From NCBI RefSeq assembly GCF_002160495.1, contig NZ_NFKR01000006.1:1-64000 (forward strand): a stretch of DNA of 64,000 bases, in the 5' to 3' direction. The position numbers were made by a program, and so were the translations under genes. Position 1 is the stretch's first letter. Each line of letters begins with the position of its first letter. The notes under the pieces are model-generated. The model searched no databases, was not told the DNA's origin, and saw only the letters and a list, made by a program, of their open reading frames with translations. This DNA comes from Erysipelatoclostridium sp. An173 (GTDB taxonomy: Bacteria > Bacillota_I > Bacilli_A > Erysipelotrichales > Coprobacillaceae). Shown here piece by piece: positions 1-64,000 of this stretch.

Positions 1-4
1 CCAT

Positions 5-80
<76 letters not shown>

Positions 81-88
81 TTTGACTT

Positions 89-111
89 AACAACTGTAAG
101 GTTGTTTTTTT
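89..111 (+). terminator. Rho-independent terminator of the tRNA-Phe transcript
   Basis: The stem AACAAC (89-94) pairs with GTTGTT (101-106) around loop TGTAAG, and a T-run reaches 111. Confidence 0.85.
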
Positions 112-292
112 ATTATTTAAAATATAGATCTTAGAAGTAGTTTATATAAATTACTTCTTTTTTTATATAACAGTTGTTAATTGAGCTATTATTAGTTATT
201 TATTAGATAATGCATAATATGTTTATCAAAACAAACATAAATCATGTATACTATAATTGTTAAATTAATAATTTGTAGAAGGACAGATTTAT

Positions 293-852
293 ATGATATT
301 AGATATAGAAAATATTACCAAAGATAGTATCTTTTTAGATAAAGTTAATAACCTTGCAAAAGAGGCTTTTCCACCTGAAGAATATTTAGAACCAGCAAAA
401 ATTATCGAGATGGCAAAAGCAGATAATTTTAATTTTTTAGCATTAAAGGATAAAGATACTTTTGTTGACTTTATGGTCGTTCTTACATCTAAAGATTTAG
501 CATATCTTTTCTTTTTAACAATCGATTCATCTTGTCGTTCAAAAGGGTATAAAAGTCGTGCTATTAAAATTTTAAAAGAAAAATATCCATCAAAGAAACA
601 AGTTGTTGATTTTGAAATGCTTGATAATTTAGCTGATAATAGTATTCAAAGAGAAAAAAGACGTAACTTTTATTTACATAATGGGTATGTAAAGGAGCAG
701 GGCTTTTCCTATCATATCTTGGTGTAGATTATGAAGTGTTTTGTATGGATGATAATTTTGAACTAGAGGTTTTTAAAGCGATGATGAAGACAATTCAGGT
801 TAAGGGTTTTGATTCTAAATATTTAAGTAAATCTGATAAGTTTAATGTATAG
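293..852 (+). pseudogene. GNAT-family N-acetyltransferase, frameshifted near its C-terminus
   Basis: The first frame (293-727, 144 codons) has the shape of a small GNAT acetyltransferase, an acetyl-CoA-dependent cytoplasmic enzyme: an AFPPEEY N-terminal segment, a central beta-strand region with the RSKGYKSRAIKIL acetyl-CoA-loop-like segment, and the family's RNFYLHNGY motif. It stops at 725-727 straight after FSYHILV. Reading in the -1 frame from 721 continues without a stop for 43 codons to TAG at 850-852, beginning GVDYEVFCMDDNFELEVFK. That tail (Y-EVxC-D-F-xxxFK) matches the usual C-terminus of this GNAT subfamily, giving about 187 residues in total. So either one base was lost or gained near 715-721 or a sequencing error sits there; a programmed shift is less likely because I see no slippery heptamer. 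The start ATG at 293 follows AGAAGGACAG. Substrate unknown. Confidence 0.72.
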
Positions 853-985
853 AAAATTATAATAAGCGTGTAATAAAATTATAAATACAGTTGGATTATT
901 AAAGAAGAATTAACAAGTAATAGAGGTTGATTATTATAGTTATCATTTTACTTTTTATTTGTAATTCTTTTTTTATATATAAATA

Positions 986-1013
986 TTGTATTTCTATATG
1001 ATTATGATATACT
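986..1013 (+). promoter_or_regulatory. Sigma-A-type promoter for the 1041 gene
   Basis: TTGTAT (986-991), a 16-bp spacer and TATACT (1008-1013), 27 bp before the ATG at 1041. Confidence 0.55.
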
Positions 1014-1040
1014 GATGACTAGATTTAATGAGGTGATTTA

Positions 1041-1424
1041 ATGAAGTATAAAGAGTTTAGAATGTTAATATTCTCAATTATTTTTTTTCTAGCGGTTAGT
1101 GGAGCATGTGTATATTTTGCTTTAGATAATAATCGAACAAAAGTTATTATTGGTATTATTTTAGCTTTTACACTATTAATAATTTTAACAACTAAATATA
1201 ATTTGAAAATATTTAATGATTCAACATTGATTTATGAATTTAAAGGAATAGGTATCTTACCTGCATTAATTGAGTATAAAGATATTAAGGACGTTACTTT
1301 GCTTGGAAAGCATAAATTGAAAATCAAACATCGTGGACAGTCAACGCTTTATATTTTAAATGCTGAGGCATTTTATGAAGAATTGATGGAAAATATTAAC
1401 GAATATAAAAAAGGCGCTATTTAA
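1041..1424 (+). CDS. Small membrane protein with a cytoplasmic PH-like tail (unknown function)
   Basis: The product is 127 residues. Two hydrophobic segments are visible (about residues 8-27 and 36-51), joined by the short loop LDNNRTK. They are followed by a soluble region of about 75 residues rich in beta-strand-like alternation (EFKGIGILPALIEYKDIKDVTLLGKHKLKIKHRG), which recalls the bacterial PH / YcxB-like domains placed after two membrane helices. I cannot assign a function. The start ATG follows GAGGTGATTTA. The stop codon lies inside the bidirectional terminator shared with the convergent gdhA gene. It is a monocistronic gene with its own promoter. Confidence 0.75.
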   Translation: MKYKEFRMLIFSIIFFLAVSGACVYFALDNNRTKVIIGIILAFTLLIILTTKYNLKIFNDSTLIYEFKGIGILPALIEYKDIKDVTLLGKHKLKIKHRGQSTLYILNAEAFYEELMENINEYKKGAI

Positions 1425-1439
1425 GAAAGATAGCGCCTT
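1411..1439. terminator. Bidirectional terminator between the 1041 gene and gdhA
   Basis: AAGGCGCTA (1411-1419) pairs perfectly with TAGCGCCTT (1431-1439). A-rich sequence on the left and T-rich sequence on the right serve both converging genes. Confidence 0.88.
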
Positions 1440-1445
1440 ATTAAA

Positions 1446-2789
1446 TTAATAAATTCCTTGAGAAATCATTGCAGCAACAACTTTTTCGAATCCAGCGATA
1501 TTAGCACCTTTTACTAAATCATATCCTAATCCATATTTTTCAGCAGCTGCTTTTGAGTTATCATGAATATTTTTCATGATTTCTTTTAATTTAGCATCAA
1601 CTTCTTCTGCAGTCCAGCTATAACGCATTGAGTTTTGAGCCATTTCTAATGCAGATACAGCAACTCCACCAGCGTTAGCAGCTTTTGCAGGTCCTAAAGT
1701 TCCACCGTTATTAATGAAGTATTCCATTGCTTCAGGAGTTGTAGGCATATTAGCACCTTCAATAATATATTTAACACCATTAGCAACTAATTGTTTAGCT
1801 TCTTCTAATCCAATTTCATTTTGAGTAGCACATGGGAATGCCATATCTACTTTTAATCCCCAAGGTTTTTCACCTGGATGGAATTCGCAACCGAATTTTT
1901 CAGCATAATCTTTTAATTTAACATCATTTGATTCACGAATTTTACATAAGAAATCAATTTTTTCATCAGTAGTAATACCTTCTGGATCATAAACATATCC
2001 ATCACGTCCAGAAATAGAAACTACTTTAGCACCTAATTCACGAGCTTTTAAACAAACTCCCCAAGCAACGTTTCCATATCCAGAACAAGCAATAGTTTTT
2101 CCTTCATAACTATCGTTGAAATGTTTTAATACTTCATTTCCATAGTAACAAGCACCAAATCCAGTTGCTTCTGGTCTAATTAAACTTCCTCCATATGGTA
2201 ATGGTTTACCAGTTAAAACACCATTTTCGAATGCACCACGGATACGACGATATTGTCCATACATATAACCGATTTCACGAGCACCTGTTCCGATATCTCC
2301 TGCAGGCACGTCAACATCTGGACCAATATGACGATATAATTCAGTCATAAAGCTTTGGCAGAAACGCATAATTTCGTTATCTGATTTACCTTGTGGATCA
2401 AAATCAGAACCACCTTTACCACCACCGATTGGTAATGTAGTAAGTGAGTTTTTGAAAATTTGTTCAAATCCTAAGAATTTAATAATACCTAAGTTAACAC
2501 TTGGATGTAATCTTAAACCACCTTTATATGGTCCAATAGCACTTGAGAATTGAACACGATATCCACGGTTAACTTGAACTTGTCCATTATCATCCATCCA
2601 AGGAACTTTAAACATAATAGTTCTTTCTGGTTCAACTAATCTTTCTAAAATAGCTTGTTTTTCATATTCAGGATGAGCTTCGATTACTGGTCGTAAGCTT
2701 TCTAATACTTCTTCTACAGCTTGGATAAATTCAGGCTGATCAGCATTTTTTGTTTTAACTTCATCTAAAACTCTTGTAATATAATCCAT
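1446..2789 (-). CDS. gdhA: Glutamate dehydrogenase, hexameric type
   Basis: The 447-residue length is typical of the NADP-type hexameric enzyme, which interconverts 2-oxoglutarate plus ammonia and glutamate in the cytoplasm. The Glu/Leu/Phe/Val dehydrogenase signature with the catalytic lysine is in LPIGGGKGGSDFDP (near residue 125). The DVDVPAGDIGTGAREIGYM segment and the Rossmann region SGYGNVAWGVCLKARELGAKVV are intact. The start ATG at 2789 is preceded by AGGAGGACAATTTTA. It is a single-gene transcript, divergent from the histidine operon across about 260 bp of AT-rich DNA, so nitrogen assimilation and histidine synthesis face each other across one control region. NADP versus NAD preference cannot be settled by eye. 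Confidence 0.95.
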   Translation of the reverse strand: MDYITRVLDEVKTKNADQPEFIQAVEEVLESLRPVIEAHPEYEKQAILERLVEPERTIMFKVPWMDDNGQVQVNRGYRVQFSSAIGPYKGGLRLHPSVNLGIIKFLGFEQIFKNSLTTLPIGGGKGGSDFDPQGKSDNEIMRFCQSFMTELYRHIGPDVDVPAGDIGTGAREIGYMYGQYRRIRGAFENGVLTGKPLPYGGSLIRPEATGFGACYYGNEVLKHFNDSYEGKTIACSGYGNVAWGVCLKARELGAKVVSISGRDGYVYDPEGITTDEKIDFLCKIRESNDVKLKDYAEKFGCEFHPGEKPWGLKVDMAFPCATQNEIGLEEAKQLVANGVKYIIEGANMPTTPEAMEYFINNGGTLGPAKAANAGGVAVSALEMAQNSMRYSWTAEEVDAKLKEIMKNIHDNSKAAAEKYGLGYDLVKGANIAGFEKVVAAMISQGIY

Positions 2790-3025
2790 TAAAATTGTCC
2801 TCCTTTTTTATCTAATCAATATAATACTATTAATCTAATAATAAATAAACATTTTAAGAAAAATATATTATAGATAGAAAAAATTATTAACATTGATATT
2901 AAAATACCGCATTTTTCAAAATAATATGATTATATCGGGAAATTTTTAAATCACAAATTCAAAATGTTATTGTATTTTATAATTTTAATAAAAATTTCTT
3001 TTCATTTATAACTTAATATGATAAT

Positions 3026-3037
3026 ATTGTATACAAT
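3026..3037. promoter_or_regulatory. Perfect 12-bp palindrome in the his operon control region
   Basis: ATTGTATACAAT is its own reverse complement and lies 15 bp before the leader-peptide ATG, just before the Shine-Dalgarno AGAGGTGAT. Its GTATAC core resembles GntR-family operators. It may be an operator or the 5' end of the leader transcript; no regulator can be named. Confidence 0.45.
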
Positions 3038-3052
3038 AAGAGGTGATAAAAA

Positions 3053-3106
3053 ATGAAAGCGATAAAAAATTTACAACAATTACATCACCACCATTGGATT
3101 ACCTAG
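3053..3106 (+). CDS. hisL: Histidine operon leader peptide (HHHH)
   Basis: An ORF too short for usual gene callers encodes MKAIKNLQQLHHHHWIT (17 residues) and stops at TAG 3104-3106. It has a strong Shine-Dalgarno (GAGGTGAT, ending 5 nt before the ATG). Four consecutive His codons (CAT CAC CAC CAT, 3083-3094) sit seven codons from the end, directly before a set of alternative RNA helices and a terminator that precedes hisZ. This is the arrangement of ribosome-stalling leader peptides in amino-acid attenuation: charged tRNA-His shortage stalls the ribosome on the His run. The sequence shows the peptide and hairpins; the mechanism is inferred by analogy with enterobacterial his and trp leaders. 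No T-box motif is visible upstream of hisZ. Confidence 0.88.
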   Translation: MKAIKNLQQLHHHHWIT

Positions 3107-3210
3107 GGTTATATCTTTTATGATACAACCCATTTTGTGCTAAATATTTTTTGGGTGTATCTAATGACAAAATGATTATAGCGAGTCATTAGTAAATGAC
3201 TCGTTTTTTT
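3106..3210 (+). promoter_or_regulatory. his attenuator: alternative helices and intrinsic terminator
   Basis: Terminator: CGAGTCATT (3182-3190) pairs perfectly with AATGACTCG (3195-3203), loop AGTA, then seven T (3204-3210). Antiterminator: CTAATGAC (3161-3168) is fully complementary to GTCATTAG (3185-3192) and would consume the 5' arm of the terminator. Upstream helices: GGGTTATATC (3106-3115) with GATACAACCC (3122-3131), nine of ten pairs; GATACAACCC with GGGTGTATC (3153-3161), one bulge; CATTTTGT (3131-3138) with ACAAAATG (3167-3174), perfect. The first of these begins at the leader stop codon, so a terminating ribosome would mask it while one stalled on the His codons would not. The exact switching order needs folding, because some helices share only one or two bases. 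Confidence 0.82.
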
Positions 3211-3231
3211 GTAAATAAAGGGGGAAATAAA

Positions 3232-4209
3232 ATGGAAGAGTTTAAATATTTAATACCAGAAGAAAGCATTGATGCGATTATTAGCAATGTTGGTAAGTTA
3301 AGAGAAATTGAAAATAATCTGCGTACTATCTTTGCTAAAAACAACTATCAAGAAGTATTGATGCCTTCTTTTGAATATGTTGATTTATATACAAAACTAG
3401 ATTGTGGTTTTGATCAAGAAAAGATGTTTCAATATATTAATCATGAAGGAAAAAATGTGGCAATGCGCTGTGATTTTACTATTCCGTTAGCTCGTTTTTA
3501 TTCAACAAATAACTTTAATAATGAAGTCGCTCGTTATTGTTATTTTGGCAAAGTGTATCGTAAAGAAATTATGCATAAAGGTCGCTCTAGTGAGTTTTTC
3601 CAAGGGGGCGTTGAGTTAATCAATAAACCAGGTATTGCTGGTGATAAAGAATGTTTGACGATGATTTTAGAGTCATTACCACATTTAGGATTAAATAATA
3701 TATTACTAGAAATTGGTTCGGCTAAATTTTTTAATCGAATTTGTTATTTAGTGGGGGATAAAGCTGATAAATTAACTGAAATTTTAAAATATCGTAATAT
3801 TAGTGCAATGAAACAGTTTGTAAGTGAAAATGATTTTTCGGATTCATTAAATCAATTATTATTAAAATTACCATTAGCTTTTGGGGATATAAACTTATTA
3901 AATAGTGCAATTTGTAATCTTAATGATCCAATATTATTAGAAGCTTTAAATAATTTAAAAGAATTATATGAGGTATTAGATTGTAATGATCAAATTATTT
4001 TTGATTTAGGAATGGTACCGGCAATGAAATATTATACTGGGTTAATGATTAAAGGTTACTGTGATAAAAGTGCCCAGCCGATTATTTCTGGTGGTCGTTA
4101 TGATGATTTATTACCACGTTTTAATAAAAATGTTGGGGCAATTGGTTTTTGTTATCATATGAATCATATTTTAAAAGCATTGGATAAGGAGGGGGAATTC
4201 AATGATTAA
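3232..4209 (+). CDS. hisZ: ATP phosphoribosyltransferase regulatory subunit
   Basis: This 325-residue class II HisRS-like protein lacks the tRNA-binding C-terminal domain and serves as the regulatory partner of the short-form HisG, step 1 of histidine synthesis. Class II features are visible: motif 2-like [26 protein letters not shown], and the C-terminal [31 protein letters not shown] segment. I chose ATG 3232, behind GGGGGAAATAAA. The longer frame to 3196 would start inside the terminator stem and is not credible. It is the first gene of the his operon and overlaps hisG by 8 bp. A genuine HisRS would be about 420 residues, so this is not hisS. Confidence 0.93.
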
Positions 4210-4837
4210 GATTGCTATTACAAAAGGAAGAATTGAAAAGCAGGTTTGTAAGTTATTACAAGAAGCTAATTATGATATGGAGCCGGTATTTAATAAAGAT
4301 CGCGAACTTTTAATTAAGACCAAAGATGGCATTGAAATGATTTTTGGTAAGGCTAATGATGTTGTAACATTTTTAGAGCATGGAATTGTTGATGTTGGTT
4401 TTGTAGGTAAAGATACTTTAGATGATAGTGATTTTGAAGATTACTATGAATTATTAGATTTAAAAATTGGTAAATGTTATTTTGCAGTTGCCGCCTATCC
4501 TGAATATCGAAATAGAAAATATGTCCGTAGAAAAAGAATTGCAAGTAAATATCCTAAAGTCGCTAAAAGTTATTTTGCTAAAAAACAAGAGGATGTTGAA
4601 ATAATTAAACTAGAGGGTTCAGTAGAATTAGGACCAATCGTCGGAATTAGTGATGCGATAGTTGATATTGTAGAAACCGGATCAACTTTAAAGGCCAATG
4701 GATTAGAAGTAATTGAAAAAATCAGTGACATTTCAACTAGAATGATCGTAAATAAAGTAAGTTTAAAATTTAAAAAGGATGAAATTTTTGATTTAGTTAA
4801 TAAATTAGAAGCAGTAACGGGGGAAGAAAAATGTTAA
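4202..4837 (+). CDS. hisG: ATP phosphoribosyltransferase, short form
   Basis: The 211 residues match the short HisG (HisGS), which needs HisZ and condenses ATP with PRPP to phosphoribosyl-ATP. The N-terminal [12 protein letters not shown], the [13 protein letters not shown] segment and the PRPP-loop region [23 protein letters not shown] are present, and the C-terminal regulatory domain of long HisG is absent. Start ATG 4202 overlaps the end of hisZ, with GGAGGGGG just upstream. It overlaps hisD by 7 bp, which suggests translational coupling. Confidence 0.95.
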
Positions 4838-6141
4838 AAGTAATTGAATACAACGGTAATTTAGAAGCAGTTGCTTTAAAACTTGATAATCGAAAAGAAA
4901 ATATTAGTAAAGAAGTTAATGATGCGGTAATGAAAATTATTGATGATATTAATAAGCGGGGGAATGAAGCATTATATGAATATTGTTTAAAGTTTGATGG
5001 TTATCAAATAAAAGATGAAGCAGATTTAATTGTTAGTGAAGCAGAAAAAGAAATTGCTTTAAAGCAAGTAGATGCTAATTATTTACGAATTCTAGAAAGA
5101 ACAAAAGAACAGATAATTGAATTTCATAAAAATCAAATTGATAAATCATGGTCTTTATTTAAAGAAAATGGCGTTATTATGGGGCAAATGGTTCGTCCTA
5201 TTGAACGAGTTGCTTTATATGTTCCAGGGGGAACTGCTTGTTATCCATCAACGGTATTAATGAATGCTTTACCAGCTAAACTGGCTGGAGTTAAAGATTT
5301 AGTTATAATTACGCCGGTAAAAGAAGATGGTAAAGTAAATCCAATTATTATAGCAGCTGCAAAAGTTTGTGGCATTGATACAATTTATAAATTTGGAGGA
5401 GCTCAAGGTATTGCAGCTATTGCTCATGGCACTCAAACAATAAAAAAAGCTGATAAGATAGTTGGACCAGGAAATATCTATGTTGCTACTGCTAAAAAGT
5501 TAAGTTATGGCTTAGTAGATATTGATATGGTAGCTGGACCTAGTGAAGTTTTAGTAATTGCTGATGAAAATGCTAATAGCAAATATATTGCTGCTGATTT
5601 AATTAGTCAGGCTGAACATGATAAATTAGCTAGTGCGATGTTAGTAACAACAAGTAAAAGTTTAGTTGATCAAGTTAATCAAGAATTAAAACGTCAGATT
5701 GCTTATCTATCACGAAAAGAAATTATTGAAGAATCTTTAGCTAATTATGGTGGGGCGATAATTGTTGATAATATTGATCAGGCTTTTGAGGTTTCTAATT
5801 ATTTAGCACCTGAACACTTAGAAGTATTAGTTGATAATCCAGTAAATTGTCTTCCTAAAATTAAAAATGCCGGTTCTATCTTTTTAGGTGAATATTCACC
5901 AGAACCATTAGGAGACTATATGAGTGGAACTAATCATGTTTTACCTACTGGAGGAACCGCTAAATTTTATTCAGCTTTAGGAGTATACGATTTTGTCAAA
6001 TATTCATCATATAGTTATTATCCTAAGGATGTTTTAGCTACTTTTAAAGATGATGTTATGGCATTTGCGAAAAGTGAAGGGTTAGATGGACACGCTAATT
6101 CAATTGCAGTGCGTTTTGAGGAGGATTACGATGAGAACTAG
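4831..6141 (+). CDS. hisD: Histidinol dehydrogenase
   Basis: The product is 436 residues. The enzyme carries out the two NAD-dependent oxidations from histidinol to histidine, with a zinc ion. Visible signatures are [20 protein letters not shown], the [13 protein letters not shown] region, [28 protein letters not shown] and [10 protein letters not shown]. Full length for the family. The ATG overlaps the end of hisG. The last 11 bp overlap hisB, whose Shine-Dalgarno GAGGA lies inside hisD. Confidence 0.96.
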
Positions 6142-6718
6142 TAAAATAGAACGTAAAACTTTAGAAACATCTATTTACGTTGACTTAAATCTTGATGGAA
6201 CTGGAAAAAGTGATATTGATACTGGAATAGGTTTTTTCGACCATATGCTTACATTATTAGCTTTTCATAGTAATTTTGATTTAACGGTTAAGTGCGATGG
6301 TGATTTAAAAGTTGATTGCCATCATACTATCGAGGATCTAGGAATTGTTTTAGGAACTTGTTTAAAAGAAGCGTTGAATGATAAAAAAGGTATTAAACGC
6401 TATGGATCTTTTACAATTCCAATGGATGAAACATTAGTAACTACTAATTTAGATATTAGTGGTCGACCTTATTTAGTATTTAATGTTAACTTGACTTGTG
6501 AAAGAATTGGAACTTTTGAAACAGAGATGGCAGTAGAATTCTTTAGAGCATTTGCATTTAATTCTTTAATAACTTTGCACATTAATCAACATTACGGTAC
6601 CAATAATCATCATATTGTTGAGGCGGTTTTTAAAAGCTTAGGTAGAGCTTTAAAAGAAGCTGTAAGTATTGATGAAGCTAATAAAGATAAAATAGTATCT
6701 TCAAAAGGCGTTTTATAG
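6131..6718 (+). CDS. hisB: Imidazoleglycerol-phosphate dehydratase
   Basis: The 195-residue monofunctional IGP dehydratase makes imidazole-acetol phosphate. The metal-binding motifs are visible: FFDHMLTLLAFHSNFDL, DCHHTIEDLGI in the N-terminal half and HYGTNNHHIVEAVFKSLGRAL in the C-terminal half. No phosphatase domain is fused, unlike the enterobacterial bifunctional form, so histidinol phosphatase must be separate. I use ATG 6131, with GAGGATTACG just before it; the upstream ATG at 6086 is inside hisD and has no ribosome binding site. Confidence 0.95.
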   Translation: MRTSKIERKTLETSIYVDLNLDGTGKSDIDTGIGFFDHMLTLLAFHSNFDLTVKCDGDLKVDCHHTIEDLGIVLGTCLKEALNDKKGIKRYGSFTIPMDETLVTTNLDISGRPYLVFNVNLTCERIGTFETEMAVEFFRAFAFNSLITLHINQHYGTNNHHIVEAVFKSLGRALKEAVSIDEANKDKIVSSKGVL

Positions 6719-6730
6719 GAGGAAAAGACC

Positions 6731-7339
6731 ATGGTTGTTATTATAGATTATAATATTGGTAATTTAAGTAGTGTTATTTCAGCATTAAAAAGAGTTGGCA
6801 TTGATGCTATTATTTCTCGTGATAAAAAAGTAATTGAAAAAGCTAAGGCTATTGTTTTACCAGGAGTTGGTACTTTTCCAGTGGCAATGAATAATTTGAA
6901 AAAATATGATTTAATAGATGTTTTAACAAAACAAAAAGAAGCTGGAATACCAATTTTAGGAATATGTTTAGGGATGCAAATTTTATTTGAAAAAGGTTAT
7001 GAAGTCCAAGAAACACCAGGACTAGGCTTTTTAAAAGGTGAAGTAGTGTATATGGATATTGATGAAAAAGTTCCTCATATGGGATGGAATCAATTACATT
7101 TTAATCAAAAACATCCGATTTTAAAATATATTCATGAAAATGATGATGTTTATTTTGTTCATTCATTTATGGCTAAATGTCCTGATGAAGAGTTAGTTGC
7201 TTACAGCGATTATGGTAGTACCAATATTACTGCAATTGCTTCAAAAGATAATGTAATTGGATGTCAATTTCATCCAGAAAAAAGTGGAACAGTTGGTAAA
7301 AAAATACTCTTAGCGTTTAAGGAGATGATCGAATGTTAA
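6731..7339 (+). CDS. hisH: Imidazole glycerol phosphate synthase, glutaminase subunit
   Basis: This class I glutamine amidotransferase (202 residues) supplies ammonia to HisF. It begins with the family signature VIIDYNIGNLSSV. The nucleophile is Cys79 in GICLGMQILFE, and the His-Glu pair of the triad is in the C-terminal FHPEKSG. ATG 6731 follows TAGGAGGAAAAGACC. It overlaps hisA by 7 bp. Confidence 0.96.
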   Translation: MVVIIDYNIGNLSSVISALKRVGIDAIISRDKKVIEKAKAIVLPGVGTFPVAMNNLKKYDLIDVLTKQKEAGIPILGICLGMQILFEKGYEVQETPGLGFLKGEVVYMDIDEKVPHMGWNQLHFNQKHPILKYIHENDDVYFVHSFMAKCPDEELVAYSDYGSTNITAIASKDNVIGCQFHPEKSGTVGKKILLAFKEMIEC

Positions 7340-8058
7340 TTATTCCAGCAATAGATTTAAAAGATGGACAAGCTGTAAGATTATATAAAGGTGATTATAA
7401 TCAAAAAACTGTCTACAGTAAAAATCCTGAAGAATTAGCAATAGCTTTTGAAAAAATGGGAGCTAAGATCCTTCATGTTGTTGATTTAGATGGAGCAAAA
7501 GATGGAAAGTGTGTTAATTTAGAAGCAATCAAGAAAATAAAACAAGCAACTAAAATGGCTATTGAATTAGGCGGTGGAATCAGAAATATGGATACAGTGG
7601 ATTTGTATCTAGAAGAAATTGGTATTGACCGCGTTATTCTAGGAACTGCAGCAATAAATGATCCTGATTTTTTAAAAATGGCATTAAAGAAATATGGTTC
7701 AAAGAAAATTGTTGTTGGCGTTGATGTTAAAGATGGATATGTATCAACTTCAGGCTGGTTAGAAACAAGTAATGTGCCTTATTTAGATTTTATTTTAGAA
7801 TTAGAAAAAATAGGAATTGAATATATTGTGGTTACAGATATTAGTAAAGATGGTACTTTACAAGGTCCTAATTTTAAAATGTATGAAAAAATTAAAGCGG
7901 CAAGCTCAATTAATTTTGTGGTTTCTGGTGGGGTAAAAGATATTGATAATATTGAAGAAACAGCTAAAAATAATTATTATGCTTGTATTGTAGGAAAGGC
8001 ATATTATGAAGGAAAAGTTGATCTAAAGGAGGCTATTGCATGCTTACAAAAAGAATAA
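7333..8058 (+). CDS. hisA: Phosphoribosylformimino-AICAR-phosphate isomerase (ProFAR isomerase)
   Basis: This 241-residue (beta/alpha)8 barrel converts ProFAR to PRFAR by an Amadori rearrangement. The N-terminal [19 protein letters not shown], the phosphate-binding LGGGIRNMD and the second-half [15 protein letters not shown] and [12 protein letters not shown] are all present; Asp8 and the later Asp are the expected acid/base residues. It overlaps hisH by 7 bp and hisF by 19 bp, the largest overlap in the operon. Confidence 0.96.
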
Positions 8059-8804
8059 TTCCTTGTTTAGATATTAAAAATGGCAAGGTTGTAAAAGGAG
8101 TAAATTTTGTTGGATTAAAAGATGTTGGTGATCCAATCGAACTTGCTAAACGATACGACCAGCAATGTAGTGATGAAGTAGTATTTTTAGATATCACTGC
8201 TAGTTATGAACAGCGAGATATTATAAAAGATCTTATTGAACGTGGTGCTAAAGAACTTAGTATTCCACTTGCAGTAGGAGGCGGAATTAGAACTATTGAT
8301 GATTTTAGGATGATTTTAGCTAGTGGGGCTGATAAAGTATCTGTTAATTCGGCAGCTATTGCTAATCCTGATTTAATTAAAGAAGCTGCTGATGAATTTG
8401 GGGTTCAATGTGTTGTCGTTGCTATTGATGCTAAAAAAAGAGCATCAGGAGGATACGATGTTTATGTTAAAGGTGGTCGTGAAAATACTGGAATTGATTT
8501 AATTGAATGGGTAAAAAAATGTCAGGAACTTGGAGCTGGTGAAATATTATTAACTTCAATGGATGCTGATGGTACTAAAGCTGGATATGATATTGATATG
8601 ATTAACGCTGTTTGTGATGTTGTCGATATCCCAGTTATCGCCAGTGGTGGTTGTGGCAGTATCCAGGATATTGTTGATGTTTTTAAAAAGACTAACTGCG
8701 ATGCCGCTTTAGTTGCTTCGTTATTTCATTTCGGTGAAGCAACTGTTGAACAGGTTCGTCAAGAATTACGTAAAGAAGGAATTAATGTTAGGAGGGCAAT
8801 TTAA
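8040..8804 (+). CDS. hisF: Imidazole glycerol phosphate synthase, cyclase subunit
   Basis: The 254-residue barrel uses HisH-derived ammonia to make imidazole-glycerol phosphate and releases AICAR (ZMP), the intermediate that PurH in the purine operon at 54.6 kb consumes. Motifs: [52 protein letters not shown] and [13 protein letters not shown] 8040 is preceded by CTAAAGGAGGCTATTGC inside hisA. The stop codon shares its last base with the hisIE start. Confidence 0.96.
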
Positions 8805-9442
8805 TGAAACCTGATTTTAAAAAGATGGAATTAATTCCAGCAATCGTACAAGATTATCAAACTAATCAAATACTAATGCTTGCCTATGTAAATGAGGAAG
8901 CTTATAATAAAATGCTTGAAACTAAGCAAACATATTTTTATTCACGTTCACGTAAACAATTGTGGCATAAAGGAGAAACATCAGGACATTTCCAAAATAT
9001 AAAAGGAATGTATTTAGACTGTGATTTAGATACTTTATTGATTTTTGTTGAACAAATTGGGGTTGCTTGTCATACTGGGGCTTATTCATGTTTCTTTAAT
9101 GAAGTATTGCCTTTTGATAATACTAATATTTTTAGAAGTTTAGAAAAATTAATTGCTAATCGTAAACAAAATCCAGTTGAAAAATCTTATACTAACTATT
9201 TATTGGATCAAGGTGTTGATAAAATATGTAAAAAAGTTGGCGAAGAGGCAAGTGAAACAATTATTGCTGCTAAAAACAATGATAAAGATGAATTGATTGG
9301 TGAAATAAGTGATTTGTTTTATCATGTCTTTGTTTTAATGAATAATCAAGGTGTTTCTTTGGATGATGTTGAAAATAAATTGAAAGAACGGCATAAAATT
9401 ACTGGAAATAAAAAAGAATTTCATACTCGAGGAGAGTATTAA
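8804..9442 (+). CDS. hisIE: Bifunctional phosphoribosyl-AMP cyclohydrolase / phosphoribosyl-ATP pyrophosphatase
   Basis: The 212 residues hold two fused domains for steps 2 and 3. HisI (about 1-115) shows [15 protein letters not shown], the metal-site [21 protein letters not shown] and SCFF. HisE (about 120-212), a MazG-like helical pyrophosphatase, shows [19 protein letters not shown] and the [11 protein letters not shown] helix. ATG 8804 overlaps the hisF stop by one base and follows TTAGGAGGGCAATTTA. It is the last gene of the operon; a terminator follows within 30 bp. No hisC or hisJ/hisK is present here. Confidence 0.95.
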
Positions 9443-9469
9443 AAGTTTTATTAATTGAATAATTATCCT

Positions 9470-9497
9470 AAATAGCCAAATTAAAATGGCTATTTTT
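9470..9497 (+). terminator. Terminator of the his operon
   Basis: AAATAGCCA (9470-9478) pairs with TGGCTATTT (9487-9495); T-run to 9497. Confidence 0.85.
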
Positions 9498-9516
9498 AAT
9501 TATATGGAAATTTCGT

Positions 9517-9545
9517 GTCAATACTACTAGAGTTTGTGGTATAAT
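9517..9545 (+). promoter_or_regulatory. Promoter of the 9573 gene
   Basis: A perfect -10 TATAAT (9540-9545) with a weak -35 TGTCAA (9517-9522) at 17 bp. Confidence 0.5.
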
Positions 9546-9572
9546 AACTATTATGTTTTAGGAGGAATTATT

Positions 9573-9914
9573 ATGGAATTATACAACAAAGAAAATTTAA
9601 AAGTATTAAAAGATAGCTTGTTAGATGATAGTTATTATATGCCAAAAGGATTATTCCAAAGTAATAAAAATCTTCGTTTAGAAACTAAACTAGCATATGT
9701 TGCTATTCTTGATACTTTATTAAAAAAGGCAAATTTTAATCAAGATGGAATTGCTATGTTAAAACGTGACAATCCAATGATTATGGCAACGTTGGAAAAA
9801 CTTGCTAATAAAGATGTTGATAAAGATAAAATGGAAAAGTATTTTGATGAATTATGTGAAGCTAATTTAATAGAAATTAATAAACAAGATATTTTTGTAT
9901 ATCAAGTTGATTAG
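9573..9914 (+). CDS. Small RepA_N-like winged-helix protein
   Basis: The 113-residue product has SYYMPKGLFQSNKNLRLETKLAYVAILD (about residues 16-43). This is close to the N-terminal signature of RepA_N plasmid initiators (Y-x-P-K-x-L-F ... L-x-x-x-A-K-L-x-Y-x-x-L-L-D), a winged-helix DNA-binding fold. The long C-terminal part of true initiators is missing and no iterons are visible, so this is probably a chromosomal relative with a DNA-binding or regulatory role rather than a replicon. Start ATG 9573 follows TTTTAGGAGGAATTATT. It abuts and is probably co-transcribed with the cation transporter that follows. The exact role is unknown. Confidence 0.65.
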   Translation: MELYNKENLKVLKDSLLDDSYYMPKGLFQSNKNLRLETKLAYVAILDTLLKKANFNQDGIAMLKRDNPMIMATLEKLANKDVDKDKMEKYFDELCEANLIEINKQDIFVYQVD

Positions 9915-9916
9915 TG

Positions 9917-11083
9917 ATGATAAACTATTTAGCTAAAAAATTCATTAATAATTATCAAAATTATGATAATAATAAGGTAAGAGAACAGTATGGGACACTT
10001 TGTTCACTAGTTTCTATTGGTTGTAATATAATTCTGGTACTGTTTAAACTTACAATGGGTGGCATTACTAATAGTATTGCCATAATCGCAGATGGATTAA
10101 ACAATCTATCTGATGTTGGTAGTAATTTAGCTTCACTATTTGGCTTTAAATTAGCAAATAAACATCCTGATGCCGAACATCCTTATGGCCATGGTCGTAT
10201 TGAATATGTCGCTGGATTAATCATTGCTTTTTTAATTTTATTAGTTGGATTTCAGTCTTTAAGAGATTCTGTTTTAAAGATTTTTAATCCTGAAAAAGTT
10301 GTTTTTACTTATATAGCGGCAATAATATTGGTTGTTTCAATTTTTATTAAATTATACATGGCACATTTTAATAAAATTGTAGCTGGTAAAATAAATTCAA
10401 CAACTTTACAAGCAGCAAGCCAGGATAGTTTAAATGATTGTTTGACAACGGCAGCTTCTTTAATTGCACTTATTGCTTCAATTTATACTGATTTACCAAT
10501 TGATGGTATTATTGGTTCACTTGTATCAATTATTGTTTTGAAATCAGGAATTGAGATTTTCAAAGATACTGTTAATCCATTATTAGGAATGGCTCCAGAT
10601 AAAGAATTAGTAAAAGAAATAGCAGATTATATTTTATCTTATCCTGAAGTTTTAGGAATACATGATTTGATGATGCATGATTATGGACCAGGGAGAAGAT
10701 TTTTAACTTTACATACTGAAGTTAATTGCAATGATGATATTATGGCTGTTCATGATGCAATGGACATTATTGAACGAGCAATTCTAGATAAATATCATAT
10801 TTTAACTACTATTCATATGGATCCAATCGATTCAAATGATGCGTTGACCAATGAATTAAAAGAAATGGTTGCAACGATAGTTAAAGATATTAATCAAGAA
10901 TATAGTATTCACGATTTTAGAGTAGTAACTGGTCCAACACATACTAACTTAATTTTTGATGTTTTATTACCAATAGATGATCAAGTTGATCATAAATCAC
11001 TAAAAAAAGAAATTGATCAAAAAATTAAGAATATTAATGAAAATTATTTTACAGTTATGCAAATAGAACATAGCTATATTTAA
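9917..11083 (+). CDS. Cation diffusion facilitator (CDF) family transporter
   Basis: This membrane protein of about 388 residues exports divalent metal ions (Zn, Fe, Mn or Cd) by proton antiport in the CDF family. IADGLNNLSDVGSNLASL (residues about 56-73) and the second acidic site SQDSLNDCLTT carry the paired transport-site Asp/Asn residues. The family hallmark HPYGHGRIEY follows TM2. Hydrophobic segments lie around 30, 57, 95, 130, 170 and 200. The C-terminal cytoplasmic domain (ELVKEIADYIL to the end) is the dimerisation domain. ATG 9917 follows immediately on the stop of the previous gene; GTG 9914 is an alternative in the same frame. Metal specificity cannot be read from sequence. Confidence 0.88.
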   Translation: MINYLAKKFINNYQNYDNNKVREQYGTLCSLVSIGCNIILVLFKLTMGGITNSIAIIADGLNNLSDVGSNLASLFGFKLANKHPDAEHPYGHGRIEYVAGLIIAFLILLVGFQSLRDSVLKIFNPEKVVFTYIAAIILVVSIFIKLYMAHFNKIVAGKINSTTLQAASQDSLNDCLTTAASLIALIASIYTDLPIDGIIGSLVSIIVLKSGIEIFKDTVNPLLGMAPDKELVKEIADYILSYPEVLGIHDLMMHDYGPGRRFLTLHTEVNCNDDIMAVHDAMDIIERAILDKYHILTTIHMDPIDSNDALTNELKEMVATIVKDINQEYSIHDFRVVTGPTHTNLIFDVLLPIDDQVDHKSLKKEIDQKIKNINENYFTVMQIEHSYI

Positions 11084-11114
11084 AAGAGCAGTTCATTTCG
11101 AACCGCTCTTTTTT
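11084..11114. terminator. Bidirectional terminator between CDF gene and natB
   Basis: AAGAGCAGTTC (11084-11094) pairs with GAACCGCTCTT (11100-11110) with one A-C mismatch; T/A runs lie on both sides. Confidence 0.8.
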
Positions 11115-12285
11115 ATGCTCTGAAAACTACTTCTTCTTTTTCATACATCATTTTAGCACCAACCATTGCAATTATTACATAGGCAACTGACCAGGCAAAA
11201 GTAATATATAAATGAGTGTAATTTAATTGATTAAAGATAATTTCTTTAATAACAATTACTACATTTAAAATTGGAATATTCATCATCGCAGTAGAAACAC
11301 TGCTTGGTTCTGTATACATTGTAATAACAGATAATAGTACCGGAATCAAAGTTACTGGTGTTAAATATGTATTAGCTTCTTTAATTGATCTAGCATAAGT
11401 TGAAACTAATAGCATAACTGCTGATATAAATAAAACGTATAAAATTGCTAATACTGCAATTAATAACATGCTTTGTATTGATATATTGATAGTTAATGGC
11501 ATTGTTTCACTTAATCCAAATTTAAATGCCAACAATAATCCTACACCAGAGAAAATTGAGGTAATTGTTCCAAAAGTCGCAGTAACAATCAATTTTGCAA
11601 TTAAAATCGAACTTCTAGAAACCCCAGTAGAAAGAAGCGGTTCTAATGTACCGCGTTCTTTTTCACCAGCACCTAAATCAGTTGCAATAGGTGTAATTCC
11701 TGAACCTGAATAACCAATAATCATCATAGGAATTAACATTCCTAACATCATCAAAGACACACCATCACTTTCTTGATCTTTTGCATGTTCTTGATAATTG
11801 AAAGGCTGCAATAATGTACTTGATAAATTATTAGCTTCTAAATAACTAGCTAAGTAATTATTTTGATAATTACTAAAGATTGTTTGGACTGAGCTAATTG
11901 CTGTTAATGCTCGTTGTGATGTCGTATCATAGTATAAATCAATCGTTGGAATTTTATTTTCAAGTAATGCTTGATTGATACCATTAGCACTGATATAGGC
12001 TGTTATTTCACCTTCATATGCAGCATTAATAGGGTCATCACTTTTTACTAGTTCATATATACCAGCATTTTCAAATAATTGGACGATTTGTGGTTCGTCA
12101 CAGTCGAGTACAATTTTATAACGATTATCTTCACTTGGTGCAGCCATATCTGATACTGATGAAAAGATAAAAGTAAATAATAAAGGCATAATTATGATCG
12201 GAATAACAAAAGTCATCAAAAGTGTTTTACGATCTCTTAAAATATCTTTAAATTCTTTTTTTACAATCGTCATTATGTTATTCAT
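11113..12285 (-). CDS. natB: ABC-2 type permease, NatB-like
   Basis: The 390-residue membrane subunit has an N-terminal helix (TLLMTFVIPIIIMPLLFTFIF), a large external domain (about residues 50-180) and five further helices in the C-terminal half, including the LGAGEKERGTLEPLLSTGVSRSSI cytoplasmic loop typical of NatB / YhaP exporters. It pairs with the ATPase just upstream. NatAB exports Na+ in Bacillus; here the substrate is inferred only. I take ATG 12285, behind TTGGAGGAAATAACT, rather than the longer frame to 12324. It overlaps natA by 8 bp. Confidence 0.82.
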   Translation of the reverse strand: MNNIMTIVKKEFKDILRDRKTLLMTFVIPIIIMPLLFTFIFSSVSDMAAPSEDNRYKIVLDCDEPQIVQLFENAGIYELVKSDDPINAAYEGEITAYISANGINQALLENKIPTIDLYYDTTSQRALTAISSVQTIFSNYQNNYLASYLEANNLSSTLLQPFNYQEHAKDQESDGVSLMMLGMLIPMMIIGYSGSGITPIATDLGAGEKERGTLEPLLSTGVSRSSILIAKLIVTATFGTITSIFSGVGLLLAFKFGLSETMPLTINISIQSMLLIAVLAILYVLFISAVMLLVSTYARSIKEANTYLTPVTLIPVLLSVITMYTEPSSVSTAMMNIPILNVVIVIKEIIFNQLNYTHLYITFAWSVAYVIIAMVGAKMMYEKEEVVFRA

Positions 12286-13009
12286 AGTTATTTCCTCCAA
12301 TGCATTCAATAAATAAATCTTCAAGAGTATCTTTTTGATAATCTTTTTTTAATTGTTCAATTGTTCCACTGGCAACAACCTTACCTTTATGAATAATAAT
12401 AATACGATCACATAGTTTTTCTGTTTCGTACATATTGTGGCTAGAAAATACAATTGCTTTATTTTCTGACTTACATTTTAAAATAAAGTCGTGAATCAAT
12501 TTACTAGATAGTACATCAAGACCGGTAGTTGGTTCATCAAAAAGCATTACATCAGGACGATGAACTATACTTCTAGCTAAAGAAACTTTTTGTTTCATAC
12601 CACGACTATACTTACCAACAGGACGGTCAATATAATCGGTCATTTCTAAATCACTAGCTATTTGTTCAACTGCTTCTTTAGCTTCTTGATCACTCATTCC
12701 ATTTAGTTTTGCAAAATAAGTCATGTTTTCACGTCCGGTTAGTCGATCATATAAAGCAACATCGCCACCGAATAAGATTCCAATATGGCCCCTGATTTTA
12801 TCAGGATGATCAATAATGTTAAATTTATTAATACTTGCAGTTCCGCTAGTTGGTTTTAACATTGTGGCAATCATCCTTAATGTTGTAGTTTTACCGGCAC
12901 CGTTTTCTCCAAGTAAACCAACAATTTCGCCTGGGTTTACTTCAAAAGAAACGTTTTCTACGGCTGTAATTTTTTTAAATTTTTTGGTCAGATTTTCAAC
13001 CTTCAACAT
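12278..13009 (-). CDS. natA: ABC transporter ATP-binding protein, NatA-like
   Basis: The 243-residue nucleotide-binding domain has Walker A GLLGENGAGKTTTLRM, signature YSRGMKQKVSLARS, Walker B VMLFDEPTTGLD and switch His in IVFSSHNMYETEKLCD. The MTDYIDRPVGKYSRGMKQK region is the common form in Na+/multidrug ABC-2 exporters. Start ATG 13009 follows ATGGAGGGGAATTCT. It is translationally overlapped with natB and lies downstream of a small Xre-type regulator gene on the same strand, probably its controller. Confidence 0.85.
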   Translation of the reverse strand: MLKVENLTKKFKKITAVENVSFEVNPGEIVGLLGENGAGKTTTLRMIATMLKPTSGTASINKFNIIDHPDKIRGHIGILFGGDVALYDRLTGRENMTYFAKLNGMSDQEAKEAVEQIASDLEMTDYIDRPVGKYSRGMKQKVSLARSIVHRPDVMLFDEPTTGLDVLSSKLIHDFILKCKSENKAIVFSSHNMYETEKLCDRIIIIHKGKVVASGTIEQLKKDYQKDTLEDLFIECIGGNNYE

Positions 13010-13123
13010 AGAATTCCCCTCCATATAGTCTTTTGATAACATAATTATATAACTTTTTAATTTTATAAGCGATAAATTAAATCTTATAAGTTATCAAATT
13101 AAGAATATTTAAGATTTAATATT

Positions 13124-13324
13124 TTATTGATTTTCTTCAAATAGAAAAACTTCTTCAATTGTAAGATTAAAAAATTTGGCTATTTTATATGCTAACAAAA
13201 GAGATGCTGTATATTTGCCTACCTCAATTGAGGTAATAGTCTGTCGGGTTACCCCGACAGACCTAGCTAGTGCCTCTTGTGAAATATTTTGTTGTTTACG
13301 TAGTTCTTTAACTCTGTTTTTCAA
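13124..13324 (-). CDS. Small Xre-family transcriptional regulator
   Basis: The product is 66 residues, essentially a single helix-turn-helix: KNRVKELRKQQNISQEALARSVGVTRQTITSIEVGKY, followed by the LAYKIAKFFNLTIEEVF segment typical of short chromosomal Cro/CI regulators. I choose TTG 13324, because the family starts MKNRVKELR and GGGTGAT precedes it; GTG 13333 is possible in the same frame. The gene has a near-consensus promoter and a 12-bp palindrome just before its start, consistent with autoregulation. It probably controls the natAB genes 115 bp downstream, as in other Xre-NatAB neighbours; that link is inference. Confidence 0.82.
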   Translation of the reverse strand: MKNRVKELRKQQNISQEALARSVGVTRQTITSIEVGKYTASLLLAYKIAKFFNLTIEEVFLFEENQ

Positions 13325-13335
13325 TATTATCACCC

Positions 13336-13347
13336 GCTTTGCAAAGC
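13336..13347. promoter_or_regulatory. Palindromic candidate operator upstream of the Xre regulator
   Basis: GCTTTGCAAAGC is a perfect palindrome between the -10 box and the start codon of the regulator. Half-site-like GCAAAG words recur nearby (near 13374-13380). A position after the -10 fits repression by its own product. Confidence 0.5.
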
Positions 13348-13362
13348 TTGCTTTACATTTTT

Positions 13363-13391
13363 AGTATAGTTTACTTTGCATTGAAAGTCAA
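13363..13391 (-). promoter_or_regulatory. Sigma-A promoter of the Xre-natAB transcript
   Basis: On the minus strand TTGACT (13391-13386), exactly 17 bp, TATACT (13368-13363). Confidence 0.8.
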
Positions 13392-13401
13392 TAACCACAA
13401 A

Positions 13402-13677
13402 TTATTTTGGATATTTAATCGCATTTTTTTCTAATTTATTTTCAATAATTGTTTTAATATCAAGATTTAATGAGTAAGCTAATTGAAAACAATAAATTAA
13501 TACATCAGCTAATTCATCGCTGAAATTATCAATATTTAAATTACTATCCCATTGAATACATTCAAGTAATTCGCTAGCTTCAATAACTATACTTTTGATT
13601 AGACTATCAGGATAATCTAATTGATCCCAATTTCTCTCCTTAACAAATTTAATGATTTTATTTTCTAATTCTTCCAT
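13402..13677 (-). CDS. MazG-like nucleotide pyrophosphohydrolase
   Basis: The 91-residue all-alpha protein has the metal-binding EASELLECIQW and DELADVLIYCFQLA motifs of the MazG / RS21-C6 superfamily (E-x-x-E ... E-x-x-D). Such enzymes hydrolyse (d)NTPs to monophosphates and sanitise the nucleotide pool. The IVIEASELLE stretch and the WDQLDYPDSLIKSI N-terminus resemble the iMazG/dCTPase group. Start ATG 13677 follows AAGGAAGGGAAATAAA. It stands alone on the minus strand, divergent from the metNIQ T-box leader. Confidence 0.85.
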   Translation of the reverse strand: MEELENKIIKFVKERNWDQLDYPDSLIKSIVIEASELLECIQWDSNLNIDNFSDELADVLIYCFQLAYSLNLDIKTIIENKLEKNAIKYPK

Positions 13678-13768
13678 TTTATTTCCCTTCCTTTGTATTA
13701 ATTATATCTATAATATATCAGGTTTCAATAAATCATAGCAAAAAAGTAGGAAATATTTTAAAAATCAC

Positions 13769-13797
13769 TTGACTTTCATAGATGATTTAGCTAATAT
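13769..13797 (+). promoter_or_regulatory. Promoter of the metNIQ T-box transcript
   Basis: TTGACT (13769-13774), 17-bp spacer, TAATAT (13792-13797); transcription would begin at the T-box leader. Confidence 0.82.
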
Positions 13798-13799
13798 AT

Positions 13800-14047
13800 T
13801 GCCAACGACGTTGAAAAGAAGAGTAGTTTATATTAGCTTGATAGAGAGTTCTTGGCTGGTGGAAAAGAATAAGCGAGGATAAATGAAGATGGTCTTGGAG
13901 TCTTATAGGCGATATTTAGTCTATAACGGGAGCGCCCGTTATTGCGCTAGAGTATGATGGTACTCGATGAGGTTATTATTGTAAGATAATAATAAATTAA
14001 GGTGGTAACACGGGTGATGCTCGTCCTTAGATAGGACGGGTTTTTTT
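13800..14047 (+). promoter_or_regulatory. T-box riboswitch, methionine type
   Basis: The leader has the T-box sequence AAGGTGGTAACACGG (13999-14013), whose UGGU bulge would pair with a tRNA ending ACCA, followed by an intrinsic terminator (CTCGTCCT 14020-14027 with AGGACGGG 14033-14040, then seven T). Stem I carries an AGTAG motif near 13820 and a specifier region GGATAAATGAAGATGG. The AUG at 13883-13885 fits tRNA-Met and matches the methionine-uptake genes downstream. Uncharged tRNA-Met would stabilise the antiterminator and turn metNIQ on. Confidence 0.92.
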
Positions 14048-14065
14048 ATTTTTTAGGAGGGTAAA

Positions 14066-15064
14066 ATGATTGAAATAAAAAATGTAAGTAAAACTTTTAA
14101 TTTAAAAAACAAAAGTGTTCAAGCTGTTAATGATGTTTCATTGACGATTGATACAGGTGATATTTATGGCATTATTGGTTTTAGCGGGGCAGGGAAATCA
14201 ACATTGTTAAGGATGATTAATCAATTAGAAGTACAAGATGAAGGTGAAATTTTAATTGATGGTCAAGATATAAAAAAACTTTCAAAACAAGAGTTAAGAA
14301 AATTACGAACTAAAATTGGAATGATTTTTCAGCATTTTAATTTACTATGGTCAAAGACTGTTAGTCAAAATATTGAATTGGCTTTACAAATAGCAGGGCA
14401 TAAAAATAAATTGACACGACAACAAAAAGTTCAGGAGTTAATATCTTTAGTTGGTTTAATTGGAAGAGAAAATGCTTATCCTAGTGAATTGTCAGGTGGT
14501 CAAAAACAACGTGTGGCAATAGCTAGAGCGTTAGCTAATGATCCTAAAGTGTTGTTATGTGATGAGGCAACAAGTGCTTTAGATCCACAAACGACAAGTG
14601 CGATTTTGGATTTATTATTAAAAATAAATCGAGAGTTAAATATTACGATTATAATGATCAGTCATCAAATGGAAGTTGTACAAAAGATTTGTAATCAAAT
14701 TGCTATTATGGCTGATGGCAGAGTAATTGAACAAGGTTTGGTAGAAGATATTTTTAGAAATCCTAAACATGAGATTACTAAAAGTTTTATATATAAAAGT
14801 AATGGTGATTTTGATGAAAAGATGTTAAAAGAAATTTACTCGAAGGGACAATTGATTAAAGTAACATTTAATGATCAGGTTAGTCGTTTACCTATTTTGA
14901 CTAAAGTAATTCGAAACTGTGATGCTGATTTGAATGTTATTGAAGCTAATTTAAGCAATACTCTTTCTAGTTCTTTTGGGGTGATGGTTCTTGAAGTAAT
15001 CGGTGATTATAAAGAAGTAGTAGATTTATTTATTCAATATAAAGCACAGGTGGAGGTAATATAA
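14066..15064 (+). CDS. metN: Methionine ABC transporter ATP-binding protein
   Basis: The 332-residue product powers methionine import. ATPase motifs: Walker A GFSGAGKSTLLRM, Q-loop MIFQHFNLLWSKTV, signature LSGGQKQRVAIARAL, Walker B VLLCDEATSALDP and MISHQMEVVQKIC. A C-terminal ligand-binding NIL/ACT-like domain (about residues 255-332) is the MetN-specific regulatory domain that senses internal methionine. ATG 14066 follows TTTAGGAGGGTAAA right after the T-box terminator. The stop overlaps the metI start by one base. Confidence 0.95.
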   Translation: MIEIKNVSKTFNLKNKSVQAVNDVSLTIDTGDIYGIIGFSGAGKSTLLRMINQLEVQDEGEILIDGQDIKKLSKQELRKLRTKIGMIFQHFNLLWSKTVSQNIELALQIAGHKNKLTRQQKVQELISLVGLIGRENAYPSELSGGQKQRVAIARALANDPKVLLCDEATSALDPQTTSAILDLLLKINRELNITIIMISHQMEVVQKICNQIAIMADGRVIEQGLVEDIFRNPKHEITKSFIYKSNGDFDEKMLKEIYSKGQLIKVTFNDQVSRLPILTKVIRNCDADLNVIEANLSNTLSSSFGVMVLEVIGDYKEVVDLFIQYKAQVEVI

Positions 15065-15729
15065 TGCAAGCTTTTTTAGAAAATATTGATTTTAATCAAA
15101 TGTTCGAAGCATTAATGGAAACATTATTTATGACTGGGGTTTCATTAATTGTTGCAGTTATTATTGGTTTGATTTTAGGAATTTTAATTTATTTGACCCA
15201 GGATGATGGTTTATATCCACATTTATTTGTTAATAAAATTTTAAATTGGATAGTTAATATATTACGAGCAATACCATTTATTATTTTGTTGATTTTATTG
15301 ATTCCTTTTACAAAAGCAATAGTTGGGACAATGTTAGGTGCTAAAGCGGCATTACCATCATTAATTTTATCTAGTGCCCCTTTTTATGGAAGAATGGTTA
15401 TGATTGCTTTAAATGAAGTTGATAAAGGAACTATTGAAGCTAGTAAAGCCATGGGAGCTACTAATTTACAAATTGTTATGAAAATTTTAATTCCAGAAGC
15501 CAAACCTGCATTGATTTCTTCAATTTCAGTGATGGGAATTTCACTAGTTGGTTATACAGCAATGGCTGGAGCAATTGGTGCAGGCGGGCTTGGTAATTTA
15601 GCTTATTTATATGGTTTTGTAAGACAAAATAATTATGTAACATACATGGCTACAGCATTAATTTTGATTATTGTTTTTATTATTCAATTTGCTGGTGATT
15701 ATGTGGTTAGAAAAATAGATAGAAGATAG
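15064..15729 (+). CDS. metI: Methionine ABC transporter permease
   Basis: The 221-residue inner-membrane subunit has five hydrophobic segments and the EAA loop EASKAMGATNLQIVMKILIPEAKPALI that docks on MetN. The GYTAMAGAIGAGGLGNLA segment is characteristic of D-methionine permeases. It sits between metN and metQ, overlapping metN by one base; metQ follows after 10 bp. Confidence 0.95.
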   Translation: MQAFLENIDFNQMFEALMETLFMTGVSLIVAVIIGLILGILIYLTQDDGLYPHLFVNKILNWIVNILRAIPFIILLILLIPFTKAIVGTMLGAKAALPSLILSSAPFYGRMVMIALNEVDKGTIEASKAMGATNLQIVMKILIPEAKPALISSISVMGISLVGYTAMAGAIGAGGLGNLAYLYGFVRQNNYVTYMATALILIIVFIIQFAGDYVVRKIDRR

Positions 15730-15739
15730 GAGAAAAAAG

Positions 15740-16546
15740 ATGAAAAAGATAATATTATTAATTTGTTTATTTTTAGGTTTTAGTTTGACGGGATGTCAAA
15801 GTAGTGATGATGCTAATACTTTAACAGTTGCTGCTACTTCTAAACCTCATGGGGACATTTTAGAAGAAGCTAAGAATATTTTAAAGAAAGATTATGATAT
15901 TGATTTAAAAATTGAAATTCTAGATGACTATTATATTTTTAATAGATCGTTAGATAATGGTGATGTAGATGCCAATTATTTTCAGCACTTACCTTTTTTT
16001 GAAGATGATGTAGAAAAAAATGGTTATGATATTGTTAATGCTGGTGGTATTCATATTGAACCGTTTGGTTTTTATTCTAAGAAAATTGATGATATTAGCG
16101 AGTTAAAGAAAAATGATGTAGTTATTATTTCTAATTCAGTTGCTGATCATGGTCGTATTTTATCAATATTAGATACAGCAGGAATTATAGAGTTGGATGA
16201 TAATGTAAAAATTCAAGAAGCAACGATTGAAGATATTGTGGCAAATCCACTAAATTTAAAATTTGAAGAAATTAAACCGGAAATGTTAACGACTGCTTAT
16301 CAAAATAATGAAGGGGCTATGGTTGCAATCAATGGAAATTATGCAATTGATGCTAATTTAAATCCAACTAAAGATGCGCTTCTTTTAGAAAGTGCCAACG
16401 AAAACAATCCTTATGTAAATATCATTGCTTGTAAAGATGAAAATGATGAAAGAGTAAAAGCATTAGTTGCTGTTTTAAAATCAGATCAAATTAAAAAATT
16501 TATCAATGATACATATCAAGATGGTTCTGTTATTCCGGTAGTATAG
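15740..16546 (+). CDS. metQ: Methionine-binding lipoprotein
   Basis: The 268-residue NlpA/MetQ-family substrate-binding protein is anchored outside the membrane by a lipoprotein signal, MKKIILLICLFLGFSLTGC, lipobox LTGC with Cys19. The mature part starts with the family pattern LTVAATSKPHGDILEEAK and contains DVDANYFQHLPFFEDDV. Start ATG follows GATAGGAGAAAAAAG. It is the last gene of the T-box operon. Confidence 0.95.
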   Translation: MKKIILLICLFLGFSLTGCQSSDDANTLTVAATSKPHGDILEEAKNILKKDYDIDLKIEILDDYYIFNRSLDNGDVDANYFQHLPFFEDDVEKNGYDIVNAGGIHIEPFGFYSKKIDDISELKKNDVVIISNSVADHGRILSILDTAGIIELDDNVKIQEATIEDIVANPLNLKFEEIKPEMLTTAYQNNEGAMVAINGNYAIDANLNPTKDALLLESANENNPYVNIIACKDENDERVKALVAVLKSDQIKKFINDTYQDGSVIPVV

Positions 16547-16551
16547 TTATT

Positions 16552-16576
16552 AAGGTAGAAATTTCTACCTTTTTTA
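16552..16576 (+). terminator. Terminator of metNIQ
   Basis: AAGGTAGAAA immediately followed by TTTCTACCTT (16552-16571) forms a tight hairpin, then T residues. Confidence 0.8.
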
Positions 16577-16635
16577 TTTGTTAGTTGTTTTTATGATATC
16601 GATATTTTATAATTCTATATGGAATCGAGGAAATT

Positions 16636-17601
16636 ATGGAAATAAGTTTTTTTGAAAAAATAGTCAAAATACTAAATTTAGGTCAGTTAACATCTTCGCC
16701 TCAAAAATTAACAGGTGGTTTGACTCATCAAATGTATGCAATAACAACTGACAAAAATAAATATGCCATTAAGATATTAAACCCAGAAATTATGAAAAGA
16801 CCAACAGCTATGTCTAATTTCAAACGGGCACAACAATTAGAATTGATTTTACAAGAACATGGATTGCCAATTATTCCGGCATTAATTTTTAATCAAAAGA
16901 AAATGCAAAAAATAGATGATATCTATTTCTATGTTTATGATTATTATCAAGGAAAAAGTTTAAAACAGGAACAAATTAATAAGGTTCATTGTCAAAAAAT
17001 AAGCAGTTTATTAGCAAAGATTCATCAAATTGAAATAAAAAAGCAAAGATATTTAAAAGAACCCGTAAATATTGATTGGAATTATTATTTAAGAAAAATA
17101 GAACATCAAGAGATTTATGACTTATTAGAAAAAAATGTTTTATTACTTGATGAATTATTAAAAAAAGCTAATCAGGCAATTGATAAAATTCCTCCTGTTT
17201 TAACAATTTGTCATCGTGATATGGACAGTAAAAATGTTTTATGGCTAGATGATGAATGTCGTATTATCGATTTAGAATGTCTAGATTATGATAGTCCATT
17301 TTTAGAGGTCTATGAATTGGCATTAAGTTATAGTGGTTATCAAGAGGGCAAGATTGATTATGAATTATTTAAAGCTTTTATGTTATCTTATTTTGAAAAT
17401 GGTGGGTTTAAGATTTTAAACTGGCAAGATATACATGATTGTAATTTAGGAATGTTTGAATGGTTAGTTTTTAATTTAAATCGATTAATAACTAATGATG
17501 ATGTTGATATTGCAATTCAACAAGTTATTTTGACTATTAAGCAAATTAGATATTATAATGAGATAAAAGATAAATTAATGGAAATAATTAAAGAAATTTA
17601 G
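16636..17601 (+). CDS. APH-family phosphotransferase (small-molecule kinase)
   Basis: The 321-residue product has a protein-kinase-like fold of the aminoglycoside phosphotransferase / choline-thiamine kinase superfamily. Visible: nucleotide-binding region with KYAIKILN (Lys near 50), catalytic loop TICHRDMDSKNVLW (His-x-Asp near residue 195) and the metal-binding RIIDLECLDYDSPFLEVYELA (IIDLE replacing DFG). Nothing marks it as a resistance enzyme; its place before a HAD phosphatase suggests a metabolite kinase. ATG 16636 follows ATCGAGGAAATT. It is 9 bp from the next gene, so probably one transcript with the HAD and WYL genes. Confidence 0.8.
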   Translation: MEISFFEKIVKILNLGQLTSSPQKLTGGLTHQMYAITTDKNKYAIKILNPEIMKRPTAMSNFKRAQQLELILQEHGLPIIPALIFNQKKMQKIDDIYFYVYDYYQGKSLKQEQINKVHCQKISSLLAKIHQIEIKKQRYLKEPVNIDWNYYLRKIEHQEIYDLLEKNVLLLDELLKKANQAIDKIPPVLTICHRDMDSKNVLWLDDECRIIDLECLDYDSPFLEVYELALSYSGYQEGKIDYELFKAFMLSYFENGGFKILNWQDIHDCNLGMFEWLVFNLNRLITNDDVDIAIQQVILTIKQIRYYNEIKDKLMEIIKEI

Positions 17602-17610
17602 GAGGAAAAA

Positions 17611-18387
17611 ATGAAACGTAAATTTTTCTTTTTTGATATTGATGGAACTTTAGCTGTAGGACAACCAGGAAAACAATATATTCCTGATTCAACTAAAGAA
17701 GCAATTGAAAAATTAAAACAAGCTGGTCACTTTGTCGCTATTGCTACTGGACGTAGCTATGCAATGGCTGTTGATCATATGAAAGAATTAGGCTTTAAAA
17801 ATATGGTAAGTGATGGTGGCAATGGGATTACTATTGATGAAAAATTAATTGAAATCAAACCATTAGATTATCAAAAATGTTTGAATTTAATTGATGAGTG
17901 TATCGAACAAAATTATATATGGGCTTTTTCGCCTGATAACACTCAAAGAAGATTAGCGCCTGATAATCGTTTTTATGATTTTACTCATGATATTTATATG
18001 AAAACTGAAGTGCAAGAAGGTTTGAATCCAAGAGATTTTGATCAGATTTATAAAGTATATGTTGCTTGTTTTGCGCCTGAAGAAGAAAAATTAGAAAGTT
18101 TAAAACAATTACCATGGTGTCGGTTTCACAAAGAGTATATTTTTGTAGAACCTGGAGATAAATCAGTAGGAATTAAAGCTATGGTTGATTATTTTAATGG
18201 TGATTATAGTGATGTTGTTGTTTTTGGTGATGAAAAAAATGATTTGAGTATGTTTCAAGATGAATGGACTAGCATTGCTATGGGAAATGCTATTGATGAG
18301 TTGAAAGCTAAAGCTACTTATGTAACTGATGCTTGTGATCAAGATGGAATTTATAATGCTTGTAAACATTTTAAATGGATTGATTAA
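17611..18387 (+). CDS. Cof-type HAD-superfamily phosphatase
   Basis: The 258 residues show all four HAD motifs: FFFDIDGTLA (nucleophile Asp9), the ATGRS motif, K near GDKSVGIKAMVDYF, and VVFGDEKNDLSMF. The cap domain lies between motifs II and III (C2B type), as in Cof/YidA sugar-phosphate and flavin-phosphate phosphatases. Cytoplasmic. ATG follows TTTAGGAGGAAAAA. Spacing is 9 bp upstream and 2 bp downstream, so it belongs to the same operon as the kinase and the WYL regulator. Substrate unknown. Confidence 0.88.
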   Translation: MKRKFFFFDIDGTLAVGQPGKQYIPDSTKEAIEKLKQAGHFVAIATGRSYAMAVDHMKELGFKNMVSDGGNGITIDEKLIEIKPLDYQKCLNLIDECIEQNYIWAFSPDNTQRRLAPDNRFYDFTHDIYMKTEVQEGLNPRDFDQIYKVYVACFAPEEEKLESLKQLPWCRFHKEYIFVEPGDKSVGIKAMVDYFNGDYSDVVVFGDEKNDLSMFQDEWTSIAMGNAIDELKAKATYVTDACDQDGIYNACKHFKWID

Positions 18388-18389
18388 CA

Positions 18390-19295
18390 ATGAGTAATAG
18401 TCGTTTATTTGAAATTTTATATTATCTTTTAGAACATAAACAAACAACGGCTGATACATTAGCAAACTATTTTGAAGTTTCTAAGCGAACAATATATCGT
18501 GATATTCAACGATTAATGATGATGAATTTTCCTATCTATTGTAAAAATGGTTATGATGGTGGTATATATATTGATAATGATTTTGTTTTAGACCGGACAT
18601 TTTTTACTGATGATGAAAGAATAGAGATTTTAGCAGCATTACAGGAATTTGATTATCTAAAAGGAGAAAATAGCCAGTTAATTAATAAGATGGCAGCTAT
18701 CTTTAATTTAAATGTTATTGATTGGATTGAGGTAGATTTAAACTCATGGTATCAAAATAATAATTTGAATAAGAAATTTAATGATTTAAAAAGAGCGATT
18801 ATAACTAATCATGAAATTGTAATTAATTATATTAATTCTAGTGGTCAAAAGTCTAATCGGGTAGTATGGCCATATAAATTATTTTTTAAAAGTGGTACCT
18901 GGTATTTATTAGCTTACTGTTTAAATAAAAAAGAAAATCGTATTTTTAGATTGTCTCGAATTCTTAAACTGGAGATTACAGATAAAACTTTTGCTTATAA
19001 AAATATTGATTTAAGTAAATATAAAAATAATTTAATTACTGATACTAAAAAGGAAATAGAAGTGACTTTACAATTTGATCATCAAATTGCAAGTGTAGTT
19101 TATGATGAATTTAATCACAGTGATATAATAGAAAAGCAAAATGGTGATTTTGTTGTCACAATGAAAGTGTCTAATACATATTGGTTAATGAGTTTTATTT
19201 TATCTTTTGGCTCTAAAATAAAAATATTAAAACCAGATTTTTTAAAAGAGCAATTAATAACAGAGATGAAGAAAATGATGGAAATATATCAATGA
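18390..19295 (+). CDS. YafY-type HTH-WYL transcriptional regulator
   Basis: The 301-residue product has an N-terminal winged helix (NSRLFEILYYLLEHKQTTADTLANYFEVSKRTIYRDIQRL). A central WYL ligand-binding domain follows (about residues 135-205, with RVVWPYKLFFKSGTWYLLAYC and RIFRLSRI), then the C-terminal WCX region. Such proteins sense small ligands or nucleic acid. ATG 18390 lies 2 bp after the HAD stop codon, so it is probably translationally coupled. Targets cannot be inferred, though its operon or the next GyrI-like gene are candidates. Confidence 0.88.
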   Translation: MSNSRLFEILYYLLEHKQTTADTLANYFEVSKRTIYRDIQRLMMMNFPIYCKNGYDGGIYIDNDFVLDRTFFTDDERIEILAALQEFDYLKGENSQLINKMAAIFNLNVIDWIEVDLNSWYQNNNLNKKFNDLKRAIITNHEIVINYINSSGQKSNRVVWPYKLFFKSGTWYLLAYCLNKKENRIFRLSRILKLEITDKTFAYKNIDLSKYKNNLITDTKKEIEVTLQFDHQIASVVYDEFNHSDIIEKQNGDFVVTMKVSNTYWLMSFILSFGSKIKILKPDFLKEQLITEMKKMMEIYQ

Positions 19296-19322
19296 ACCTG
19301 ACAGAGGATGTCAGGTTTGTTT
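19295..19322 (+). terminator. Terminator of the kinase-HAD-WYL operon
   Basis: AACCTGACA (19295-19303) pairs perfectly with TGTCAGGTT (19309-19317), followed by TGTTTTG. Confidence 0.78.
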
Positions 19323-19368
19323 TGTTATAATATTAGTGAAAATAAAATTATTTAAAGGAGCAATTAAG

Positions 19369-20001
19369 ATGAAAAAATTAGATTATAAAAAAGAATATCG
19401 AGATTTATATTTACCAAAAAGAAAGCCGATGCTTATTGATGTTCCTAAGATAAGTTATGTTACTGTCGATGGAAAAGGCAATCCTAATAACAGTGTCGAA
19501 TATCAAGAAGCGCTTGAATTATTGTATGGCATTTCGTTTACAATAAAAATGTCAAAGATGACAGAAGATAAAATACCGGGATATTTTGAATATGTTGTTC
19601 CACCATTAGAAGGATTATGGTGGTGTGAAGATGGAACAATAAATATGCAAAATATTGATAAGGATCAATTTTGTTGGAAATCAATGATTCGTTTACCAGA
19701 GTTTGTCGATGAAAAAGTATTTAATCATGCTAAAAAATTGTTAAAAAATAAAAAGCCAGCGATAAATATTGATAAAGTAAAATATGAGGTAATAAAAGAA
19801 GGGAAATGTGTTCAAATTATGCATATAGGCAGTTATGATGAAGAACAAGTGTCAATTGATAAAATAGATGCTTTTTTAAAAGCAAATAATTTAAAAGCAG
19901 ATTTTAATGAACAACGAAAACATCATGAAATATATTTGAGTGATCCGCGTCGTTGTAAAAAAGAAAACTTAAAGACAGTAATTCGAATACCAGTGAAATA
20001 A
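19369..20001 (+). CDS. GyrI-like small-molecule-binding domain protein
   Basis: This 210-residue stand-alone GyrI-like/SOUL-fold protein belongs to the large family starting KLDYKKEYRDLYLPKRKPMLIDVPK. The VTVDGKGNPN segment and GYFEYVVPPLEGLWW are recognisable. It has no DNA-binding domain, so it probably binds or processes a small hydrophobic molecule. I use ATG 19369, behind AAAGGAGCAATTAAG; the longer frame from 19336 has no ribosome binding site. A TATAAT at 19326-19331 may be its -10. Confidence 0.8.
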   Translation: MKKLDYKKEYRDLYLPKRKPMLIDVPKISYVTVDGKGNPNNSVEYQEALELLYGISFTIKMSKMTEDKIPGYFEYVVPPLEGLWWCEDGTINMQNIDKDQFCWKSMIRLPEFVDEKVFNHAKKLLKNKKPAINIDKVKYEVIKEGKCVQIMHIGSYDEEQVSIDKIDAFLKANNLKADFNEQRKHHEIYLSDPRRCKKENLKTVIRIPVK

Positions 20002-20062
20002 TCTAATTATTTACTAATTAAAAAACCAGTGTTAAACTAATAATGTTTAATGGAGGGATAAA

Positions 20063-21046
20063 ATGAAGATTGCAGTATATAATTATCGTGAATTTGATGA
20101 GGGAGCATATTTTGAAAAATTTTCTAAAATTTATAATGTAGAGATTGTCAGAATCGATGATGCGCCTGATTTACAAAATGCTAATTTAGCTAAAGGTTGC
20201 TTTGGTGTTAGTGTAATTACAACAGCAATAACAAAAGATATTATTCAAACATGGTCTCATCTTGGGATAAAACATATTTCAACTAGAACAATTGGTTACG
20301 ATCATATTGATCTTGAATCTGCAAAAGATTTAGGAATGACTGTTAGTAATGTTACATATTCAACAGCTAGTGTTGCTAATTATACTGTTATGTTGATTTT
20401 AATGGCTCTTAGAAAAATGAAAATGGTTATGCGACGTGCTGTTGGATTTGACTATTCTTTGGAAAATAGTATAGGAATGGAATTAGAAAATAAAACTGTT
20501 GGTGTTGTTGGAACTGGAGCTATTGGACAAAAAGTAATTCAGAATTTAAGTGGTTTTGGTTGTAAAATAATTGCTACTGATCCATTTATAAAAAAAGAAG
20601 TTACTAAATATGCTCAATATGTATCATTAGAAAAACTAATCAAAGAAAGTGATATCATTACATTTCATGTACCTGCTTTAGAAGATACATATCATATTGT
20701 TCGTCAAGAAACAATTGATCAGATGAAAGATGGTGTAATCTTAGTTAATACTGCGCGTGGCAGCGTGATAAATACAACTGATTTAATAAAAAATTTAGAG
20801 AATGGAAAAATAGGTGCTTGCGCTTTAGATGTAATTGAAAATGAATTAGGTTTATATTATCAAGATTATAAATATCAAGTAATTGGAAATCATGAATTAT
20901 CAATTTTAAGAGATATGCCTAATGTTTTATTAACGCCACATTTAGCTTTTTATACAGAACAAGCAGTTAGTGATATGGTGGAGAATTCAATTGCTAGTAT
21001 TGTTGCTAGTTTCAATGGTGAAGAAAATAAATTTAAAATTTGCTAA
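20063..21046 (+). CDS. ldhA: D-isomer-specific 2-hydroxyacid dehydrogenase (D-lactate dehydrogenase-like)
   Basis: The 327-residue NAD-dependent enzyme would reduce pyruvate to D-lactate in fermentation. The NAD fold is GVVGTGAIGQKV (about residues 149-160). Catalytic residues fall in NTARGSVINT (Arg), DVIENELG (Glu) and LLTPHLAFYTEQA (His). STRTIGYDHIDLESAKDLG is the family substrate-domain signature. The nearest relatives are Ldh/VanH, but no vanA/X genes are near, so a resistance role is not supported. ATG 20063 follows TGGAGGGATAAA. Confidence 0.85.
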   Translation: MKIAVYNYREFDEGAYFEKFSKIYNVEIVRIDDAPDLQNANLAKGCFGVSVITTAITKDIIQTWSHLGIKHISTRTIGYDHIDLESAKDLGMTVSNVTYSTASVANYTVMLILMALRKMKMVMRRAVGFDYSLENSIGMELENKTVGVVGTGAIGQKVIQNLSGFGCKIIATDPFIKKEVTKYAQYVSLEKLIKESDIITFHVPALEDTYHIVRQETIDQMKDGVILVNTARGSVINTTDLIKNLENGKIGACALDVIENELGLYYQDYKYQVIGNHELSILRDMPNVLLTPHLAFYTEQAVSDMVENSIASIVASFNGEENKFKIC

Positions 21047-21094
21047 AAGAGAATTAAATATTATATTTTGCTCAAACTAAATTGGGTGATATAA

Positions 21095-21214
21095 ATGAGA
21101 CAACAAAATAATTTAAATAAAGAAAAAAAATCTGCTTACGATAACCAATGGGTTAGTAATCAAAAAAGTTATTCTGATAAACACTCTCATCATGAAAAAA
21201 CAAACGGAAAGTAA
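21095..21214 (+). CDS. Hypothetical 39-residue hydrophilic peptide
   Basis: A short ORF with GGGTGAT before ATG 21095 encodes 39 polar residues, starting MRQQNNLNKEKKSAYDNQW and ending HSHHEKTNGK. It is Gln/Asn/Lys/His-rich, with no hydrophobic segment. A strong terminator starts 6 bp after the stop, which makes it look like a real short gene rather than chance. The terminator is one copy of the 30-bp repeat that flanks the neighbouring integrase. Confidence 0.55.
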   Translation: MRQQNNLNKEKKSAYDNQWVSNQKSYSDKHSHHEKTNGK

Positions 21215-21220
21215 TTGCCA

Positions 21221-21250
21221 AAAGAAACTGATTTTTCAGTTTCTTTTTTA
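21221..21250 (+). repeat. Left copy of 30-bp direct repeat (terminator; putative att site)
   Basis: The stem AAAGAAACTGA/TCAGTTTCTTT is followed by T residues. All 30 bases are identical to 22743-22772. It serves as terminator of the 39-residue ORF and marks the left edge of the integrase element. Confidence 0.85.
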
Positions 21251-21534
21251 ATAAACATGATAAAAAGCAGAAAAATTTTGTTCAATAACTAATTAGTACG
21301 CTATACTCGAATAATATATAGGATCTAATGGTTTTGGTTATTGTTTTTAAATAATTTTGGAAAATTCTTTTATTTATAAATATAAATTTTTAATCATTAG
21401 ATATTATACTTACTAATTTAATTATATGAAATCAAAAGCATAATTGAAAAATTCTCTTTTTTATAATGTGCAATAAAATTCATATTGATGTAACAAATAT
21501 GTAATAAAACATTTTATAAAAAAGGAGAGTGTAT

Positions 21535-22680
21535 ATGCCAAGAAAAGGTGAAAGTATATTTCGTCGTAAAGATGGAAGATGGGAAGCAAGATATATTAAA
21601 GGATATAAGAAAGATGGCACAAAAATATATGGTTCTGTTTATGCTAAAACTTATACAGAAGTAAAAAATAAAAGACTGGATATTTTAAAAAAGGTTGACT
21701 ATAACCATTTAATAACGCCAACAGAACATTTAGAATTTTATATCCATCATTGGTTTGAAAATAATAAACGTAATTTAAAAGAGAGTACACTAACAAAATA
21801 TGATAATTCATTGAAAAATTACATAATGCCTTATTTTAGAAAAATAAAAATTGAAGATATTACTACACAAAAAATTAATGATTTTATTTTCAATTTAATG
21901 ACAATAAAAAGAACAAGAGGAAAACCTCTTGCAACAAAAACAATTAAAGATACATTATTAATTTTAAAAAACATTTTTAAATATATAGAAATAAATTATG
22001 ATATAAAAATAAATGCAGTAATAATTCCTCCAAAACAGTCATTCAACAATAAGGTATCTGTATTTTCTAAAAGTGATATATATAATTTGTTAATGATAAT
22101 ATATACAGATATGGAAAGTGATTTATGTAAATTAGGTACATTTATTGCTTTAATGACTGGTATGAGGGTTGGTGAAATTTGTGCATTAAAATGGGAAAAT
22201 ATTAATTTAAATGAAAATTATATTTATATAGAAAAAACAATGCAGCGTGTAAAAAACTTTGATGATAATAAACCTAAAACAAAAATTATTGAAACATCCC
22301 CAAAATCACATAGTTCTTTACGAAAAATTCCTATTTCAGATTATCTATATAGAATACTTATAAAATATAAAAAGAATAATGATCATTACTTGTTAACCGG
22401 CAGATCAGACAAGTTTATCGAGCCGCGATTATTAGAAAAAAAATTTAAAAAATATATTAAGTCAGCAGAAATAGAAGATGGTAATTTTCATATGTTAAGA
22501 CATACATTTGCTACTTTATGTGTTGAAAATAATCTAAATATAAAAGTATTAAGTCAAATATTAGGACATTCAAATATTCAAATTACATTAGACAGGTATA
22601 CTCATCCAGATTATGAAACAAAAAATATATTTATGAATCAAGCTTCAGAAATTTTTTTAAAATCAATTGATATAAGATGA
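21535..22680 (+). CDS. int: Tyrosine recombinase / integrase
   Basis: The 381-residue product has the full three-domain phage/ICE integrase plan. An N-terminal arm-binding segment reads GESIFRRKDGRWEARYIKGYKKDGTKIYGSVYAKTY. A SAM-like core-binding domain lies around residues 60-160. The catalytic domain has Arg211 (TGMRVGEICAL), HMLRHTFATL (Arg322), LGHSNIQITLDRYTH (His near 345) and Tyr355 as nucleophile. All catalytic residues are present, so it could be active. ATG 21535 follows AAAAAGGAGAGTGTAT; the frame also allows GTG 21529. It is flanked by 30-bp repeats. The nearby tRNA-Gln is not split or duplicated. Confidence 0.92.
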   Translation: MPRKGESIFRRKDGRWEARYIKGYKKDGTKIYGSVYAKTYTEVKNKRLDILKKVDYNHLITPTEHLEFYIHHWFENNKRNLKESTLTKYDNSLKNYIMPYFRKIKIEDITTQKINDFIFNLMTIKRTRGKPLATKTIKDTLLILKNIFKYIEINYDIKINAVIIPPKQSFNNKVSVFSKSDIYNLLMIIYTDMESDLCKLGTFIALMTGMRVGEICALKWENINLNENYIYIEKTMQRVKNFDDNKPKTKIIETSPKSHSSLRKIPISDYLYRILIKYKKNNDHYLLTGRSDKFIEPRLLEKKFKKYIKSAEIEDGNFHMLRHTFATLCVENNLNIKVLSQILGHSNIQITLDRYTHPDYETKNIFMNQASEIFLKSIDIR

Positions 22681-22742
22681 ATATTTAATTGATAGTTTTG
22701 AAAGGAAATAAAAACATTGATATATGTTTTATCAACAGCTTG

Positions 22743-22772
22743 AAAGAAACTGATTTTTCAGTTTCTTTTTTA
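22743..22772 (+). repeat. Right copy of 30-bp direct repeat (terminator; putative att site)
   Basis: Identical over 30 bases to 21221-21250. Located 62 bp after the integrase stop, where it also acts as the integrase terminator. Confidence 0.85.
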
Positions 22773-22790
22773 TATAAATAGGAATATAAT

Positions 22791-22814
22791 AAAAAAAGCA
22801 GGAAAAACCTGCTT
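22791..22814 (-). terminator. Terminator of tRNA-Gln
   Basis: AAGCAGG (22796-22802) pairs with CCTGCTT (22808-22814); the minus strand continues into T residues. Confidence 0.85.
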
Positions 22815-22824
22815 AATAATCAAT

Positions 22825-22900
22825 TGGCTGGGGTACTTGGATTCGAACCAAGGAAATGTCAGATTCAGAGTCTGATGCCTTACCGCTTGGCTATACCCCA
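22825..22900 (-). tRNA. tRNA-Gln (CUG)
   Basis: The reverse complement starts TGGGGTATAGCCAAGCGGTA, typical of tRNA-Gln, and ends TACCCCAGCCA with encoded CCA. The anticodon stem TCAGA/TCTGA encloses CTCTGAA, giving anticodon CUG for the CAG codon. In an AT-rich genome this C34 species should supplement a UUG tRNA located elsewhere. Confidence 0.95.
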
Positions 22901-22958
22901 ATAACAGATATTATTTTATAACTTTTTTAATTAAAATACAAGAGATAAGAGGGAATTT

Positions 22959-24362
22959 ATGGAAATAAGAACTAGATTTGCACCAAGTCCAACTGGATAT
23001 ATGCATATAGGAAATTTAAGAACAGCATTATATGAATATTTAATTGCTAAAAAAGAAAATGGTAAATTTATTTTAAGAATAGAAGATACTGACAAAGCAA
23101 GACAAGTTGATGGAGCGATAGAGATGATCTATCAGACTTTGGCAGACACTGGATTGAAGCATGATGAAGGGCCGGACATTTCTGGACCATATGGACCATA
23201 TATTCAATCGAAACGTTTAGAAATATATCAAAAATATGCTCATCAGTTAGTTGAATTAGGTGGTGCTCATTATTGTTTTTGTAATCAAGATGATGAAAAT
23301 GATCATGATCCTTGTCGAGAATTATCAATTGAAACTGCTAGGAAAATGATTGCTGAAGGTAAATCATATGTTATTAGACAAACTATTCCTTCAGGAAATA
23401 CAACGTTTTATGATGAAGTTTATGGTGAAATTACTGTTGATAATAATACATTAGATGAAGGTGTTTTATTGAAAAGTGATGGTTATCCAACATATAATTT
23501 TGCTAATATCGTTGATGATCATTTGATGCATATTACACATGTAATTCGTGGAAATGAGTATTTATCTAGTACTCCTAAATATAATTTAATTTATCAAGCT
23601 TTTAATTGGGAAATTCCAACCTATATTCATGTGCCACCGGTTATGAAAGATGAACAGCATAAATTATCAAAACGTAATGGTGATGCTTCATATCAAGATC
23701 TTGTTAAACAAGGATATTTAAGTGAAGCAATCATCAATTATTTAGCCTTACTTGGCTGGGCACCAGAAGGTGAGGAAGAAATTTTTTCTTTAGATGAATT
23801 AATTAAACAATTTGATGTTAAAAGAATTTCTAAAGCACCAGCTATTTTTGATTTAGAAAAATTGAAATGGTTGAATGGGATTTATTTAAGAAAGCTTTCA
23901 TTAGAAGAATTTCATCAATTAGCTATGCCATATTATCAACGATTAATTCATCGTAATGTTGATTTGATGGAACTTAGTAAAGTATTACAATTAAGAATTT
24001 CTTATCTTGCAGAAATTGAATCAATGATTGATTTTATCGATGAACCATGTAATTATGATGCCGGTTTATTTAAAAATAAAAAAATGAAAACAAATTTAGA
24101 GAATTCTTTAGAAGCTCTATTGTGGATTCAAGAAAAGCTAATTGATTTTAATAGTTTTGATGATGATGAAAAACTACATCAATTGTTTGTCAATCTAGCC
24201 AAAGAAAAAGAAGTAAAAAATGGTCGAATCATGTTTCCATTAAGAGTTGCTTTAACTTTTAAAGCTTTTACTCCTGGTGGAGCAGTTGAAATTGCTCATA
24301 TTTTAGGTAAAGAAGAGACATTAAGACGGATTGATTTAGCAATTAAACAAATGAGTGTATAG
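22959..24362 (+). CDS. gltX: Glutamyl-tRNA synthetase
   Basis: The 467-residue class I synthetase has TRFAPSPTGYMHIGNLRTALYEYLIA (HIGH equivalent HIGN), a zinc-finger-like CFCNQDDENDHDPC stretch near residue 105 and HKLSKRNGD (KMSKS equivalent). Length and C-terminal anticodon-binding helices are normal. In Bacillota one GluRS usually charges both tRNA-Glu and tRNA-Gln, the latter corrected by GatCAB, so the location between a tRNA-Gln and a tRNA-Glu gene is noteworthy. ATG 22959 is the first in frame; no strong AGGAGG (only AAGAGGGAATTT) precedes it. Divergent from tRNA-Gln. Confidence 0.93.
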   Translation: MEIRTRFAPSPTGYMHIGNLRTALYEYLIAKKENGKFILRIEDTDKARQVDGAIEMIYQTLADTGLKHDEGPDISGPYGPYIQSKRLEIYQKYAHQLVELGGAHYCFCNQDDENDHDPCRELSIETARKMIAEGKSYVIRQTIPSGNTTFYDEVYGEITVDNNTLDEGVLLKSDGYPTYNFANIVDDHLMHITHVIRGNEYLSSTPKYNLIYQAFNWEIPTYIHVPPVMKDEQHKLSKRNGDASYQDLVKQGYLSEAIINYLALLGWAPEGEEEIFSLDELIKQFDVKRISKAPAIFDLEKLKWLNGIYLRKLSLEEFHQLAMPYYQRLIHRNVDLMELSKVLQLRISYLAEIESMIDFIDEPCNYDAGLFKNKKMKTNLENSLEALLWIQEKLIDFNSFDDDEKLHQLFVNLAKEKEVKNGRIMFPLRVALTFKAFTPGGAVEIAHILGKEETLRRIDLAIKQMSV

Positions 24363-24380
24363 ATTTTTGTTATTGATATT

Positions 24381-24418
24381 AAAAAGGTAGTGGAAATAAA
24401 ATTTTCTACTACCTTTTT
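24381..24418. terminator. Bidirectional terminator between gltX and the 24427 hydrolase
   Basis: AAAAAGGTAGT (24381-24391) pairs with ACTACCTTTTT (24408-24418). Confidence 0.85.
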
Positions 24419-24426
24419 AAATATTC

Positions 24427-25401
24427 TTATTTTAAATTTGCTTTAAAAAATTCTGCCATTTTATCAAAAGGGATAACATCTAAATTATCATATAAATCAG
24501 TATGAACAGCATTTGGAATTATCATTAATTCTTTATTATCACCTTTTAATCTTTTATAAGTATCTTCGCTAAAATAACAAGAATGAGCTTTTTGACAATG
24601 AATTAATAAAACAGCACTTCTTATTTCATGACAATAAGCAAGTATTGGTTGATTAATAAATGACATACAGCCAATTGTGTTCCATCCCTCGTTAGAATTT
24701 AATGATCTTTGATGATAACCACGATTAGTTTTATAGTAATCATAGTAATCTTTAACATAATATGGTGCATCTTCTGGTAAAGGATCAACAACCCCACCAG
24801 CTCTTTTATAATTTTGATTTTGATAATCAATGATTCTTTGGTTATTCAATGCTATTTTGTTTTGATATCTAGCCTCTTCGTTATCATCGTTATCAAAATA
24901 GCCATTAGCATTAATTCTTGACATATCATACATAGTAGCAGCTACAGTTGCTTTAATTCTAGTATCTAATGCTGCTGCATTTATAGCCATACCACCCCAG
25001 CCACAAATACCGATAATTCCAATTTTTTCATGATCAACATCTTTGTGTGTTGATAAAAAATCAACAGCAGCCTGAAAATCTTCGGTATTAATATCAGGTG
25101 AAGCCATATATCTTGGAGTGCCAGTTGATTCTCCGGTAAATGATGGATCAAAAGCAATTGTTAAAAATCCATGTTCTGCCATGCTTTGAGCATATAAACC
25201 ACTAGCTTGTTCTTTTACTGCACCAAATGGTCCACAAACTGCAAGTGCTGGTAATTTACCTTCGATATCTTTAGGTGTATACATATCGGCTACTAATGTA
25301 ATGCCATAGCGGTTATGAAAAGTTACTTTTTGATGATTTATATTATTATTTTTAGGAAAGGTCTTATCCCATGTTGTAACTAAATTTAACGTATTTTCCA
25401 T
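24427..25401 (-). CDS. Alpha/beta hydrolase, dienelactone-hydrolase / YcjY-like
   Basis: The 324 residues have the extracellular-type esterase fold start KVTFHNRYGITLVADMYTP, the oxyanion region AVCGPFGAVKEQASGLYAQ and the DPSFTGESTG loop. The nucleophile-elbow position reads GICGWGGMAINAA (G-x-C-x-G), so Cys replaces the usual Ser, as in dienelactone-hydrolase relatives. Catalytic His is probably in PNAVHTDLYD. ATG 25401 follows ATGGAGGAATTTATA. Spacing suggests one operon with the aldo/keto reductase upstream (26 bp). Substrate unknown. Confidence 0.8.
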   Translation of the reverse strand: MENTLNLVTTWDKTFPKNNNINHQKVTFHNRYGITLVADMYTPKDIEGKLPALAVCGPFGAVKEQASGLYAQSMAEHGFLTIAFDPSFTGESTGTPRYMASPDINTEDFQAAVDFLSTHKDVDHEKIGIIGICGWGGMAINAAALDTRIKATVAATMYDMSRINANGYFDNDDNEEARYQNKIALNNQRIIDYQNQNYKRAGGVVDPLPEDAPYYVKDYYDYYKTNRGYHQRSLNSNEGWNTIGCMSFINQPILAYCHEIRSAVLLIHCQKAHSCYFSEDTYKRLKGDNKELMIIPNAVHTDLYDNLDVIPFDKMAEFFKANLK

Positions 25402-25427
25402 TATAAATTCCTCCATTTTATAATTTA

Positions 25428-26231
25428 TTAATCATACCAATTAAATAACGAATGATTTAAATTCAATAATTTTATTTGTGCCATGTCCTCATCAGATAAA
25501 TTAAAATCAAAAATATTTATATTTTCAATCATTCTTTCAAGATGTGAAGTTTTAGGAATAACAATAATTCCATTTTGAATTAAATATGCTAAGGCAACTT
25601 GGGCTGCAGACTTATGGTATTTGCGACCAATTTTTATTAAAATTGGTTCTTTAAAAATATTTTTTCTTCCTTCTGTAAAACATGCCCATGATTCCATTTG
25701 AATATCATCATTATCCATTTTTTGTTTAAAAGAAAGTTGTGGATAATAAACATGGGATTCTATTTGATTAACGGCAGGCTTAATATTACAGGTGGAAATA
25801 AAATTTTCATAGTTATCATTATGAAAATTTGAAATACCGATAGCTCGTACTTTTTTTAATAAATAAGCTTCTTCCATTGCTTTATACATTTCTAATGCTT
25901 CTGGATATGGCTCATGAATTAATAATAGATCAATATAATTAGTTTGTAGATTTTTTAAAGATCTCAAAATTCCTTTTTTTGCTTCATGATAACCAGCACA
26001 AGATCGATTTAGTTTAGTTGTAATAAAAATCTCTTCTCTAGGAATTTTGCTTTCAATAATTGCTTGACCTACAATATCTTCATTTCCATACATTTGTGCA
26101 GTATCAATCAAACGGTATCCGGTTTTTAAAGCATTAATAATACTTTGCTTGCCTTTTTCTCCACAAAGATCCCAGGTTCCTAAACCAACCATTGGCATTT
26201 TTAAACCATTGTTTAAAGTTATATATTTCAT
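25428..26231 (-). CDS. Aldo/keto reductase
   Basis: The 267-residue NADPH-dependent (beta/alpha)8 oxidoreductase begins KYITLNNGLKMPMVGLGTWDL. The catalytic tetrad can be placed in GYRLIDTAQMYGNE (Asp, Tyr), ITTKLN (Lys) and LLLIHEPYP (His). RAIGISNFHNDNYENF and VIPKTSHLERMIENI (cofactor phosphate site) are family signatures. Length is normal for the prokaryotic AKR5/2,5-diketogluconate-reductase-like group. ATG 26231 follows CGTGGAGGAAATTT. Operon with the hydrolase that follows. Confidence 0.9.
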   Translation of the reverse strand: MKYITLNNGLKMPMVGLGTWDLCGEKGKQSIINALKTGYRLIDTAQMYGNEDIVGQAIIESKIPREEIFITTKLNRSCAGYHEAKKGILRSLKNLQTNYIDLLLIHEPYPEALEMYKAMEEAYLLKKVRAIGISNFHNDNYENFISTCNIKPAVNQIESHVYYPQLSFKQKMDNDDIQMESWACFTEGRKNIFKEPILIKIGRKYHKSAAQVALAYLIQNGIIVIPKTSHLERMIENINIFDFNLSDEDMAQIKLLNLNHSLFNWYD

Positions 26232-26446
26232 AAATTTCCTCCACGTAATTATTATATATAAATAAAAATAGATATGTAAAATATTTATTATCTATAATTA
26301 ATTATTTAAAATTAGAATAACTGATATTATTTAAAAAATTTATTTTACTTTTAGTCAAGGAATTTTTATAGTAGTGAGATGAAGAATTGGTGAAGATAAA
26401 AAAGATTGTTTAATAGTATTTTTATAAGTGTTGTTAAAAAGTCTAA

Positions 26447-26472
26447 TTAAAAAAGTCCTATAAAATAGGACT
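26447..26472 (-). terminator. Terminator of tRNA-Glu
   Basis: AGTCCTA (26454-26460) pairs with TAGGACT (26466-26472); the minus strand runs into T residues. Confidence 0.82.
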
Positions 26473-26485
26473 CATTGATTTCTAT

Positions 26486-26561
26486 TGGTAGTCCGTAGGG
26501 GGTTCGAACCCCTGAATGCATGGATGAGAACCATGTGTGTTGACCACTTCACCAACGGACC
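26486..26561 (-). tRNA. tRNA-Glu (CUC)
   Basis: The reverse complement GGTCCGTTGGTGAAGTGG... is a typical tRNA-Glu 5' half. The acceptor GGTCCGT pairs with ACGGACT (G-T closing), and CCA is encoded. The anticodon stem CATGG/CCATG encloses TTCTCAT, anticodon CUC for GAG. Single gene with its own terminator. Confidence 0.93.
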
Positions 26562-26635
26562 ATGTATAATATATAATAGCACTTTTTTTGATTAATTAAA
26601 GATGTAAATGAAAAAAATATGAGAAAACTCATATT

Positions 26636-27511
26636 TTATTCATCTTCATCAATAAATTCATAACCAGAGTGGCGATCATCAACGAGTTTTGCAATTTGGA
26701 TTTTATAATCTAAATTTTTTTGATAATCGAATGAAAATATTCCAGCATATAAAGTATCTAAAATGTATTTTATTGATGTAGTAGTTGCAAAGTCACCGAT
26801 TTTAGTTAATAACATTTCTCGTGATGAAATTCTTAATGTAACATCAGCTAATTTAGAAAGATTATTGTCAGCAATACTAGTAATAGCGATAATTGGGGTT
26901 TGCATATTCTTTAAAATTTTAGCAACATCAATAATATAGTTAGTTTCTCCAGAATATGAAATTAATATAGCACAATGTTCTTTTGTACTCATTGCTGCTT
27001 GGACTTTAGCATTTCCAGGTAAATGACAAATATTAACATTTTTATGTAAATAAAATAATTTTGCTTTAAATTCTTCAGCTAATAATAGATTATTAGATAC
27101 GCCATAAATATCTAATTCTTTACAATCACGTAAATAGCGTAAGGCTTGCTGTAAATCATCATGATTTATAAGCGACATAGTATCTTGAATTGTTTCAATT
27201 TGTAATTGTCCAATATTATGGGCAATAGTCATAATATCATCGCTTACGACAAAAGGAATACTGGCATCAATATTTTGCTCTTTAAATAAGTATTCTAATT
27301 CATTGATAAAAGCATCCTTAAAATCATTCCAACCATGATAACCTAGTTTTTTAGCAATTCTTACTAATAAAGGTGGCGATGTATATGTTGCTTTGGCAAT
27401 ACTATTTGCTGACATATTTTTTATATTTAGTCCTTGATCTAATATATAGTCAATAATTATAGCTTCAGTAGCTGAAAAATGGGTTTGTTCAATTTTATGA
27501 ATTAATAGCAT
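26636..27511 (-). CDS. RpiR-family transcriptional regulator (HTH + SIS)
   Basis: The 291-residue product has an N-terminal HTH_6 domain (NSIAKATYTSPPLLVRIAKKLGYHGWNDFKDAFINEL) and a C-terminal sugar-isomerase (SIS) domain (about residues 110-250). The sugar-phosphate site appears as LDIYGVSNNLLLAEEFKAKL and ILISYSGETNYIIDVAKIL. Such regulators respond to phosphosugars and usually control an adjacent sugar operon. None is adjacent here, so the target is unknown. ATG 27511 has only a weak Shine-Dalgarno (AAAGAGGTATAAT). Confidence 0.88.
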   Translation of the reverse strand: MLLIHKIEQTHFSATEAIIIDYILDQGLNIKNMSANSIAKATYTSPPLLVRIAKKLGYHGWNDFKDAFINELEYLFKEQNIDASIPFVVSDDIMTIAHNIGQLQIETIQDTMSLINHDDLQQALRYLRDCKELDIYGVSNNLLLAEEFKAKLFYLHKNVNICHLPGNAKVQAAMSTKEHCAILISYSGETNYIIDVAKILKNMQTPIIAITSIADNNLSKLADVTLRISSREMLLTKIGDFATTTSIKYILDTLYAGIFSFDYQKNLDYKIQIAKLVDDRHSGYEFIDEDE

Positions 27512-27551
27512 ATTATACCTCTTTTTTTAATGAAAAAGCAGACTAGGCTGC

Positions 27552-28052
27552 TTATTTATAATATCGAACTTTTTTAGGGTCAAAGTTATTAATTAAAGGC
27601 TTTTTTTCATTGCTGTAACCAACAGCAACCACCCCAACAGGATATTCATTATCTGCCAATTTAAAATATTTTTTAAATTTTTCTATTCTTTCTTCAACAG
27701 GAGCAATACCACACCAGCAAGTTCCTAATTCCTGATGCATAGCTTCAATAATTAAATTTTCAATTGCAGCAGCACAGTTAATCAAGCCATATTCTTTATT
27801 AATGGCTTTTTCTAAATCGGCTAAAACCAAAATAGCACATGGAGCTTCTTTCATCATTGTTGTATAAGGAGATAGATTACACATATCATTTAAAGCTTCA
27901 CGATTTGTAATAACAACAAATTTCCATTCCTGAGTATTTCTTGCAGTTGGTGCATTCATTGCTGCTTCTAAAAGAGAATTAATCTTTTCTGTTTCAACAG
28001 GAGTATTTTGATATTTACGAATACTTTGACGTTGTTTTATAGCTTCTAACAT
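27552..28052 (-). CDS. Nitroreductase-family flavoprotein
   Basis: The 166-residue FMN-dependent oxidoreductase has the N-terminal FMN-phosphate motif RQSIRKYQNTPVE and APTARNTQEWKFVVI. GTCWCGIAPVEERIEKFKKYF and PVGVVAVGY complete the fold. Members reduce nitro groups, quinones or enals with NAD(P)H. ATG 28052 follows AAGTGAGGTATAAAAA. It is 40 bp upstream of, and on the same strand as, the RpiR gene, so possibly co-transcribed. Confidence 0.88.
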   Translation of the reverse strand: MLEAIKQRQSIRKYQNTPVETEKINSLLEAAMNAPTARNTQEWKFVVITNREALNDMCNLSPYTTMMKEAPCAILVLADLEKAINKEYGLINCAAAIENLIIEAMHQELGTCWCGIAPVEERIEKFKKYFKLADNEYPVGVVAVGYSNEKKPLINNFDPKKVRYYK

Positions 28053-28198
28053 TTTTTATACCTCACTTGTTTAATATTAATATAATTATACTGATAAAAA
28101 TAATAAATTACAAATTAACTTATAATAACAATTAATTAAAGTAATATTTATAACATTGGCTGAAAGATTGTGATATATTATTTCATGAGGTGAAGTTT

Positions 28199-29308
28199 AT
28201 GATTAAAGTTAGACATCTTGAAAAAAGAATAGAGGGAAAATATCGTTGTATTGTTGTTAGTGATATTCATAGTCATTTAGATCGTTTTATTGAACTGTTA
28301 AAAAAAGTTAATTATTGCCAAGATGATTATTTGGTTATATTAGGTGATTTTATTGAAAAAGGAAATCAGGCCTTGGAAATGATAGATTATTTAATGCAAT
28401 TACAACGTCAAAGTGACCGTGTTTATGTTCTTTTAGGAAATTGCGAATATGCAATTGAGAAGATCGTAAATAATGAAAATTATGCTAGTCATATTGTTCA
28501 TTATTTAAATCATGTAGGGAAGGGTGGTATAATTCGTCAGGCGCTTTCGGCTTTGGAAATCGATTATACTCAATTACCAGCCAAACAATTACAGGATATA
28601 ATCAAAGAATATTTAAAACCATGTTTTGAGTATTTAAGAACTTTACCAACAACTTTACATTTAAATAATTTTATTTTTGTACATGCTGGATTAGAAAAAA
28701 GGGTAGATTGGCAAAATTCTAGTTTGAGTTCTTTGATTGAAATGCGTACTTTTTATCAAGATGGGCATTGTTTAGATGAGTATGTTGTGGTTGGTCATTT
28801 ACCAACATCTAATCACCACCAAAATCGAATTGATAACAATATCATTATTGATAAAGAAAAAAGAATTATTTGTATTGACGGTGGTACCGGTGTTAAATCA
28901 ATTAGTCAATTGAATGCGTTGATTATAGAAGGAAATGGAAATGAATATAAATTATTGACAGATTATGTTCAACCTTTGCCAATTTATCAAGCCAAAGTAG
29001 ATGTATTAGTCGAAAAACAAGATGTTCATAAGGTTGCTTGGCCTAGTTTTGAAGTTCAGGTAATTAAAGCAGGTAAAAACTTCACATTATGTCGACAAAT
29101 AGATACTAATCAGACTTTTAAAATAAAAAATGAATTTTTGTATCAAAAAGATAATAAAACCTATTGTTTAGATGATTATGTTGATTGTATGGTCGGATTA
29201 AATAAAGGGGAATTAGTTAAGTTAATAGGTATTTTTGGACCATATGCTTATGTGATAAAAGATAATGAAATTGGCTGGGTAAAATTCTGTTATTTGAAAA
29301 AGTGTTAG
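28199..29308 (+). CDS. Metallophosphoesterase with C-terminal SH3-like domain
   Basis: The 369-residue product has the calcineurin-like phosphatase motifs in order: CIVVSDIHSHLDRF (D-x-H), VILGDFIEKGN (G-D), LLGNCEYAI (G-N-C-E instead of G-N-H-D/E), IFVHAGLE and VVGHLPT. Its N-terminal 240 residues resemble bacterial PPP-type serine/threonine or Ap4A phosphatases (PrpE-like). The last 100 residues (KVAWPSFEVQV to the end) look like tandem SH3-like strands. His-to-Cys in the GNxE motif is unusual. I take ATG 28199 behind GAGGTGAAGTTT; GTG 28190 is in frame but overlaps the ribosome binding site. Confidence 0.82.
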   Translation: MIKVRHLEKRIEGKYRCIVVSDIHSHLDRFIELLKKVNYCQDDYLVILGDFIEKGNQALEMIDYLMQLQRQSDRVYVLLGNCEYAIEKIVNNENYASHIVHYLNHVGKGGIIRQALSALEIDYTQLPAKQLQDIIKEYLKPCFEYLRTLPTTLHLNNFIFVHAGLEKRVDWQNSSLSSLIEMRTFYQDGHCLDEYVVVGHLPTSNHHQNRIDNNIIIDKEKRIICIDGGTGVKSISQLNALIIEGNGNEYKLLTDYVQPLPIYQAKVDVLVEKQDVHKVAWPSFEVQVIKAGKNFTLCRQIDTNQTFKIKNEFLYQKDNKTYCLDDYVDCMVGLNKGELVKLIGIFGPYAYVIKDNEIGWVKFCYLKKC

Positions 29309-29451
29309 AGACTGGATGTTACTTTAATAATGAATTTACTAGATTTTTAGAAATATTAAAAATATTCATATAAAAAAGAAAATTTTAATATAGTTACTGT
29401 AGTAATTGAATTGGAGTTTTTAAATCTAATGTAGAAGATATTGAAAAATAT

Positions 29452-29487
29452 TAAAAGTCACTAGAATAATTTTTCTAGTGACTTTTA
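29452..29487. terminator. Bidirectional terminator after the phosphoesterase
   Basis: TAAAAGTCACTAGA pairs with TCTAGTGACTTTTA across 29452-29487, serving the plus-strand phosphoesterase and the minus-strand coiled-coil genes. Confidence 0.82.
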
Positions 29488-29498
29488 ATCTAAATCTT

Positions 29499-29849
29499 TT
29501 ATTTTTGAGTTTTTTCTTCTTTGATTTTATTCATTTCGTTTATTTGATGTTCAGCATTTTCTTTTAGTTGTTTTTCCATTTCATCAGTATTTAAATGATG
29601 ATGTTTTTCTTCAACTTTTGTTTTACCAAAAATTTTTTCAAATGATTCTTCTGCTTCTTGTGAAATTTTATGTTTTAATTCATTTAATTCATCAATTTTA
29701 GCTTTATATCTTGAAATTTCAGAATCAACAATATTAGTTACTTCTTCTTTTGTCATTGATTGCATATCTTCTTTAGAGATTTCTTTGTTTTCATTAAAAT
29801 ATTTTTTTAAAGATTCAATAGCTTGTTCATTAATTTTTTTAGTATTCAT
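29499..29849 (-). CDS. Uncharacterised coiled-coil protein, paralogue 1
   Basis: This 116-residue, highly charged, soluble protein of Lys/Glu-rich helices has a long heptad-like stretch (EEVTNIVDSEISRYKAKIDELNELKHKI split at residues about 40-68) and no signal peptide. Its N-terminal pattern I-N-x-x-A-I-x-S-L-x-x-Y-F matches the gene just upstream (29940-30296), so the two are tandem paralogues. ATG 29849 follows GAAGGAATGTACT; an in-frame start at 29870 is possible. I do not recognise a known family. Confidence 0.65.
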   Translation of the reverse strand: MNTKKINEQAIESLKKYFNENKEISKEDMQSMTKEEVTNIVDSEISRYKAKIDELNELKHKISQEAEESFEKIFGKTKVEEKHHHLNTDEMEKQLKENAEHQINEMNKIKEEKTQK

Positions 29850-29939
29850 AGTACATTCCTTCTTTCTCATATATCATTTTGATAAATAATAATTCTATAT
29901 AAAATAATCAATTATAAATGGTAAACATTTATAAGATTA

Positions 29940-30296
29940 TTAACCTAATTTAGTAGCTTTTAAAGCTTCAACAATATTAATTTGACGCATTTTTTCATCT
30001 TGAAGTAATTTATGGTATTGGTCAAATGATAATTTGTTTTTCTTTTTCTTTGCTGTCTTATTTTCGTTAACAACGTTATCTAAAGATTCTTTGGCTTTAA
30101 TATTAATATTTTTTCTTAAAACTTCTAGTGAGGTATTTTTTGTTTTACAAATATTTGCTTGATTCTTTACTATCTCTGTAATTTCATCTTGAGTTAATGG
30201 CTTCGTAGAAGCTTCAATTGTTTTATCTGCATAGTCATTTTCAAAATAATGATGTAATGAATTGATAGCATTTTGATTGATTTGATTTACATCCAT
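29940..30296 (-). CDS. Uncharacterised coiled-coil protein, paralogue 2
   Basis: The 118 residues are organised like the downstream gene: I-N-Q-N-A-I-N-S-L-H-H-Y-F (residues 5-17), LTQDEITEIVKNQANICKTK (37-56 region) and IKAKESLDNVV. A Lys-rich stretch (KTAKKKKNKL) and a C-terminal helix follow. It has no membrane segment and no catalytic motif that I can see. ATG 30296 follows GAAGGTAATTCAAG. About 90 bp separate it from paralogue 1, probably one transcript. Function unknown. Confidence 0.65.
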   Translation of the reverse strand: MDVNQINQNAINSLHHYFENDYADKTIEASTKPLTQDEITEIVKNQANICKTKNTSLEVLRKNINIKAKESLDNVVNENKTAKKKKNKLSFDQYHKLLQDEKMRQINIVEALKATKLG

Positions 30297-30474
30297 CTTG
30301 AATTACCTTCTTTCTTTTCTTTACAGCCATATAATAATCTTAAAAAAATATTTTTACTAGCAAAATTAAATGACTTTTAATACTATTAACAAAAATCCTT
30401 TGTTAAGAATAAAGAAATTGTAAATATTATTTACAAATTTTAATAAGAAGTAATCTAAATAGTTATAAAAGTGT

Positions 30475-30502
30475 AAAAAATCTCGGCAATACATACCGAG
30501 AT
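30475..30502 (-). terminator. Terminator of the lipoprotein pair
   Basis: ATCTCGG (30480-30486) pairs with CCGAGAT (30496-30502); the minus strand continues as a T-run. Confidence 0.85.
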
Positions 30503-30508
30503 AAATTT

Positions 30509-30871
30509 TTATTTATTTTCGCTTGATATTTTTAACATGTCTTTTAAATAGTTTTTTAATTCATCAGTTGATATTTCTAGTGAATCAGTAATGTTTTTTA
30601 AAAGTTTTTTACAATTGGCAATTGCCAATTGGTCATTATTACTAGATGGTTCCAAAGTATCGGTGCTAATAAACTTTTGGGTGTCAATATTATAATATAC
30701 AGAATTTTCTTTACAGTAATCATGATCAGTTAGATAGAAAAGATTTTTTTCAATATCATAAGTAATTGTTGTAGTTGTCTTGTAATCATCGTTTTCTTTT
30801 TCTAATTTTGCTTCTGTATAAATTTCACTATCGGTAGATACCGTATAAGCTTTAATATTATTAGGAATCAT
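30509..30871 (-). pseudogene. Signal-less partial copy of the neighbouring lipoprotein
   Basis: This 120-codon ORF is homologous to the C-terminal two thirds of the lipoprotein just upstream. Both contain T-Y-x-(I/M)-(E/K)-K-(N/D)-L-F-Y-L-x-D, a Y-N-I-D-T-(Q/K)-K repeat and the L-(K)-x-Y-(L/M)-K ending. The frame stays open upstream of the ATG through TTDKKIIARENINKK, which aligns with the lipoprotein's KQIEKIEKNLKDN region, then hits a stop near 30938. There is therefore no signal peptide, no lipobox and no Shine-Dalgarno. This looks like a tandem duplicate that lost its 5' end. It could still be translated from ATG 30871 as a cytosolic fragment. Confidence 0.6.
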
Positions 30872-30908
30872 TTTTTTATTTATATTTTCTCTAGCTATTA
30901 TTTTTTTA

Positions 30909-31442
30909 TCAGTTGTTTTTTTTGAATACTAATCTTTTACTAGCTAATTTTGATTTCATATATGTTTTTAGATCATCTAAACTGGCACCAGAAAGTTCAA
31001 TGATATAATCTAAAAATTCTTCACATGTTTTATCATTATTATCATTTTGATAAATTTTGCTATTATCAGTAGCAGTCAATTTTCTAATATCTAAAACTTT
31101 TTTTGTATCAATGTTGTAACAAAGACCTAAACTTTCATAATACGTATAATCACGTAGATAAAAAAGATCTTTTTTCATATTGTAAGTGAGGTTATAATAT
31201 GTCAAATTATCATTAACTGGACTAATGGTATATTGAAATGGTTTTTCACTATAATAAATACCATCACCAGCATCAAAACTATCGATAACATTATTATCTT
31301 TTAAATTTTTTTCAATTTTCTCTATTTGTTTTTCACTCATTTCGAAAGATTCTTTTTTTGATGATGATTCATTACTGCTACATCCTGCTAGATTTAATGA
31401 TAAAAAACATGTAATAAAAGTAATTAATATTTTTTCATTCAA
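30909..31442 (-). CDS. Small putative lipoprotein of unknown function
   Basis: The product is 177 residues from TTG 31442, which is preceded by GAAAGGAGAATTA. It begins MNEKILITFITCFLSLNLAGC, a lipoprotein signal with lipobox LAGC. A Ser/Asn/Lys-rich linker follows, then two helical segments around a beta-rich core (YTISPVNDNLTYYNLTYNMKK region) and a repeated element of the form N-x-D-T-K-K. An in-frame ATG at 31484 would destroy the signal peptide. No family recognised; exported and membrane-anchored by inference. The partial duplicate follows at 30509-30871. Confidence 0.7.
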   Translation of the reverse strand: MNEKILITFITCFLSLNLAGCSSNESSSKKESFEMSEKQIEKIEKNLKDNNVIDSFDAGDGIYYSEKPFQYTISPVNDNLTYYNLTYNMKKDLFYLRDYTYYESLGLCYNIDTKKVLDIRKLTATDNSKIYQNDNNDKTCEEFLDYIIELSGASLDDLKTYMKSKLASKRLVFKKNN

Positions 31443-31617
31443 TAATTCTCCTTTCAGTTTACATGGTATCACATAATCTAACATTTTTATACATTATAAT
31501 GCAAATAAATAAGCATTATAAATCATTTTATTAAATAGAATTTATAATTTTCTAGAAGGAAATAATAGCGATGATTATAAAATAATTGTAAAATGATTGT
31601 AAAAGGCAGGTGTATTT

Positions 31618-32499
31618 ATGGAAATTAGAACTTTAAAATATTTTTTAGCAGTAGCTCGTGAAGAGAATATTACTAGAGCTGCTAAGTTTTTACATATAAC
31701 CCAACCAACTTTATCTAGACAATTGATGCAATTGGAAGAAGAATTGGATGCACAGCTTTTTATTAGAGGTAAAAATAGAATTGTTTTAACTGATGAAGGA
31801 ATGTTATTACGCCGACGTGCTGAAGAAATTGTTGATCTTGCTAAAAAAACAGAAAAAGAATTTTTGGAACGAAATGATTTAGTCACTGGGGAGATTTTTA
31901 TTGGAAGTGGTGAAACTAATGCGATGCATATCATTGCTAGAATGATTCGAGAATTTAAACAAGATTATCCACAAATAAAATATAATCTTTTTAGTGGTAA
32001 TGCTGATGATATAAAAGAAAGAATTGATAAGGGGCTTATAGATATTGGTTTATTAACTGAACCAGTAGATATTGAAAAATATGAGTTTATACGTTTACCT
32101 CATCATGAGGTTTGGGGAATCTTAGCTCCAAAAGATAGTGAGCTTGCAAGTAAGGAGAGTGTAACACCACAGGATTTAATAGATTTGCCATTACTTAGTA
32201 CTCGAAGAATGATTGTACAAAATGAAATTGCTAACTGGTTTGGTGAAGATTATGAACGTTTAAATATAATTGCAACTTATAATTTAATTTATAATGCTGC
32301 AATATTAGTAGAAGAAGGAATTGGATATGCAATTTGTTTTGAAAAATTAATAAATAATTTAGGTGATAGTAATACTTGTTTTATTCCTTTTTCACCCTCA
32401 CTAAAAACAGGTACTGTTGTTGTTTGGAAAAAACATCAGATTTTTTCGCCAGCAACTTCTCGATTTATTGAAAAATTAAAAATGTCTTTGAAAAAGTAA
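31618..32499 (+). CDS. LysR-family transcriptional regulator (paralogue A)
   Basis: The 293-residue product has an N-terminal winged helix (EIRTLKYFLAVAREENITRAAKFLHITQPTLSRQ split over residues 2-36) and a C-terminal periplasmic-binding-like effector domain (about residues 92-290). It is clearly paralogous to the LysR gene at 43530-44414: IGSGET, the ATYNLIYNA segment and LVEEG are shared. It lies 104 bp before a MerR-like gene and the CMD/cupin pair, which it may regulate. ATG 31618 follows GGCAGGTGTATTT. Confidence 0.9.
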   Translation: MEIRTLKYFLAVAREENITRAAKFLHITQPTLSRQLMQLEEELDAQLFIRGKNRIVLTDEGMLLRRRAEEIVDLAKKTEKEFLERNDLVTGEIFIGSGETNAMHIIARMIREFKQDYPQIKYNLFSGNADDIKERIDKGLIDIGLLTEPVDIEKYEFIRLPHHEVWGILAPKDSELASKESVTPQDLIDLPLLSTRRMIVQNEIANWFGEDYERLNIIATYNLIYNAAILVEEGIGYAICFEKLINNLGDSNTCFIPFSPSLKTGTVVVWKKHQIFSPATSRFIEKLKMSLKK

Positions 32500-32602
32500 T
32501 GCTTTAAAAGCATTGCTTTTAATACAAAATGAGTATTAGACATATTTAGGCTATCTTATTAAAATATAAGTGTAATTAGAAATGATTGATGGAGGTGACC
32601 TG

Positions 32603-32935
32603 GTGAAAAGTGATGAAGTATGCAAAATTTTTAATGTTTCTAAAGCAACATTAAAAATTTTTGAAAACGCTGGTCTGTTTGATGATATTAATGTAGTAGA
32701 TGGTGACATTAACTATAGTGATGATGATATTGAAAGATTGAGTATGATCATATCTTTAAAAAAAATTGGATTGAAAAAAGATATGATTGCTGATTTTATA
32801 AATTCTAAAAATAAAAATAATCAGTTATCAATTTTAAAAAAACAACGACAAATTATTTTAGACAATATTCATCTTCAACAAAAAAATTTAGATATCATCG
32901 ATTTTCTTATCTATCAATTAACAAAAAATAATTAA
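32603..32935 (+). CDS. MerR-like HTH regulator, short
   Basis: The 110-residue product has an N-terminal MerR winged-helix domain (SDEVCKIFNVSKATLKIFENAGLF, then INYSDDDIERLSMIISLKKIGLKKDMI) and a C-terminal coiled-coil dimerisation helix (SILKKQRQIILDNIHLQQKNLDII). It has no metal-binding cysteines. GTG 32603 is chosen because GGAGGTGA lies 5 nt before it; the ATG at 32582 is upstream of that Shine-Dalgarno. It is 20 bp before the carboxymuconolactone-decarboxylase-like gene, so probably the operon's own regulator. Confidence 0.82.
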   Translation: MKSDEVCKIFNVSKATLKIFENAGLFDDINVVDGDINYSDDDIERLSMIISLKKIGLKKDMIADFINSKNKNNQLSILKKQRQIILDNIHLQQKNLDIIDFLIYQLTKNN

Positions 32936-32955
32936 TGTACTGGAGGAGGATTTTT

Positions 32956-33693
32956 ATGGAAGGAAATAAATTATATGATTTACTTCATGATCAAGATGAA
33001 CAATTAACAAATGATCCTGAATTAAAAGAAATCATGAAAAACTATTTATATAATGATGTTTATCAACATGGTTCATTAGATTTAAAATTAAGACAGTTAA
33101 TTTTAATTGTTGTTGATACAACTAATCACACTTTAAATACTTTAAAAGAACATGTTATTGGAGCAATTAATGCTGATGTTGATCCAGTTTCAATCAAAGA
33201 AGCTGTTTATCAATGTACACCATATGTTGGTCTTGGAAAAGTCGAAGATGCATTAGATGTGATTAATCAAGTATTTGTAAGTAAAAATATTGCTTTACCT
33301 TTAGAAAAACAAGGAACAGTAACATTAGATACTCGTTTTAAAAAAGGATTTGATGTTCAAAGTGAAGCTTTTGGACGAAAAAATATTCAAGCTAATCACG
33401 ATAATGCTCCAGCTGAATTAAAACATATTCAAGATTATTTATCAGCATATTGTTTTGGAGATTTTTATACTCGTAATGGTTTAACATTAGCAACAAGAGA
33501 ATTACTTACTGTTGTTATGCTAGCAAGTTTAGGAGGATGTGAAAATCAATTACGAGCTCATGTTCAAGCAAATTTAACAGTTGGAAATACACGTGATATG
33601 TTATTGGAAACAATTACTCAATGTCAACCATATATTGGATTTCCAAGAACGTTAAATGCAATTGCTATAATTAACGAAATTACCAATAAATAG
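32956..33693 (+). CDS. Carboxymuconolactone-decarboxylase (CMD/AhpD-like) two-domain protein
   Basis: The 245 residues hold two CMD repeats: LKEIMKNYLYNDVYQHGSLD... (about 20-105) and the second (about 150-245) with LTLATRELLTVVMLASLGG, ENQLRAHVQANLTVGN and PYIGFPRTLNAIAI. The CxxC peroxidase motif of AhpD is absent, so a decarboxylase/lactonase-like or unknown redox role is likelier. ATG 32956 follows GGAGGAGGATTTTT. The cupin gene follows by 12 bp; such CMD-cupin pairs are common in Bacillota and often sit near flavin oxidoreductases. Confidence 0.88.
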   Translation: MEGNKLYDLLHDQDEQLTNDPELKEIMKNYLYNDVYQHGSLDLKLRQLILIVVDTTNHTLNTLKEHVIGAINADVDPVSIKEAVYQCTPYVGLGKVEDALDVINQVFVSKNIALPLEKQGTVTLDTRFKKGFDVQSEAFGRKNIQANHDNAPAELKHIQDYLSAYCFGDFYTRNGLTLATRELLTVVMLASLGGCENQLRAHVQANLTVGNTRDMLLETITQCQPYIGFPRTLNAIAIINEITNK

Positions 33694-33705
33694 GAGGAAT
33701 ATAAA

Positions 33706-34104
33706 ATGAGTGATTTTAATAGTTTATTTAAAAATGGTGAAGAAAATACTGGATTTGCAGAATATTTTATTGGAAAAAGCTTTTTAAATCCATTAGCTAA
33801 AAGTAATGGTGTTGGTGTAGCTAATGTAACATTTGAACCAGGATGTCGTAATAATTGGCATATTCATCATAAAGGTGGCCAAATTTTATTAGTTACTGAT
33901 GGAAAAGGCTGGTATCAAGAATGGGGAAAACCAGCTCAAGAATTAAAATCAGGTGATGTTGTTAATATTGCACCAGAAGTTAAACATTGGCATGGTGCTG
34001 CTAAAGATTCTTGGTTTGCCCATATTGCTATTGAAGTTCCAGCTCCAGGTTCTTCTAATGAATGGCTAGAACCAGTAGATGATGAACAATACAATAAGCT
34101 TTAA
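33706..34104 (+). CDS. Cupin-domain protein
   Basis: The 132-residue single cupin barrel has NVTFEPGCRNNWHIHHKGGQILLVTDGKG (first motif with His-x-His and Gln in the third ligand position) and VNIAPEVKHWHGAAKDSWFAHIA (second motif with His). A divalent metal centre is therefore expected. It is the partner of the CMD protein and shares its transcript; a terminator follows. Reaction unknown. ATG follows AGGAGGAATATAAA. Confidence 0.9.
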   Translation: MSDFNSLFKNGEENTGFAEYFIGKSFLNPLAKSNGVGVANVTFEPGCRNNWHIHHKGGQILLVTDGKGWYQEWGKPAQELKSGDVVNIAPEVKHWHGAAKDSWFAHIAIEVPAPGSSNEWLEPVDDEQYNKL

Positions 34105-34132
34105 AAGGTTGTAATTAAATAGTAGATACGAT

Positions 34133-34164
34133 AATACCCATCAGTAATACTGATGGGTATTTAT
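34133..34164 (+). terminator. Terminator of the MerR-CMD-cupin operon
   Basis: AATACCCATCAGTA and TACTGATGGGTATT form a long stem across 34133-34161, followed by TT. Confidence 0.78.
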
Positions 34165-34427
34165 TAATTAATGAAAGATAATTTAAGCTAAATATCTAAT
34201 TTTAGGTATAAAATGTTTTATAAAGCGATATAATTAATGGAAGCATTATTTTTGTTGATATTAAGTTTTTATCATTCATTATGAGTTTATTATAATTGCA
34301 TTTGAATAAAAATAAACGTTATTACATGACAATGATTTGTTTTTTTCAAAATTCTCCCAAAAATAAGCAGGTATTTGACAAATTTTTTTATTTTTGCATT
34401 ATCTAGCAATAATCTCAAAAAAACTGC

Positions 34428-34433
34428 TATAAT
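34428..34433 (+). promoter_or_regulatory. Extended -10 promoter of the PHP phosphatase gene
   Basis: TGCTATAAT gives an extended -10 with TATAAT at 34428-34433, 22 bp before the ATG. No good -35 lies 17 bp upstream. A perfect TTGACA at 34375-34380 lacks a convincing partner. Bases 34165-34427 hold nothing else I recognise. Confidence 0.6.
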
Positions 34434-34455
34434 GAATACTAAAGGGGGACGACAT

Positions 34456-35280
34456 ATGTTTTGTGATTACCATTTGCATACTGAGTTTAGTGATGACTCT
34501 GACTACTTAATGGAAGATGTTGTAAAAGATGCAATCGAGAAGGGGATTGAAGAGATTTGTTTTACAGATCATGTAGATTATGGGATTAAATTGGATTGGG
34601 ATGATCCGGATTTTATTGAAGGAAAATCAGTGCCTAATGTTAATTATCCGGCATATTTTCAAAAAATAGAATATTTAACTAAAAAATACTATAATAAAAT
34701 TAGAATAAAAAAAGGATTAGAGTTTGGAATTCAAACCCATACTATCGATAAGTTTAAAAAATTATTTGATCGTTATACTTTTGATTTTATTATTTTATCA
34801 ATTCATCAAATTGAAGATAAAGAATTTTGGACTGGTGATTTTCAAAAAAATAAAACCGAAGATCAATACTATCAAAGGTACTATCAAGAATTGTATGAAG
34901 TAGTAAAAAATTATCATGATTATAGTGTTATCGGTCATTTTGATTTAATTAAAAGATACGATAATAAAGATGGCTACTCTGGTTTTGAAAATAATAAAGA
35001 AATAATTACAGCAATATTAAAATGTATTATTGAAGATGGTAAAGGAATTGAACTGAACACTTCATCAATACGTTATGGTCTTAATGATTTAATGCCATCA
35101 AGAAAGATACTAAAACTCTATCATGATTTAGGTGGTAGAATCATTACCATTGGTAGTGATAGTCATGAATCGGCACACTTAGGTGCTTATATTGAAGAAA
35201 TGAAAGATGAATTAAGAAAAATTGGTTTTAAAGAATTTTGTACTTATAAACAAATGGAACCAATTTTCCATAAACTATAA
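34456..35280 (+). CDS. hisJ: PHP-family phosphatase, HisJ-like (candidate histidinol-phosphatase)
   Basis: The 274-residue PHP-domain metallo-hydrolase starts MFCDYHLHTEFSDDSDYLMED (motif I H-x-H), followed by ICFTDHVDYGI, GLEFGIQTHTID and ILSIHQIEDKEFW. The C-terminal part has VIGHFDLIKRYD and GIELNTSSIRYG, then ITIGSDSHESAHLG. This order of metal ligands matches HisJ/HisK, which dephosphorylates histidinol phosphate, the step missing from the his operon at 3-9 kb. The match to that gap supports but does not prove the function. I use ATG 34456 behind AAAGGGGGACGACAT; the frame to 34375 is not needed. Confidence 0.78.
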   Translation: MFCDYHLHTEFSDDSDYLMEDVVKDAIEKGIEEICFTDHVDYGIKLDWDDPDFIEGKSVPNVNYPAYFQKIEYLTKKYYNKIRIKKGLEFGIQTHTIDKFKKLFDRYTFDFIILSIHQIEDKEFWTGDFQKNKTEDQYYQRYYQELYEVVKNYHDYSVIGHFDLIKRYDNKDGYSGFENNKEIITAILKCIIEDGKGIELNTSSIRYGLNDLMPSRKILKLYHDLGGRIITIGSDSHESAHLGAYIEEMKDELRKIGFKEFCTYKQMEPIFHKL

Positions 35281-35302
35281 AGATGGAAAATTCCATCTTT
35301 TA
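35279..35302 (+). terminator. Terminator of the PHP gene
   Basis: AAAGATGGAA (35279-35288) pairs with TTCCATCTTT (35291-35300). Confidence 0.75.
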
Positions 35303-35406
35303 TTATTTGTTTTTTTATTAAAATAACACGAATGGATTTTATAGAAATGTCTAGTCAATTGTGTCATAATTTAATAAAGGAAACATTTAATAAAGGAGGT
35401 GTAAAA

Positions 35407-36003
35407 ATGGAGGAAGTATTCCAAAATTGGTTAATAAAAAATAACCTTGATAAAAATATTGAACCATTAGTTTATGATGATAGAAAAATATATTCAATAA
35501 TATATGAAGATTTTTTAGGGGAACTAGTAGTTTGGCATAATTTGATAGTAGAAGAAATTATTACAAATCAAAAAACACGACAGCAAATGTATTATTTGCA
35601 TTATGAAATTAGTGATAAAACTGAAACAAATGAATTAGTTGAAAATTTTAAATGGCGAATATTTAATATTAATAGACAAGATTTTATCATTAAAAAAGAT
35701 GATCAATTGCGCAAAATATTACTTTGCTGTTCTAGTGGCTTAACATCAAGTTTATTTGTCATGAAATTAAATAATTTTTGTAAAGAACATAATGTTAATT
35801 ACCATTTTAAAGCAGCAAGTATTTTTGATAAAGAAGCATTGAATAAAGAATATGATTTGCTTTTGATGGCACCACAAGTACAACATTATACAAAAGGATT
35901 AGCTAATATTTTTCATCAGCGGATTTTAAATATTGATCCTAATGATTATGGTCAATATAATTGTAATAATATTATCGCTAAAATTCAGGAGATTTTTTTA
36001 TAA
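35407..36003 (+). CDS. Orphan PTS EIIB (lactose/cellobiose-type)-like protein with extra N-terminal domain
   Basis: The 198-residue product has a C-terminal domain (about residues 100-198) starting RKILLCCSSGLTSSLFVMKL, the EIIB P-loop with a phospho-acceptor-like Cys (C-x-S-G-x-T-S). It continues YDLLLMAPQVQHYTK like cellobiose EIIB. The first 100 residues (EEVFQNWLIKNNLDKNIEPLVYDD ...) do not belong to any PTS domain I recognise. No EIIA, EIIC or hydrolase gene is adjacent, so it may act as a signalling module rather than in transport. ATG 35407 follows AAAGGAGGTGTAAAA. The RpiR gene follows after 90 bp. Confidence 0.72.
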   Translation: MEEVFQNWLIKNNLDKNIEPLVYDDRKIYSIIYEDFLGELVVWHNLIVEEIITNQKTRQQMYYLHYEISDKTETNELVENFKWRIFNINRQDFIIKKDDQLRKILLCCSSGLTSSLFVMKLNNFCKEHNVNYHFKAASIFDKEALNKEYDLLLMAPQVQHYTKGLANIFHQRILNIDPNDYGQYNCNNIIAKIQEIFL

Positions 36004-36093
36004 TCATCGTTATGTCTCAATTTCTTTTTGAATAGAAATGGTATATACTATTATTAAAGGTGGTCTTACAGTAAATATATAGAAAGAGAGTAG

Positions 36094-36852
36094 ATGTATA
36101 TGGAACTGATGATTTCAAGAATTTTAAAATATTTAAACGGGTGTCTTGATGATGATCATATGTACCGAATTGGTAATTTTGTTATCCAGCATTATACAGA
36201 AATGGAAAAATATGATTTAGATGGTTTTTTAAGTGCTAGTAATTTTAGTGAAAGTGAATTGCTTGATTTTTGTAGACATTTTGGAATTCATAGTTATGAT
36301 GAATTTAAGGGACGACTATTAGCAGATCATCAAAGCCGCTTAGAACAAATTCATGCTAGAATGTTGAATTTAGATTGTAATCAGTTTATTGAACATTTAG
36401 ATACTAGTTATGATAAAGAAGAATTGAATCAGTTAATTGATGAGCTTTGTGATTTGATCTTTAAGAAAAAAAGGATCGTTATTATTGGGGCGCTATATCC
36501 AAGTAGTGTAGCTGTTGATTTTCAAACTGATTTAATCTCTTTAGGAAAAGAAGTAGTCGAATATCATAGTTTTGATACCAAATTTGAATTTGGTGACGAT
36601 GATGTTGTATTTTTCATTACGGCAACAGGTAGATTAATGGAACAAAACGTCAAAAAGTTAAAACCGCAAAATATTTGTGAAGCATATTTAGTATTAATCA
36701 CTCAAAATATCAAATATCGTCAATATGAAAATATATGTGCTGATTATGCAATAGAAGTATTAGGTAAATTTGATGGAATTCAGTTTAACTATCAAATAAT
36801 GATGATTTTTGATTTGTTACGGATTCGTTATTATCAAAAATATTATCGTTAA
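36094..36852 (+). CDS. RpiR-like regulator with SIS domain
   Basis: The 252 residues follow the RpiR plan. The N-terminal HTH_6 part is divergent (YDLDGFLSASNFSESELLDFCRHFGIHSYDEFKGRLLADH). The SIS domain shows RIVIIGALYPSSVAVDFQTDLISLG and VVFFITATGRLMEQNVKKL. Several expected sugar-phosphate Ser/Thr positions are altered, so its ligand may differ from common RpiR proteins. It starts at ATG 36094, or equally ATG 36100, after AAAGAGAG. Likely linked functionally to the EIIB-like gene before it. A terminator follows. Confidence 0.75.
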   Translation: MYMELMISRILKYLNGCLDDDHMYRIGNFVIQHYTEMEKYDLDGFLSASNFSESELLDFCRHFGIHSYDEFKGRLLADHQSRLEQIHARMLNLDCNQFIEHLDTSYDKEELNQLIDELCDLIFKKKRIVIIGALYPSSVAVDFQTDLISLGKEVVEYHSFDTKFEFGDDDVVFFITATGRLMEQNVKKLKPQNICEAYLVLITQNIKYRQYENICADYAIEVLGKFDGIQFNYQIMMIFDLLRIRYYQKYYR

Positions 36853-36871
36853 TATATCATAATTACAAGAT

Positions 36872-36894
36872 AAGGCATTTTAAGTGCCTTTTTT
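36872..36894 (+). terminator. Terminator of the RpiR-like gene
   Basis: AAGGCA (36872-36877) pairs with TGCCTT (36885-36890), followed by T residues to 36894. Confidence 0.78.
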
Positions 36895-36966
36895 GTTTAG
36901 AGTGAAAATATTGTTATTGACTTTGAGTTAACTATAAGTTGTATGATATAAAAAAGAAAGGTGGCT

Positions 36967-37281
36967 ATGACTATGAAGATTATGTTAATAGTTCTAAATG
37001 AAGACGATGGAAAAAAGATTGCAAATGAATTAGAGATGGATGATTACAAAGTTACAAGATTAAAAAGTTTAGGTGGTTTTATTAAAGATGGTCAAATAGC
37101 AATCATGCTGGCATTAGAAGAATACCAGATTAAAATGGCTTTAAAAACTGTTAAAGATAATTTAGATAATAGTAATGAAAAAATTGAACTTGATAATATT
37201 TGTACTTGCACTTTAAATCGATTAACAGTTGATCAGGCAGCAATCTTTATTTTAGATCCAGATAAGTTAATATTAATATAA
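36967..37281 (+). CDS. DarA/PstA-like cyclic-di-AMP-binding PII-type protein
   Basis: The 104-residue ferredoxin-fold protein has the DarA (YaaQ, DUF970) core: KIMLIVLNEDDGKKIANEL, then DDYKVTRLKSLGGFIKDGQIAIMLALEE, and AAIFILDPDKL at the end. In the family the K/R-V-T-(K/R)-L-x-(T/S)-x-G-G-F segment contributes to c-di-AMP binding. It is well conserved here apart from the T-T-G-G loop (SLGG). DarA proteins relay c-di-AMP levels (osmotic, wall and metabolic control) to unknown partners. ATG 36967 is used; GTG 36961 and ATG 36973 are in frame. AAAGAAAGGTGG precedes it. Confidence 0.75.
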   Translation: MTMKIMLIVLNEDDGKKIANELEMDDYKVTRLKSLGGFIKDGQIAIMLALEEYQIKMALKTVKDNLDNSNEKIELDNICTCTLNRLTVDQAAIFILDPDKLILI

Positions 37282-37285
37282 TAAT

Positions 37286-37314
37286 AAATCCTGTTTTTTC
37301 ATAAAACAGGATTT
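37286..37314. terminator. Bidirectional terminator between darA-like and DUF362 genes
   Basis: AAATCCTGTTTT (37286-37297) pairs with AAAACAGGATTT (37303-37314). Confidence 0.85.
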
Positions 37315-37339
37315 AATCGTTTATTATAATTAAAAAAAA

Positions 37340-38224
37340 CTAATCAATATTAATAATTTCGTATTCACGATTTCCTAATTGTAATTTAGCGGCAGCTTCA
37401 ACAGTATGAATACCATGACGTGAATCCATACGTTCAATTAATGCAGCTTTTCCATCATCAGGTGAATTAATAACAGCATCATAGCATGCTTGATCTAGAG
37501 CTACTGGATCGATAGAAGCAAAGATTCCAATATCTGCCATTTCTGGAGGTGCTGGATGAGAATCACAGTCACAATCGACAGATAAGTTATTAGCTACATT
37601 TATATAAACAATATTGTCTTTACCCATGTAATCAATAACTCCTTTACATGCATCAGCCATTGATTCAAGAAAATGATCTTGTTCAGGTAAGTTATCCCAT
37701 AGTTTTTTAGGATCTGTAGTGACTCCGGCAGTATGAATATTTGCTTTTCCGTTAGAAGATGCGATACCAATACTCATATTTTTTAAAGCACCACCAAAAC
37801 CACCCATGGCATGACCTTTAAAATGAGATAGGACAACCATTGATTGATAGTTTTTAAAGTGTTCACCAACAATATCAGCTTTTAAATGGAAACCATTAGT
37901 AATTGGTAATTCTATTTCTCCAAATTCATCCATAATATCACATGGTGCAATTGCTTTAAATCCATGATCTTCAATAGTTTGCCAATGATCTTTAACATCC
38001 ATTCTTTTACCACCATAAGCAGTACAACATTCAACAATTGTTCCTTGTAATTTAGAAACTAAATCTTTAATTAGATTAGGATTTAAAAAGTTGTGTCCAC
38101 CAGGTTCACCTGTAGAAATTTTAATTGCTACTTTACCTTTTAAATCTCTATTTAGTGCTTCATAAATTTTAATTAAACTTTCAGCACTAATCTCTTTAGT
38201 AAAATAAACATTTGCTTTTTCCAT
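37340..38224 (-). CDS. DUF362 family protein
   Basis: The 294 residues match the DUF362 family: KVAIKISTGEPGGHNFLNP near the N-terminus, VLSHFKGHAMGGFGGALKNMSIG in the middle, and NVANNLSVDCDCDSHPAPP with a Cys/Asp cluster, then ADIGIFASIDPVALDQACYDAV. Many members carry ferredoxin-type 4Fe-4S clusters; only the DCDCDSH cluster is visible here, so no classical 2x4Fe-4S domain. The biochemical role is unknown. ATG 38224 follows AAGGAAGATAGTC. Its promoter has the 19-bp spacer and internal dyad expected for MerR-family control. Confidence 0.82.
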   Translation of the reverse strand: MEKANVYFTKEISAESLIKIYEALNRDLKGKVAIKISTGEPGGHNFLNPNLIKDLVSKLQGTIVECCTAYGGKRMDVKDHWQTIEDHGFKAIAPCDIMDEFGEIELPITNGFHLKADIVGEHFKNYQSMVVLSHFKGHAMGGFGGALKNMSIGIASSNGKANIHTAGVTTDPKKLWDNLPEQDHFLESMADACKGVIDYMGKDNIVYINVANNLSVDCDCDSHPAPPEMADIGIFASIDPVALDQACYDAVINSPDDGKAALIERMDSRHGIHTVEAAAKLQLGNREYEIINID

Positions 38225-38238
38225 GACTATCTTCCTTT

Positions 38239-38258
38239 CTAAAGTTTTCTAACTTTAG
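38239..38258 (-). repeat. 8-bp inverted repeat in the 5' untranslated region of the DUF362 gene
   Basis: CTAAAGTT, 4-bp TTCT, AACTTTAG. The arms resemble those of the dyad inside the promoter spacer. Confidence 0.7.
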
Positions 38259-38262
38259 TTTC

Positions 38263-38293
38263 ATTATAGTCCTTAAAGTTCACTTTAAGTCAA
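38263..38293 (-). promoter_or_regulatory. MerR-type promoter with 19-bp spacer and dyad
   Basis: On the minus strand TTGACT (38293-38288), a 19-bp spacer and TATAAT (38268-38263). The spacer holds the perfect dyad CTTAAAGT-TC-ACTTTAAG (38272-38289). An over-long 19-bp spacer with a centred dyad is the hallmark of MerR-activated promoters. It overlaps the stop codon of the GNAT gene on the same strand. Confidence 0.78.
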
Positions 38294-38740
38294 CACTTTT
38301 TCCATTACATAGTTAGTTAAAACAACACCATTTCTAATTACTTGTTGTTCTTTAATTACTTGATAACCTCTTTTTAAAAAGAAAGATTTTGCAGTAATTG
38401 ATGCATGAGTAGTAATCTTAGAAACATTAAATTTCATTTCCAATTTATCGCATATTTTAGTAGCGATTCCTTGTTTTTGAAAATCTTTATGGACATATAA
38501 ACGATCTAAATAACCGGTTTGATCGATATCACCAAAACCAACGATTAAATCGTTTTCTATTGCAACTAAACAATAATTTTTGGCTAATGATTGTTGCCAA
38601 ATCTTTAGATCAATATTTTTATTTGCCCAGGCATCAACTTGTTCTTTAGTATAGTCTTGAATATTAATGTTATGAACAGTTTGATAAAATAAATCAATGA
38701 TTTCTTTACAATCTGCACTTCTATATTCTCTAAGTATCAT
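38285..38740 (-). CDS. GNAT-family N-acetyltransferase
   Basis: The 151-residue product begins ILREYRSADCKEIIDLFYQTVHNINIQDYT, a common start in the YafP-like GNAT group. Acetyl-CoA-binding motif A is LDRLYVHKDFQKQGIATKICDKLE (Q-x-x-G-I-A). It ends with a typical SITAKSFFLKRGYQVIKEQ. Substrate unknown; some relatives modify antibiotics or toxic amines. ATG 38740 follows TTGGAGGTATTTAA. Its 3' end carries the DUF362 promoter. Confidence 0.88.
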   Translation of the reverse strand: MILREYRSADCKEIIDLFYQTVHNINIQDYTKEQVDAWANKNIDLKIWQQSLAKNYCLVAIENDLIVGFGDIDQTGYLDRLYVHKDFQKQGIATKICDKLEMKFNVSKITTHASITAKSFFLKRGYQVIKEQQVIRNGVVLTNYVMEKVLT

Positions 38741-38901
38741 TTAAATACCTCCAAATACTATTCATTATATAATACCTTCTAGATAAATATTAACATTATT
38801 TTTTCAAAAATTGAAAGACATTAAAAAAACAATGAAAGCTATTTCATTATTTAAATTAATTCGTTAAAATATAATCATCAAGAACGAAAGGAAGTAAGTA
38901 T

Positions 38902-40296
38902 ATGGAAAAAAAACCAGTAAAAATTGTTACAATTGGTGGTGGAAGTAGTTATACACCAGAATTGATGGAAGGATTTATTAAAAGATACAATGAACTACCA
39001 ATTAAAGAAATTTGGTTAGTTGATATTGAAGATGGTAAAGAAAAATTAGAAATCGTTGGAGCAATGGCTCAAAGAATGTGGGATGCATCACCATATGATG
39101 TTAAAGTTCATTTAACTTTAGATCGTCGCGAAGCTTTAAAAGATGCTGATTTTGTTACAACTCAATTTAGAGTTGGTTTATTAAATGCTAGAATTAAAGA
39201 TGAAAGAATTCCATTTTCTTATGGTTTATTAGGTCAAGAAACAAATGGAGCAGGAGGAATTTTTAAAGCATTTAGAACAATTCCAGTAATTTTAAGTATT
39301 GTTGAAGATATGAAAGAATTATGCCCTAATGCATGGTTAATCAACTTTACTAATCCAAGTGGTATGGTTACTGAATCAGTAATGCGTTATGGTAAATGGG
39401 ATCGTGTAATTGGATTATGTAATGTTCCAGTTGGAGCAATGATGGCTGAACCAGAAACTATTGGGACTACATTAGATAAATTAATCTATAAATTTGCCGG
39501 ATTAAACCATTTCCATTGGCATCGTGTATTTGATATTCATGGTAATGATGTAACAGGAAAAATCATTGATGCAATGTATGAAGGAAAAGATGCTGGAATT
39601 CCTGCTAATATTCATGATATTCCATTCTTTAAAGAACAATTAAAACAAATGAATTTAATTCCATGTGGATATCATCGTTATTACTATCGTCAAGAAGAAA
39701 TGCTTAAACATGGTTTGGAAGAATATAATACAATTGGAACAAGAGCACAACAGGTAAAACAAACAGAAGCTGAATTGTTTGAATTATATAAAGATCCTGA
39801 TTTAAATGTTAAACCAGAACAATTAGCTAAACGTGGTGGGGCTCATTATAGTGATGCAGCTTGTGAAACAATTGCTTCAATTTATGCTAATAAAAATACT
39901 CATATTGTTGTAACTACAAAAAATAATGGTGCTGTACCAGATTTACCAGCTGATTGTGCAGTAGAAGTATCTGCCCATATTGGAGCAGCAGGAGCATTAC
40001 CAATTGCTTTTGGACCTTTAGAACCAGCACAACGTGGATGGTTACAATGTATGAAAAATATGGAATTATGTGTAGAAGAAGCAGCTGTTACTGGAGATTA
40101 TGGATTAGCATTACAAGCATTTATATTAAATCCACAAATTCCTTCAGGTGAAACTGCAAAACGTGTCTTAGATGAATTATTAATTGCACATAAAAAATAT
40201 TTACCACAATTTGCAGACAAAATTGCTGAATTAGAAGCTGCAGGAGTTACTGTAAAAGATGATGTAGCTCGTGAATTAACAGAAAAAGGATTATAA
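38902..40296 (+). CDS. 6-phospho-alpha/beta-glucosidase, glycoside hydrolase family 4
   Basis: The 464 residues have the GH4 NAD-binding N-terminus KIVTIGGGSSYTPELMEGFI and the family signature WLINFTNPSGMVTE with GLCNVPVGAM. The Mn-binding Cys/His region is CNVP and LNHFHWHR. GH4 enzymes need NAD+ and Mn2+ and cleave 6-phospho-glycosides delivered by a PTS. The LLGQETNGAGGIFKAFRTIP segment resembles 6-phospho-beta-glucosidases (LicH/CelF). No transporter genes are adjacent. ATG follows GAAAGGAAGTAAGTAT. Cytoplasmic. Confidence 0.92.
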   Translation: MEKKPVKIVTIGGGSSYTPELMEGFIKRYNELPIKEIWLVDIEDGKEKLEIVGAMAQRMWDASPYDVKVHLTLDRREALKDADFVTTQFRVGLLNARIKDERIPFSYGLLGQETNGAGGIFKAFRTIPVILSIVEDMKELCPNAWLINFTNPSGMVTESVMRYGKWDRVIGLCNVPVGAMMAEPETIGTTLDKLIYKFAGLNHFHWHRVFDIHGNDVTGKIIDAMYEGKDAGIPANIHDIPFFKEQLKQMNLIPCGYHRYYYRQEEMLKHGLEEYNTIGTRAQQVKQTEAELFELYKDPDLNVKPEQLAKRGGAHYSDAACETIASIYANKNTHIVVTTKNNGAVPDLPADCAVEVSAHIGAAGALPIAFGPLEPAQRGWLQCMKNMELCVEEAAVTGDYGLALQAFILNPQIPSGETAKRVLDELLIAHKKYLPQFADKIAELEAAGVTVKDDVARELTEKGL

Positions 40297-40303
40297 AAAG
40301 GAA

Positions 40304-40330
40304 AAGGGGGTTGAAATGAAATGCCCCCTT
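40304..40330. terminator. Bidirectional terminator between GH4 and M42 genes
   Basis: AAGGGGG (40304-40310) pairs with CCCCCTT (40324-40330). Confidence 0.82.
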
Positions 40331-41345
40331 ATTTTATATAAGCTAAAATTAATTTTAATGTATTTTCGACTCCTTGAAGATGAGTTCTTTCCATACCGTG
40401 TGATGCACAAACACCAGGACCGATTAGGGCACCCTTGATATTTTGACCACCTCTTAATGCGGCTGAAACATCACTACTATAGAAAGGATAAATATCAACA
40501 GCATATTGTAAATTATTTTCTTTTGCTAGATTAATTAATCTAGTAGTCATTTCATAGTCATATGGACCACTGCCATCTTTAGCACAGATACTTACATCAT
40601 ATTCACTGCATGATAAATCTAAACCAATACATCCCATATCAACAGCTATTAACTCACTTATTTGATTAGAAATATAGCTGCTACCATGACCAACTTCTTC
40701 ATAAGTAGAGATAATTAATTGTAAATTATGTTGAGGTTTGATATTTTCTGTTGCAATAGTTTTTAATAATCCAAATAAAATAGCAACACTAACCTTATCG
40801 TCTAAAAATCTTGATTTAATAAAACCTGATCCAGTAATTGTTGTTTTAGGATCGATAGCAATGAAGTCACCATTACCAATACCTAACTTTTCAACATCAG
40901 CTTTGTTTTTTACTATTTCATCAATACGAATGTGCATTGTATCACATGTTCTTTCTAAAGTACGAGCGTCTTTATATACATGGACAGCTGGAGAGTTTGA
41001 TAAAATAGTTCCCGTATAACTACGACCATCACGAGTTATAATTCGACAATACTCACCATCTAAAGTAGGAATAATTGGACCACCAATATTAGTAAAAGCA
41101 AGTGTTCCGTCATCTTTAATACTTCTAACCATTAAACCTAATGTATCAACGTGACCGCAAAAGCCAATTGTATAGTCATCATTACCTTCAACAAATATTT
41201 CTAGATTTCCTTTATTAGTTATCGCAGTTTTAAAACCTAGTTGTTCAGCTTCTTTTTGACAATAGCTAATAACTTCTTTAGTATAACCAGAAGGACTATC
41301 GATTGCCATAATATCTTTTAAAATATGTAATATATAATCATTCAT
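40329..41345 (-). CDS. M42-family metallo-aminopeptidase
   Basis: The 338-residue cytosolic aminopeptidase (PepA/YsdC/FrvX type) uses two metal ions. Motifs: IDSPSGYTKEV at the start, IGFCGHVDTLGLMV (metal His and Asp), KSRFLDDKVSVAILFG (bridging Asp), STYEEVGHGSS (catalytic/metal Glu pair) and the late GPGVCASHGMERTH (metal His). M42 enzymes form dodecameric shells that trim peptides. ATG 41345 follows TTGGAGGTATTTATA; the frame extends to 41366 without need. Single gene. Confidence 0.9.
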   Translation of the reverse strand: MNDYILHILKDIMAIDSPSGYTKEVISYCQKEAEQLGFKTAITNKGNLEIFVEGNDDYTIGFCGHVDTLGLMVRSIKDDGTLAFTNIGGPIIPTLDGEYCRIITRDGRSYTGTILSNSPAVHVYKDARTLERTCDTMHIRIDEIVKNKADVEKLGIGNGDFIAIDPKTTITGSGFIKSRFLDDKVSVAILFGLLKTIATENIKPQHNLQLIISTYEEVGHGSSYISNQISELIAVDMGCIGLDLSCSEYDVSICAKDGSGPYDYEMTTRLINLAKENNLQYAVDIYPFYSSDVSAALRGGQNIKGALIGPGVCASHGMERTHLQGVENTLKLILAYIK

Positions 41346-41560
41346 TATAAATACCTCCAATGGCAATTATTATAACATAATATATTATAGTTTTGTGAGG
41401 TAAATAATTTTTAATCTGTTAATGGATTTTTATATTACATAAACTGAATATTTGCATTTAAATTTTTGGAAATTAGTATATTTATGGTTAGTAATATTTT
41501 AAAAATGAGGTAAGATTTAAAAAGATATAAGTATATTGATAAAATAGTATTTTTAGTATA

Positions 41561-41589
41561 TTGACTTATTGTAAGAGAATTAGTAAAAT
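41561..41589 (+). promoter_or_regulatory. Promoter of the riboswitch-mepA transcript
   Basis: TTGACT (41561-41566), 17-bp spacer, TAAAAT (41584-41589). The transcript would start at the first base or two of the riboswitch hairpin. Bases 41367-41560 hold nothing else I recognise. Confidence 0.78.
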
Positions 41590-41595
41590 AAAACT

Positions 41596-41663
41596 ACATG
41601 TCGCCGGACATTACCTCTATCTATTCCAGTAGGCCTTAGTTGGAATGGATAAGAGGTTTTTTT
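41596..41663 (+). promoter_or_regulatory. Probable guanidine-IV (mepA motif) riboswitch with terminator
   Basis: Hairpin 1 is ATGTC (41598-41602), loop GCCG, GACAT (41607-41611). Next comes a long terminator stem, ACCTCT-ATC-TATTCCA (41613-41628) with TGGAATGGATAAGAGGT (41641-41657), whose loop contains AGGCC, then seven T. Loop 1 GCC can pair with loop 2 GGC, a kissing contact. The CGCCGGACAT core, the size, the kissing loops, the overlap with a terminator and the downstream MATE pump all match the mepA motif shown by others to bind guanidine and act as an ON switch. The assignment is from memory of the motif, not an Rfam search. Confidence 0.72.
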
Positions 41664-41704
41664 AATGTTAATAATGTTATTTTTTTAGTTGTAAAGGAGA
41701 AATT

Positions 41705-43030
41705 ATGATTATGGAACAGCAAAATTATTTTAAAGAATTTGCCAAGTATACCTCGTTAAATGTGCTAGGAATGATTGGATTATCTTGTTATATTTTAGCG
41801 GATACATTTTTTGTTTCTAAGGCCTTAGGTGCTAATGGACTTGCAGCTTTAAATCTTGCAATTCCAATTTATAGTTTTATAAATGGTAGTGGATTAATGA
41901 TCGGTATGGGTGGTGCTACTAAATATTCAATTTTTAAAAGTCAAAACAATTTTAAAAAGGCAAATAACATTTTTACTCAGGCTTTCTTTCTTGTAGTGAC
42001 AATGGCAGCGATATATTTTTTGATTGGAATCCTATTTTCTGGTCCGCTAGCTAAATTACTAGGAGCAACTAAAAGTGTTTATGATATGAGTAGTGTTTAT
42101 TTACGAGTTATATTAGTATTTGCACCGATGTTTATGATGAATAATTTATTATTATGTTATGTTCGTAATGATGGCGCACCACAATTATCAATGATGGCAA
42201 TGTTAGGTGGTAGTTTTTCTAATATAGTTTTAGATTATGTTTTTATGTTTCCTTTGGATATGGGGATTTTTGGTGCTGCTTTTGCAACTGGATTAGCACC
42301 AGTTATTAGTATTTTGATACTTTCACCATTTTTTATAAAAAAATTAAATAATTTTAAATTAGTTAAAACTAAATTAGTAGATAGACATATTTTAGATATC
42401 GTTTCTAGTGGGTTGCCATCATTAGTAACTGAGGTGTCTTCAGGAATAGTTATGATTATCTTTAATATGATTATTTTAAACTTAGCTGGAAATACTGGAG
42501 TGGCAGCTTATGGCGTTATTGCAAATTTATCTTTAGTAGTTATTTCTATTTATACAGGTATATCTCAAGGCATCCAACCGCTTCTAAGTAGTGGCTATGG
42601 TTCTGGACAAATAAAAAAGGTACATATTATTTTTAAATATGCAATATTTAGTGTAGTGATAATATCTATTTGTATATATTTAATTATCTTTTTTAAATGT
42701 GATGTGATTGCTGGAATTTTCAATAGTGAAAATAATATAGCTTTACAAAATATCGCTGAAAATGGCTTGAAAATATATTTTGTTGGTTGTCTTTTTGCTG
42801 GTATTAATATTGTATCGTCTATTTATTTTACTTCAATAGAGCATCCATTACCAGCGCATGTAATATCACTGTTACGTGGTTTTATCATTATTATTCCAAT
42901 GGCATTTTTCTTATCTTTGATTGCCAATATGAATGGTGTTTGGGCAACGTTCCCGGTTACAGAGTTTATTGTTTGTACTATAAGTGTTATTTTAATTAAA
43001 GTTACAAGTAAAAAAATGATGAAGATGTAG
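41705..43030 (+). CDS. mepA: MATE-family efflux transporter (MepA-like)
   Basis: The 441-residue membrane protein has twelve hydrophobic segments and the two-fold MATE repeat. The N-terminal part reads YTSLNVLGMIGLSCYILADTFFVSKALGANGLAALNLAIP, with GSGLMIGMGGATKYSI. The second half has GLPSLVTEVSSGIVMIIFNMIIL and GISQGIQPLLSSGYGSGQ. MepA pumps export cationic compounds using H+ or Na+. Control by a guanidine-IV riboswitch suggests guanidinium or related cations as substrate. ATG 41705 follows AAAGGAGAAATT. Confidence 0.9.
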   Translation: MIMEQQNYFKEFAKYTSLNVLGMIGLSCYILADTFFVSKALGANGLAALNLAIPIYSFINGSGLMIGMGGATKYSIFKSQNNFKKANNIFTQAFFLVVTMAAIYFLIGILFSGPLAKLLGATKSVYDMSSVYLRVILVFAPMFMMNNLLLCYVRNDGAPQLSMMAMLGGSFSNIVLDYVFMFPLDMGIFGAAFATGLAPVISILILSPFFIKKLNNFKLVKTKLVDRHILDIVSSGLPSLVTEVSSGIVMIIFNMIILNLAGNTGVAAYGVIANLSLVVISIYTGISQGIQPLLSSGYGSGQIKKVHIIFKYAIFSVVIISICIYLIIFFKCDVIAGIFNSENNIALQNIAENGLKIYFVGCLFAGINIVSSIYFTSIEHPLPAHVISLLRGFIIIIPMAFFLSLIANMNGVWATFPVTEFIVCTISVILIKVTSKKMMKM

Positions 43031-43054
43031 ATTTTTGAAAACTGCATCTTTTTT
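43022..43054 (+). terminator. Terminator of mepA
   Basis: AAGATGTAG (43022-43030, containing the stop codon) pairs with CTGCATCTT (43042-43050), then a T-run. Confidence 0.75.
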
Positions 43055-43146
43055 ATTATTTAAATTAGGCATAATGGACATTCTTTTAAAGTATTGGTAT
43101 CGTTATTTTTTTATAGTTATAATGTATGTGAAATAGGGGTGATATT

Positions 43147-43527
43147 ATGCAATATTCAATTAGTGAAGTAGCTAAAAAGTTAAATATACCGGTTTCTACA
43201 ATCAGATATTATGAAAAATTAGGAATGTTGCCACCAATAACTCGTCATAGTGGTATTCGCGTTTTTAGTGAGCGGGATCTTTGTGTGTTAAAGAATATAC
43301 TTACTTTAAAGCAAATGAGAATGCCTTTAAAAGACATCAAGTATTTTTGCTATTTATTTTCTTGTGGCGATATCACATTAGCAAAGCGCAATGAATTGAT
43401 TGAAAAACAGCGTCAAAGTCTTTTAAATGAAATTGAAGATCTAAAAAGAGCATTGTCTTTTTTAGAACATGAAAATTGTTATTTTAATATTAGTCAAAAT
43501 GATTCATATCTAAAAGTTGGAAAATGA
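43147..43527 (+). CDS. MerR-family transcriptional regulator
   Basis: The 126 residues are a full MerR DNA-binding domain (QYSISEVAKKLNIPVSTIRYYEKLGMLPP, then RVFSERDLCVLKNILTLKQMRMPLKDI) with a coiled coil (RNELIEKQRQSLLNEIEDLKRAL). The domain is of the AdhR/YyaN type without the metal-binding Cys pair. It binds dyads in promoters with 19-bp spacers, so the DUF362 promoter about 5 kb upstream or the adjacent mepA and LysR genes are possible targets. ATG 43147 follows AGGGGTGATATT. Its 3' end converges with the LysR gene. Confidence 0.9.
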   Translation: MQYSISEVAKKLNIPVSTIRYYEKLGMLPPITRHSGIRVFSERDLCVLKNILTLKQMRMPLKDIKYFCYLFSCGDITLAKRNELIEKQRQSLLNEIEDLKRALSFLEHENCYFNISQNDSYLKVGK

Positions 43528-43529
43528 TA

Positions 43530-44414
43530 TTATGATTTATTAATTTCTTTTCGTAATTGATTTAAAAAATAACTCGTCGCTTTAGAAAATAAATGATATT
43601 TTTTCCATATTAATGTTAAGCCAACTTCAAGCTTCGGTTCTAGTGGGATAAAGCAAAGTTTGCTATTACCTGAAGTATTGATCAATTTATCTAAACCTAA
43701 AGCATAACCACTTCCTTCTTCAACTAACAAAGAAGCGTTATAGATTAAATTATAAGTTGCTACAATGTTAAGTTTATTATAATCATCATTTAGCCAGCCG
43801 GATATTTCATTTTTGACTATTTCCTGACTTGAACAGATTAAAGGAAGTTTTTTTAATGTATCGGCAGTAATGCTTTTTAGCGATGCAATAGGACTATCTT
43901 TTCTCATTAATACGCCCCATTTATCTTTTACAGGTATTTTAATAAAATCATATTTAGAAATATCAGCTGGTTCAATTAATACCCCAAAATCAATTAAACC
44001 ATTTTCAATTTTTTCAACTACATCTTGAGAATTACCACTGTACAAGTGAAATTTTATTTTAGGATATTCTTTGTGGCAAGTATCGATTACTTTTGCTAGA
44101 ATCCGCATTCCTTCTGTTTCACCACTGCCAATATAAATATCACCACTTATTGTTGTATCGCTATGCATGATTTCTGATTCAGTTTTTTCAACTAAACTAA
44201 TTATTTCTTCAGCTCGTTGTCTAAGTAAGATACCTTCTTCAGTTAAATTTATTTTTCGATTTCCACGAATAAATAATTGTTTACCTAATTGTTCTTCCAA
44301 TTCTTTCATTTGTCTTGAAAGGGGAGGCTGGGTTATATGTAGACTTTCAGCTGCTTTTGAAATTGTTTCTTCTCTAGCGATAGCTAAAAAATACTGTAAG
44401 ACTCTAAATTCCAT
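43530..44414 (-). CDS. LysR-family transcriptional regulator (paralogue B)
   Basis: The 294-residue product has an N-terminal HTH (EFRVLQYFLAIAREETISKAAESLHITQPPLSRQ, residues 2-36) and an effector-binding domain with IYIGSGETEGMRIL. It is about half identical by eye to the LysR at 31618-32499. I take ATG 44414; GTG 44423 is in frame. Convergent with the MerR gene only 2 bp away, sharing no visible terminator between them. The region upstream, where a divergent target gene is normally found, contains no intact gene. Confidence 0.9.
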   Translation of the reverse strand: MEFRVLQYFLAIAREETISKAAESLHITQPPLSRQMKELEEQLGKQLFIRGNRKINLTEEGILLRQRAEEIISLVEKTESEIMHSDTTISGDIYIGSGETEGMRILAKVIDTCHKEYPKIKFHLYSGNSQDVVEKIENGLIDFGVLIEPADISKYDFIKIPVKDKWGVLMRKDSPIASLKSITADTLKKLPLICSSQEIVKNEISGWLNDDYNKLNIVATYNLIYNASLLVEEGSGYALGLDKLINTSGNSKLCFIPLEPKLEVGLTLIWKKYHLFSKATSYFLNQLRKEINKS

Positions 44415-44468
44415 CAATATCACATCATGTTACAATTATAATATATAAACTGACTTGTAATAAAATAA

Positions 44469-44491
44469 AAAAGCCATATAAAATGGCTTTT
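44469..44491. terminator. Terminator-like hairpin upstream of the LysR gene
   Basis: AAAAGCCAT (44469-44477) pairs with ATGGCTTTT (44483-44491). It directly follows the hydrophobic minus-strand remnant and probably once terminated it. Confidence 0.75.
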
Positions 44492-44585
44492 AAGATGGAT
44501 TACCTGCAACGATAATCGCTAATAATATTCCATTAGATGGAATAGCTAGAAAAGTGATTATAATTAAGATTAAATGCCAATACTT
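44490..44585 (-). pseudogene. Possible remnant of a small hydrophobic protein
   Basis: The minus strand reads KYWHLILIIITFLAIPSNG and ILLAIIVAGNPS to a TAA stop, 31 codons, followed at once by a good terminator hairpin. The composition is that of a membrane helix hairpin. There is no start codon, and an in-frame stop precedes the stretch. It is either the decayed tail of a lost membrane protein or chance. I see no other intact gene in 44586-45110. Confidence 0.35.
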
Positions 44586-44660
44586 TTAAAGGGTAGTTGC
44601 TAAGCCTTCAATAAATTATGACATTTAAAAAGAATTCTCAGATAGCTAAGTATCAGTTAG

Positions 44661-44713
44661 GTTAGAGAATTGCAGTCATTTATAGCTTCGTGTAAATAAA
44701 TCATTTTTCTAAC
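44661..44713 (+). repeat. Upstream copy of the eno-leader RNA core
   Basis: Bases 44686-44713 (CTTCGTGTAAATAAAT ... CTAAC) match 45036-45064 at about 24 of 28 positions. GTTAGA (44661-44666) can pair with TCTAAC (44708-44713), as GGTTAG pairs with CTAACC in the second copy. Small hairpins follow at 44721-44739 (AAATAG/CTATTT) and 44741-44760 (AGGTG/CACCT). No coding gene lies behind it. Confidence 0.6.
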
Positions 44714-45019
44714 ATTTTTTAAATAGTAGTCAGCTATTTAAGGTGAATAATAAACCACCTGAATAAAGTATAAAATAAAGACGGTTTAAAGTCAATGAAA
44801 CATATATGATAATCTTTTAAAAATTTTCAATTTAATTAATATTTATTAAGGATGATTAGCTGGCAATGAAAAGCTTTATCGATATGTTGAGATTTGGCTA
44901 AAGACTTAGAAAAATCTAACTTTTTTTACTATAAATGAACTGTTATTTTTTTGAAAAAAATTTTGATTTTTATCATCTTTTAGATTGCATAATATAAGGC
45001 TTTGTGGTATCCTATTAAT

Positions 45020-46401
<1,382 letters not shown>

Positions 46402-46422
46402 TTAAAAAAATTATTAAAGTAG

Positions 46423-46489
46423 TTGCTTTCTTGGTTAGTCTGTGCTAACATATAGATAGTTAGTTAAAGCTAACTAAGAAAAGGAGGCA
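46423..46489 (+). promoter_or_regulatory. nrdI control region with two GTTAG/CTAAC dyads
   Basis: TTGCTT (46423-46428) and TAACAT (46446-46451) are spaced 17 bp apart as a possible promoter. The dyad GTTAG-TCTGTG-CTAAC overlaps it. A second dyad AGTTAG-TTAAAG-CTAACT lies just before the Shine-Dalgarno AAAAGGAGG. Confidence 0.45.
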
Positions 46490-46496
46490 TAGTTAT

Positions 46497-46850
46497 ATGA
46501 AGATAGTATATGCATCAAGAACCGGTAATGTTCAAAGTATTATTGATCGTTTAAATGTTGATGCTTTAGAAATCAGCTCTGGAGCAGAAATGATTAGTGA
46601 AGATTATCTTTTGATAACTTATACTGATGGCTATGGTGATGTCCCTAGCGAGGTTGAAGAATTTCTAAATGGTAATAATAGCCATTTAAAGGGTGTCATT
46701 GTTAGTGGTGATCAAGGATACGGTGAAGCTTATTGCAAGGCTGGAGATGTTATTGCTAAGCAATATAACGTACCATGTCTTTATAAAGTTGAGAATGATG
46801 GAACTGAAGAAGATATTGATGAAATTAGAAAAATAATTGAAAATCAATAA
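46497..46850 (+). CDS. nrdI: NrdI-like flavodoxin
   Basis: The 117-residue product matches NrdI, the FMN protein that supplies oxidant to assemble the dimanganese-tyrosyl cofactor of class Ib ribonucleotide reductase. FMN-loop SRTGNVQSII, the YTDGYGDVPSEVEEFL stretch, HLKGVIVSGDQGYGEAYCKAGDVIA and the late VPCLYKVENDGTEEDIDEI follow the family. No nrdE, nrdF or nrdH lies beside it, so either these are elsewhere or this orphan serves another partner. ATG 46497 follows AAAAGGAGGCATAGTTAT. Confidence 0.85.
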   Translation: MKIVYASRTGNVQSIIDRLNVDALEISSGAEMISEDYLLITYTDGYGDVPSEVEEFLNGNNSHLKGVIVSGDQGYGEAYCKAGDVIAKQYNVPCLYKVENDGTEEDIDEIRKIIENQ

Positions 46851-46856
46851 TAAGTT

Positions 46857-46935
46857 TTATACTTATAATCTTATCTAATATACCTACAACGATTAAAATT
46901 TCCTAATAATTTAGAAATAGTAATTATAAGTATAA
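46857..46935. repeat. 13-bp perfect inverted repeat after nrdI
   Basis: TTATACTTATAAT (46857-46869) and ATTATAAGTATAA (46923-46935), 53 bp apart. It is followed by a longer imperfect dyad, AGTGAGAGTATCCGTATT (46941-46958) with AATACGGTACTCTTACT (46989-47005), about 16 pairs. Confidence 0.7.
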
Positions 46936-47039
46936 CATTTAGTGAGAGTATCCGTATTATGCTATTCACCTTTTTCTCGAAGATATTAAATACGGTACTC
47001 TTACTAATTTTATCCCGTCGAATAATAAATAATATTAAC

Positions 47040-47067
47040 TTGAATAGCCAAATTCCTTAAATATAAT
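47040..47067 (+). promoter_or_regulatory. Promoter inside the nrdI-DtxR intergenic region
   Basis: TTGAAT (47040-47045), 16-bp spacer, TATAAT (47062-47067). No ORF of useful length follows before the terminator at 47274. Confidence 0.55.
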
Positions 47068-47073
47068 GATTTC

Positions 47074-47305
47074 TTTAATATTTGATTTCATTCTCAAGTA
47101 ATATTTTGATTTTTCAAAATATTTTAGAAAGTTTTTTGAAAATGCGATAAAGTTATCCTTCAAGTCATAAGTATGCATTTTCAATAATCGAGCTATAAAA
47201 ATCCACATCCTAATTAAGTGATAAATAATTTAGCCATTATAATTATCATTCTAAAATAGTTCGTTTTACTTTCAAAACCGGAATTATCCTTCCGGTTTTC
47301 TTTTT
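47074..47305 (+). ncRNA. Candidate small RNA of about 230 nt
   Basis: Between a good promoter (47040-47067) and a strong terminator (47274-47305), about 230 nt carries no plausible ORF. It contains an internal 10-bp perfect stem, TTGAAAATGC (47136-47145) with GCATTTTCAA (47175-47184). It does not show tmRNA, RNase P, SRP or 6S hallmarks. Expression is inferred only from the promoter and terminator. Confidence 0.4.
47274..47305 (+). terminator. Strong terminator ahead of the DtxR-type gene
   Basis: AAAACCGGAA (47274-47283) pairs perfectly with TTCCGGTTTT (47290-47299), followed by CTTTTT. It is too far from nrdI (more than 420 bp) to be an obvious nrdI terminator. Confidence 0.88.
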
Positions 47306-47352
47306 ATGTTATTGTTGGTATACTTATAATGTATTAATTGGAGGTGTATAAT

Positions 47353-47724
47353 ATGCATGAATCTGGTGAAATGTATTTAGAGACAATCTTATTATTGAAA
47401 AAACGTAATAATAGTGTTCGCTCGATTGATGTGGCTAAAGAATTAGGTTTTAGTAAACCTAGTGTTAGTAGAGGAGTGGGCATTTTGAAAAATGATGGCT
47501 ATATTACAATTGATAGTAAAGGTTTTATTGAATTGACAGAATTAGGGCTAAATAAAGCTAATTCAGTGTATGAAAAACACCTTTATTTAACAGATTTTTT
47601 AATGGCTACTGCTAATGTAAGTAAGGAAGTAGCTGAAGAAGATGCCTGTAGAATTGAGCATATTATTAGTGATGAAGTGTTTGCAGGTATAAAACAATAT
47701 GTTGAAGAAAATAAAAAAAATTAA
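47353..47724 (+). CDS. DtxR/MntR-family metal-responsive regulator
   Basis: The 123 residues have the N-terminal winged helix HESGEMYLETILLLKKRNNSVRSIDVAKELGFSKPSVSRGVGIL, then the metal-binding dimerisation domain with VSKEVAEEDACRIEHIISDEVF (E-x-x-D-x-C-x-x-E-H, the ancillary/primary metal residues of MntR/IdeR). The SH3-like third domain is absent, as in MntR. It probably senses Mn or Fe; the mntP gene at 63 kb is a plausible relative in function. ATG 47353 follows TTGGAGGTGTATAAT. Confidence 0.87.
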   Translation: MHESGEMYLETILLLKKRNNSVRSIDVAKELGFSKPSVSRGVGILKNDGYITIDSKGFIELTELGLNKANSVYEKHLYLTDFLMATANVSKEVAEEDACRIEHIISDEVFAGIKQYVEENKKN

Positions 47725-47749
47725 GTTCTGATAAAGGACTTAATTTTTT
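47719..47749 (+). terminator. Terminator of the DtxR-type gene
   Basis: AATTAAGT (47719-47726) pairs with ACTTAATT (47738-47745), then T residues. Confidence 0.78.
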
Positions 47750-47751
47750 GT

Positions 47752-48201
47752 TTAATTAAAACTATTTTGACATTTTTTAAAATACAATAAATCTGTAGCT
47801 TGCATATCGTTTTCGATTATTTCTTTAGGATAATAATCAATGAAGAAATTTTCAATCCGATGTGAGTAACGATATCCTAGCCGAGTATAGAAAGTGATGT
47901 TTTCTAAACTAGAGTTAGCAGTTCCAATTAAAATACAAGGATAAGAACTGTATTTTTCTTCAACATATTTAATTAATGCTTTGGCATAACCATGATTACG
48001 ATGTTCAAGTAACGTTAAAATATTTTTTATTTCAACATTACCATCGATGATCTCTACAGCTAAAAAACTAACAGGTTCATTGTTAACAAAGTAGCCATAT
48101 AAAGTACCGTGTTTTAAATAATCACGAACAAGATTTATGTTAGGATCACTTTCAGTAAGTAGTTGATCATAATCCATTTTGTTATCTATTTCTTTTATCA
48201 T
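47752..48201 (-). CDS. GNAT-family N-acetyltransferase
   Basis: The 149-residue product has a GNAT core, ILTLLEHRNHGYAKALIKYVEEKY (motif A), preceded by the strands GYFVNNEPVSFLAVEIIDGNVEIKN and followed by ILIGTANSSLENITFYTRLGY (motif B). It acetylates an unknown amine. ATG 48201 follows CTAGGAGGCTAGT. Convergent with the DtxR-type gene and divergent from the CapA-like gene. Confidence 0.85.
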   Translation of the reverse strand: MIKEIDNKMDYDQLLTESDPNINLVRDYLKHGTLYGYFVNNEPVSFLAVEIIDGNVEIKNILTLLEHRNHGYAKALIKYVEEKYSSYPCILIGTANSSLENITFYTRLGYRYSHRIENFFIDYYPKEIIENDMQATDLLYFKKCQNSFN

Positions 48202-48382
48202 ACTAGCCTCCTAGAAAGAATTATATCAAAGCTGTTAAATAATTAAAAGATTGTTTTTTTCAATAAATTTTTTTAATAAAAATTTATTGAGAGAGATTAA
48301 TGGATTTTATTGTAATAGTTAGCGGAAATATTTTTTTTTATAGCAAAGAATGTTATACTAATAAAAGAAATGAGGTAAGGAA

Positions 48383-49432
48383 ATGAAAAAGATATTGTTA
48401 TGTTTGATAATGGTGTTGATGGTAGTTGGCTGCTCTTCATCAGGAGATGGCAACACTACAGAAAAAAAAGAAAGTAAAAAGAAAGATGAAACATCAACTG
48501 TCGAAAAAGAGCCGGTAAATGTTAGTGTAAAGATGAGTTTTGCTGGTGACTGTACTTTAGGAAATTATGCCGGCCAATCATATTCAGGATCCTTTAATCA
48601 AGAATACGCTAATCAGGGAAATGATACTACATATTTTTTAAGAAATGTAAAAAGTGTATTTGAACAAGATGATTTAACGATCGTTAATTTAGAAGGTCCG
48701 TTAACAACGGCAACTTCTCATGCTGAAAAACAATTTGCTTTTAGTGGTCCATATGAATATGCTAATATCTTAACTAGTGGTAGTGTTGAGATGGTTTCTT
48801 TAGCTAATAACCATTCTGAAGACTATTTTGCTCAAGGAATGAGCGATACCAAAAATATATTAGATGAAAAGGGTATTGGTTATTTTGGATATGAAACTTC
48901 ATGTGTTAAAGAAGTTAATGGTATCAAAATTGGTTTTCTAGGTTATCGTTCGATGTCTGTTTCAATGAATAATGAACAAGGGCGTGCTACAATTAAAGCG
49001 GCTATTGAAGATTTAAAAAATAATCAAGGTGCTAATGCTGTTGTAGTATTTTATCACTGGGGAATTGAACGTGATTATTCAGCTAATGATGATCAACGTG
49101 AATTAGCTAAATTTTCAATTGATAGCGGAGCTGATTTAGTCGTTGGTTCTCATCCTCATGTTATTCAAGGGGTTGAGGAATATAATGGTAAACAAATTGT
49201 TTATTCATTAGGAAATTTCTGCTTTGGTGGCAATAAAAATCCAAGTGATACTGATTCAATGATTTATTCAATTACAATGAATTTTACGGATGGTAAATTT
49301 ACTAGCGAAACTCATGAAATTATTCCTTGTTCAATTACAACAAGTTCTAGCCGTAATAACTACCAGCCAACTATATTAGAAGGCGATGAAAAACAAAGAG
49401 TACTTGATAAAATTCAACAATATAGTTATTAA
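48383..49432 (+). CDS. CapA-like lipoprotein (PGA_cap metallophosphatase fold)
   Basis: The 349-residue exported protein has signal MKKILLCLIMVLMVVGC with lipobox VVGC, then a Ser/Lys/Glu-rich linker (about residues 20-45). Its PGA_cap domain (about 48-325) shows SFAGDCTLGN, LTIVNLEGPLTTA, VSLANNHSEDYFAQGM, VVVFYHWGIERDYSA, VVGSHPHVIQGVE and VYSLGNFCFGG. This is the calcineurin-like fold of CapA/PgsA. No capB/capC genes are near, so a poly-gamma-glutamate role is not supported; a cell-surface hydrolase is likelier. ATG follows TGAGGTAAGGAA. Confidence 0.9.
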   Translation: MKKILLCLIMVLMVVGCSSSGDGNTTEKKESKKKDETSTVEKEPVNVSVKMSFAGDCTLGNYAGQSYSGSFNQEYANQGNDTTYFLRNVKSVFEQDDLTIVNLEGPLTTATSHAEKQFAFSGPYEYANILTSGSVEMVSLANNHSEDYFAQGMSDTKNILDEKGIGYFGYETSCVKEVNGIKIGFLGYRSMSVSMNNEQGRATIKAAIEDLKNNQGANAVVVFYHWGIERDYSANDDQRELAKFSIDSGADLVVGSHPHVIQGVEEYNGKQIVYSLGNFCFGGNKNPSDTDSMIYSITMNFTDGKFTSETHEIIPCSITTSSSRNNYQPTILEGDEKQRVLDKIQQYSY

Positions 49433-49465
49433 AATAAATAGAAGCTTTTGGCTTCTATTTATTTA
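49433..49465 (+). terminator. Terminator of the CapA-like gene
   Basis: AAATAAATAGAAGC and GCTTCTATTTATTT form a 14-bp stem around TTTTG between 49433 and 49465. Confidence 0.82.
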
Positions 49466-49485
49466 AAAGATAAGAGGTGTTTTAA

Positions 49486-49752
49486 TTGAAAGAAAAATTA
49501 TTAAAATTTTTTTATAGTGGTTTTATCGTATTGTTGATTGGTTTATTAGGTGGACGTATTTCTGGCAACTATTCAACAAGTGTTTTGAATATTATTTATT
49601 TAGTAATTATTATTTTAGCGATAATTGGTTATTTTGGATATCTTAAATTACAAGAGATTAAAGTTGATGATAGAACTGCGATAAATAAAACAATATTACA
49701 AATTATTATTCCAATTGTAGTTTTGTTATTATTCAACAATTTTTATCATTAA
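49486..49752 (+). CDS. Small membrane protein of unknown function
   Basis: The 88 residues hold about three hydrophobic segments (FYSGFIVLLIGLLGG, VLNIIYLVIIILAIIGYFG and ILQIIIPIVVLLLFNNFY), with basic residues at the N-terminus and a charged loop KLQEIKVDDRTA. The start is TTG 49486 after AGAGGTGTTTTAA. No family recognised. It sits between two terminator-like elements upstream of the ZTP leader, so it may be co-transcribed with capA-like by read-through or expressed alone. Confidence 0.65.
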   Translation: MKEKLLKFFYSGFIVLLIGLLGGRISGNYSTSVLNIIYLVIIILAIIGYFGYLKLQEIKVDDRTAINKTILQIIIPIVVLLLFNNFYH

Positions 49753-49757
49753 TTTAC

Positions 49758-49786
49758 TTGAAACTTATTTTAATAAATGATATCAT
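49758..49786 (+). promoter_or_regulatory. Promoter of the fhs-pur operon
   Basis: TTGAAA (49758-49763), 17-bp spacer, TATCAT (49781-49786), just before the ZTP riboswitch. Confidence 0.7.
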
Positions 49787-49794
49787 GCAAATAG

Positions 49795-49894
49795 TTATAC
49801 GACTGACGGAAGTGGAATTAACCACAGGGAGTATAATCGTGTAAGAGCCGACCGTCTGGGCCAAAGTAGTCTAGATGGTGCACGGCTCTTTTTT
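49795..49894 (+). promoter_or_regulatory. ZTP (pfl) riboswitch with terminator
   Basis: The conserved ZTP aptamer features are present in order: GACTGACGGAAGTGG, AACCAC, GGGAGT and the pseudoknot block GCCGACCGTCTGGGC. Terminator: AAGAGCCG (49843-49850) pairs with CGGCTCTT (49883-49890), followed by T residues. ZMP/ZTP binding is expected to disrupt the terminator and turn on fhs and the purine genes when 10-formyl-THF is short. Confidence 0.95.
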
Positions 49895-50018
49895 CATTGT
49901 TAGGAAGTATGTCTTTAAAATACTAAGCTTACATTGCTATCGGTTGAGAAAAAAGCCAAAATATGGTATAAAGAAGATGTGAAATTCCTCTAAAAATTTA
50001 ACTGGAAAGGGTGGCGTT

Positions 50019-51689
50019 ATGTTAACTGATGTTGAAATTGCACAAAGTGCAAAAATGGAACCAATTAAAGAAATTGCAAGCAAAATTGGATTAGTCGAAG
50101 ATGATTTAGAATTGTATGGAAAATACAAAGCTAAAATATCTTTAGAAACTATTAATCGAGTAGAAAACAATCCTGATGGAAAATTAGTATTAGTTACTGC
50201 AATTAATCCAACTCCTGCAGGAGAAGGGAAAACAACTACAATGATTGGTCTTTCTCAGGCTTTAAATAAAATGGGAAAAAAATCAATTGTAGCAATGCGT
50301 GAACCATCATTAGGTCCTTGTTTTGGAATCAAAGGTGGAGCTGCTGGTGGCGGGTATGCTCAAGTAGTACCAATGGAAGATATTAATCTTCATTTTACAG
50401 GTGATATTCATGCAATTACTGCTGCTAATAACTTAATTGCAGCAATGCTTGATAATTCAATTCATCATGGTAATCCACTAAATATTGATGTTCGTAATAT
50501 TGTATGGAAACGTGTTGTTGATTTAAATGATCGAGCATTAAGACATACAATTTGTGGATTAGGTGGAAAAGTTAATGGAGTGCCTCGTGAAGATGGATTC
50601 GATATTTCTGTTGCTAGTGAAGTTATGGCTATCTTATGTTTAGCAACAAGTCTTGATGATTTAAAACAAAGAGCAGGAAAAATGATAGTTGCTTATAATT
50701 ATGATGGTGAACCTGTGACTGTTGATGATATTGAAGCAACAGGTGCGGTTACATTATTATTAAAAGATGCTATTAAACCAAATTTAGTGCAAACATTAGA
50801 TCATACGCCAGTTTTTGTTCATGGTGGGCCATTTGCTAATATTGCTCATGGCTGCAATTCAGTTATGGCAACTAAATTAGCAATGAAATTAGGTGATTAT
50901 GCAATAACTGAAGCTGGATTCGGAGCTGATTTAGGGGCTGAAAAATTCTTAGATATTAAATGTCGTCAAGCTAATTTAAATCCTCAAGCAGTAGTAATTG
51001 TGGCTACTGTTAGAGCTTTAAAAATGCATGGTGGTATGGATAAAAAAGAATTAGCTAATGAAAATTTAGAAGCCTTAGCAGCTGGTATTAAAAACTTAGA
51101 AAAACATATTGAAAATATTGCTAAATATGATTTACCTTCAGTAGTTGCAATAAATGCATTCCCAACTGATAGTGAAGCTGAATTACAATTATTAAAAGAT
51201 ACATGCAATAAAATGGGTGTAGATGTAGCAATCTCTAAAGTATGGGAAAAAGGTGCTGATGGTGGTATTGAATTAGCAGAAAAATTATTAGAGATTTTAG
51301 AAACTAAAGAAGCAAATTATCATCCAATTTATGATTTAGACTTAACAATTAAAGAAAAAATTGAAACAATCGCCAAAGAAATCTATGGTGCCGATGGTGT
51401 GGCGTTCGATAAAAAAGTCATCACAAAGATGAAAAAATATGAAGCTCAAGGATTAGATAAATTACCTATTTGTGTTGCTAAAACACAATATTCTTTATCA
51501 GATCAGCCTAATTTATTAGGTCGCCCAAGTGGTTTTACAGTTAAGATAAATGATCTAATTCCAGCTGCTGGAGCCGGTTTTTTAATCGCTATTTCTGGAA
51601 GCATTATGAGAATGCCAGGACTACCAAAACGCCCAGCTGCAGTTAATATGGATATTGATAAAGATGGTAAGATTGTGGGACTATTCTAA
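50019..51689 (+). CDS. fhs: Formate-tetrahydrofolate ligase
   Basis: The 556-residue ATP-dependent enzyme makes 10-formyl-THF from formate and THF. The P-loop region [22 protein letters not shown] and the signature [36 protein letters not shown] are intact. Product feeds PurN and PurH in the same operon. It is the first gene after the ZTP riboswitch, ATG 50019 following GGAAAGGGTGGCGTT. Full family length. Confidence 0.97.
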
Positions 51690-51736
51690 AAGTGACGCAG
51701 GTCACTTTTAGTGGTTTAAATAGAAAGGAAGGAATT

Positions 51737-52225
51737 ATGAAAGTCGCAATTATTATGGGGTCAACTAGTGATTTAAGTAAAGTTGAACCAGCAATAACAA
51801 TTTTGAAAGATTATGGTGTTGAAGTAAACGTTCGTTGTTTATCAGCACATCGAGCTCATTTAGGGCTTAGTTCATTTATTAAAGAAACTGAAACTGATGG
51901 TACTGAAGTTATCATTACTGCTGCTGGAATGGCTGCTGCTTTACCAGGAGTTGTTGCTTCACAAACAGTATTACCAGTAATTGGTGTACCAATTAGCGGA
52001 GCTACTTTAGATGGTATGGATGCATTATTATCAATTGTCCAAATGCCTTCAGGAATTCCAGTAGCAACAGTTGCTATTAATGGAAGTAAAAATGCAGCTT
52101 ATCTAGCATTACAAATCATGGCAATTAAACATGATGAAATTAAAGAAAAATTAATTGCTTATCGTAAAGATATGGAAAATCAAGCAATGAAAGCAAACGA
52201 AGAAGTTATTGAAAAGTACAAATAA
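51737..52225 (+). CDS. purE: N5-carboxyaminoimidazole ribonucleotide mutase / AIR carboxylase
   Basis: The 162-residue product begins VAIIMGSTSDLSKVEPA with the class-defining SAHRAHLGLSSF and ITAAGMAAALPGVVAS segments. No purK is in the operon. PurE alone occurs in class II systems (direct AIR carboxylation) or with purK elsewhere. The MGSTSD plus SAHRAH motifs do not settle the class. ATG 51737 follows GAAAGGAAGGAATT; the longer frame to 51692 lacks a ribosome binding site. Confidence 0.94.
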   Translation: MKVAIIMGSTSDLSKVEPAITILKDYGVEVNVRCLSAHRAHLGLSSFIKETETDGTEVIITAAGMAAALPGVVASQTVLPVIGVPISGATLDGMDALLSIVQMPSGIPVATVAINGSKNAAYLALQIMAIKHDEIKEKLIAYRKDMENQAMKANEEVIEKYK

Positions 52226-52238
52226 GGAGATATTACAA

Positions 52239-52940
52239 ATGGCAGAATTATTATACGAAGGAAAAGCAAAACAAGTTTATAAAACAGACAAAGAAGATGA
52301 ATATTTAATTCATTATAAGGATGATGCAACAGCTGGAAACGGTGTTAAACATGATCAATTTGAAGGTAAAGGGGTTTTAAATAACACTATTTCATGTATT
52401 ATCTTTGATATGCTTGAAGAAGCGGGAATTAAAACTCATATGATCAAAAAATTAAATGATCGCGATGTTTTAGTAAAAAAAGTAGAAATTTTCCCATTAG
52501 AAGTAATTATTCGTAATATAACTACTGGATCTTTCTGTAAAAGATTAGGAGCACCAGAAGGAATTGTTTTAGATGAACCAATTTTTGAATTAAGTTATAA
52601 AAATGATGATTATGGTGATCCACTTATTAATGAAGATCATGCCGTTGCTTTGAAATTATGTACTCGTGATGAATACAACTTTATTAAAGAACAAACTTTA
52701 AAAATCAATGAATTATTAAAAGAATTTTTCTTAAGTTTAAATTTAAAATTAGTTGATTTTAAAATTGAATTTGGAAAAACACCTGATGGTGAAATCTTAT
52801 TAGCTGATGAAATTTCTCCAGATTCTTGTCGTTTATGGGATGTAGAAACTAATCAAAAATATGATAAAGATGTTTTCAGACAAGATATTGGTGATTTAAT
52901 TGAAACTTATAAAGCTGTATTAGCTAGAATGCAAAAATAA
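52239..52940 (+). CDS. purC: SAICAR synthetase
   Basis: The 233 residues begin LLYEGKAKQVYKTDKEDEYLIHYKDDATAGNG, the N-terminal ATP-grasp-like signature. VEVIIRN-like (PLEVIIRNITTGSFCKRLG), LADEISPDSCRLWD and KIEFGKTPDGEI are conserved. It joins CAIR and aspartate. ATG 52239 follows AATAAGGAGATATTACAA, 13 bp after purE. Confidence 0.96.
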   Translation: MAELLYEGKAKQVYKTDKEDEYLIHYKDDATAGNGVKHDQFEGKGVLNNTISCIIFDMLEEAGIKTHMIKKLNDRDVLVKKVEIFPLEVIIRNITTGSFCKRLGAPEGIVLDEPIFELSYKNDDYGDPLINEDHAVALKLCTRDEYNFIKEQTLKINELLKEFFLSLNLKLVDFKIEFGKTPDGEILLADEISPDSCRLWDVETNQKYDKDVFRQDIGDLIETYKAVLARMQK

Positions 52941-52954
52941 AAGGGGAACATAAA

Positions 52955-53980
52955 ATGGATTACAAAAAAGCTGGAGTAGATATTGAAGCTGGATATAAAT
53001 CAGTAGAGTTAATGAAAAAACACGTTAAAGAAACAATGCGTCCTGAAGTATTAGGTGGTTTAGGTGGTTTTGCTGGTGCTTTTGATTTGAGTGCTATTAA
53101 AAATATGGATGAACCAGTTTTATTATCAGGAACAGATGGTTGTGGTACAAAAGTTAAATTAGCATTTATCATGGATAAACATGATACAATTGGAATCGAT
53201 GCTGTTGCGATGTGTGTTAATGATATTGCTTGTTCAGGTGGAGAACCACTATTTTTCCTAGATTATATTGCTTGTGGAAAAAATTATCCTGAAAAAATTG
53301 CGACAATTGTAAGTGGTGTAGCTGAAGGTTGTAAACAATCTGGTTGTGCCTTAGTTGGTGGTGAAACAGCCGAACATCCTGGGCTTATGCCTGAAGATGA
53401 TTATGATCTTGCTGGTTTTGCAGTTGGAGTTGTTGATAAAAAAGATATTATCAATGGTCAAAATATTAAATCAGGTGATGTTTTAGTAGGTATTGCTTCA
53501 AGTGGTGTGCATAGTAATGGTTTTTCATTAGTACGTCAAGTATTTGAAATGACTAAAGAATCTTTAGATACTTATTATGATGAATTAGGTAAAACATTAG
53601 GTGAAGCTTTAATTACCCCAACTAGAATTTATGTCAAAGCATTGAAAAACATTAAAGACGCTGGTGTAGTAGTCAAAGGATGCTCACATATTACTGGTGG
53701 CGGTTTTGATGAAAATATTCCTAGAATGTTGCCAGATAATGCTGTAGCAGTTGTTAAAAAAGATAGCTACGAAGTTCCTGAAATCTTTAAACTTATTGCT
53801 AAAAAAGGTAATGTTAGTGAAGATGTAATGTACAATACATTTAATATGGGAATTGGAATGGTTATTGCTTTAGATCCAGATGATGTTGTTAAAGCAACAG
53901 CAGCAATTGAAGCAGCTGGTGATAAATGTTATGTTATTGGAACTATTGAAAACGGCACTAAAGGAGTTAAATTATGTTAA
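52955..53980 (+). CDS. purM: AIR synthetase
   Basis: The 341-residue enzyme of the PurM/PurL superfamily closes the imidazole ring of FGAM. Motifs: YKKAGVDIEAGYKSVELMK, LSGTDGCGTKVKLAF, DAVAMCVNDIACSGGEPLFFLDY, LVGGETAEHPG and CSHITGGGFDENIPRML. Full length. ATG follows AAAAGGGGAACATAAA. Overlaps purN by 7 bp. Confidence 0.97.
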   Translation: MDYKKAGVDIEAGYKSVELMKKHVKETMRPEVLGGLGGFAGAFDLSAIKNMDEPVLLSGTDGCGTKVKLAFIMDKHDTIGIDAVAMCVNDIACSGGEPLFFLDYIACGKNYPEKIATIVSGVAEGCKQSGCALVGGETAEHPGLMPEDDYDLAGFAVGVVDKKDIINGQNIKSGDVLVGIASSGVHSNGFSLVRQVFEMTKESLDTYYDELGKTLGEALITPTRIYVKALKNIKDAGVVVKGCSHITGGGFDENIPRMLPDNAVAVVKKDSYEVPEIFKLIAKKGNVSEDVMYNTFNMGIGMVIALDPDDVVKATAAIEAAGDKCYVIGTIENGTKGVKLC

Positions 53981-54567
53981 AAATAGCAGTCTTTGTTTCT
54001 GGAGGCGGAACAGACTTGCAATCAGTTATTGATGCTGTTGAAAATGGCAGCATTAATGGTGAAATTGTTTTAGTTGTTTCTAATCGCAAAAATGCATATG
54101 GGCTAAAACGTGCTGAATTAGCTGGTATTGAAACTGCAGTAGTTAGAAAAGATGATGAGCTGCTTGTAAAGATGTTACAAGAAAGAAATGTTGATTTAAT
54201 AGTTTTAGCTGGATATTTAGCTATTTTAACAGATGTTTTAATCGATGCTTATCCAAATAAAATCATTAATATTCATCCTTCATTAATTCCTTCATTTTGT
54301 GGACCAGGTTTTTATGGAATGCATGTTCATGAAAGTGTTTTAGCAAGAGGAGTTAAAGTAACTGGAGCAACGGTTCATTTTGTAAGTAATGAAGTTGATG
54401 GTGGACCAATTATTTTACAAGAAGCTTGTAATATTGATGATTTAGACAATGCTAGTGATATTCAAGCAAGAGTTTTAGAAATTGAACATCGTATTTTACC
54501 AAAGGCAGTAGCATTATTTTGTGATGGAAAAATAGTTGTTGAAAATGAAAGGGCTAAGGTGATTTAA
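53974..54567 (+). CDS. purN: GAR transformylase
   Basis: The 197-residue 10-formyl-THF-dependent enzyme starts IAVFVSGGGTDLQSVIDA. Catalytic Asn/His are in IINIHPSLIPSFCGPGFYG, with the Asp-containing VHFVSNEVDGGPIILQ. It is coupled to purM by overlap and precedes purH directly with no gap. Confidence 0.95.
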   Translation: MLKIAVFVSGGGTDLQSVIDAVENGSINGEIVLVVSNRKNAYGLKRAELAGIETAVVRKDDELLVKMLQERNVDLIVLAGYLAILTDVLIDAYPNKIINIHPSLIPSFCGPGFYGMHVHESVLARGVKVTGATVHFVSNEVDGGPIILQEACNIDDLDNASDIQARVLEIEHRILPKAVALFCDGKIVVENERAKVI

Positions 54568-56091
54568 GTGAAAAGAGCATTAGTTAGTGTAACTAATAAA
54601 GATGGAATTGTAGATTTTTGTAAAGGCTTAGTTGAATTAGGATTTGAAATTGTTTCAACTGGGGGAACTATGGCTAAATTACAAGAAGCCAATGTTCCAT
54701 GTATTGCTATTGATGATGTAACAGGATTTCCAGAAATTTTAGATGGTCGTGTAAAGACTTTACATCCAAAAGTACATGGTGGTTTGTTATTTAGAAGAGA
54801 TGTTAAAGAACATGTTGAAACAGTTAAAGAGATGGGAATTACGCCAATTGATTTAGTTTGTGTTAATTTATATGAGTTTGAAAAAGCTTTAAAAGCCGGT
54901 AAACCAATGGCAGATATGATTGAAAATATCGATATCGGTGGTCCATCAATGATTCGTTCAGCAGCTAAAAACTTTAAAGATGTTTTAATTGTTACTGACC
55001 CAAGTGATTATAATAATGTTTTAGAAGCAATTAAAAATAATAGTGATGATTTTGATTTTAGATTAAATCTTGCATATAAAGCCTTTTCAACAACAGGTGC
55101 TTATGATGCCATGATTTCACGCTATTTTGCTGGGGTTGTTGGTGATGATTTCCCAGATACATTAAATATTAGTTTAAAGAAAACTGAACATTTACGTTAT
55201 GGTGAAAATTCACAACAACGTGCTAATGCATATGTTGATCCATTTGTTCAACATAGTCTATTAGATTATGAACAATTACACGGAAAAGAAATTTCATTCA
55301 ATAATGTTAATGATTTATATGGAGCAGTTGCTTTAGTTCGTGAATTTAAAGATCAAATCGTAACAGCAGCAATTAAACACTCAACACCTTGTGGAGTAGC
55401 TATTGGTAAAGATGGTTACGATTCTTATATGAAAGCTTATGAAGCTGATCCTCAAAGTATTTTTGGTGGTATCGTAGCTGTTAATTATAAAATTGATAAA
55501 AAGACAGCAGAAGAAATGCATAAAATTTTCCTAGAAATTGTTGCAGCACCAGATTTTGATGATGATGCTTTAGAAATTTTAAAGAAAAAGAAAAATTTAC
55601 GTATTTTAAAATTAAAGAATCCAGAAGTTCGTGAAGCAAAATATGATATTAAATATTTAGAAGGAAAAGTACTTGTTCAAGATATCAATACCGAAATGAT
55701 CAAAGAAATGAACTGTGTTACTGAAGCTAAACCAACTGAAAGTCAAATCAGCGATATGGAATTTGGAATGCGTGTAGTTAAATTCGTAAAATCAAATGCA
55801 ATCTGTATTGTTAAAAATGGTGTAACATTAGCAGTTGGTGGTGGTCAAACATCACGTGTTTGGGCATTAGAAAATGCAATTCATAATAATCCTGATAAAG
55901 ATTTCGATGGAGCTGTTTTAGCAAGTGATGCTTTCTTCCCATTTAGCGACTGTGTTGAAGTTGCTTATAAAGCAGGAATTAAAGCAATTGTTCAACCTGG
56001 TGGTTCTATTAGAGATCAAGAATCAATTGATTATTGTAATGAAAAAGGTATTCCAATGGTATTTACAGGATATCGTCACTTTAGACATTAA
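54568..56091 (+). CDS. purH: Bifunctional AICAR transformylase / IMP cyclohydrolase
   Basis: The 507 residues hold an N-terminal MGS-like IMP cyclohydrolase (about 1-195: KRALVSVTNKDGIVDFCKGL, GGTMAKL, DGRVKTLHPKVHGG). The C-terminal AICAR transformylase (about 200-507) has LRYGENSQQRA, IKHSTPCGVAIG and NAICIVKNGVTLAVGGGQTSRVW. It uses AICAR, including that made by HisFH, and 10-formyl-THF. The start is GTG 54568, 5 nt after AAGGTGA inside purN. Confidence 0.97.
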   Translation: MKRALVSVTNKDGIVDFCKGLVELGFEIVSTGGTMAKLQEANVPCIAIDDVTGFPEILDGRVKTLHPKVHGGLLFRRDVKEHVETVKEMGITPIDLVCVNLYEFEKALKAGKPMADMIENIDIGGPSMIRSAAKNFKDVLIVTDPSDYNNVLEAIKNNSDDFDFRLNLAYKAFSTTGAYDAMISRYFAGVVGDDFPDTLNISLKKTEHLRYGENSQQRANAYVDPFVQHSLLDYEQLHGKEISFNNVNDLYGAVALVREFKDQIVTAAIKHSTPCGVAIGKDGYDSYMKAYEADPQSIFGGIVAVNYKIDKKTAEEMHKIFLEIVAAPDFDDDALEILKKKKNLRILKLKNPEVREAKYDIKYLEGKVLVQDINTEMIKEMNCVTEAKPTESQISDMEFGMRVVKFVKSNAICIVKNGVTLAVGGGQTSRVWALENAIHNNPDKDFDGAVLASDAFFPFSDCVEVAYKAGIKAIVQPGGSIRDQESIDYCNEKGIPMVFTGYRHFRH

Positions 56092-56108
56092 TGGAAAGGC
56101 TAAAAAAT

Positions 56109-57359
56109 ATGAAAGTATTAGTAATTGGTAGTGGTGGTCGTGAACATGCGATTGCATATAAATTAAATCAAAGTGAAAAAGTTGATAAGATTTATGCTAT
56201 TCCTGGTAATCCAGGGATAGCAAAAATCGGTGAATGTGTTGCTGGTAGTGTTGAAGATAATGAAATGATCGTTAAATTTGCAAAAGATCATAATATTGAT
56301 TTAACGGTAATTGGACCTGAAGTACCATTATGTAATGGTTTGGCTGATGATTTAGAAGCAGCTGGCCTAATGGCTTTTGGACCAACTAAATATGCTGCAA
56401 CATTAGAAGGAAGTAAAGCATTCTCGAAAGACTTTATGATTCGTCATAATATTCCAACAGCTCGTTATAAAGAGGTAAATAGTTATGATGAAGCTGTCGA
56501 AGCAATAAATGATTTCCAATTTCCTTTAGTAATTAAAGCTGATGGTTTAGCAGCTGGAAAAGGTGTCGTTATTGTTGAAAATGTTGATGATGCTAAAAAA
56601 ACATTAAAAGAAATGATGGTTGATGGCAGCTTAGATGGTGCTGGAAGTAAAGTTGTTTTAGAAGAATTTTTAACAGGGTTTGAATGTTCTTTACTTTGCT
56701 TTACAGATGGAACAACAATTGTACCAATGGTAAGTGCTAAAGATCATAAACAAGTTTTTGACGGTAATACTGGTCCTAATACTGGTGGTATGGGAACTGT
56801 ATCACCAAATCCTTTCTTACCTGAAGGTATGGACGAGATTTTTGAAAAAGAAATTTTAGAACCATTTATGGCTGGTTTAAAAGCCGATAACATGGATTAT
56901 CGTGGTGTTGTATTTATTGGTTTAATGATTGAAAATAATAAACCAAAAGTATTAGAATTCAATGTTCGTTTCGGTGATCCAGAAACACAATCAATCATGC
57001 TTCGTTTAGATAGTGATTTATATGATATTATGGTAGCTTGTGCGACTAAAACATTAAAAGATGTTGAAGTAAAATGGAATGATAAACATGTTGCATGTTT
57101 AGTACTTGCAAGTCAAGGATATCCAGGAAGTTATCCAAAAGGAATTGAAATAAAAAATATCGATGACTGTGATGATTGTGTAGTATTCCATGCCGGAACA
57201 GCTATCAAAGATGGAAAATTAGTGACTAGTGGTGGTCGTGTCTTAAATATTTGTGCTACTGGTGATTCTTTAGATGAGGTACGTGAAAAAGTATATAAAG
57301 TAGCCAATAAAATTGATTTTGATGGTAAATTCTACCGCAATGATATCGGACTTAGATAG
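56109..57359 (+). CDS. purD: GAR synthetase
   Basis: The 416-residue ATP-grasp ligase joins phosphoribosylamine and glycine. It shows VLVIGSGGREHAIAYKL, TVIGPEVPLCNGLADDLE, VIKADGLAAGKGVVI, GNTGPNTGGMGTVSP and FNVRFGDPETQ. I use ATG 56109 after GGAAAGGCTAAAAAAT rather than ATG 56091, which overlaps the purH stop. Confidence 0.96.
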   Translation: MKVLVIGSGGREHAIAYKLNQSEKVDKIYAIPGNPGIAKIGECVAGSVEDNEMIVKFAKDHNIDLTVIGPEVPLCNGLADDLEAAGLMAFGPTKYAATLEGSKAFSKDFMIRHNIPTARYKEVNSYDEAVEAINDFQFPLVIKADGLAAGKGVVIVENVDDAKKTLKEMMVDGSLDGAGSKVVLEEFLTGFECSLLCFTDGTTIVPMVSAKDHKQVFDGNTGPNTGGMGTVSPNPFLPEGMDEIFEKEILEPFMAGLKADNMDYRGVVFIGLMIENNKPKVLEFNVRFGDPETQSIMLRLDSDLYDIMVACATKTLKDVEVKWNDKHVACLVLASQGYPGSYPKGIEIKNIDDCDDCVVFHAGTAIKDGKLVTSGGRVLNICATGDSLDEVREKVYKVANKIDFDGKFYRNDIGLR

Positions 57360-57369
57360 GGGGATGAAA

Positions 57370-60300
57370 ATGAGTAATGTAAAGCGAATCTATGTTGAAA
57401 AACGTTTAGCTTATGCAACAGAAGCCAATGAAACAAAACAAAATTTAAGTCAACAGCTAAATATAAATATTAATTCTTTAAGAATAATTAATCGTTATGA
57501 CATTCAAGGTATTAGCGATGATGTGTTAAATCAAGGAATTAATACAATTTTAGCTGAACCAATGGTTGATGATGTATATCAAGAAAGTTTCCCGGTAAGT
57601 AATCAAGAGTCAGTTTTTGCGATTGAATATTTACCTGGTCAATATGATCAAAGAGCAGATTCTTGTGAACAATGTTTTGCAATTTTAACTGGTAATACAG
57701 ATGCTAAAGTTAAATGTGCTCGTGTATATGCAATTGATTTTGAAGGTGATAGAGATGAAGTTTTAAAGAAAATCCAAAACTTCTTAATTAATCCAGTTGA
57801 TCAAAGACTTGCTAGCCTTGAAAAGCCAGAAGATTTAAATGATGCTGCTCCTGATATTAAGCCAGTTCCAACTATTGAAGGATTTAATGAATTAGATAAA
57901 GCCGGATTAGAAAATTTCTTAAGTGAAAATGGAATGGCAATGAGTTATGATGATTTAAAAGTGACTCAAGATTATTTTAAAAATGAAGAAAAACGTGATC
58001 CGACAGAAACAGAATTAAAAGTATTAGATACATACTGGTCAGATCATTGTCGTCATACTACATTTGCAACTGTAATTACTGATTTAGATATTGAAAGTGG
58101 TGCTTTTAAAGAAATTTTAGAAAAAGATGTTGAAGACTATAAGACAAGTCGTCATTTAGTTTATGGTATTGATACTAAACGTCCACTTACATTAATGGAT
58201 TTAGCAACAATTTCAATGAAAGAATTACGTAAGACAGGTTATTTAGATGATTTAGAAGTTTCTGAAGAAATCAATGCTTGTTCAGTAGAAATTACAGTTC
58301 ATACTAGTGAAGGTGATGAACAATGGTTATTGATGTTTAAAAATGAAACTCATAACCATCCAACTGAAATCGAACCATTTGGTGGTGCGGCAACATGTTT
58401 AGGTGGTGCAATTCGTGATCCATTATCTGGACGTGCCTATGTTTATCAATCAATGAGAATCACTGGTGCTAGTGATCCTCGTAAATCATTAGAAGAAACA
58501 ATGAAAGGTAAATTGCCACAAAGAAAACTATGTAAAGAATCAGCTCATGGATTTTCATCTTATGGAAACCAAATTGGTTTAACAACAGGTTATGTACATG
58601 AAATTTATGATGATGGTTACACAGCTAAAAGAATGGAATTAGGTGCTGTTGTGGCTGCTGCTCCTAAAGAACAAGTAAAACGATTAGAACCATTAAATGG
58701 ACATATTGTTTTATTAATTGGTGGTCGTACTGGTCGTGATGGTATTGGTGGAGCAACTGGTTCTTCTAAATCACATGATGTAAAATCTATTGAAACAGCT
58801 GGTGCTGAAGTACAAAAAGGTAATCCAGTAGAAGAACGAAAAATTCAACGTTTATTTAGAAATAAAGAAGTAAGTGAAAAAATCGTTCGTTGTAACGACT
58901 TTGGAGCTGGTGGTGTCTGTGTAGCTGTTGGTGAATTAGCACCAGGGCTAGAAATTAATTTAGATGCGGTATTGAAAAAATATGAAGGATTAACTGGTAC
59001 AGAACTTGCTATTTCTGAATCTCAAGAACGTATGGCAATTGTTATTGATCCTAAAGATGCTGACTTTATTAAAGAACAATGTGCTAAAGAAAATCTTGAA
59101 GTTGTTCAAGTAGCTGTAGTTACAGATAAAAATCGCCTAGTTATGAAACATATGGGACAAGATATTGTCAATATTTCAAGAGAATTTTTAGATGCTGCTG
59201 GGGCAGATCGTTATCAAGATGTTAAAATCACTTTACCTGATTTTGAAAAAACACCTTTCGATGAAGTACCACAAACAAGTTTTGTAAAGACTGTAAAAGA
59301 AACTTTATCTAAACTAAGTGTTGCTTCACAAAAAGGATTAATTGAAATGTTTGACTCATCAATTGGAAATGGAACAGTACTATCTCCATTTGGTGGTATC
59401 AAATATCATAGTGAAACTGAAGGTATGGCTGCATTAATACCAGTTTTAGATAAAGAAACTACAACATGTTCAATTATGGCATATGGATATAATCCAGTTA
59501 TATCAAAATGGTCTCCTTATCATGGAGCAATGTATGCAATTGTTGAATCAGTAGCCAAAATTGTAGCTATGGGTGGAGATTATCATAAAATTAGATTCTC
59601 TTTCCAAGAGTACTTTGAAAAATTATTAGATAATCCAGTTAGCTGGGGTAAACCAATGGCAGCTTTATTAGGTGCTTATCGAGTACAAAGTGCTTTAAAA
59701 TTACCATCAATTGGTGGAAAAGATAGTATGTCAGGATCATTTGAAGATCTTCATGTACCACCAACTTTAGTATCTTTTGCTATTACTAGCGGTGAAGTAG
59801 ATGATGTAATGACACCAGAAGCAAAAGAAACAGGACATGTTTTAGCTGAAGTTATGATCAAAAAAGATAAGTTTAAAGTTTTTGATTTTGATCATTTACA
59901 AAAACAATATGATGCAATCATGTCATTAATGAAAGAAAAGAAAATTTATAGTGCTTACACAGTAAAAGATGGCGGTGTTATTGAAGCTGTTAGTAAAATG
60001 GCTTTTGGTAATGGAATAGGTGCTGCATTTAATACTGGATATAGTCTAGGAAGCTATTTAGTACGCAATTACGGTAATATTATTATTGAAGTAAAATCTG
60101 AAAAAGATTTAAGTGTTTTTGATAAATATCGTATTGTAGCTACTACTAATGATAGTGAAGCTTTATCTTATGGTGGAGAAATGATTTCTTTAGATGAAGC
60201 ATATGCAATTAATAAAGAACCATTAGAAAAAGTTTATCCTACTAGAGAAAAAGCTCCTACAAGTGAAATAAAAGTAGCTGCATGTAAGACAAGATCAGAT

Positions 60301-61131
60301 TTACAACCAAAAGTAATTGTTGAAAAACCATTAGTGGTTATTCCTGTTTTCCCAGGAACTAACTGTGAATATGATTCAGCTAGAGCATTTAAAAAAGCTG
60401 GTGCCCAAGTTGAAATGGTATTAGTTAGAAATAAAACTCAAGAAATGCTTAATGATTCAATTGATGAATTAGAAGCTGCAATTAAACGTGCCAACATTGT
60501 AATGTTACCTGGTGGTTTCAGTGCTGGTGATGAACCAGAAGGTTCTGGTAAATTTATTGCTACGGTATTAAGAAACCCACGTTTAAAAGCTGCAATTACT
60601 GATTTATTAGAAAATCGTGATGGTTTAATGATTGGTATTTGTAATGGATTCCAAGCATTAGTTAAATTAGGATTATTACCTTACGGTGAAATTAAAGATA
60701 TGTCTAAAGATGATCCAACATTAACATTTAATACTATTGGTCGCCATGTTTCACAAATGGTCGATACACGTATTGGTAGTGTAAAATCACCATGGTTAAA
60801 ATATGTAAATGTTGATGATGTTTATACAATTCCAGTAAGTCATGGTGAAGGACGTTTCGTTGCTCCAAAAGAAACTATTGAAAAATTATTTGAAAACGGG
60901 CAAGTGTTCTCACAATATGTTGATCCAAATCGTAAAGTAACAATGCAAACGCCATATAATCCTAATGGATCAATGTATGCAATCGAAGGAATTATTTCTT
61001 TAGATGGTCGTGTTATTGGAAAAATGGGTCATAGTGAACGCCAAGGTGAAAATCGCTTTAAAAACGTTTATGGTGAAATGGACCAAAAATTGTTTGAAGC
61101 TGGAGTAGATTATTTTAGAGGTGGAAAATAG
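57370..61131 (+). CDS. purL: Phosphoribosylformylglycinamidine synthase, large single-chain form
   Basis: The 1253 residues join a PurS-like N-terminal part, the two PurM-like halves and a class I glutaminase. Evidence: SDHCRHTTFATVITDL and LMFKNETHNHPTEIEPFGGAATCLGGAIRDP (first half), ACK..-type second half with SIGGKDSMSGS. The glutaminase (about 1010-1253) has FPGTNCEYDSARAF, nucleophile Cys1091 in MIGICNGFQALVKLG and VSHGEGRF. Most Bacillota use separate PurS, PurQ and short PurL, so the fused form is notable, though known in Clostridia and Erysipelotrichia. ATG 57370 follows GGGGGATGAAA. Confidence 0.95.
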   Translation: MSNVKRIYVEKRLAYATEANETKQNLSQQLNININSLRIINRYDIQGISDDVLNQGINTILAEPMVDDVYQESFPVSNQESVFAIEYLPGQYDQRADSCEQCFAILTGNTDAKVKCARVYAIDFEGDRDEVLKKIQNFLINPVDQRLASLEKPEDLNDAAPDIKPVPTIEGFNELDKAGLENFLSENGMAMSYDDLKVTQDYFKNEEKRDPTETELKVLDTYWSDHCRHTTFATVITDLDIESGAFKEILEKDVEDYKTSRHLVYGIDTKRPLTLMDLATISMKELRKTGYLDDLEVSEEINACSVEITVHTSEGDEQWLLMFKNETHNHPTEIEPFGGAATCLGGAIRDPLSGRAYVYQSMRITGASDPRKSLEETMKGKLPQRKLCKESAHGFSSYGNQIGLTTGYVHEIYDDGYTAKRMELGAVVAAAPKEQVKRLEPLNGHIVLLIGGRTGRDGIGGATGSSKSHDVKSIETAGAEVQKGNPVEERKIQRLFRNKEVSEKIVRCNDFGAGGVCVAVGELAPGLEINLDAVLKKYEGLTGTELAISESQERMAIVIDPKDADFIKEQCAKENLEVVQVAVVTDKNRLVMKHMGQDIVNISREFLDAAGADRYQDVKITLPDFEKTPFDEVPQTSFVKTVKETLSKLSVASQKGLIEMFDSSIGNGTVLSPFGGIKYHSETEGMAALIPVLDKETTTCSIMAYGYNPVISKWSPYHGAMYAIVESVAKIVAMGGDYHKIRFSFQEYFEKLLDNPVSWGKPMAALLGAYRVQSALKLPSIGGKDSMSGSFEDLHVPPTLVSFAITSGEVDDVMTPEAKETGHVLAEVMIKKDKFKVFDFDHLQKQYDAIMSLMKEKKIYSAYTVKDGGVIEAVSKMAFGNGIGAAFNTGYSLGSYLVRNYGNIIIEVKSEKDLSVFDKYRIVATTNDSEALSYGGEMISLDEAYAINKEPLEKVYPTREKAPTSEIKVAACKTRSDLQPKVIVEKPLVVIPVFPGTNCEYDSARAFKKAGAQVEMVLVRNKTQEMLNDSIDELEAAIKRANIVMLPGGFSAGDEPEGSGKFIATVLRNPRLKAAITDLLENRDGLMIGICNGFQALVKLGLLPYGEIKDMSKDDPTLTFNTIGRHVSQMVDTRIGSVKSPWLKYVNVDDVYTIPVSHGEGRFVAPKETIEKLFENGQVFSQYVDPNRKVTMQTPYNPNGSMYAIEGIISLDGRVIGKMGHSERQGENRFKNVYGEMDQKLFEAGVDYFRGGK

Positions 61132-61132
61132 A

Positions 61133-62518
61133 ATGGAAAAACAAGAGTTTGAATGTTTAACACTTTGTCCATTAGATGGTCGTTATTCGGGTGTTAAGGA
61201 TGCTTTAGGAGAATATTTTTCGGAATATGCATTGGTAAAATATCGTGTTTTCGTTGAAATTCAATGGTTAAGATTTTTAATCGAAAATGTTGAAAATGAT
61301 ATTCTTGCGAAATTTAATCATGATGATATGGATAAATTAATGGCTATTACAAATGAATTCAATTATGATTCATTTGCTAGAATTAAAGAAATTGAAAGTA
61401 CAACTCGTCATGATGTTAAAGCCGTAGAATATTTTATTGATGAACAAGTAAAAGCTTTAGGATTCGAATATTTACAAAGTTTTGTTCATATTGGGTGTAC
61501 TTCAGAAGATATTAATAATACTTCATATGCTTGTATGATAAAATATGGATTAAAAGATGTTTGGTTGAAAAAAGCTAAAGAATTAGCTAGTATAGTTGAT
61601 AAATGGGCTGATGAACATAGTGATGATGCAATGCTTGCACATACTCATGGTCAACCAGCAACACCAACAACAATTGGTAAAGAATTTAAAGTATATGCAT
61701 ATCGTTTCTTATCAAGTATTGAAAATGTTGAATCTATTAAGATCAAAGCTAAATTTAATGGAGCAACAGGAAATTATAGTGCAATTTTAACTGCTTTTCC
61801 TAATCTTGATTGGCCAGTATTAGCTAAAAAATTCGTTGAAGAATATTTAGGATTAACATTTAATCCATTGACAACTCAAATTGAAAGTCATGATTATACT
61901 TGCCATATTTTAGATGGTGTACGTCATTTCAATAACGTATTAGTAGATTTTGATGTTGATATGTGGTTATATATTTCAATGGAATATTTTAAACAAATTC
62001 CAGTAAAAGGTGAAGTTGGAAGTTCAACAATGCCACATAAAGTTAATCCAATTAGATTTGAAAACAGTGAAGCTAATATTGATATGTCAAATAATATCTG
62101 TGTTGCTTTATCAAATAAATTACCTAAATCAAGAATGCAACGTGATTTATCTGATTCATCTAGTCAAAGAAATTTAGGTTTAGCATTTGGATATTCACTA
62201 CAAGCAATGAATGAAACAATTAATGGTTTAGCTAAATGTGTTGTTAATAAAGAAAAATTAGCAAGCGATTTAAATGAAAAATGGGAAGTTCTTGCAGAAC
62301 CAATTCAAACAATGCTTAGAAAATATGGTGTTCCTGATGCATATGATACTTTAAAAGCATTAACTCGTGGAAAGAGTATTTCTAAGGAAGATATTCTTAA
62401 ATTTGCTGAAAGTTTGGAAATTCTATCAGATGAAGATCGTCAAACTTTAGTAGAAATGACACCAGCATCATATATTGGTTTAGCTAACAAATTAGCAAAA
62501 TTGGATTTAAATAAATAA
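61133..62518 (+). CDS. purB: Adenylosuccinate lyase
   Basis: The 461-residue lyase acts on SAICAR and adenylosuccinate. Visible: TLCPLDGRYSGVKDALGEYFSEY (start typical of the long PurB form), IESTTRHDVKAVEYF, FVHIGCTSEDINNTSYA, LAHTHGQPATPTTIGKE and the signature GSSTMPHKVNPIRFENSEAN. ATG 61133 follows GAGGTGGAAAATAGA inside the purL end. It is the last gene of the operon, so the cluster lacks purF, purK and purA. Confidence 0.95.
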   Translation: MEKQEFECLTLCPLDGRYSGVKDALGEYFSEYALVKYRVFVEIQWLRFLIENVENDILAKFNHDDMDKLMAITNEFNYDSFARIKEIESTTRHDVKAVEYFIDEQVKALGFEYLQSFVHIGCTSEDINNTSYACMIKYGLKDVWLKKAKELASIVDKWADEHSDDAMLAHTHGQPATPTTIGKEFKVYAYRFLSSIENVESIKIKAKFNGATGNYSAILTAFPNLDWPVLAKKFVEEYLGLTFNPLTTQIESHDYTCHILDGVRHFNNVLVDFDVDMWLYISMEYFKQIPVKGEVGSSTMPHKVNPIRFENSEANIDMSNNICVALSNKLPKSRMQRDLSDSSSQRNLGLAFGYSLQAMNETINGLAKCVVNKEKLASDLNEKWEVLAEPIQTMLRKYGVPDAYDTLKALTRGKSISKEDILKFAESLEILSDEDRQTLVEMTPASYIGLANKLAKLDLNK

Positions 62519-62525
62519 ATTAATT

Positions 62526-62557
62526 ACTAAGCTGTATAAATTACAGCTTAGTTTTTT
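62526..62557 (+). terminator. Terminator of the fhs-pur operon
   Basis: ACTAAGCTGTA (62526-62536) pairs perfectly with TACAGCTTAGT (62542-62552), then T residues to 62557. The AT-rich DNA from 62558 to 62775 holds nothing else I recognise. Confidence 0.9.
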
Positions 62558-62775
62558 AATGGTTTAGTATTTATATTAATTGTAATTATGTTAAAAAAGA
62601 TATTTTTCAATTTCATAATTTCTTAAAAATGATCATAAAAACGAATTCTTATTATTAAAAAATCTAAGATATCTATGATTTTGCTGATTTTCTATATATT
62701 TTTTATGAAAATATGATAATAAATGTTTTTTTAATAAAATATAGTATTTTTAAACTATAACTTATAAAGATATTC

Positions 62776-62804
62776 TTGACTGTAAATGATATATTAGATA
62801 AAAT
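62776..62804 (+). promoter_or_regulatory. Promoter of the riboswitch-mntP transcript
   Basis: TTGACT (62776-62781), 17-bp spacer, TAAAAT (62799-62804). Confidence 0.8.
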
Positions 62805-62810
62805 TAGGAT

Positions 62811-63010
62811 ACATTGAAAATAACCGTTGAGGGAGTAGTTGGCACTTTTAAAAGTGGGTCAAGTCAACATACTGATTATTTTTAATCTGGCTTGTCTTAA
62901 ATAACGAGACTCATATAGAACAATATATTTGCCTATATTGAGTTTTTATATTTGTGGATTTGAAGGGCTCGAATATAACAATTATATTGTTGTATACGGG
63001 TCTTTTTCAA
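62811..63010 (+). promoter_or_regulatory. yybP-ykoY manganese riboswitch with terminator
   Basis: The leader contains the class hallmarks GGGAGTAG (62830-62837), GTCAACATACTG (near 62873) and AACGAGACT (62902-62910), followed by a terminator-like hairpin. There GGGCTCG near 62966 pairs with CGGGTCT near 63002 over an inner TATAACAA/TTGTTGTATA stem, then a T-run. The gene controlled is the Mn exporter mntP, the usual target. Mn2+ should favour read-through. Confidence 0.87.
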
Positions 63011-63033
63011 TGAAAAAAACTTGGAGGATTGAA

Positions 63034-63105
63034 ATGGGAAGATTGATTACAAAATCAAAACAATTAACTAGCCAAGCAAATAAAGGAGTAGCAAGATGTC
63101 GATAA
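63034..63105 (+). CDS. 23-residue upstream ORF overlapping mntP
   Basis: ATG 63034, preceded by a strong CTTGGAGGATTGAA, opens a 23-codon frame reading MGRLITKSKQLTSQANKGVA plus RCR. It ends at TAA 63103-63105, overlapping the mntP start codon at 63096 by 10 bp in another frame. The mntP Shine-Dalgarno AAAGGAG lies inside it. This layout is typical of translational coupling. The basic peptide itself may have no function. Confidence 0.5.
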   Translation: MGRLITKSKQLTSQANKGVARCR

Positions 63106-63656
63106 TTGAAATTGTACTAATTGGTGTTGGACTAGCAATGGACGCTTTTGCTGTTTCTATATGTAAAGGATTAGCAATGCGGAAGATGAATTATCGTCAA
63201 GCTATAATAATCGCAGGTTTTTTTGGTGTTTTTCAGGCTTTGATGCCAGCTCTAGGATATTTACTAGGAACTACATTTGCAAATAAAATTGCTGTTATTG
63301 ACCATTGGATTGCATTTATATTATTAGGTGCAATTGGATTAAACATGATTAAAGAGTCTTTTGAAAAAGATGAAGCTGATATTGAAGATGAAGGTTTAAA
63401 ATTTGGTAATTTAATAATGTTAGCTATTGCAACTAGTATTGATGCTCTTGCAGTAGGGATTACATTTGCCTTTTTTGATGTATCATTGTTAACATCAATA
63501 AGTATCATTGGAATTATTACTTTTGTAATTTGTATTATTGGTGTTAAAGTAGGAAATGTCTTTGGTGAAAAATATAAAAACAAAGCGGAATTTGCTGGCG
63601 GTTTAATTTTAATCTTGATGGGAACAAAAATTTTAATAGAACATTTATTTTTCTAA
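63096..63656 (+). CDS. mntP: Manganese exporter MntP
   Basis: The 186-residue membrane protein has six hydrophobic segments in two halves. Each half carries the family acidic motif, GVGLAMDAFAVSICKGL (TM1) and AIATSIDALAVGITFAF (TM4); the Asp residues form the Mn site. GLNMIKESFEKD ends the first half. MntP exports Mn2+ and is governed by the yybP-ykoY riboswitch upstream. ATG 63096 follows AAAGGAGTAGCAAG. Confidence 0.95.
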   Translation: MSIIEIVLIGVGLAMDAFAVSICKGLAMRKMNYRQAIIIAGFFGVFQALMPALGYLLGTTFANKIAVIDHWIAFILLGAIGLNMIKESFEKDEADIEDEGLKFGNLIMLAIATSIDALAVGITFAFFDVSLLTSISIIGIITFVICIIGVKVGNVFGEKYKNKAEFAGGLILILMGTKILIEHLFF

Positions 63657-63660
63657 AACT

Positions 63661-63683
63661 GGTGGTTAAAGACCGCCTTTTTT
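63661..63683 (+). terminator. Terminator of mntP
   Basis: GGTGGT (63661-63666) pairs with ACCGCC (63672-63677), followed by T residues. Confidence 0.8.
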
Positions 63684-63796
63684 GTTTATTTATTTTTTAA
63701 GAAAAGTTGATAATAAAGAAATCGTTTTCAAATAAAATTATCATTTACAGGAATAGAAAATATAAGGTTTAGTCTTCTATTACAGTATATTTTTGC

Positions 63797-63802
63797 TATA
63801 AT
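63797..63802 (+). promoter_or_regulatory. Extended -10 promoter for the last, partial gene
   Basis: TTGCTATAAT with TG one base before TATAAT (63797-63802), 33 bp before ATG 63835. No clear -35. Confidence 0.5.
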
Positions 63803-63834
63803 ACATATAAATTATGAAAATGGAGTCGAGATTT

Positions 63835-64000
63835 ATGAAAAGATTGAAAAGAATCAGTAATGCAATATTATTGGAGACTAGAGAACATAAAGCTTCATTT
63901 ATGGTTTATATGGTGTTAAGATTATTAGTCATTTTGACTATGATTTTACAGTTTTTTAATCAAAATTATGAAAATGTTTTTATGTGTGTATTAACATTGT
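63835..64000 (+). CDS. Membrane protein, N-terminal fragment (cut by window end)
   Basis: An open frame begins at ATG 63835 behind ATGGAGTCGAGATTT and runs to the window edge, 55 codons. It starts MKRLKRISNAILLETREHK and continues into a membrane helix (VYMVLRLLVILTMILQFF). Relatives of this kind are often large potassium-channel or ion-channel-like membrane proteins, but the fragment is too short to decide. Confidence 0.6.
   Translation, partial: MKRLKRISNAILLETREHKASFMVYMVLRLLVILTMILQFFNQNYENVFMCVLTL

Follow-up and report, generated by a model that had tools for sequence, protein, structure and literature searches.

A conserved His-codon leader and candidate attenuator upstream of the hisZGDBHAF(IE) operon in Erysipelatoclostridium sp. 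An173 and its family

Introduction

The his leader of E. coli carries seven His codons, compared with four in the leader described here, which lies upstream of hisZ in Erysipelatoclostridium sp. An173. The E. coli and Salmonella his leader (RF00514, His_leader) and the present one share a His-codon peptide, competing hairpins and an intrinsic terminator, with the codons taking part in the termination-side fold. The RF00514 covariance model gave no match at our site, even at a permissive threshold, and a search of Firmicutes with RF00514 is likewise described in PMC9413887 as giving no match. The present leader probably arose independently of the E. coli/Salmonella his leader.

Within the Bacillota, Naville and Gautheret (2010; PMC2965389) reported that histidine leader peptides precede hisZ in bacilli, as well as hisS*, a paralogue of hisS. 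Compared by description, those leaders also place His codons before hisZ where a T-box has been replaced, and they belong to the Bacillus lineage. The candidate His attenuators reported by Ashniev et al. (2022; PMC9413887) come from the Bacillus cereus group, five Eubacteriales and six species of Erysipelotrichales, in the last case from the genera Eggerthia, Erysipelatoclostridium, Catenibacterium, Coprobacillus and [Clostridium]. As described there, the order, the operon, the 3-5 consecutive His codons and the terminator and antiterminator hairpins are all as in our case, and Eggerthia, which they name, belongs to the host family and carries the leader found here. The likeness is drawn from their genus list and description; their set comprises six Erysipelotrichales species, whereas ours comprises 39 genomes in 17 genera, a covariance model and an additional helix, A:3. 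An earlier note on this DNA had regarded His leader peptides as a rarity in Bacillota, a view already outdated by the reports of 2010 (PMC2965389) and 2022 (PMC9413887).

Two further systems help to place the locus. The ilv-leu attenuator peptide of Staphylococcus aureus (PMC5794164) is a mutant-supported case of leader-peptide attenuation in place of a T-box in Bacillota, but it relies on Ile/Leu codons and its RNA is unrelated to the his leader here. The T-box (RF00230) senses uncharged tRNA by direct binding, with no need for translation; it stands before hisZ in the sister family and is absent here.

The leader is well supported and of a kind already known, and so mostly not new. What we add is the A:3 helix, the near-universal presence of the leader in the family, and three further lineages with His leaders. 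The locus is a firm case of amino-acid attenuation in the manner of E. coli among Gram-positive gut anaerobes for which the T-box is otherwise the usual device, and two sister families that control the same operon by a T-box and by a leader peptide amount to a natural experiment on the replacement of a tRNA-charging sensor.

Results

The his operon and its HisZ

The window, that is, the whole stretch of 64,000 nucleotides that was analysed, belongs to a genome of 2.93 Mb and contains the following his genes.

3232..4209, + strand: hisZ, first gene of the operon, a short HisZ of 325 aa; best family TIGR00443, below its cut-off
4202..4837, + strand: hisG (TIGR00070)
4831..6141, + strand: hisD (TIGR00069)
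6131..6718, + strand: hisB (NF002111; profile match from about residue 16 of the mechanical ORF at 6086)
6731..7339, + strand: hisH (TIGR01855)
7333..8058, + strand: hisA (TIGR00007)
8040..8804, + strand: hisF (TIGR00735)
8804..9442, + strand: hisIE (NF002747)

Against TIGR00443 the HisZ scored 223 bits, with a curated cut-off of 272 bits. Its nearest named relatives are from Thomasclavelia (83 % identity in T. cocleata, 81 % in T. saccharogumia and 86 % in a Thomasclavelia MAG). HisZ of the host family is about 50 % identical to HisZ of uncultured clostridia and Lactococcus and about 30 % identical to that of the sister family, f2, and these identities suggest that the operon may have been replaced in the host family. 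Long branches and poor resolution in the HisZ tree leave both the number of leader origins and the operon replacement unsettled. No HisZ relatives were found in viral contigs.

The leader ORF and its RNA segments

Between the promoter and hisZ, the following elements were assigned.

3017..3027, + strand: putative extended -10 promoter TATGATAATAT (TGnTATAAT type); a TGnTATAAT-like element lies in the same place in most relatives
3039..3045, + strand: Shine-Dalgarno AGAGGTG of the leader ORF; almost every relative has a GAGGTG-type site before the leader's ATG
3053..3106, + strand: leader peptide ORF MKAIKNLQQLHHHHWIT with its stop, 17 codons; read directly and conserved in relatives
3083..3094, + strand: His codons CAT CAC CAC CAT, presumed stall site; conserved across the host family
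3092..3105, + strand: segment A, codon region CATTGGATTACCTA, pairing with 3152-3166 (A:3, the putative termination-promoting protector); from the predicted fold and a synonymous-codon test
3106..3115, + strand: segment 1 GGGTTATATC, starting at the last base of the stop codon; pairs with segment 2
3122..3131, + strand: segment 2 GATACAACCC, partner segment 1 or 3a
3152..3161, + strand: segment 3a TGGGTGTATC, partner A or 2; 2:3a changed on both sides in relatives
3161..3168, + strand: segment 3b CTAATGAC, antiterminator 5' strand
3182..3192, + strand: segment 4 CGAGTCATTAG, antiterminator 3' strand and terminator 5' arm
3195..3210, + strand: segment 5 AATGACTCG with U tract TTTTTTT, terminator 3' arm

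The leader stop codon is TAG (3104-3106), and transcription would be expected to start near 3034, judging from the promoter sequence. The string CAYCAYCAYCAY is common in the host genome, with 47 occurrences on both strands; the His codons alone are therefore little proof, and it is their conservation that is decisive.

The earlier note had described a 17-residue ORF with four His codons, a 9-bp terminator and an 8-bp antiterminator before hisZ, and all of these hold to the base. The terminator, CGAGTCATT-AGTA-AATGACTCG (3182-3203), is a perfect 9-bp hairpin followed by seven T, and the competing helix pairs CTAATGAC (3161-3168) with GTCATTAG (3185-3192) over a perfect 8 bp. One terminator-like site was found against 0.1 expected in shuffles, and the leader fold is more stable than its shuffles (z = -3.4, none of 200 as good), so that neither the terminator nor this stability is to be put down to chance. 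Both hairpins of the two-hairpin picture stand, but the picture is incomplete. It missed hairpin 1:2, which spans 3106-3131 and begins on the leader stop codon, and it lacks the A:3 helix on which a stalled ribosome could act. Segment A consists of the codons His4-Trp-Ile-Thr-stop, and in the fold of the leader A:3 encloses hairpin 1:2. By joining the last codons to the antiterminator strand, A:3 gives a stalled ribosome a possible means of switching the fold.

Directly after hairpin 1:2, the string CATTTTG (3131-3137) is nearly invariant in the family and has no conserved pairing partner; it may be a pause signal that keeps polymerase and ribosome in step. A CATTTTGT:ACAAAATG helix taken from the fold of the window was dropped, as relatives do not keep the pairing.

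Conservation and covariation in the host family

HisZ is present in 40 of the 43 genomes of the host family. The covariance model R1, which we built from 38 leaders of the family, matches 39 of the 43 genomes (17 genera), once in each and always before hisZ, with the His-rich leader at a roughly constant distance upstream of the gene. In the fortieth hisZ-bearing genome (G039) the contig starts inside hisZ and the upstream DNA is missing; R1 and the leader were found in every family genome whose hisZ-upstream DNA is present. R1 gave no match in the three family genomes without hisZ and none in the 252 genomes searched from the rest of the order. The stretch read in G318 contains no his gene, and the R1 match there (35 bits) was deemed a chance hit.

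Except in L050, every family leader retains either HRHHH or 4-5 His codons. In L050 (G007) the leader has decayed to HRH, with only two His codons, and its stop lies past segment 1, while the hairpins are intact.

In alignment A1, helices 1:2 and 3:4 are paired in 97.5 % of cells, compared with 28-46 % when slid by 1-3 columns. Taken singly, 1:2 is paired in 99.4 % of cells (38 sequences) and 3b:4 in 95.3 %, the latter with a GC pair replaced by AU in three sequences. The alternative helices 2:3 and 4:5 are paired in 92.8 % of cells, compared with 25-37 % when slid; five of their pairs are altered on both sides, and none of 500 shuffles reached as high. These family counts are not independent trials, because the sequences are related. 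At a fixed register, A:3 is paired in 83.9 % of cells and covariation was not seen, so its support comes from a synonymous-codon test, in which the natural codons beat the mean synonymous coding for pairing with segment 3 in 36 of 38 leaders, with a mean gain of 2.6 kcal/mol. Where the peptide ends in HHHHRHT or HRHHHRT, A:3 is kept by a shifted register (pairing about -12 versus -8 in L053, L055 and L057, and -10.2 versus -6.7 in L052 and L054). The attenuator reading of the earlier note, which had been staked on conserved His codons and on compensatory changes in the helices, survives on both counts: the codons are kept across 17 genera and the compensatory changes are present.

Proposed mechanism and rival explanations

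The locus has a His-run ORF upstream of his genes, an intrinsic terminator and a covarying, mutually exclusive antiterminator, as his-type attenuators do. The fold, the synonymous codons and ribosome masking further place the leader codons in A:3, where a stalled ribosome would disrupt the pairing. Very probably the leader is a translation-coupled attenuator that senses charged tRNA-His through its His codons and controls hisZGDBHAF(IE); for the exact helix order of the scheme that follows, our confidence is moderate. We infer leader translation, ribosome stalling, a kinetic folding order and histidine-dependent read-through. When histidine is replete, the ribosome would complete the 17-codon leader and depart, A would pair with segment 3 around hairpin 1:2, so that segment 3 is hidden, and segments 4 and 5 would form the terminator, ending transcription before hisZ. 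Under starvation, the ribosome would wait at the four His codons and cover A; segment 3 would be freed, 3a could pair with 2, and 3b would pair with 4 (CTAATGAC:GTCATTAG), blocking the terminator and letting the operon be read.

We folded truncated RNAs with and without a masking ribosome. In the RNA ending after segment 3, the mean probability of A:3 was 0.83 without a ribosome and, according to the assumed stalled codon and footprint, 0-0.47 with a ribosome on the His codons, and 2:3a rose from 0.15 to 0.44-0.99; in the RNA ending after segment 4, mean 3b:4 rose from 0.37 to 0.57-0.74. As modelled, this folding fits the classical logic, in which no stall would give A:3 and the terminator and a stall would give 3b:4 and read-through. 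For almost all sequences the full-length leader preferred the terminator by several kcal/mol, and ribosome masking gave no consistent shift. Because the full-length equilibrium favours the terminator, the switch could work only kinetically, with the choice made during transcription. Computed 3b:4 was highest (0.97) when the ribosome sat on the stop codon, and the model therefore needs fast release there.

The stop codon is also the centre of a different logic, which was our initial model. A ribosome at the stop would cover segment 1, so that 2:3 forms and the terminator follows, while a His stall would permit 1:2 and hence 3:4 antitermination. In nearly all relatives the start of segment 1 coincides with the stop codon, and in most clostridial relatives 2:3 and 3:4 overlap and are mutually exclusive, which speaks for this logic. 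In the host family, however, 2:3a and 3b:4 can coexist, with hardly any overlap, and once folding had shown this, stop-codon masking was demoted as the main switch; moreover, the strong 3b:4 pairing computed for a ribosome on the stop codon amounts to antitermination. We regard this logic as unlikely. The conservation of Q and W around the His run, beyond the needs of codon counting, would suit a nascent Q-L/F-HHHHW arrest peptide that stalls the ribosome on a free ligand, as in TnaC, and not on uncharged tRNA-His. However, some divergent members lack W and Q (HHHHRHT, HHHHHAMT), and 4-5 His codons ahead of his genes indicate tRNA charging. RNA pairing is the better explanation of the W, because several divergent members keep A:3 through other codons, and an arrest peptide is very improbable.

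Control of termination by an RNA-binding protein on hairpin 1:2 and CATTTTG, with translation uninvolved, could account for segments 1 and 2 being nearly invariant beyond what pairing requires. Yet segment 2 has several pairing partners, which is enough to freeze its sequence, and a protein would leave the conserved His ORF without a reason; we see very little chance indeed of such control. As for a T-box or metabolite riboswitch beside an incidental short ORF, the T-boxes before hisZ in the sister family give it a precedent, but a permissive threshold still brought no match to such a family at the site, and conservation extends to the ORF, its ribosome-binding site and the run of His codons. 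The T-box reading is refuted by the Rfam scans of the site, which returned no T-box match, just as the earlier note had held, and no match to any other Rfam family, and there is next to no probability left for this alternative as a whole. Translation-coupled attenuation by the His codons is the reading that we retain.

T-boxes in the host genome and in the sister family

The host genome has 20 T-box matches, 16 of them above the curated cut-off. One precedes hisS, and others precede trpE, leuA and argC, as judged from downstream proteins read by eye. The T-box that the earlier note had placed before metNIQ in the same window is borne out by an Rfam match:

13802-14031: T-box leader before metNIQ

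The use of both strategies in one genome is likewise real, given the his leader together with the 20 T-box matches elsewhere. With a T-box at hisS and the his leader (L009), the histidine genes of a single cell are probably under two kinds of tRNA-charging sensor. The window also holds a ZMP/ZTP riboswitch (RF01750) at 49789-49868 on the + strand.

In the sister family f2, an Rfam T-box lies in 18 of the 20 hisZ upstream regions examined (L153-L172), and the remaining two carry a His leader (L170) and neither element (L172). Three f2 loci were inspected and have the order hisZ-hisG-hisD, two of them with a T-box. Because the elements upstream of hisZ differ in this way, the same operon is read by a T-box in f2 and by a leader peptide in the host family.

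His leaders in other lineages

VHHH or LHHH leaders precede hisZ in ten MAGs of uncultured clostridia (L088, L090, L094-L101), and most of these show the chain A:3, 1:2, 2:3, 3:4, 4:5 in unrelated sequence. Further His leaders, MFTILISVHHHHSTT, MKSINLVQVHHHW, MTNILLKANAHHHHT and MNILAKGHHHHHT, precede hisZ-hisG-hisD in L183 (G724), L191 (G346), L185 (G125) and L188 (G167), respectively. L183 and L191 belong to family f9 of the same class, and L185 and L188 to genus g64 within f2.

The clostridial MAGs, f9 and g64 are not named in the abstract or Table 3 of PMC9413887, although some of these lineages could overlap its Eubacteriales group. We give an even chance to a broader history, in which His attenuators of one topology repeatedly replaced T-boxes or other hisZ control in Bacillota lineages, including the three unnamed in that abstract and table, and partly travelled with the short-type hisZ operon. 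R2, a sequence-only model of the clostridial leaders, gave weak and mostly chance-level matches across the phylum; its match in G346 precedes hisZ with a His leader.
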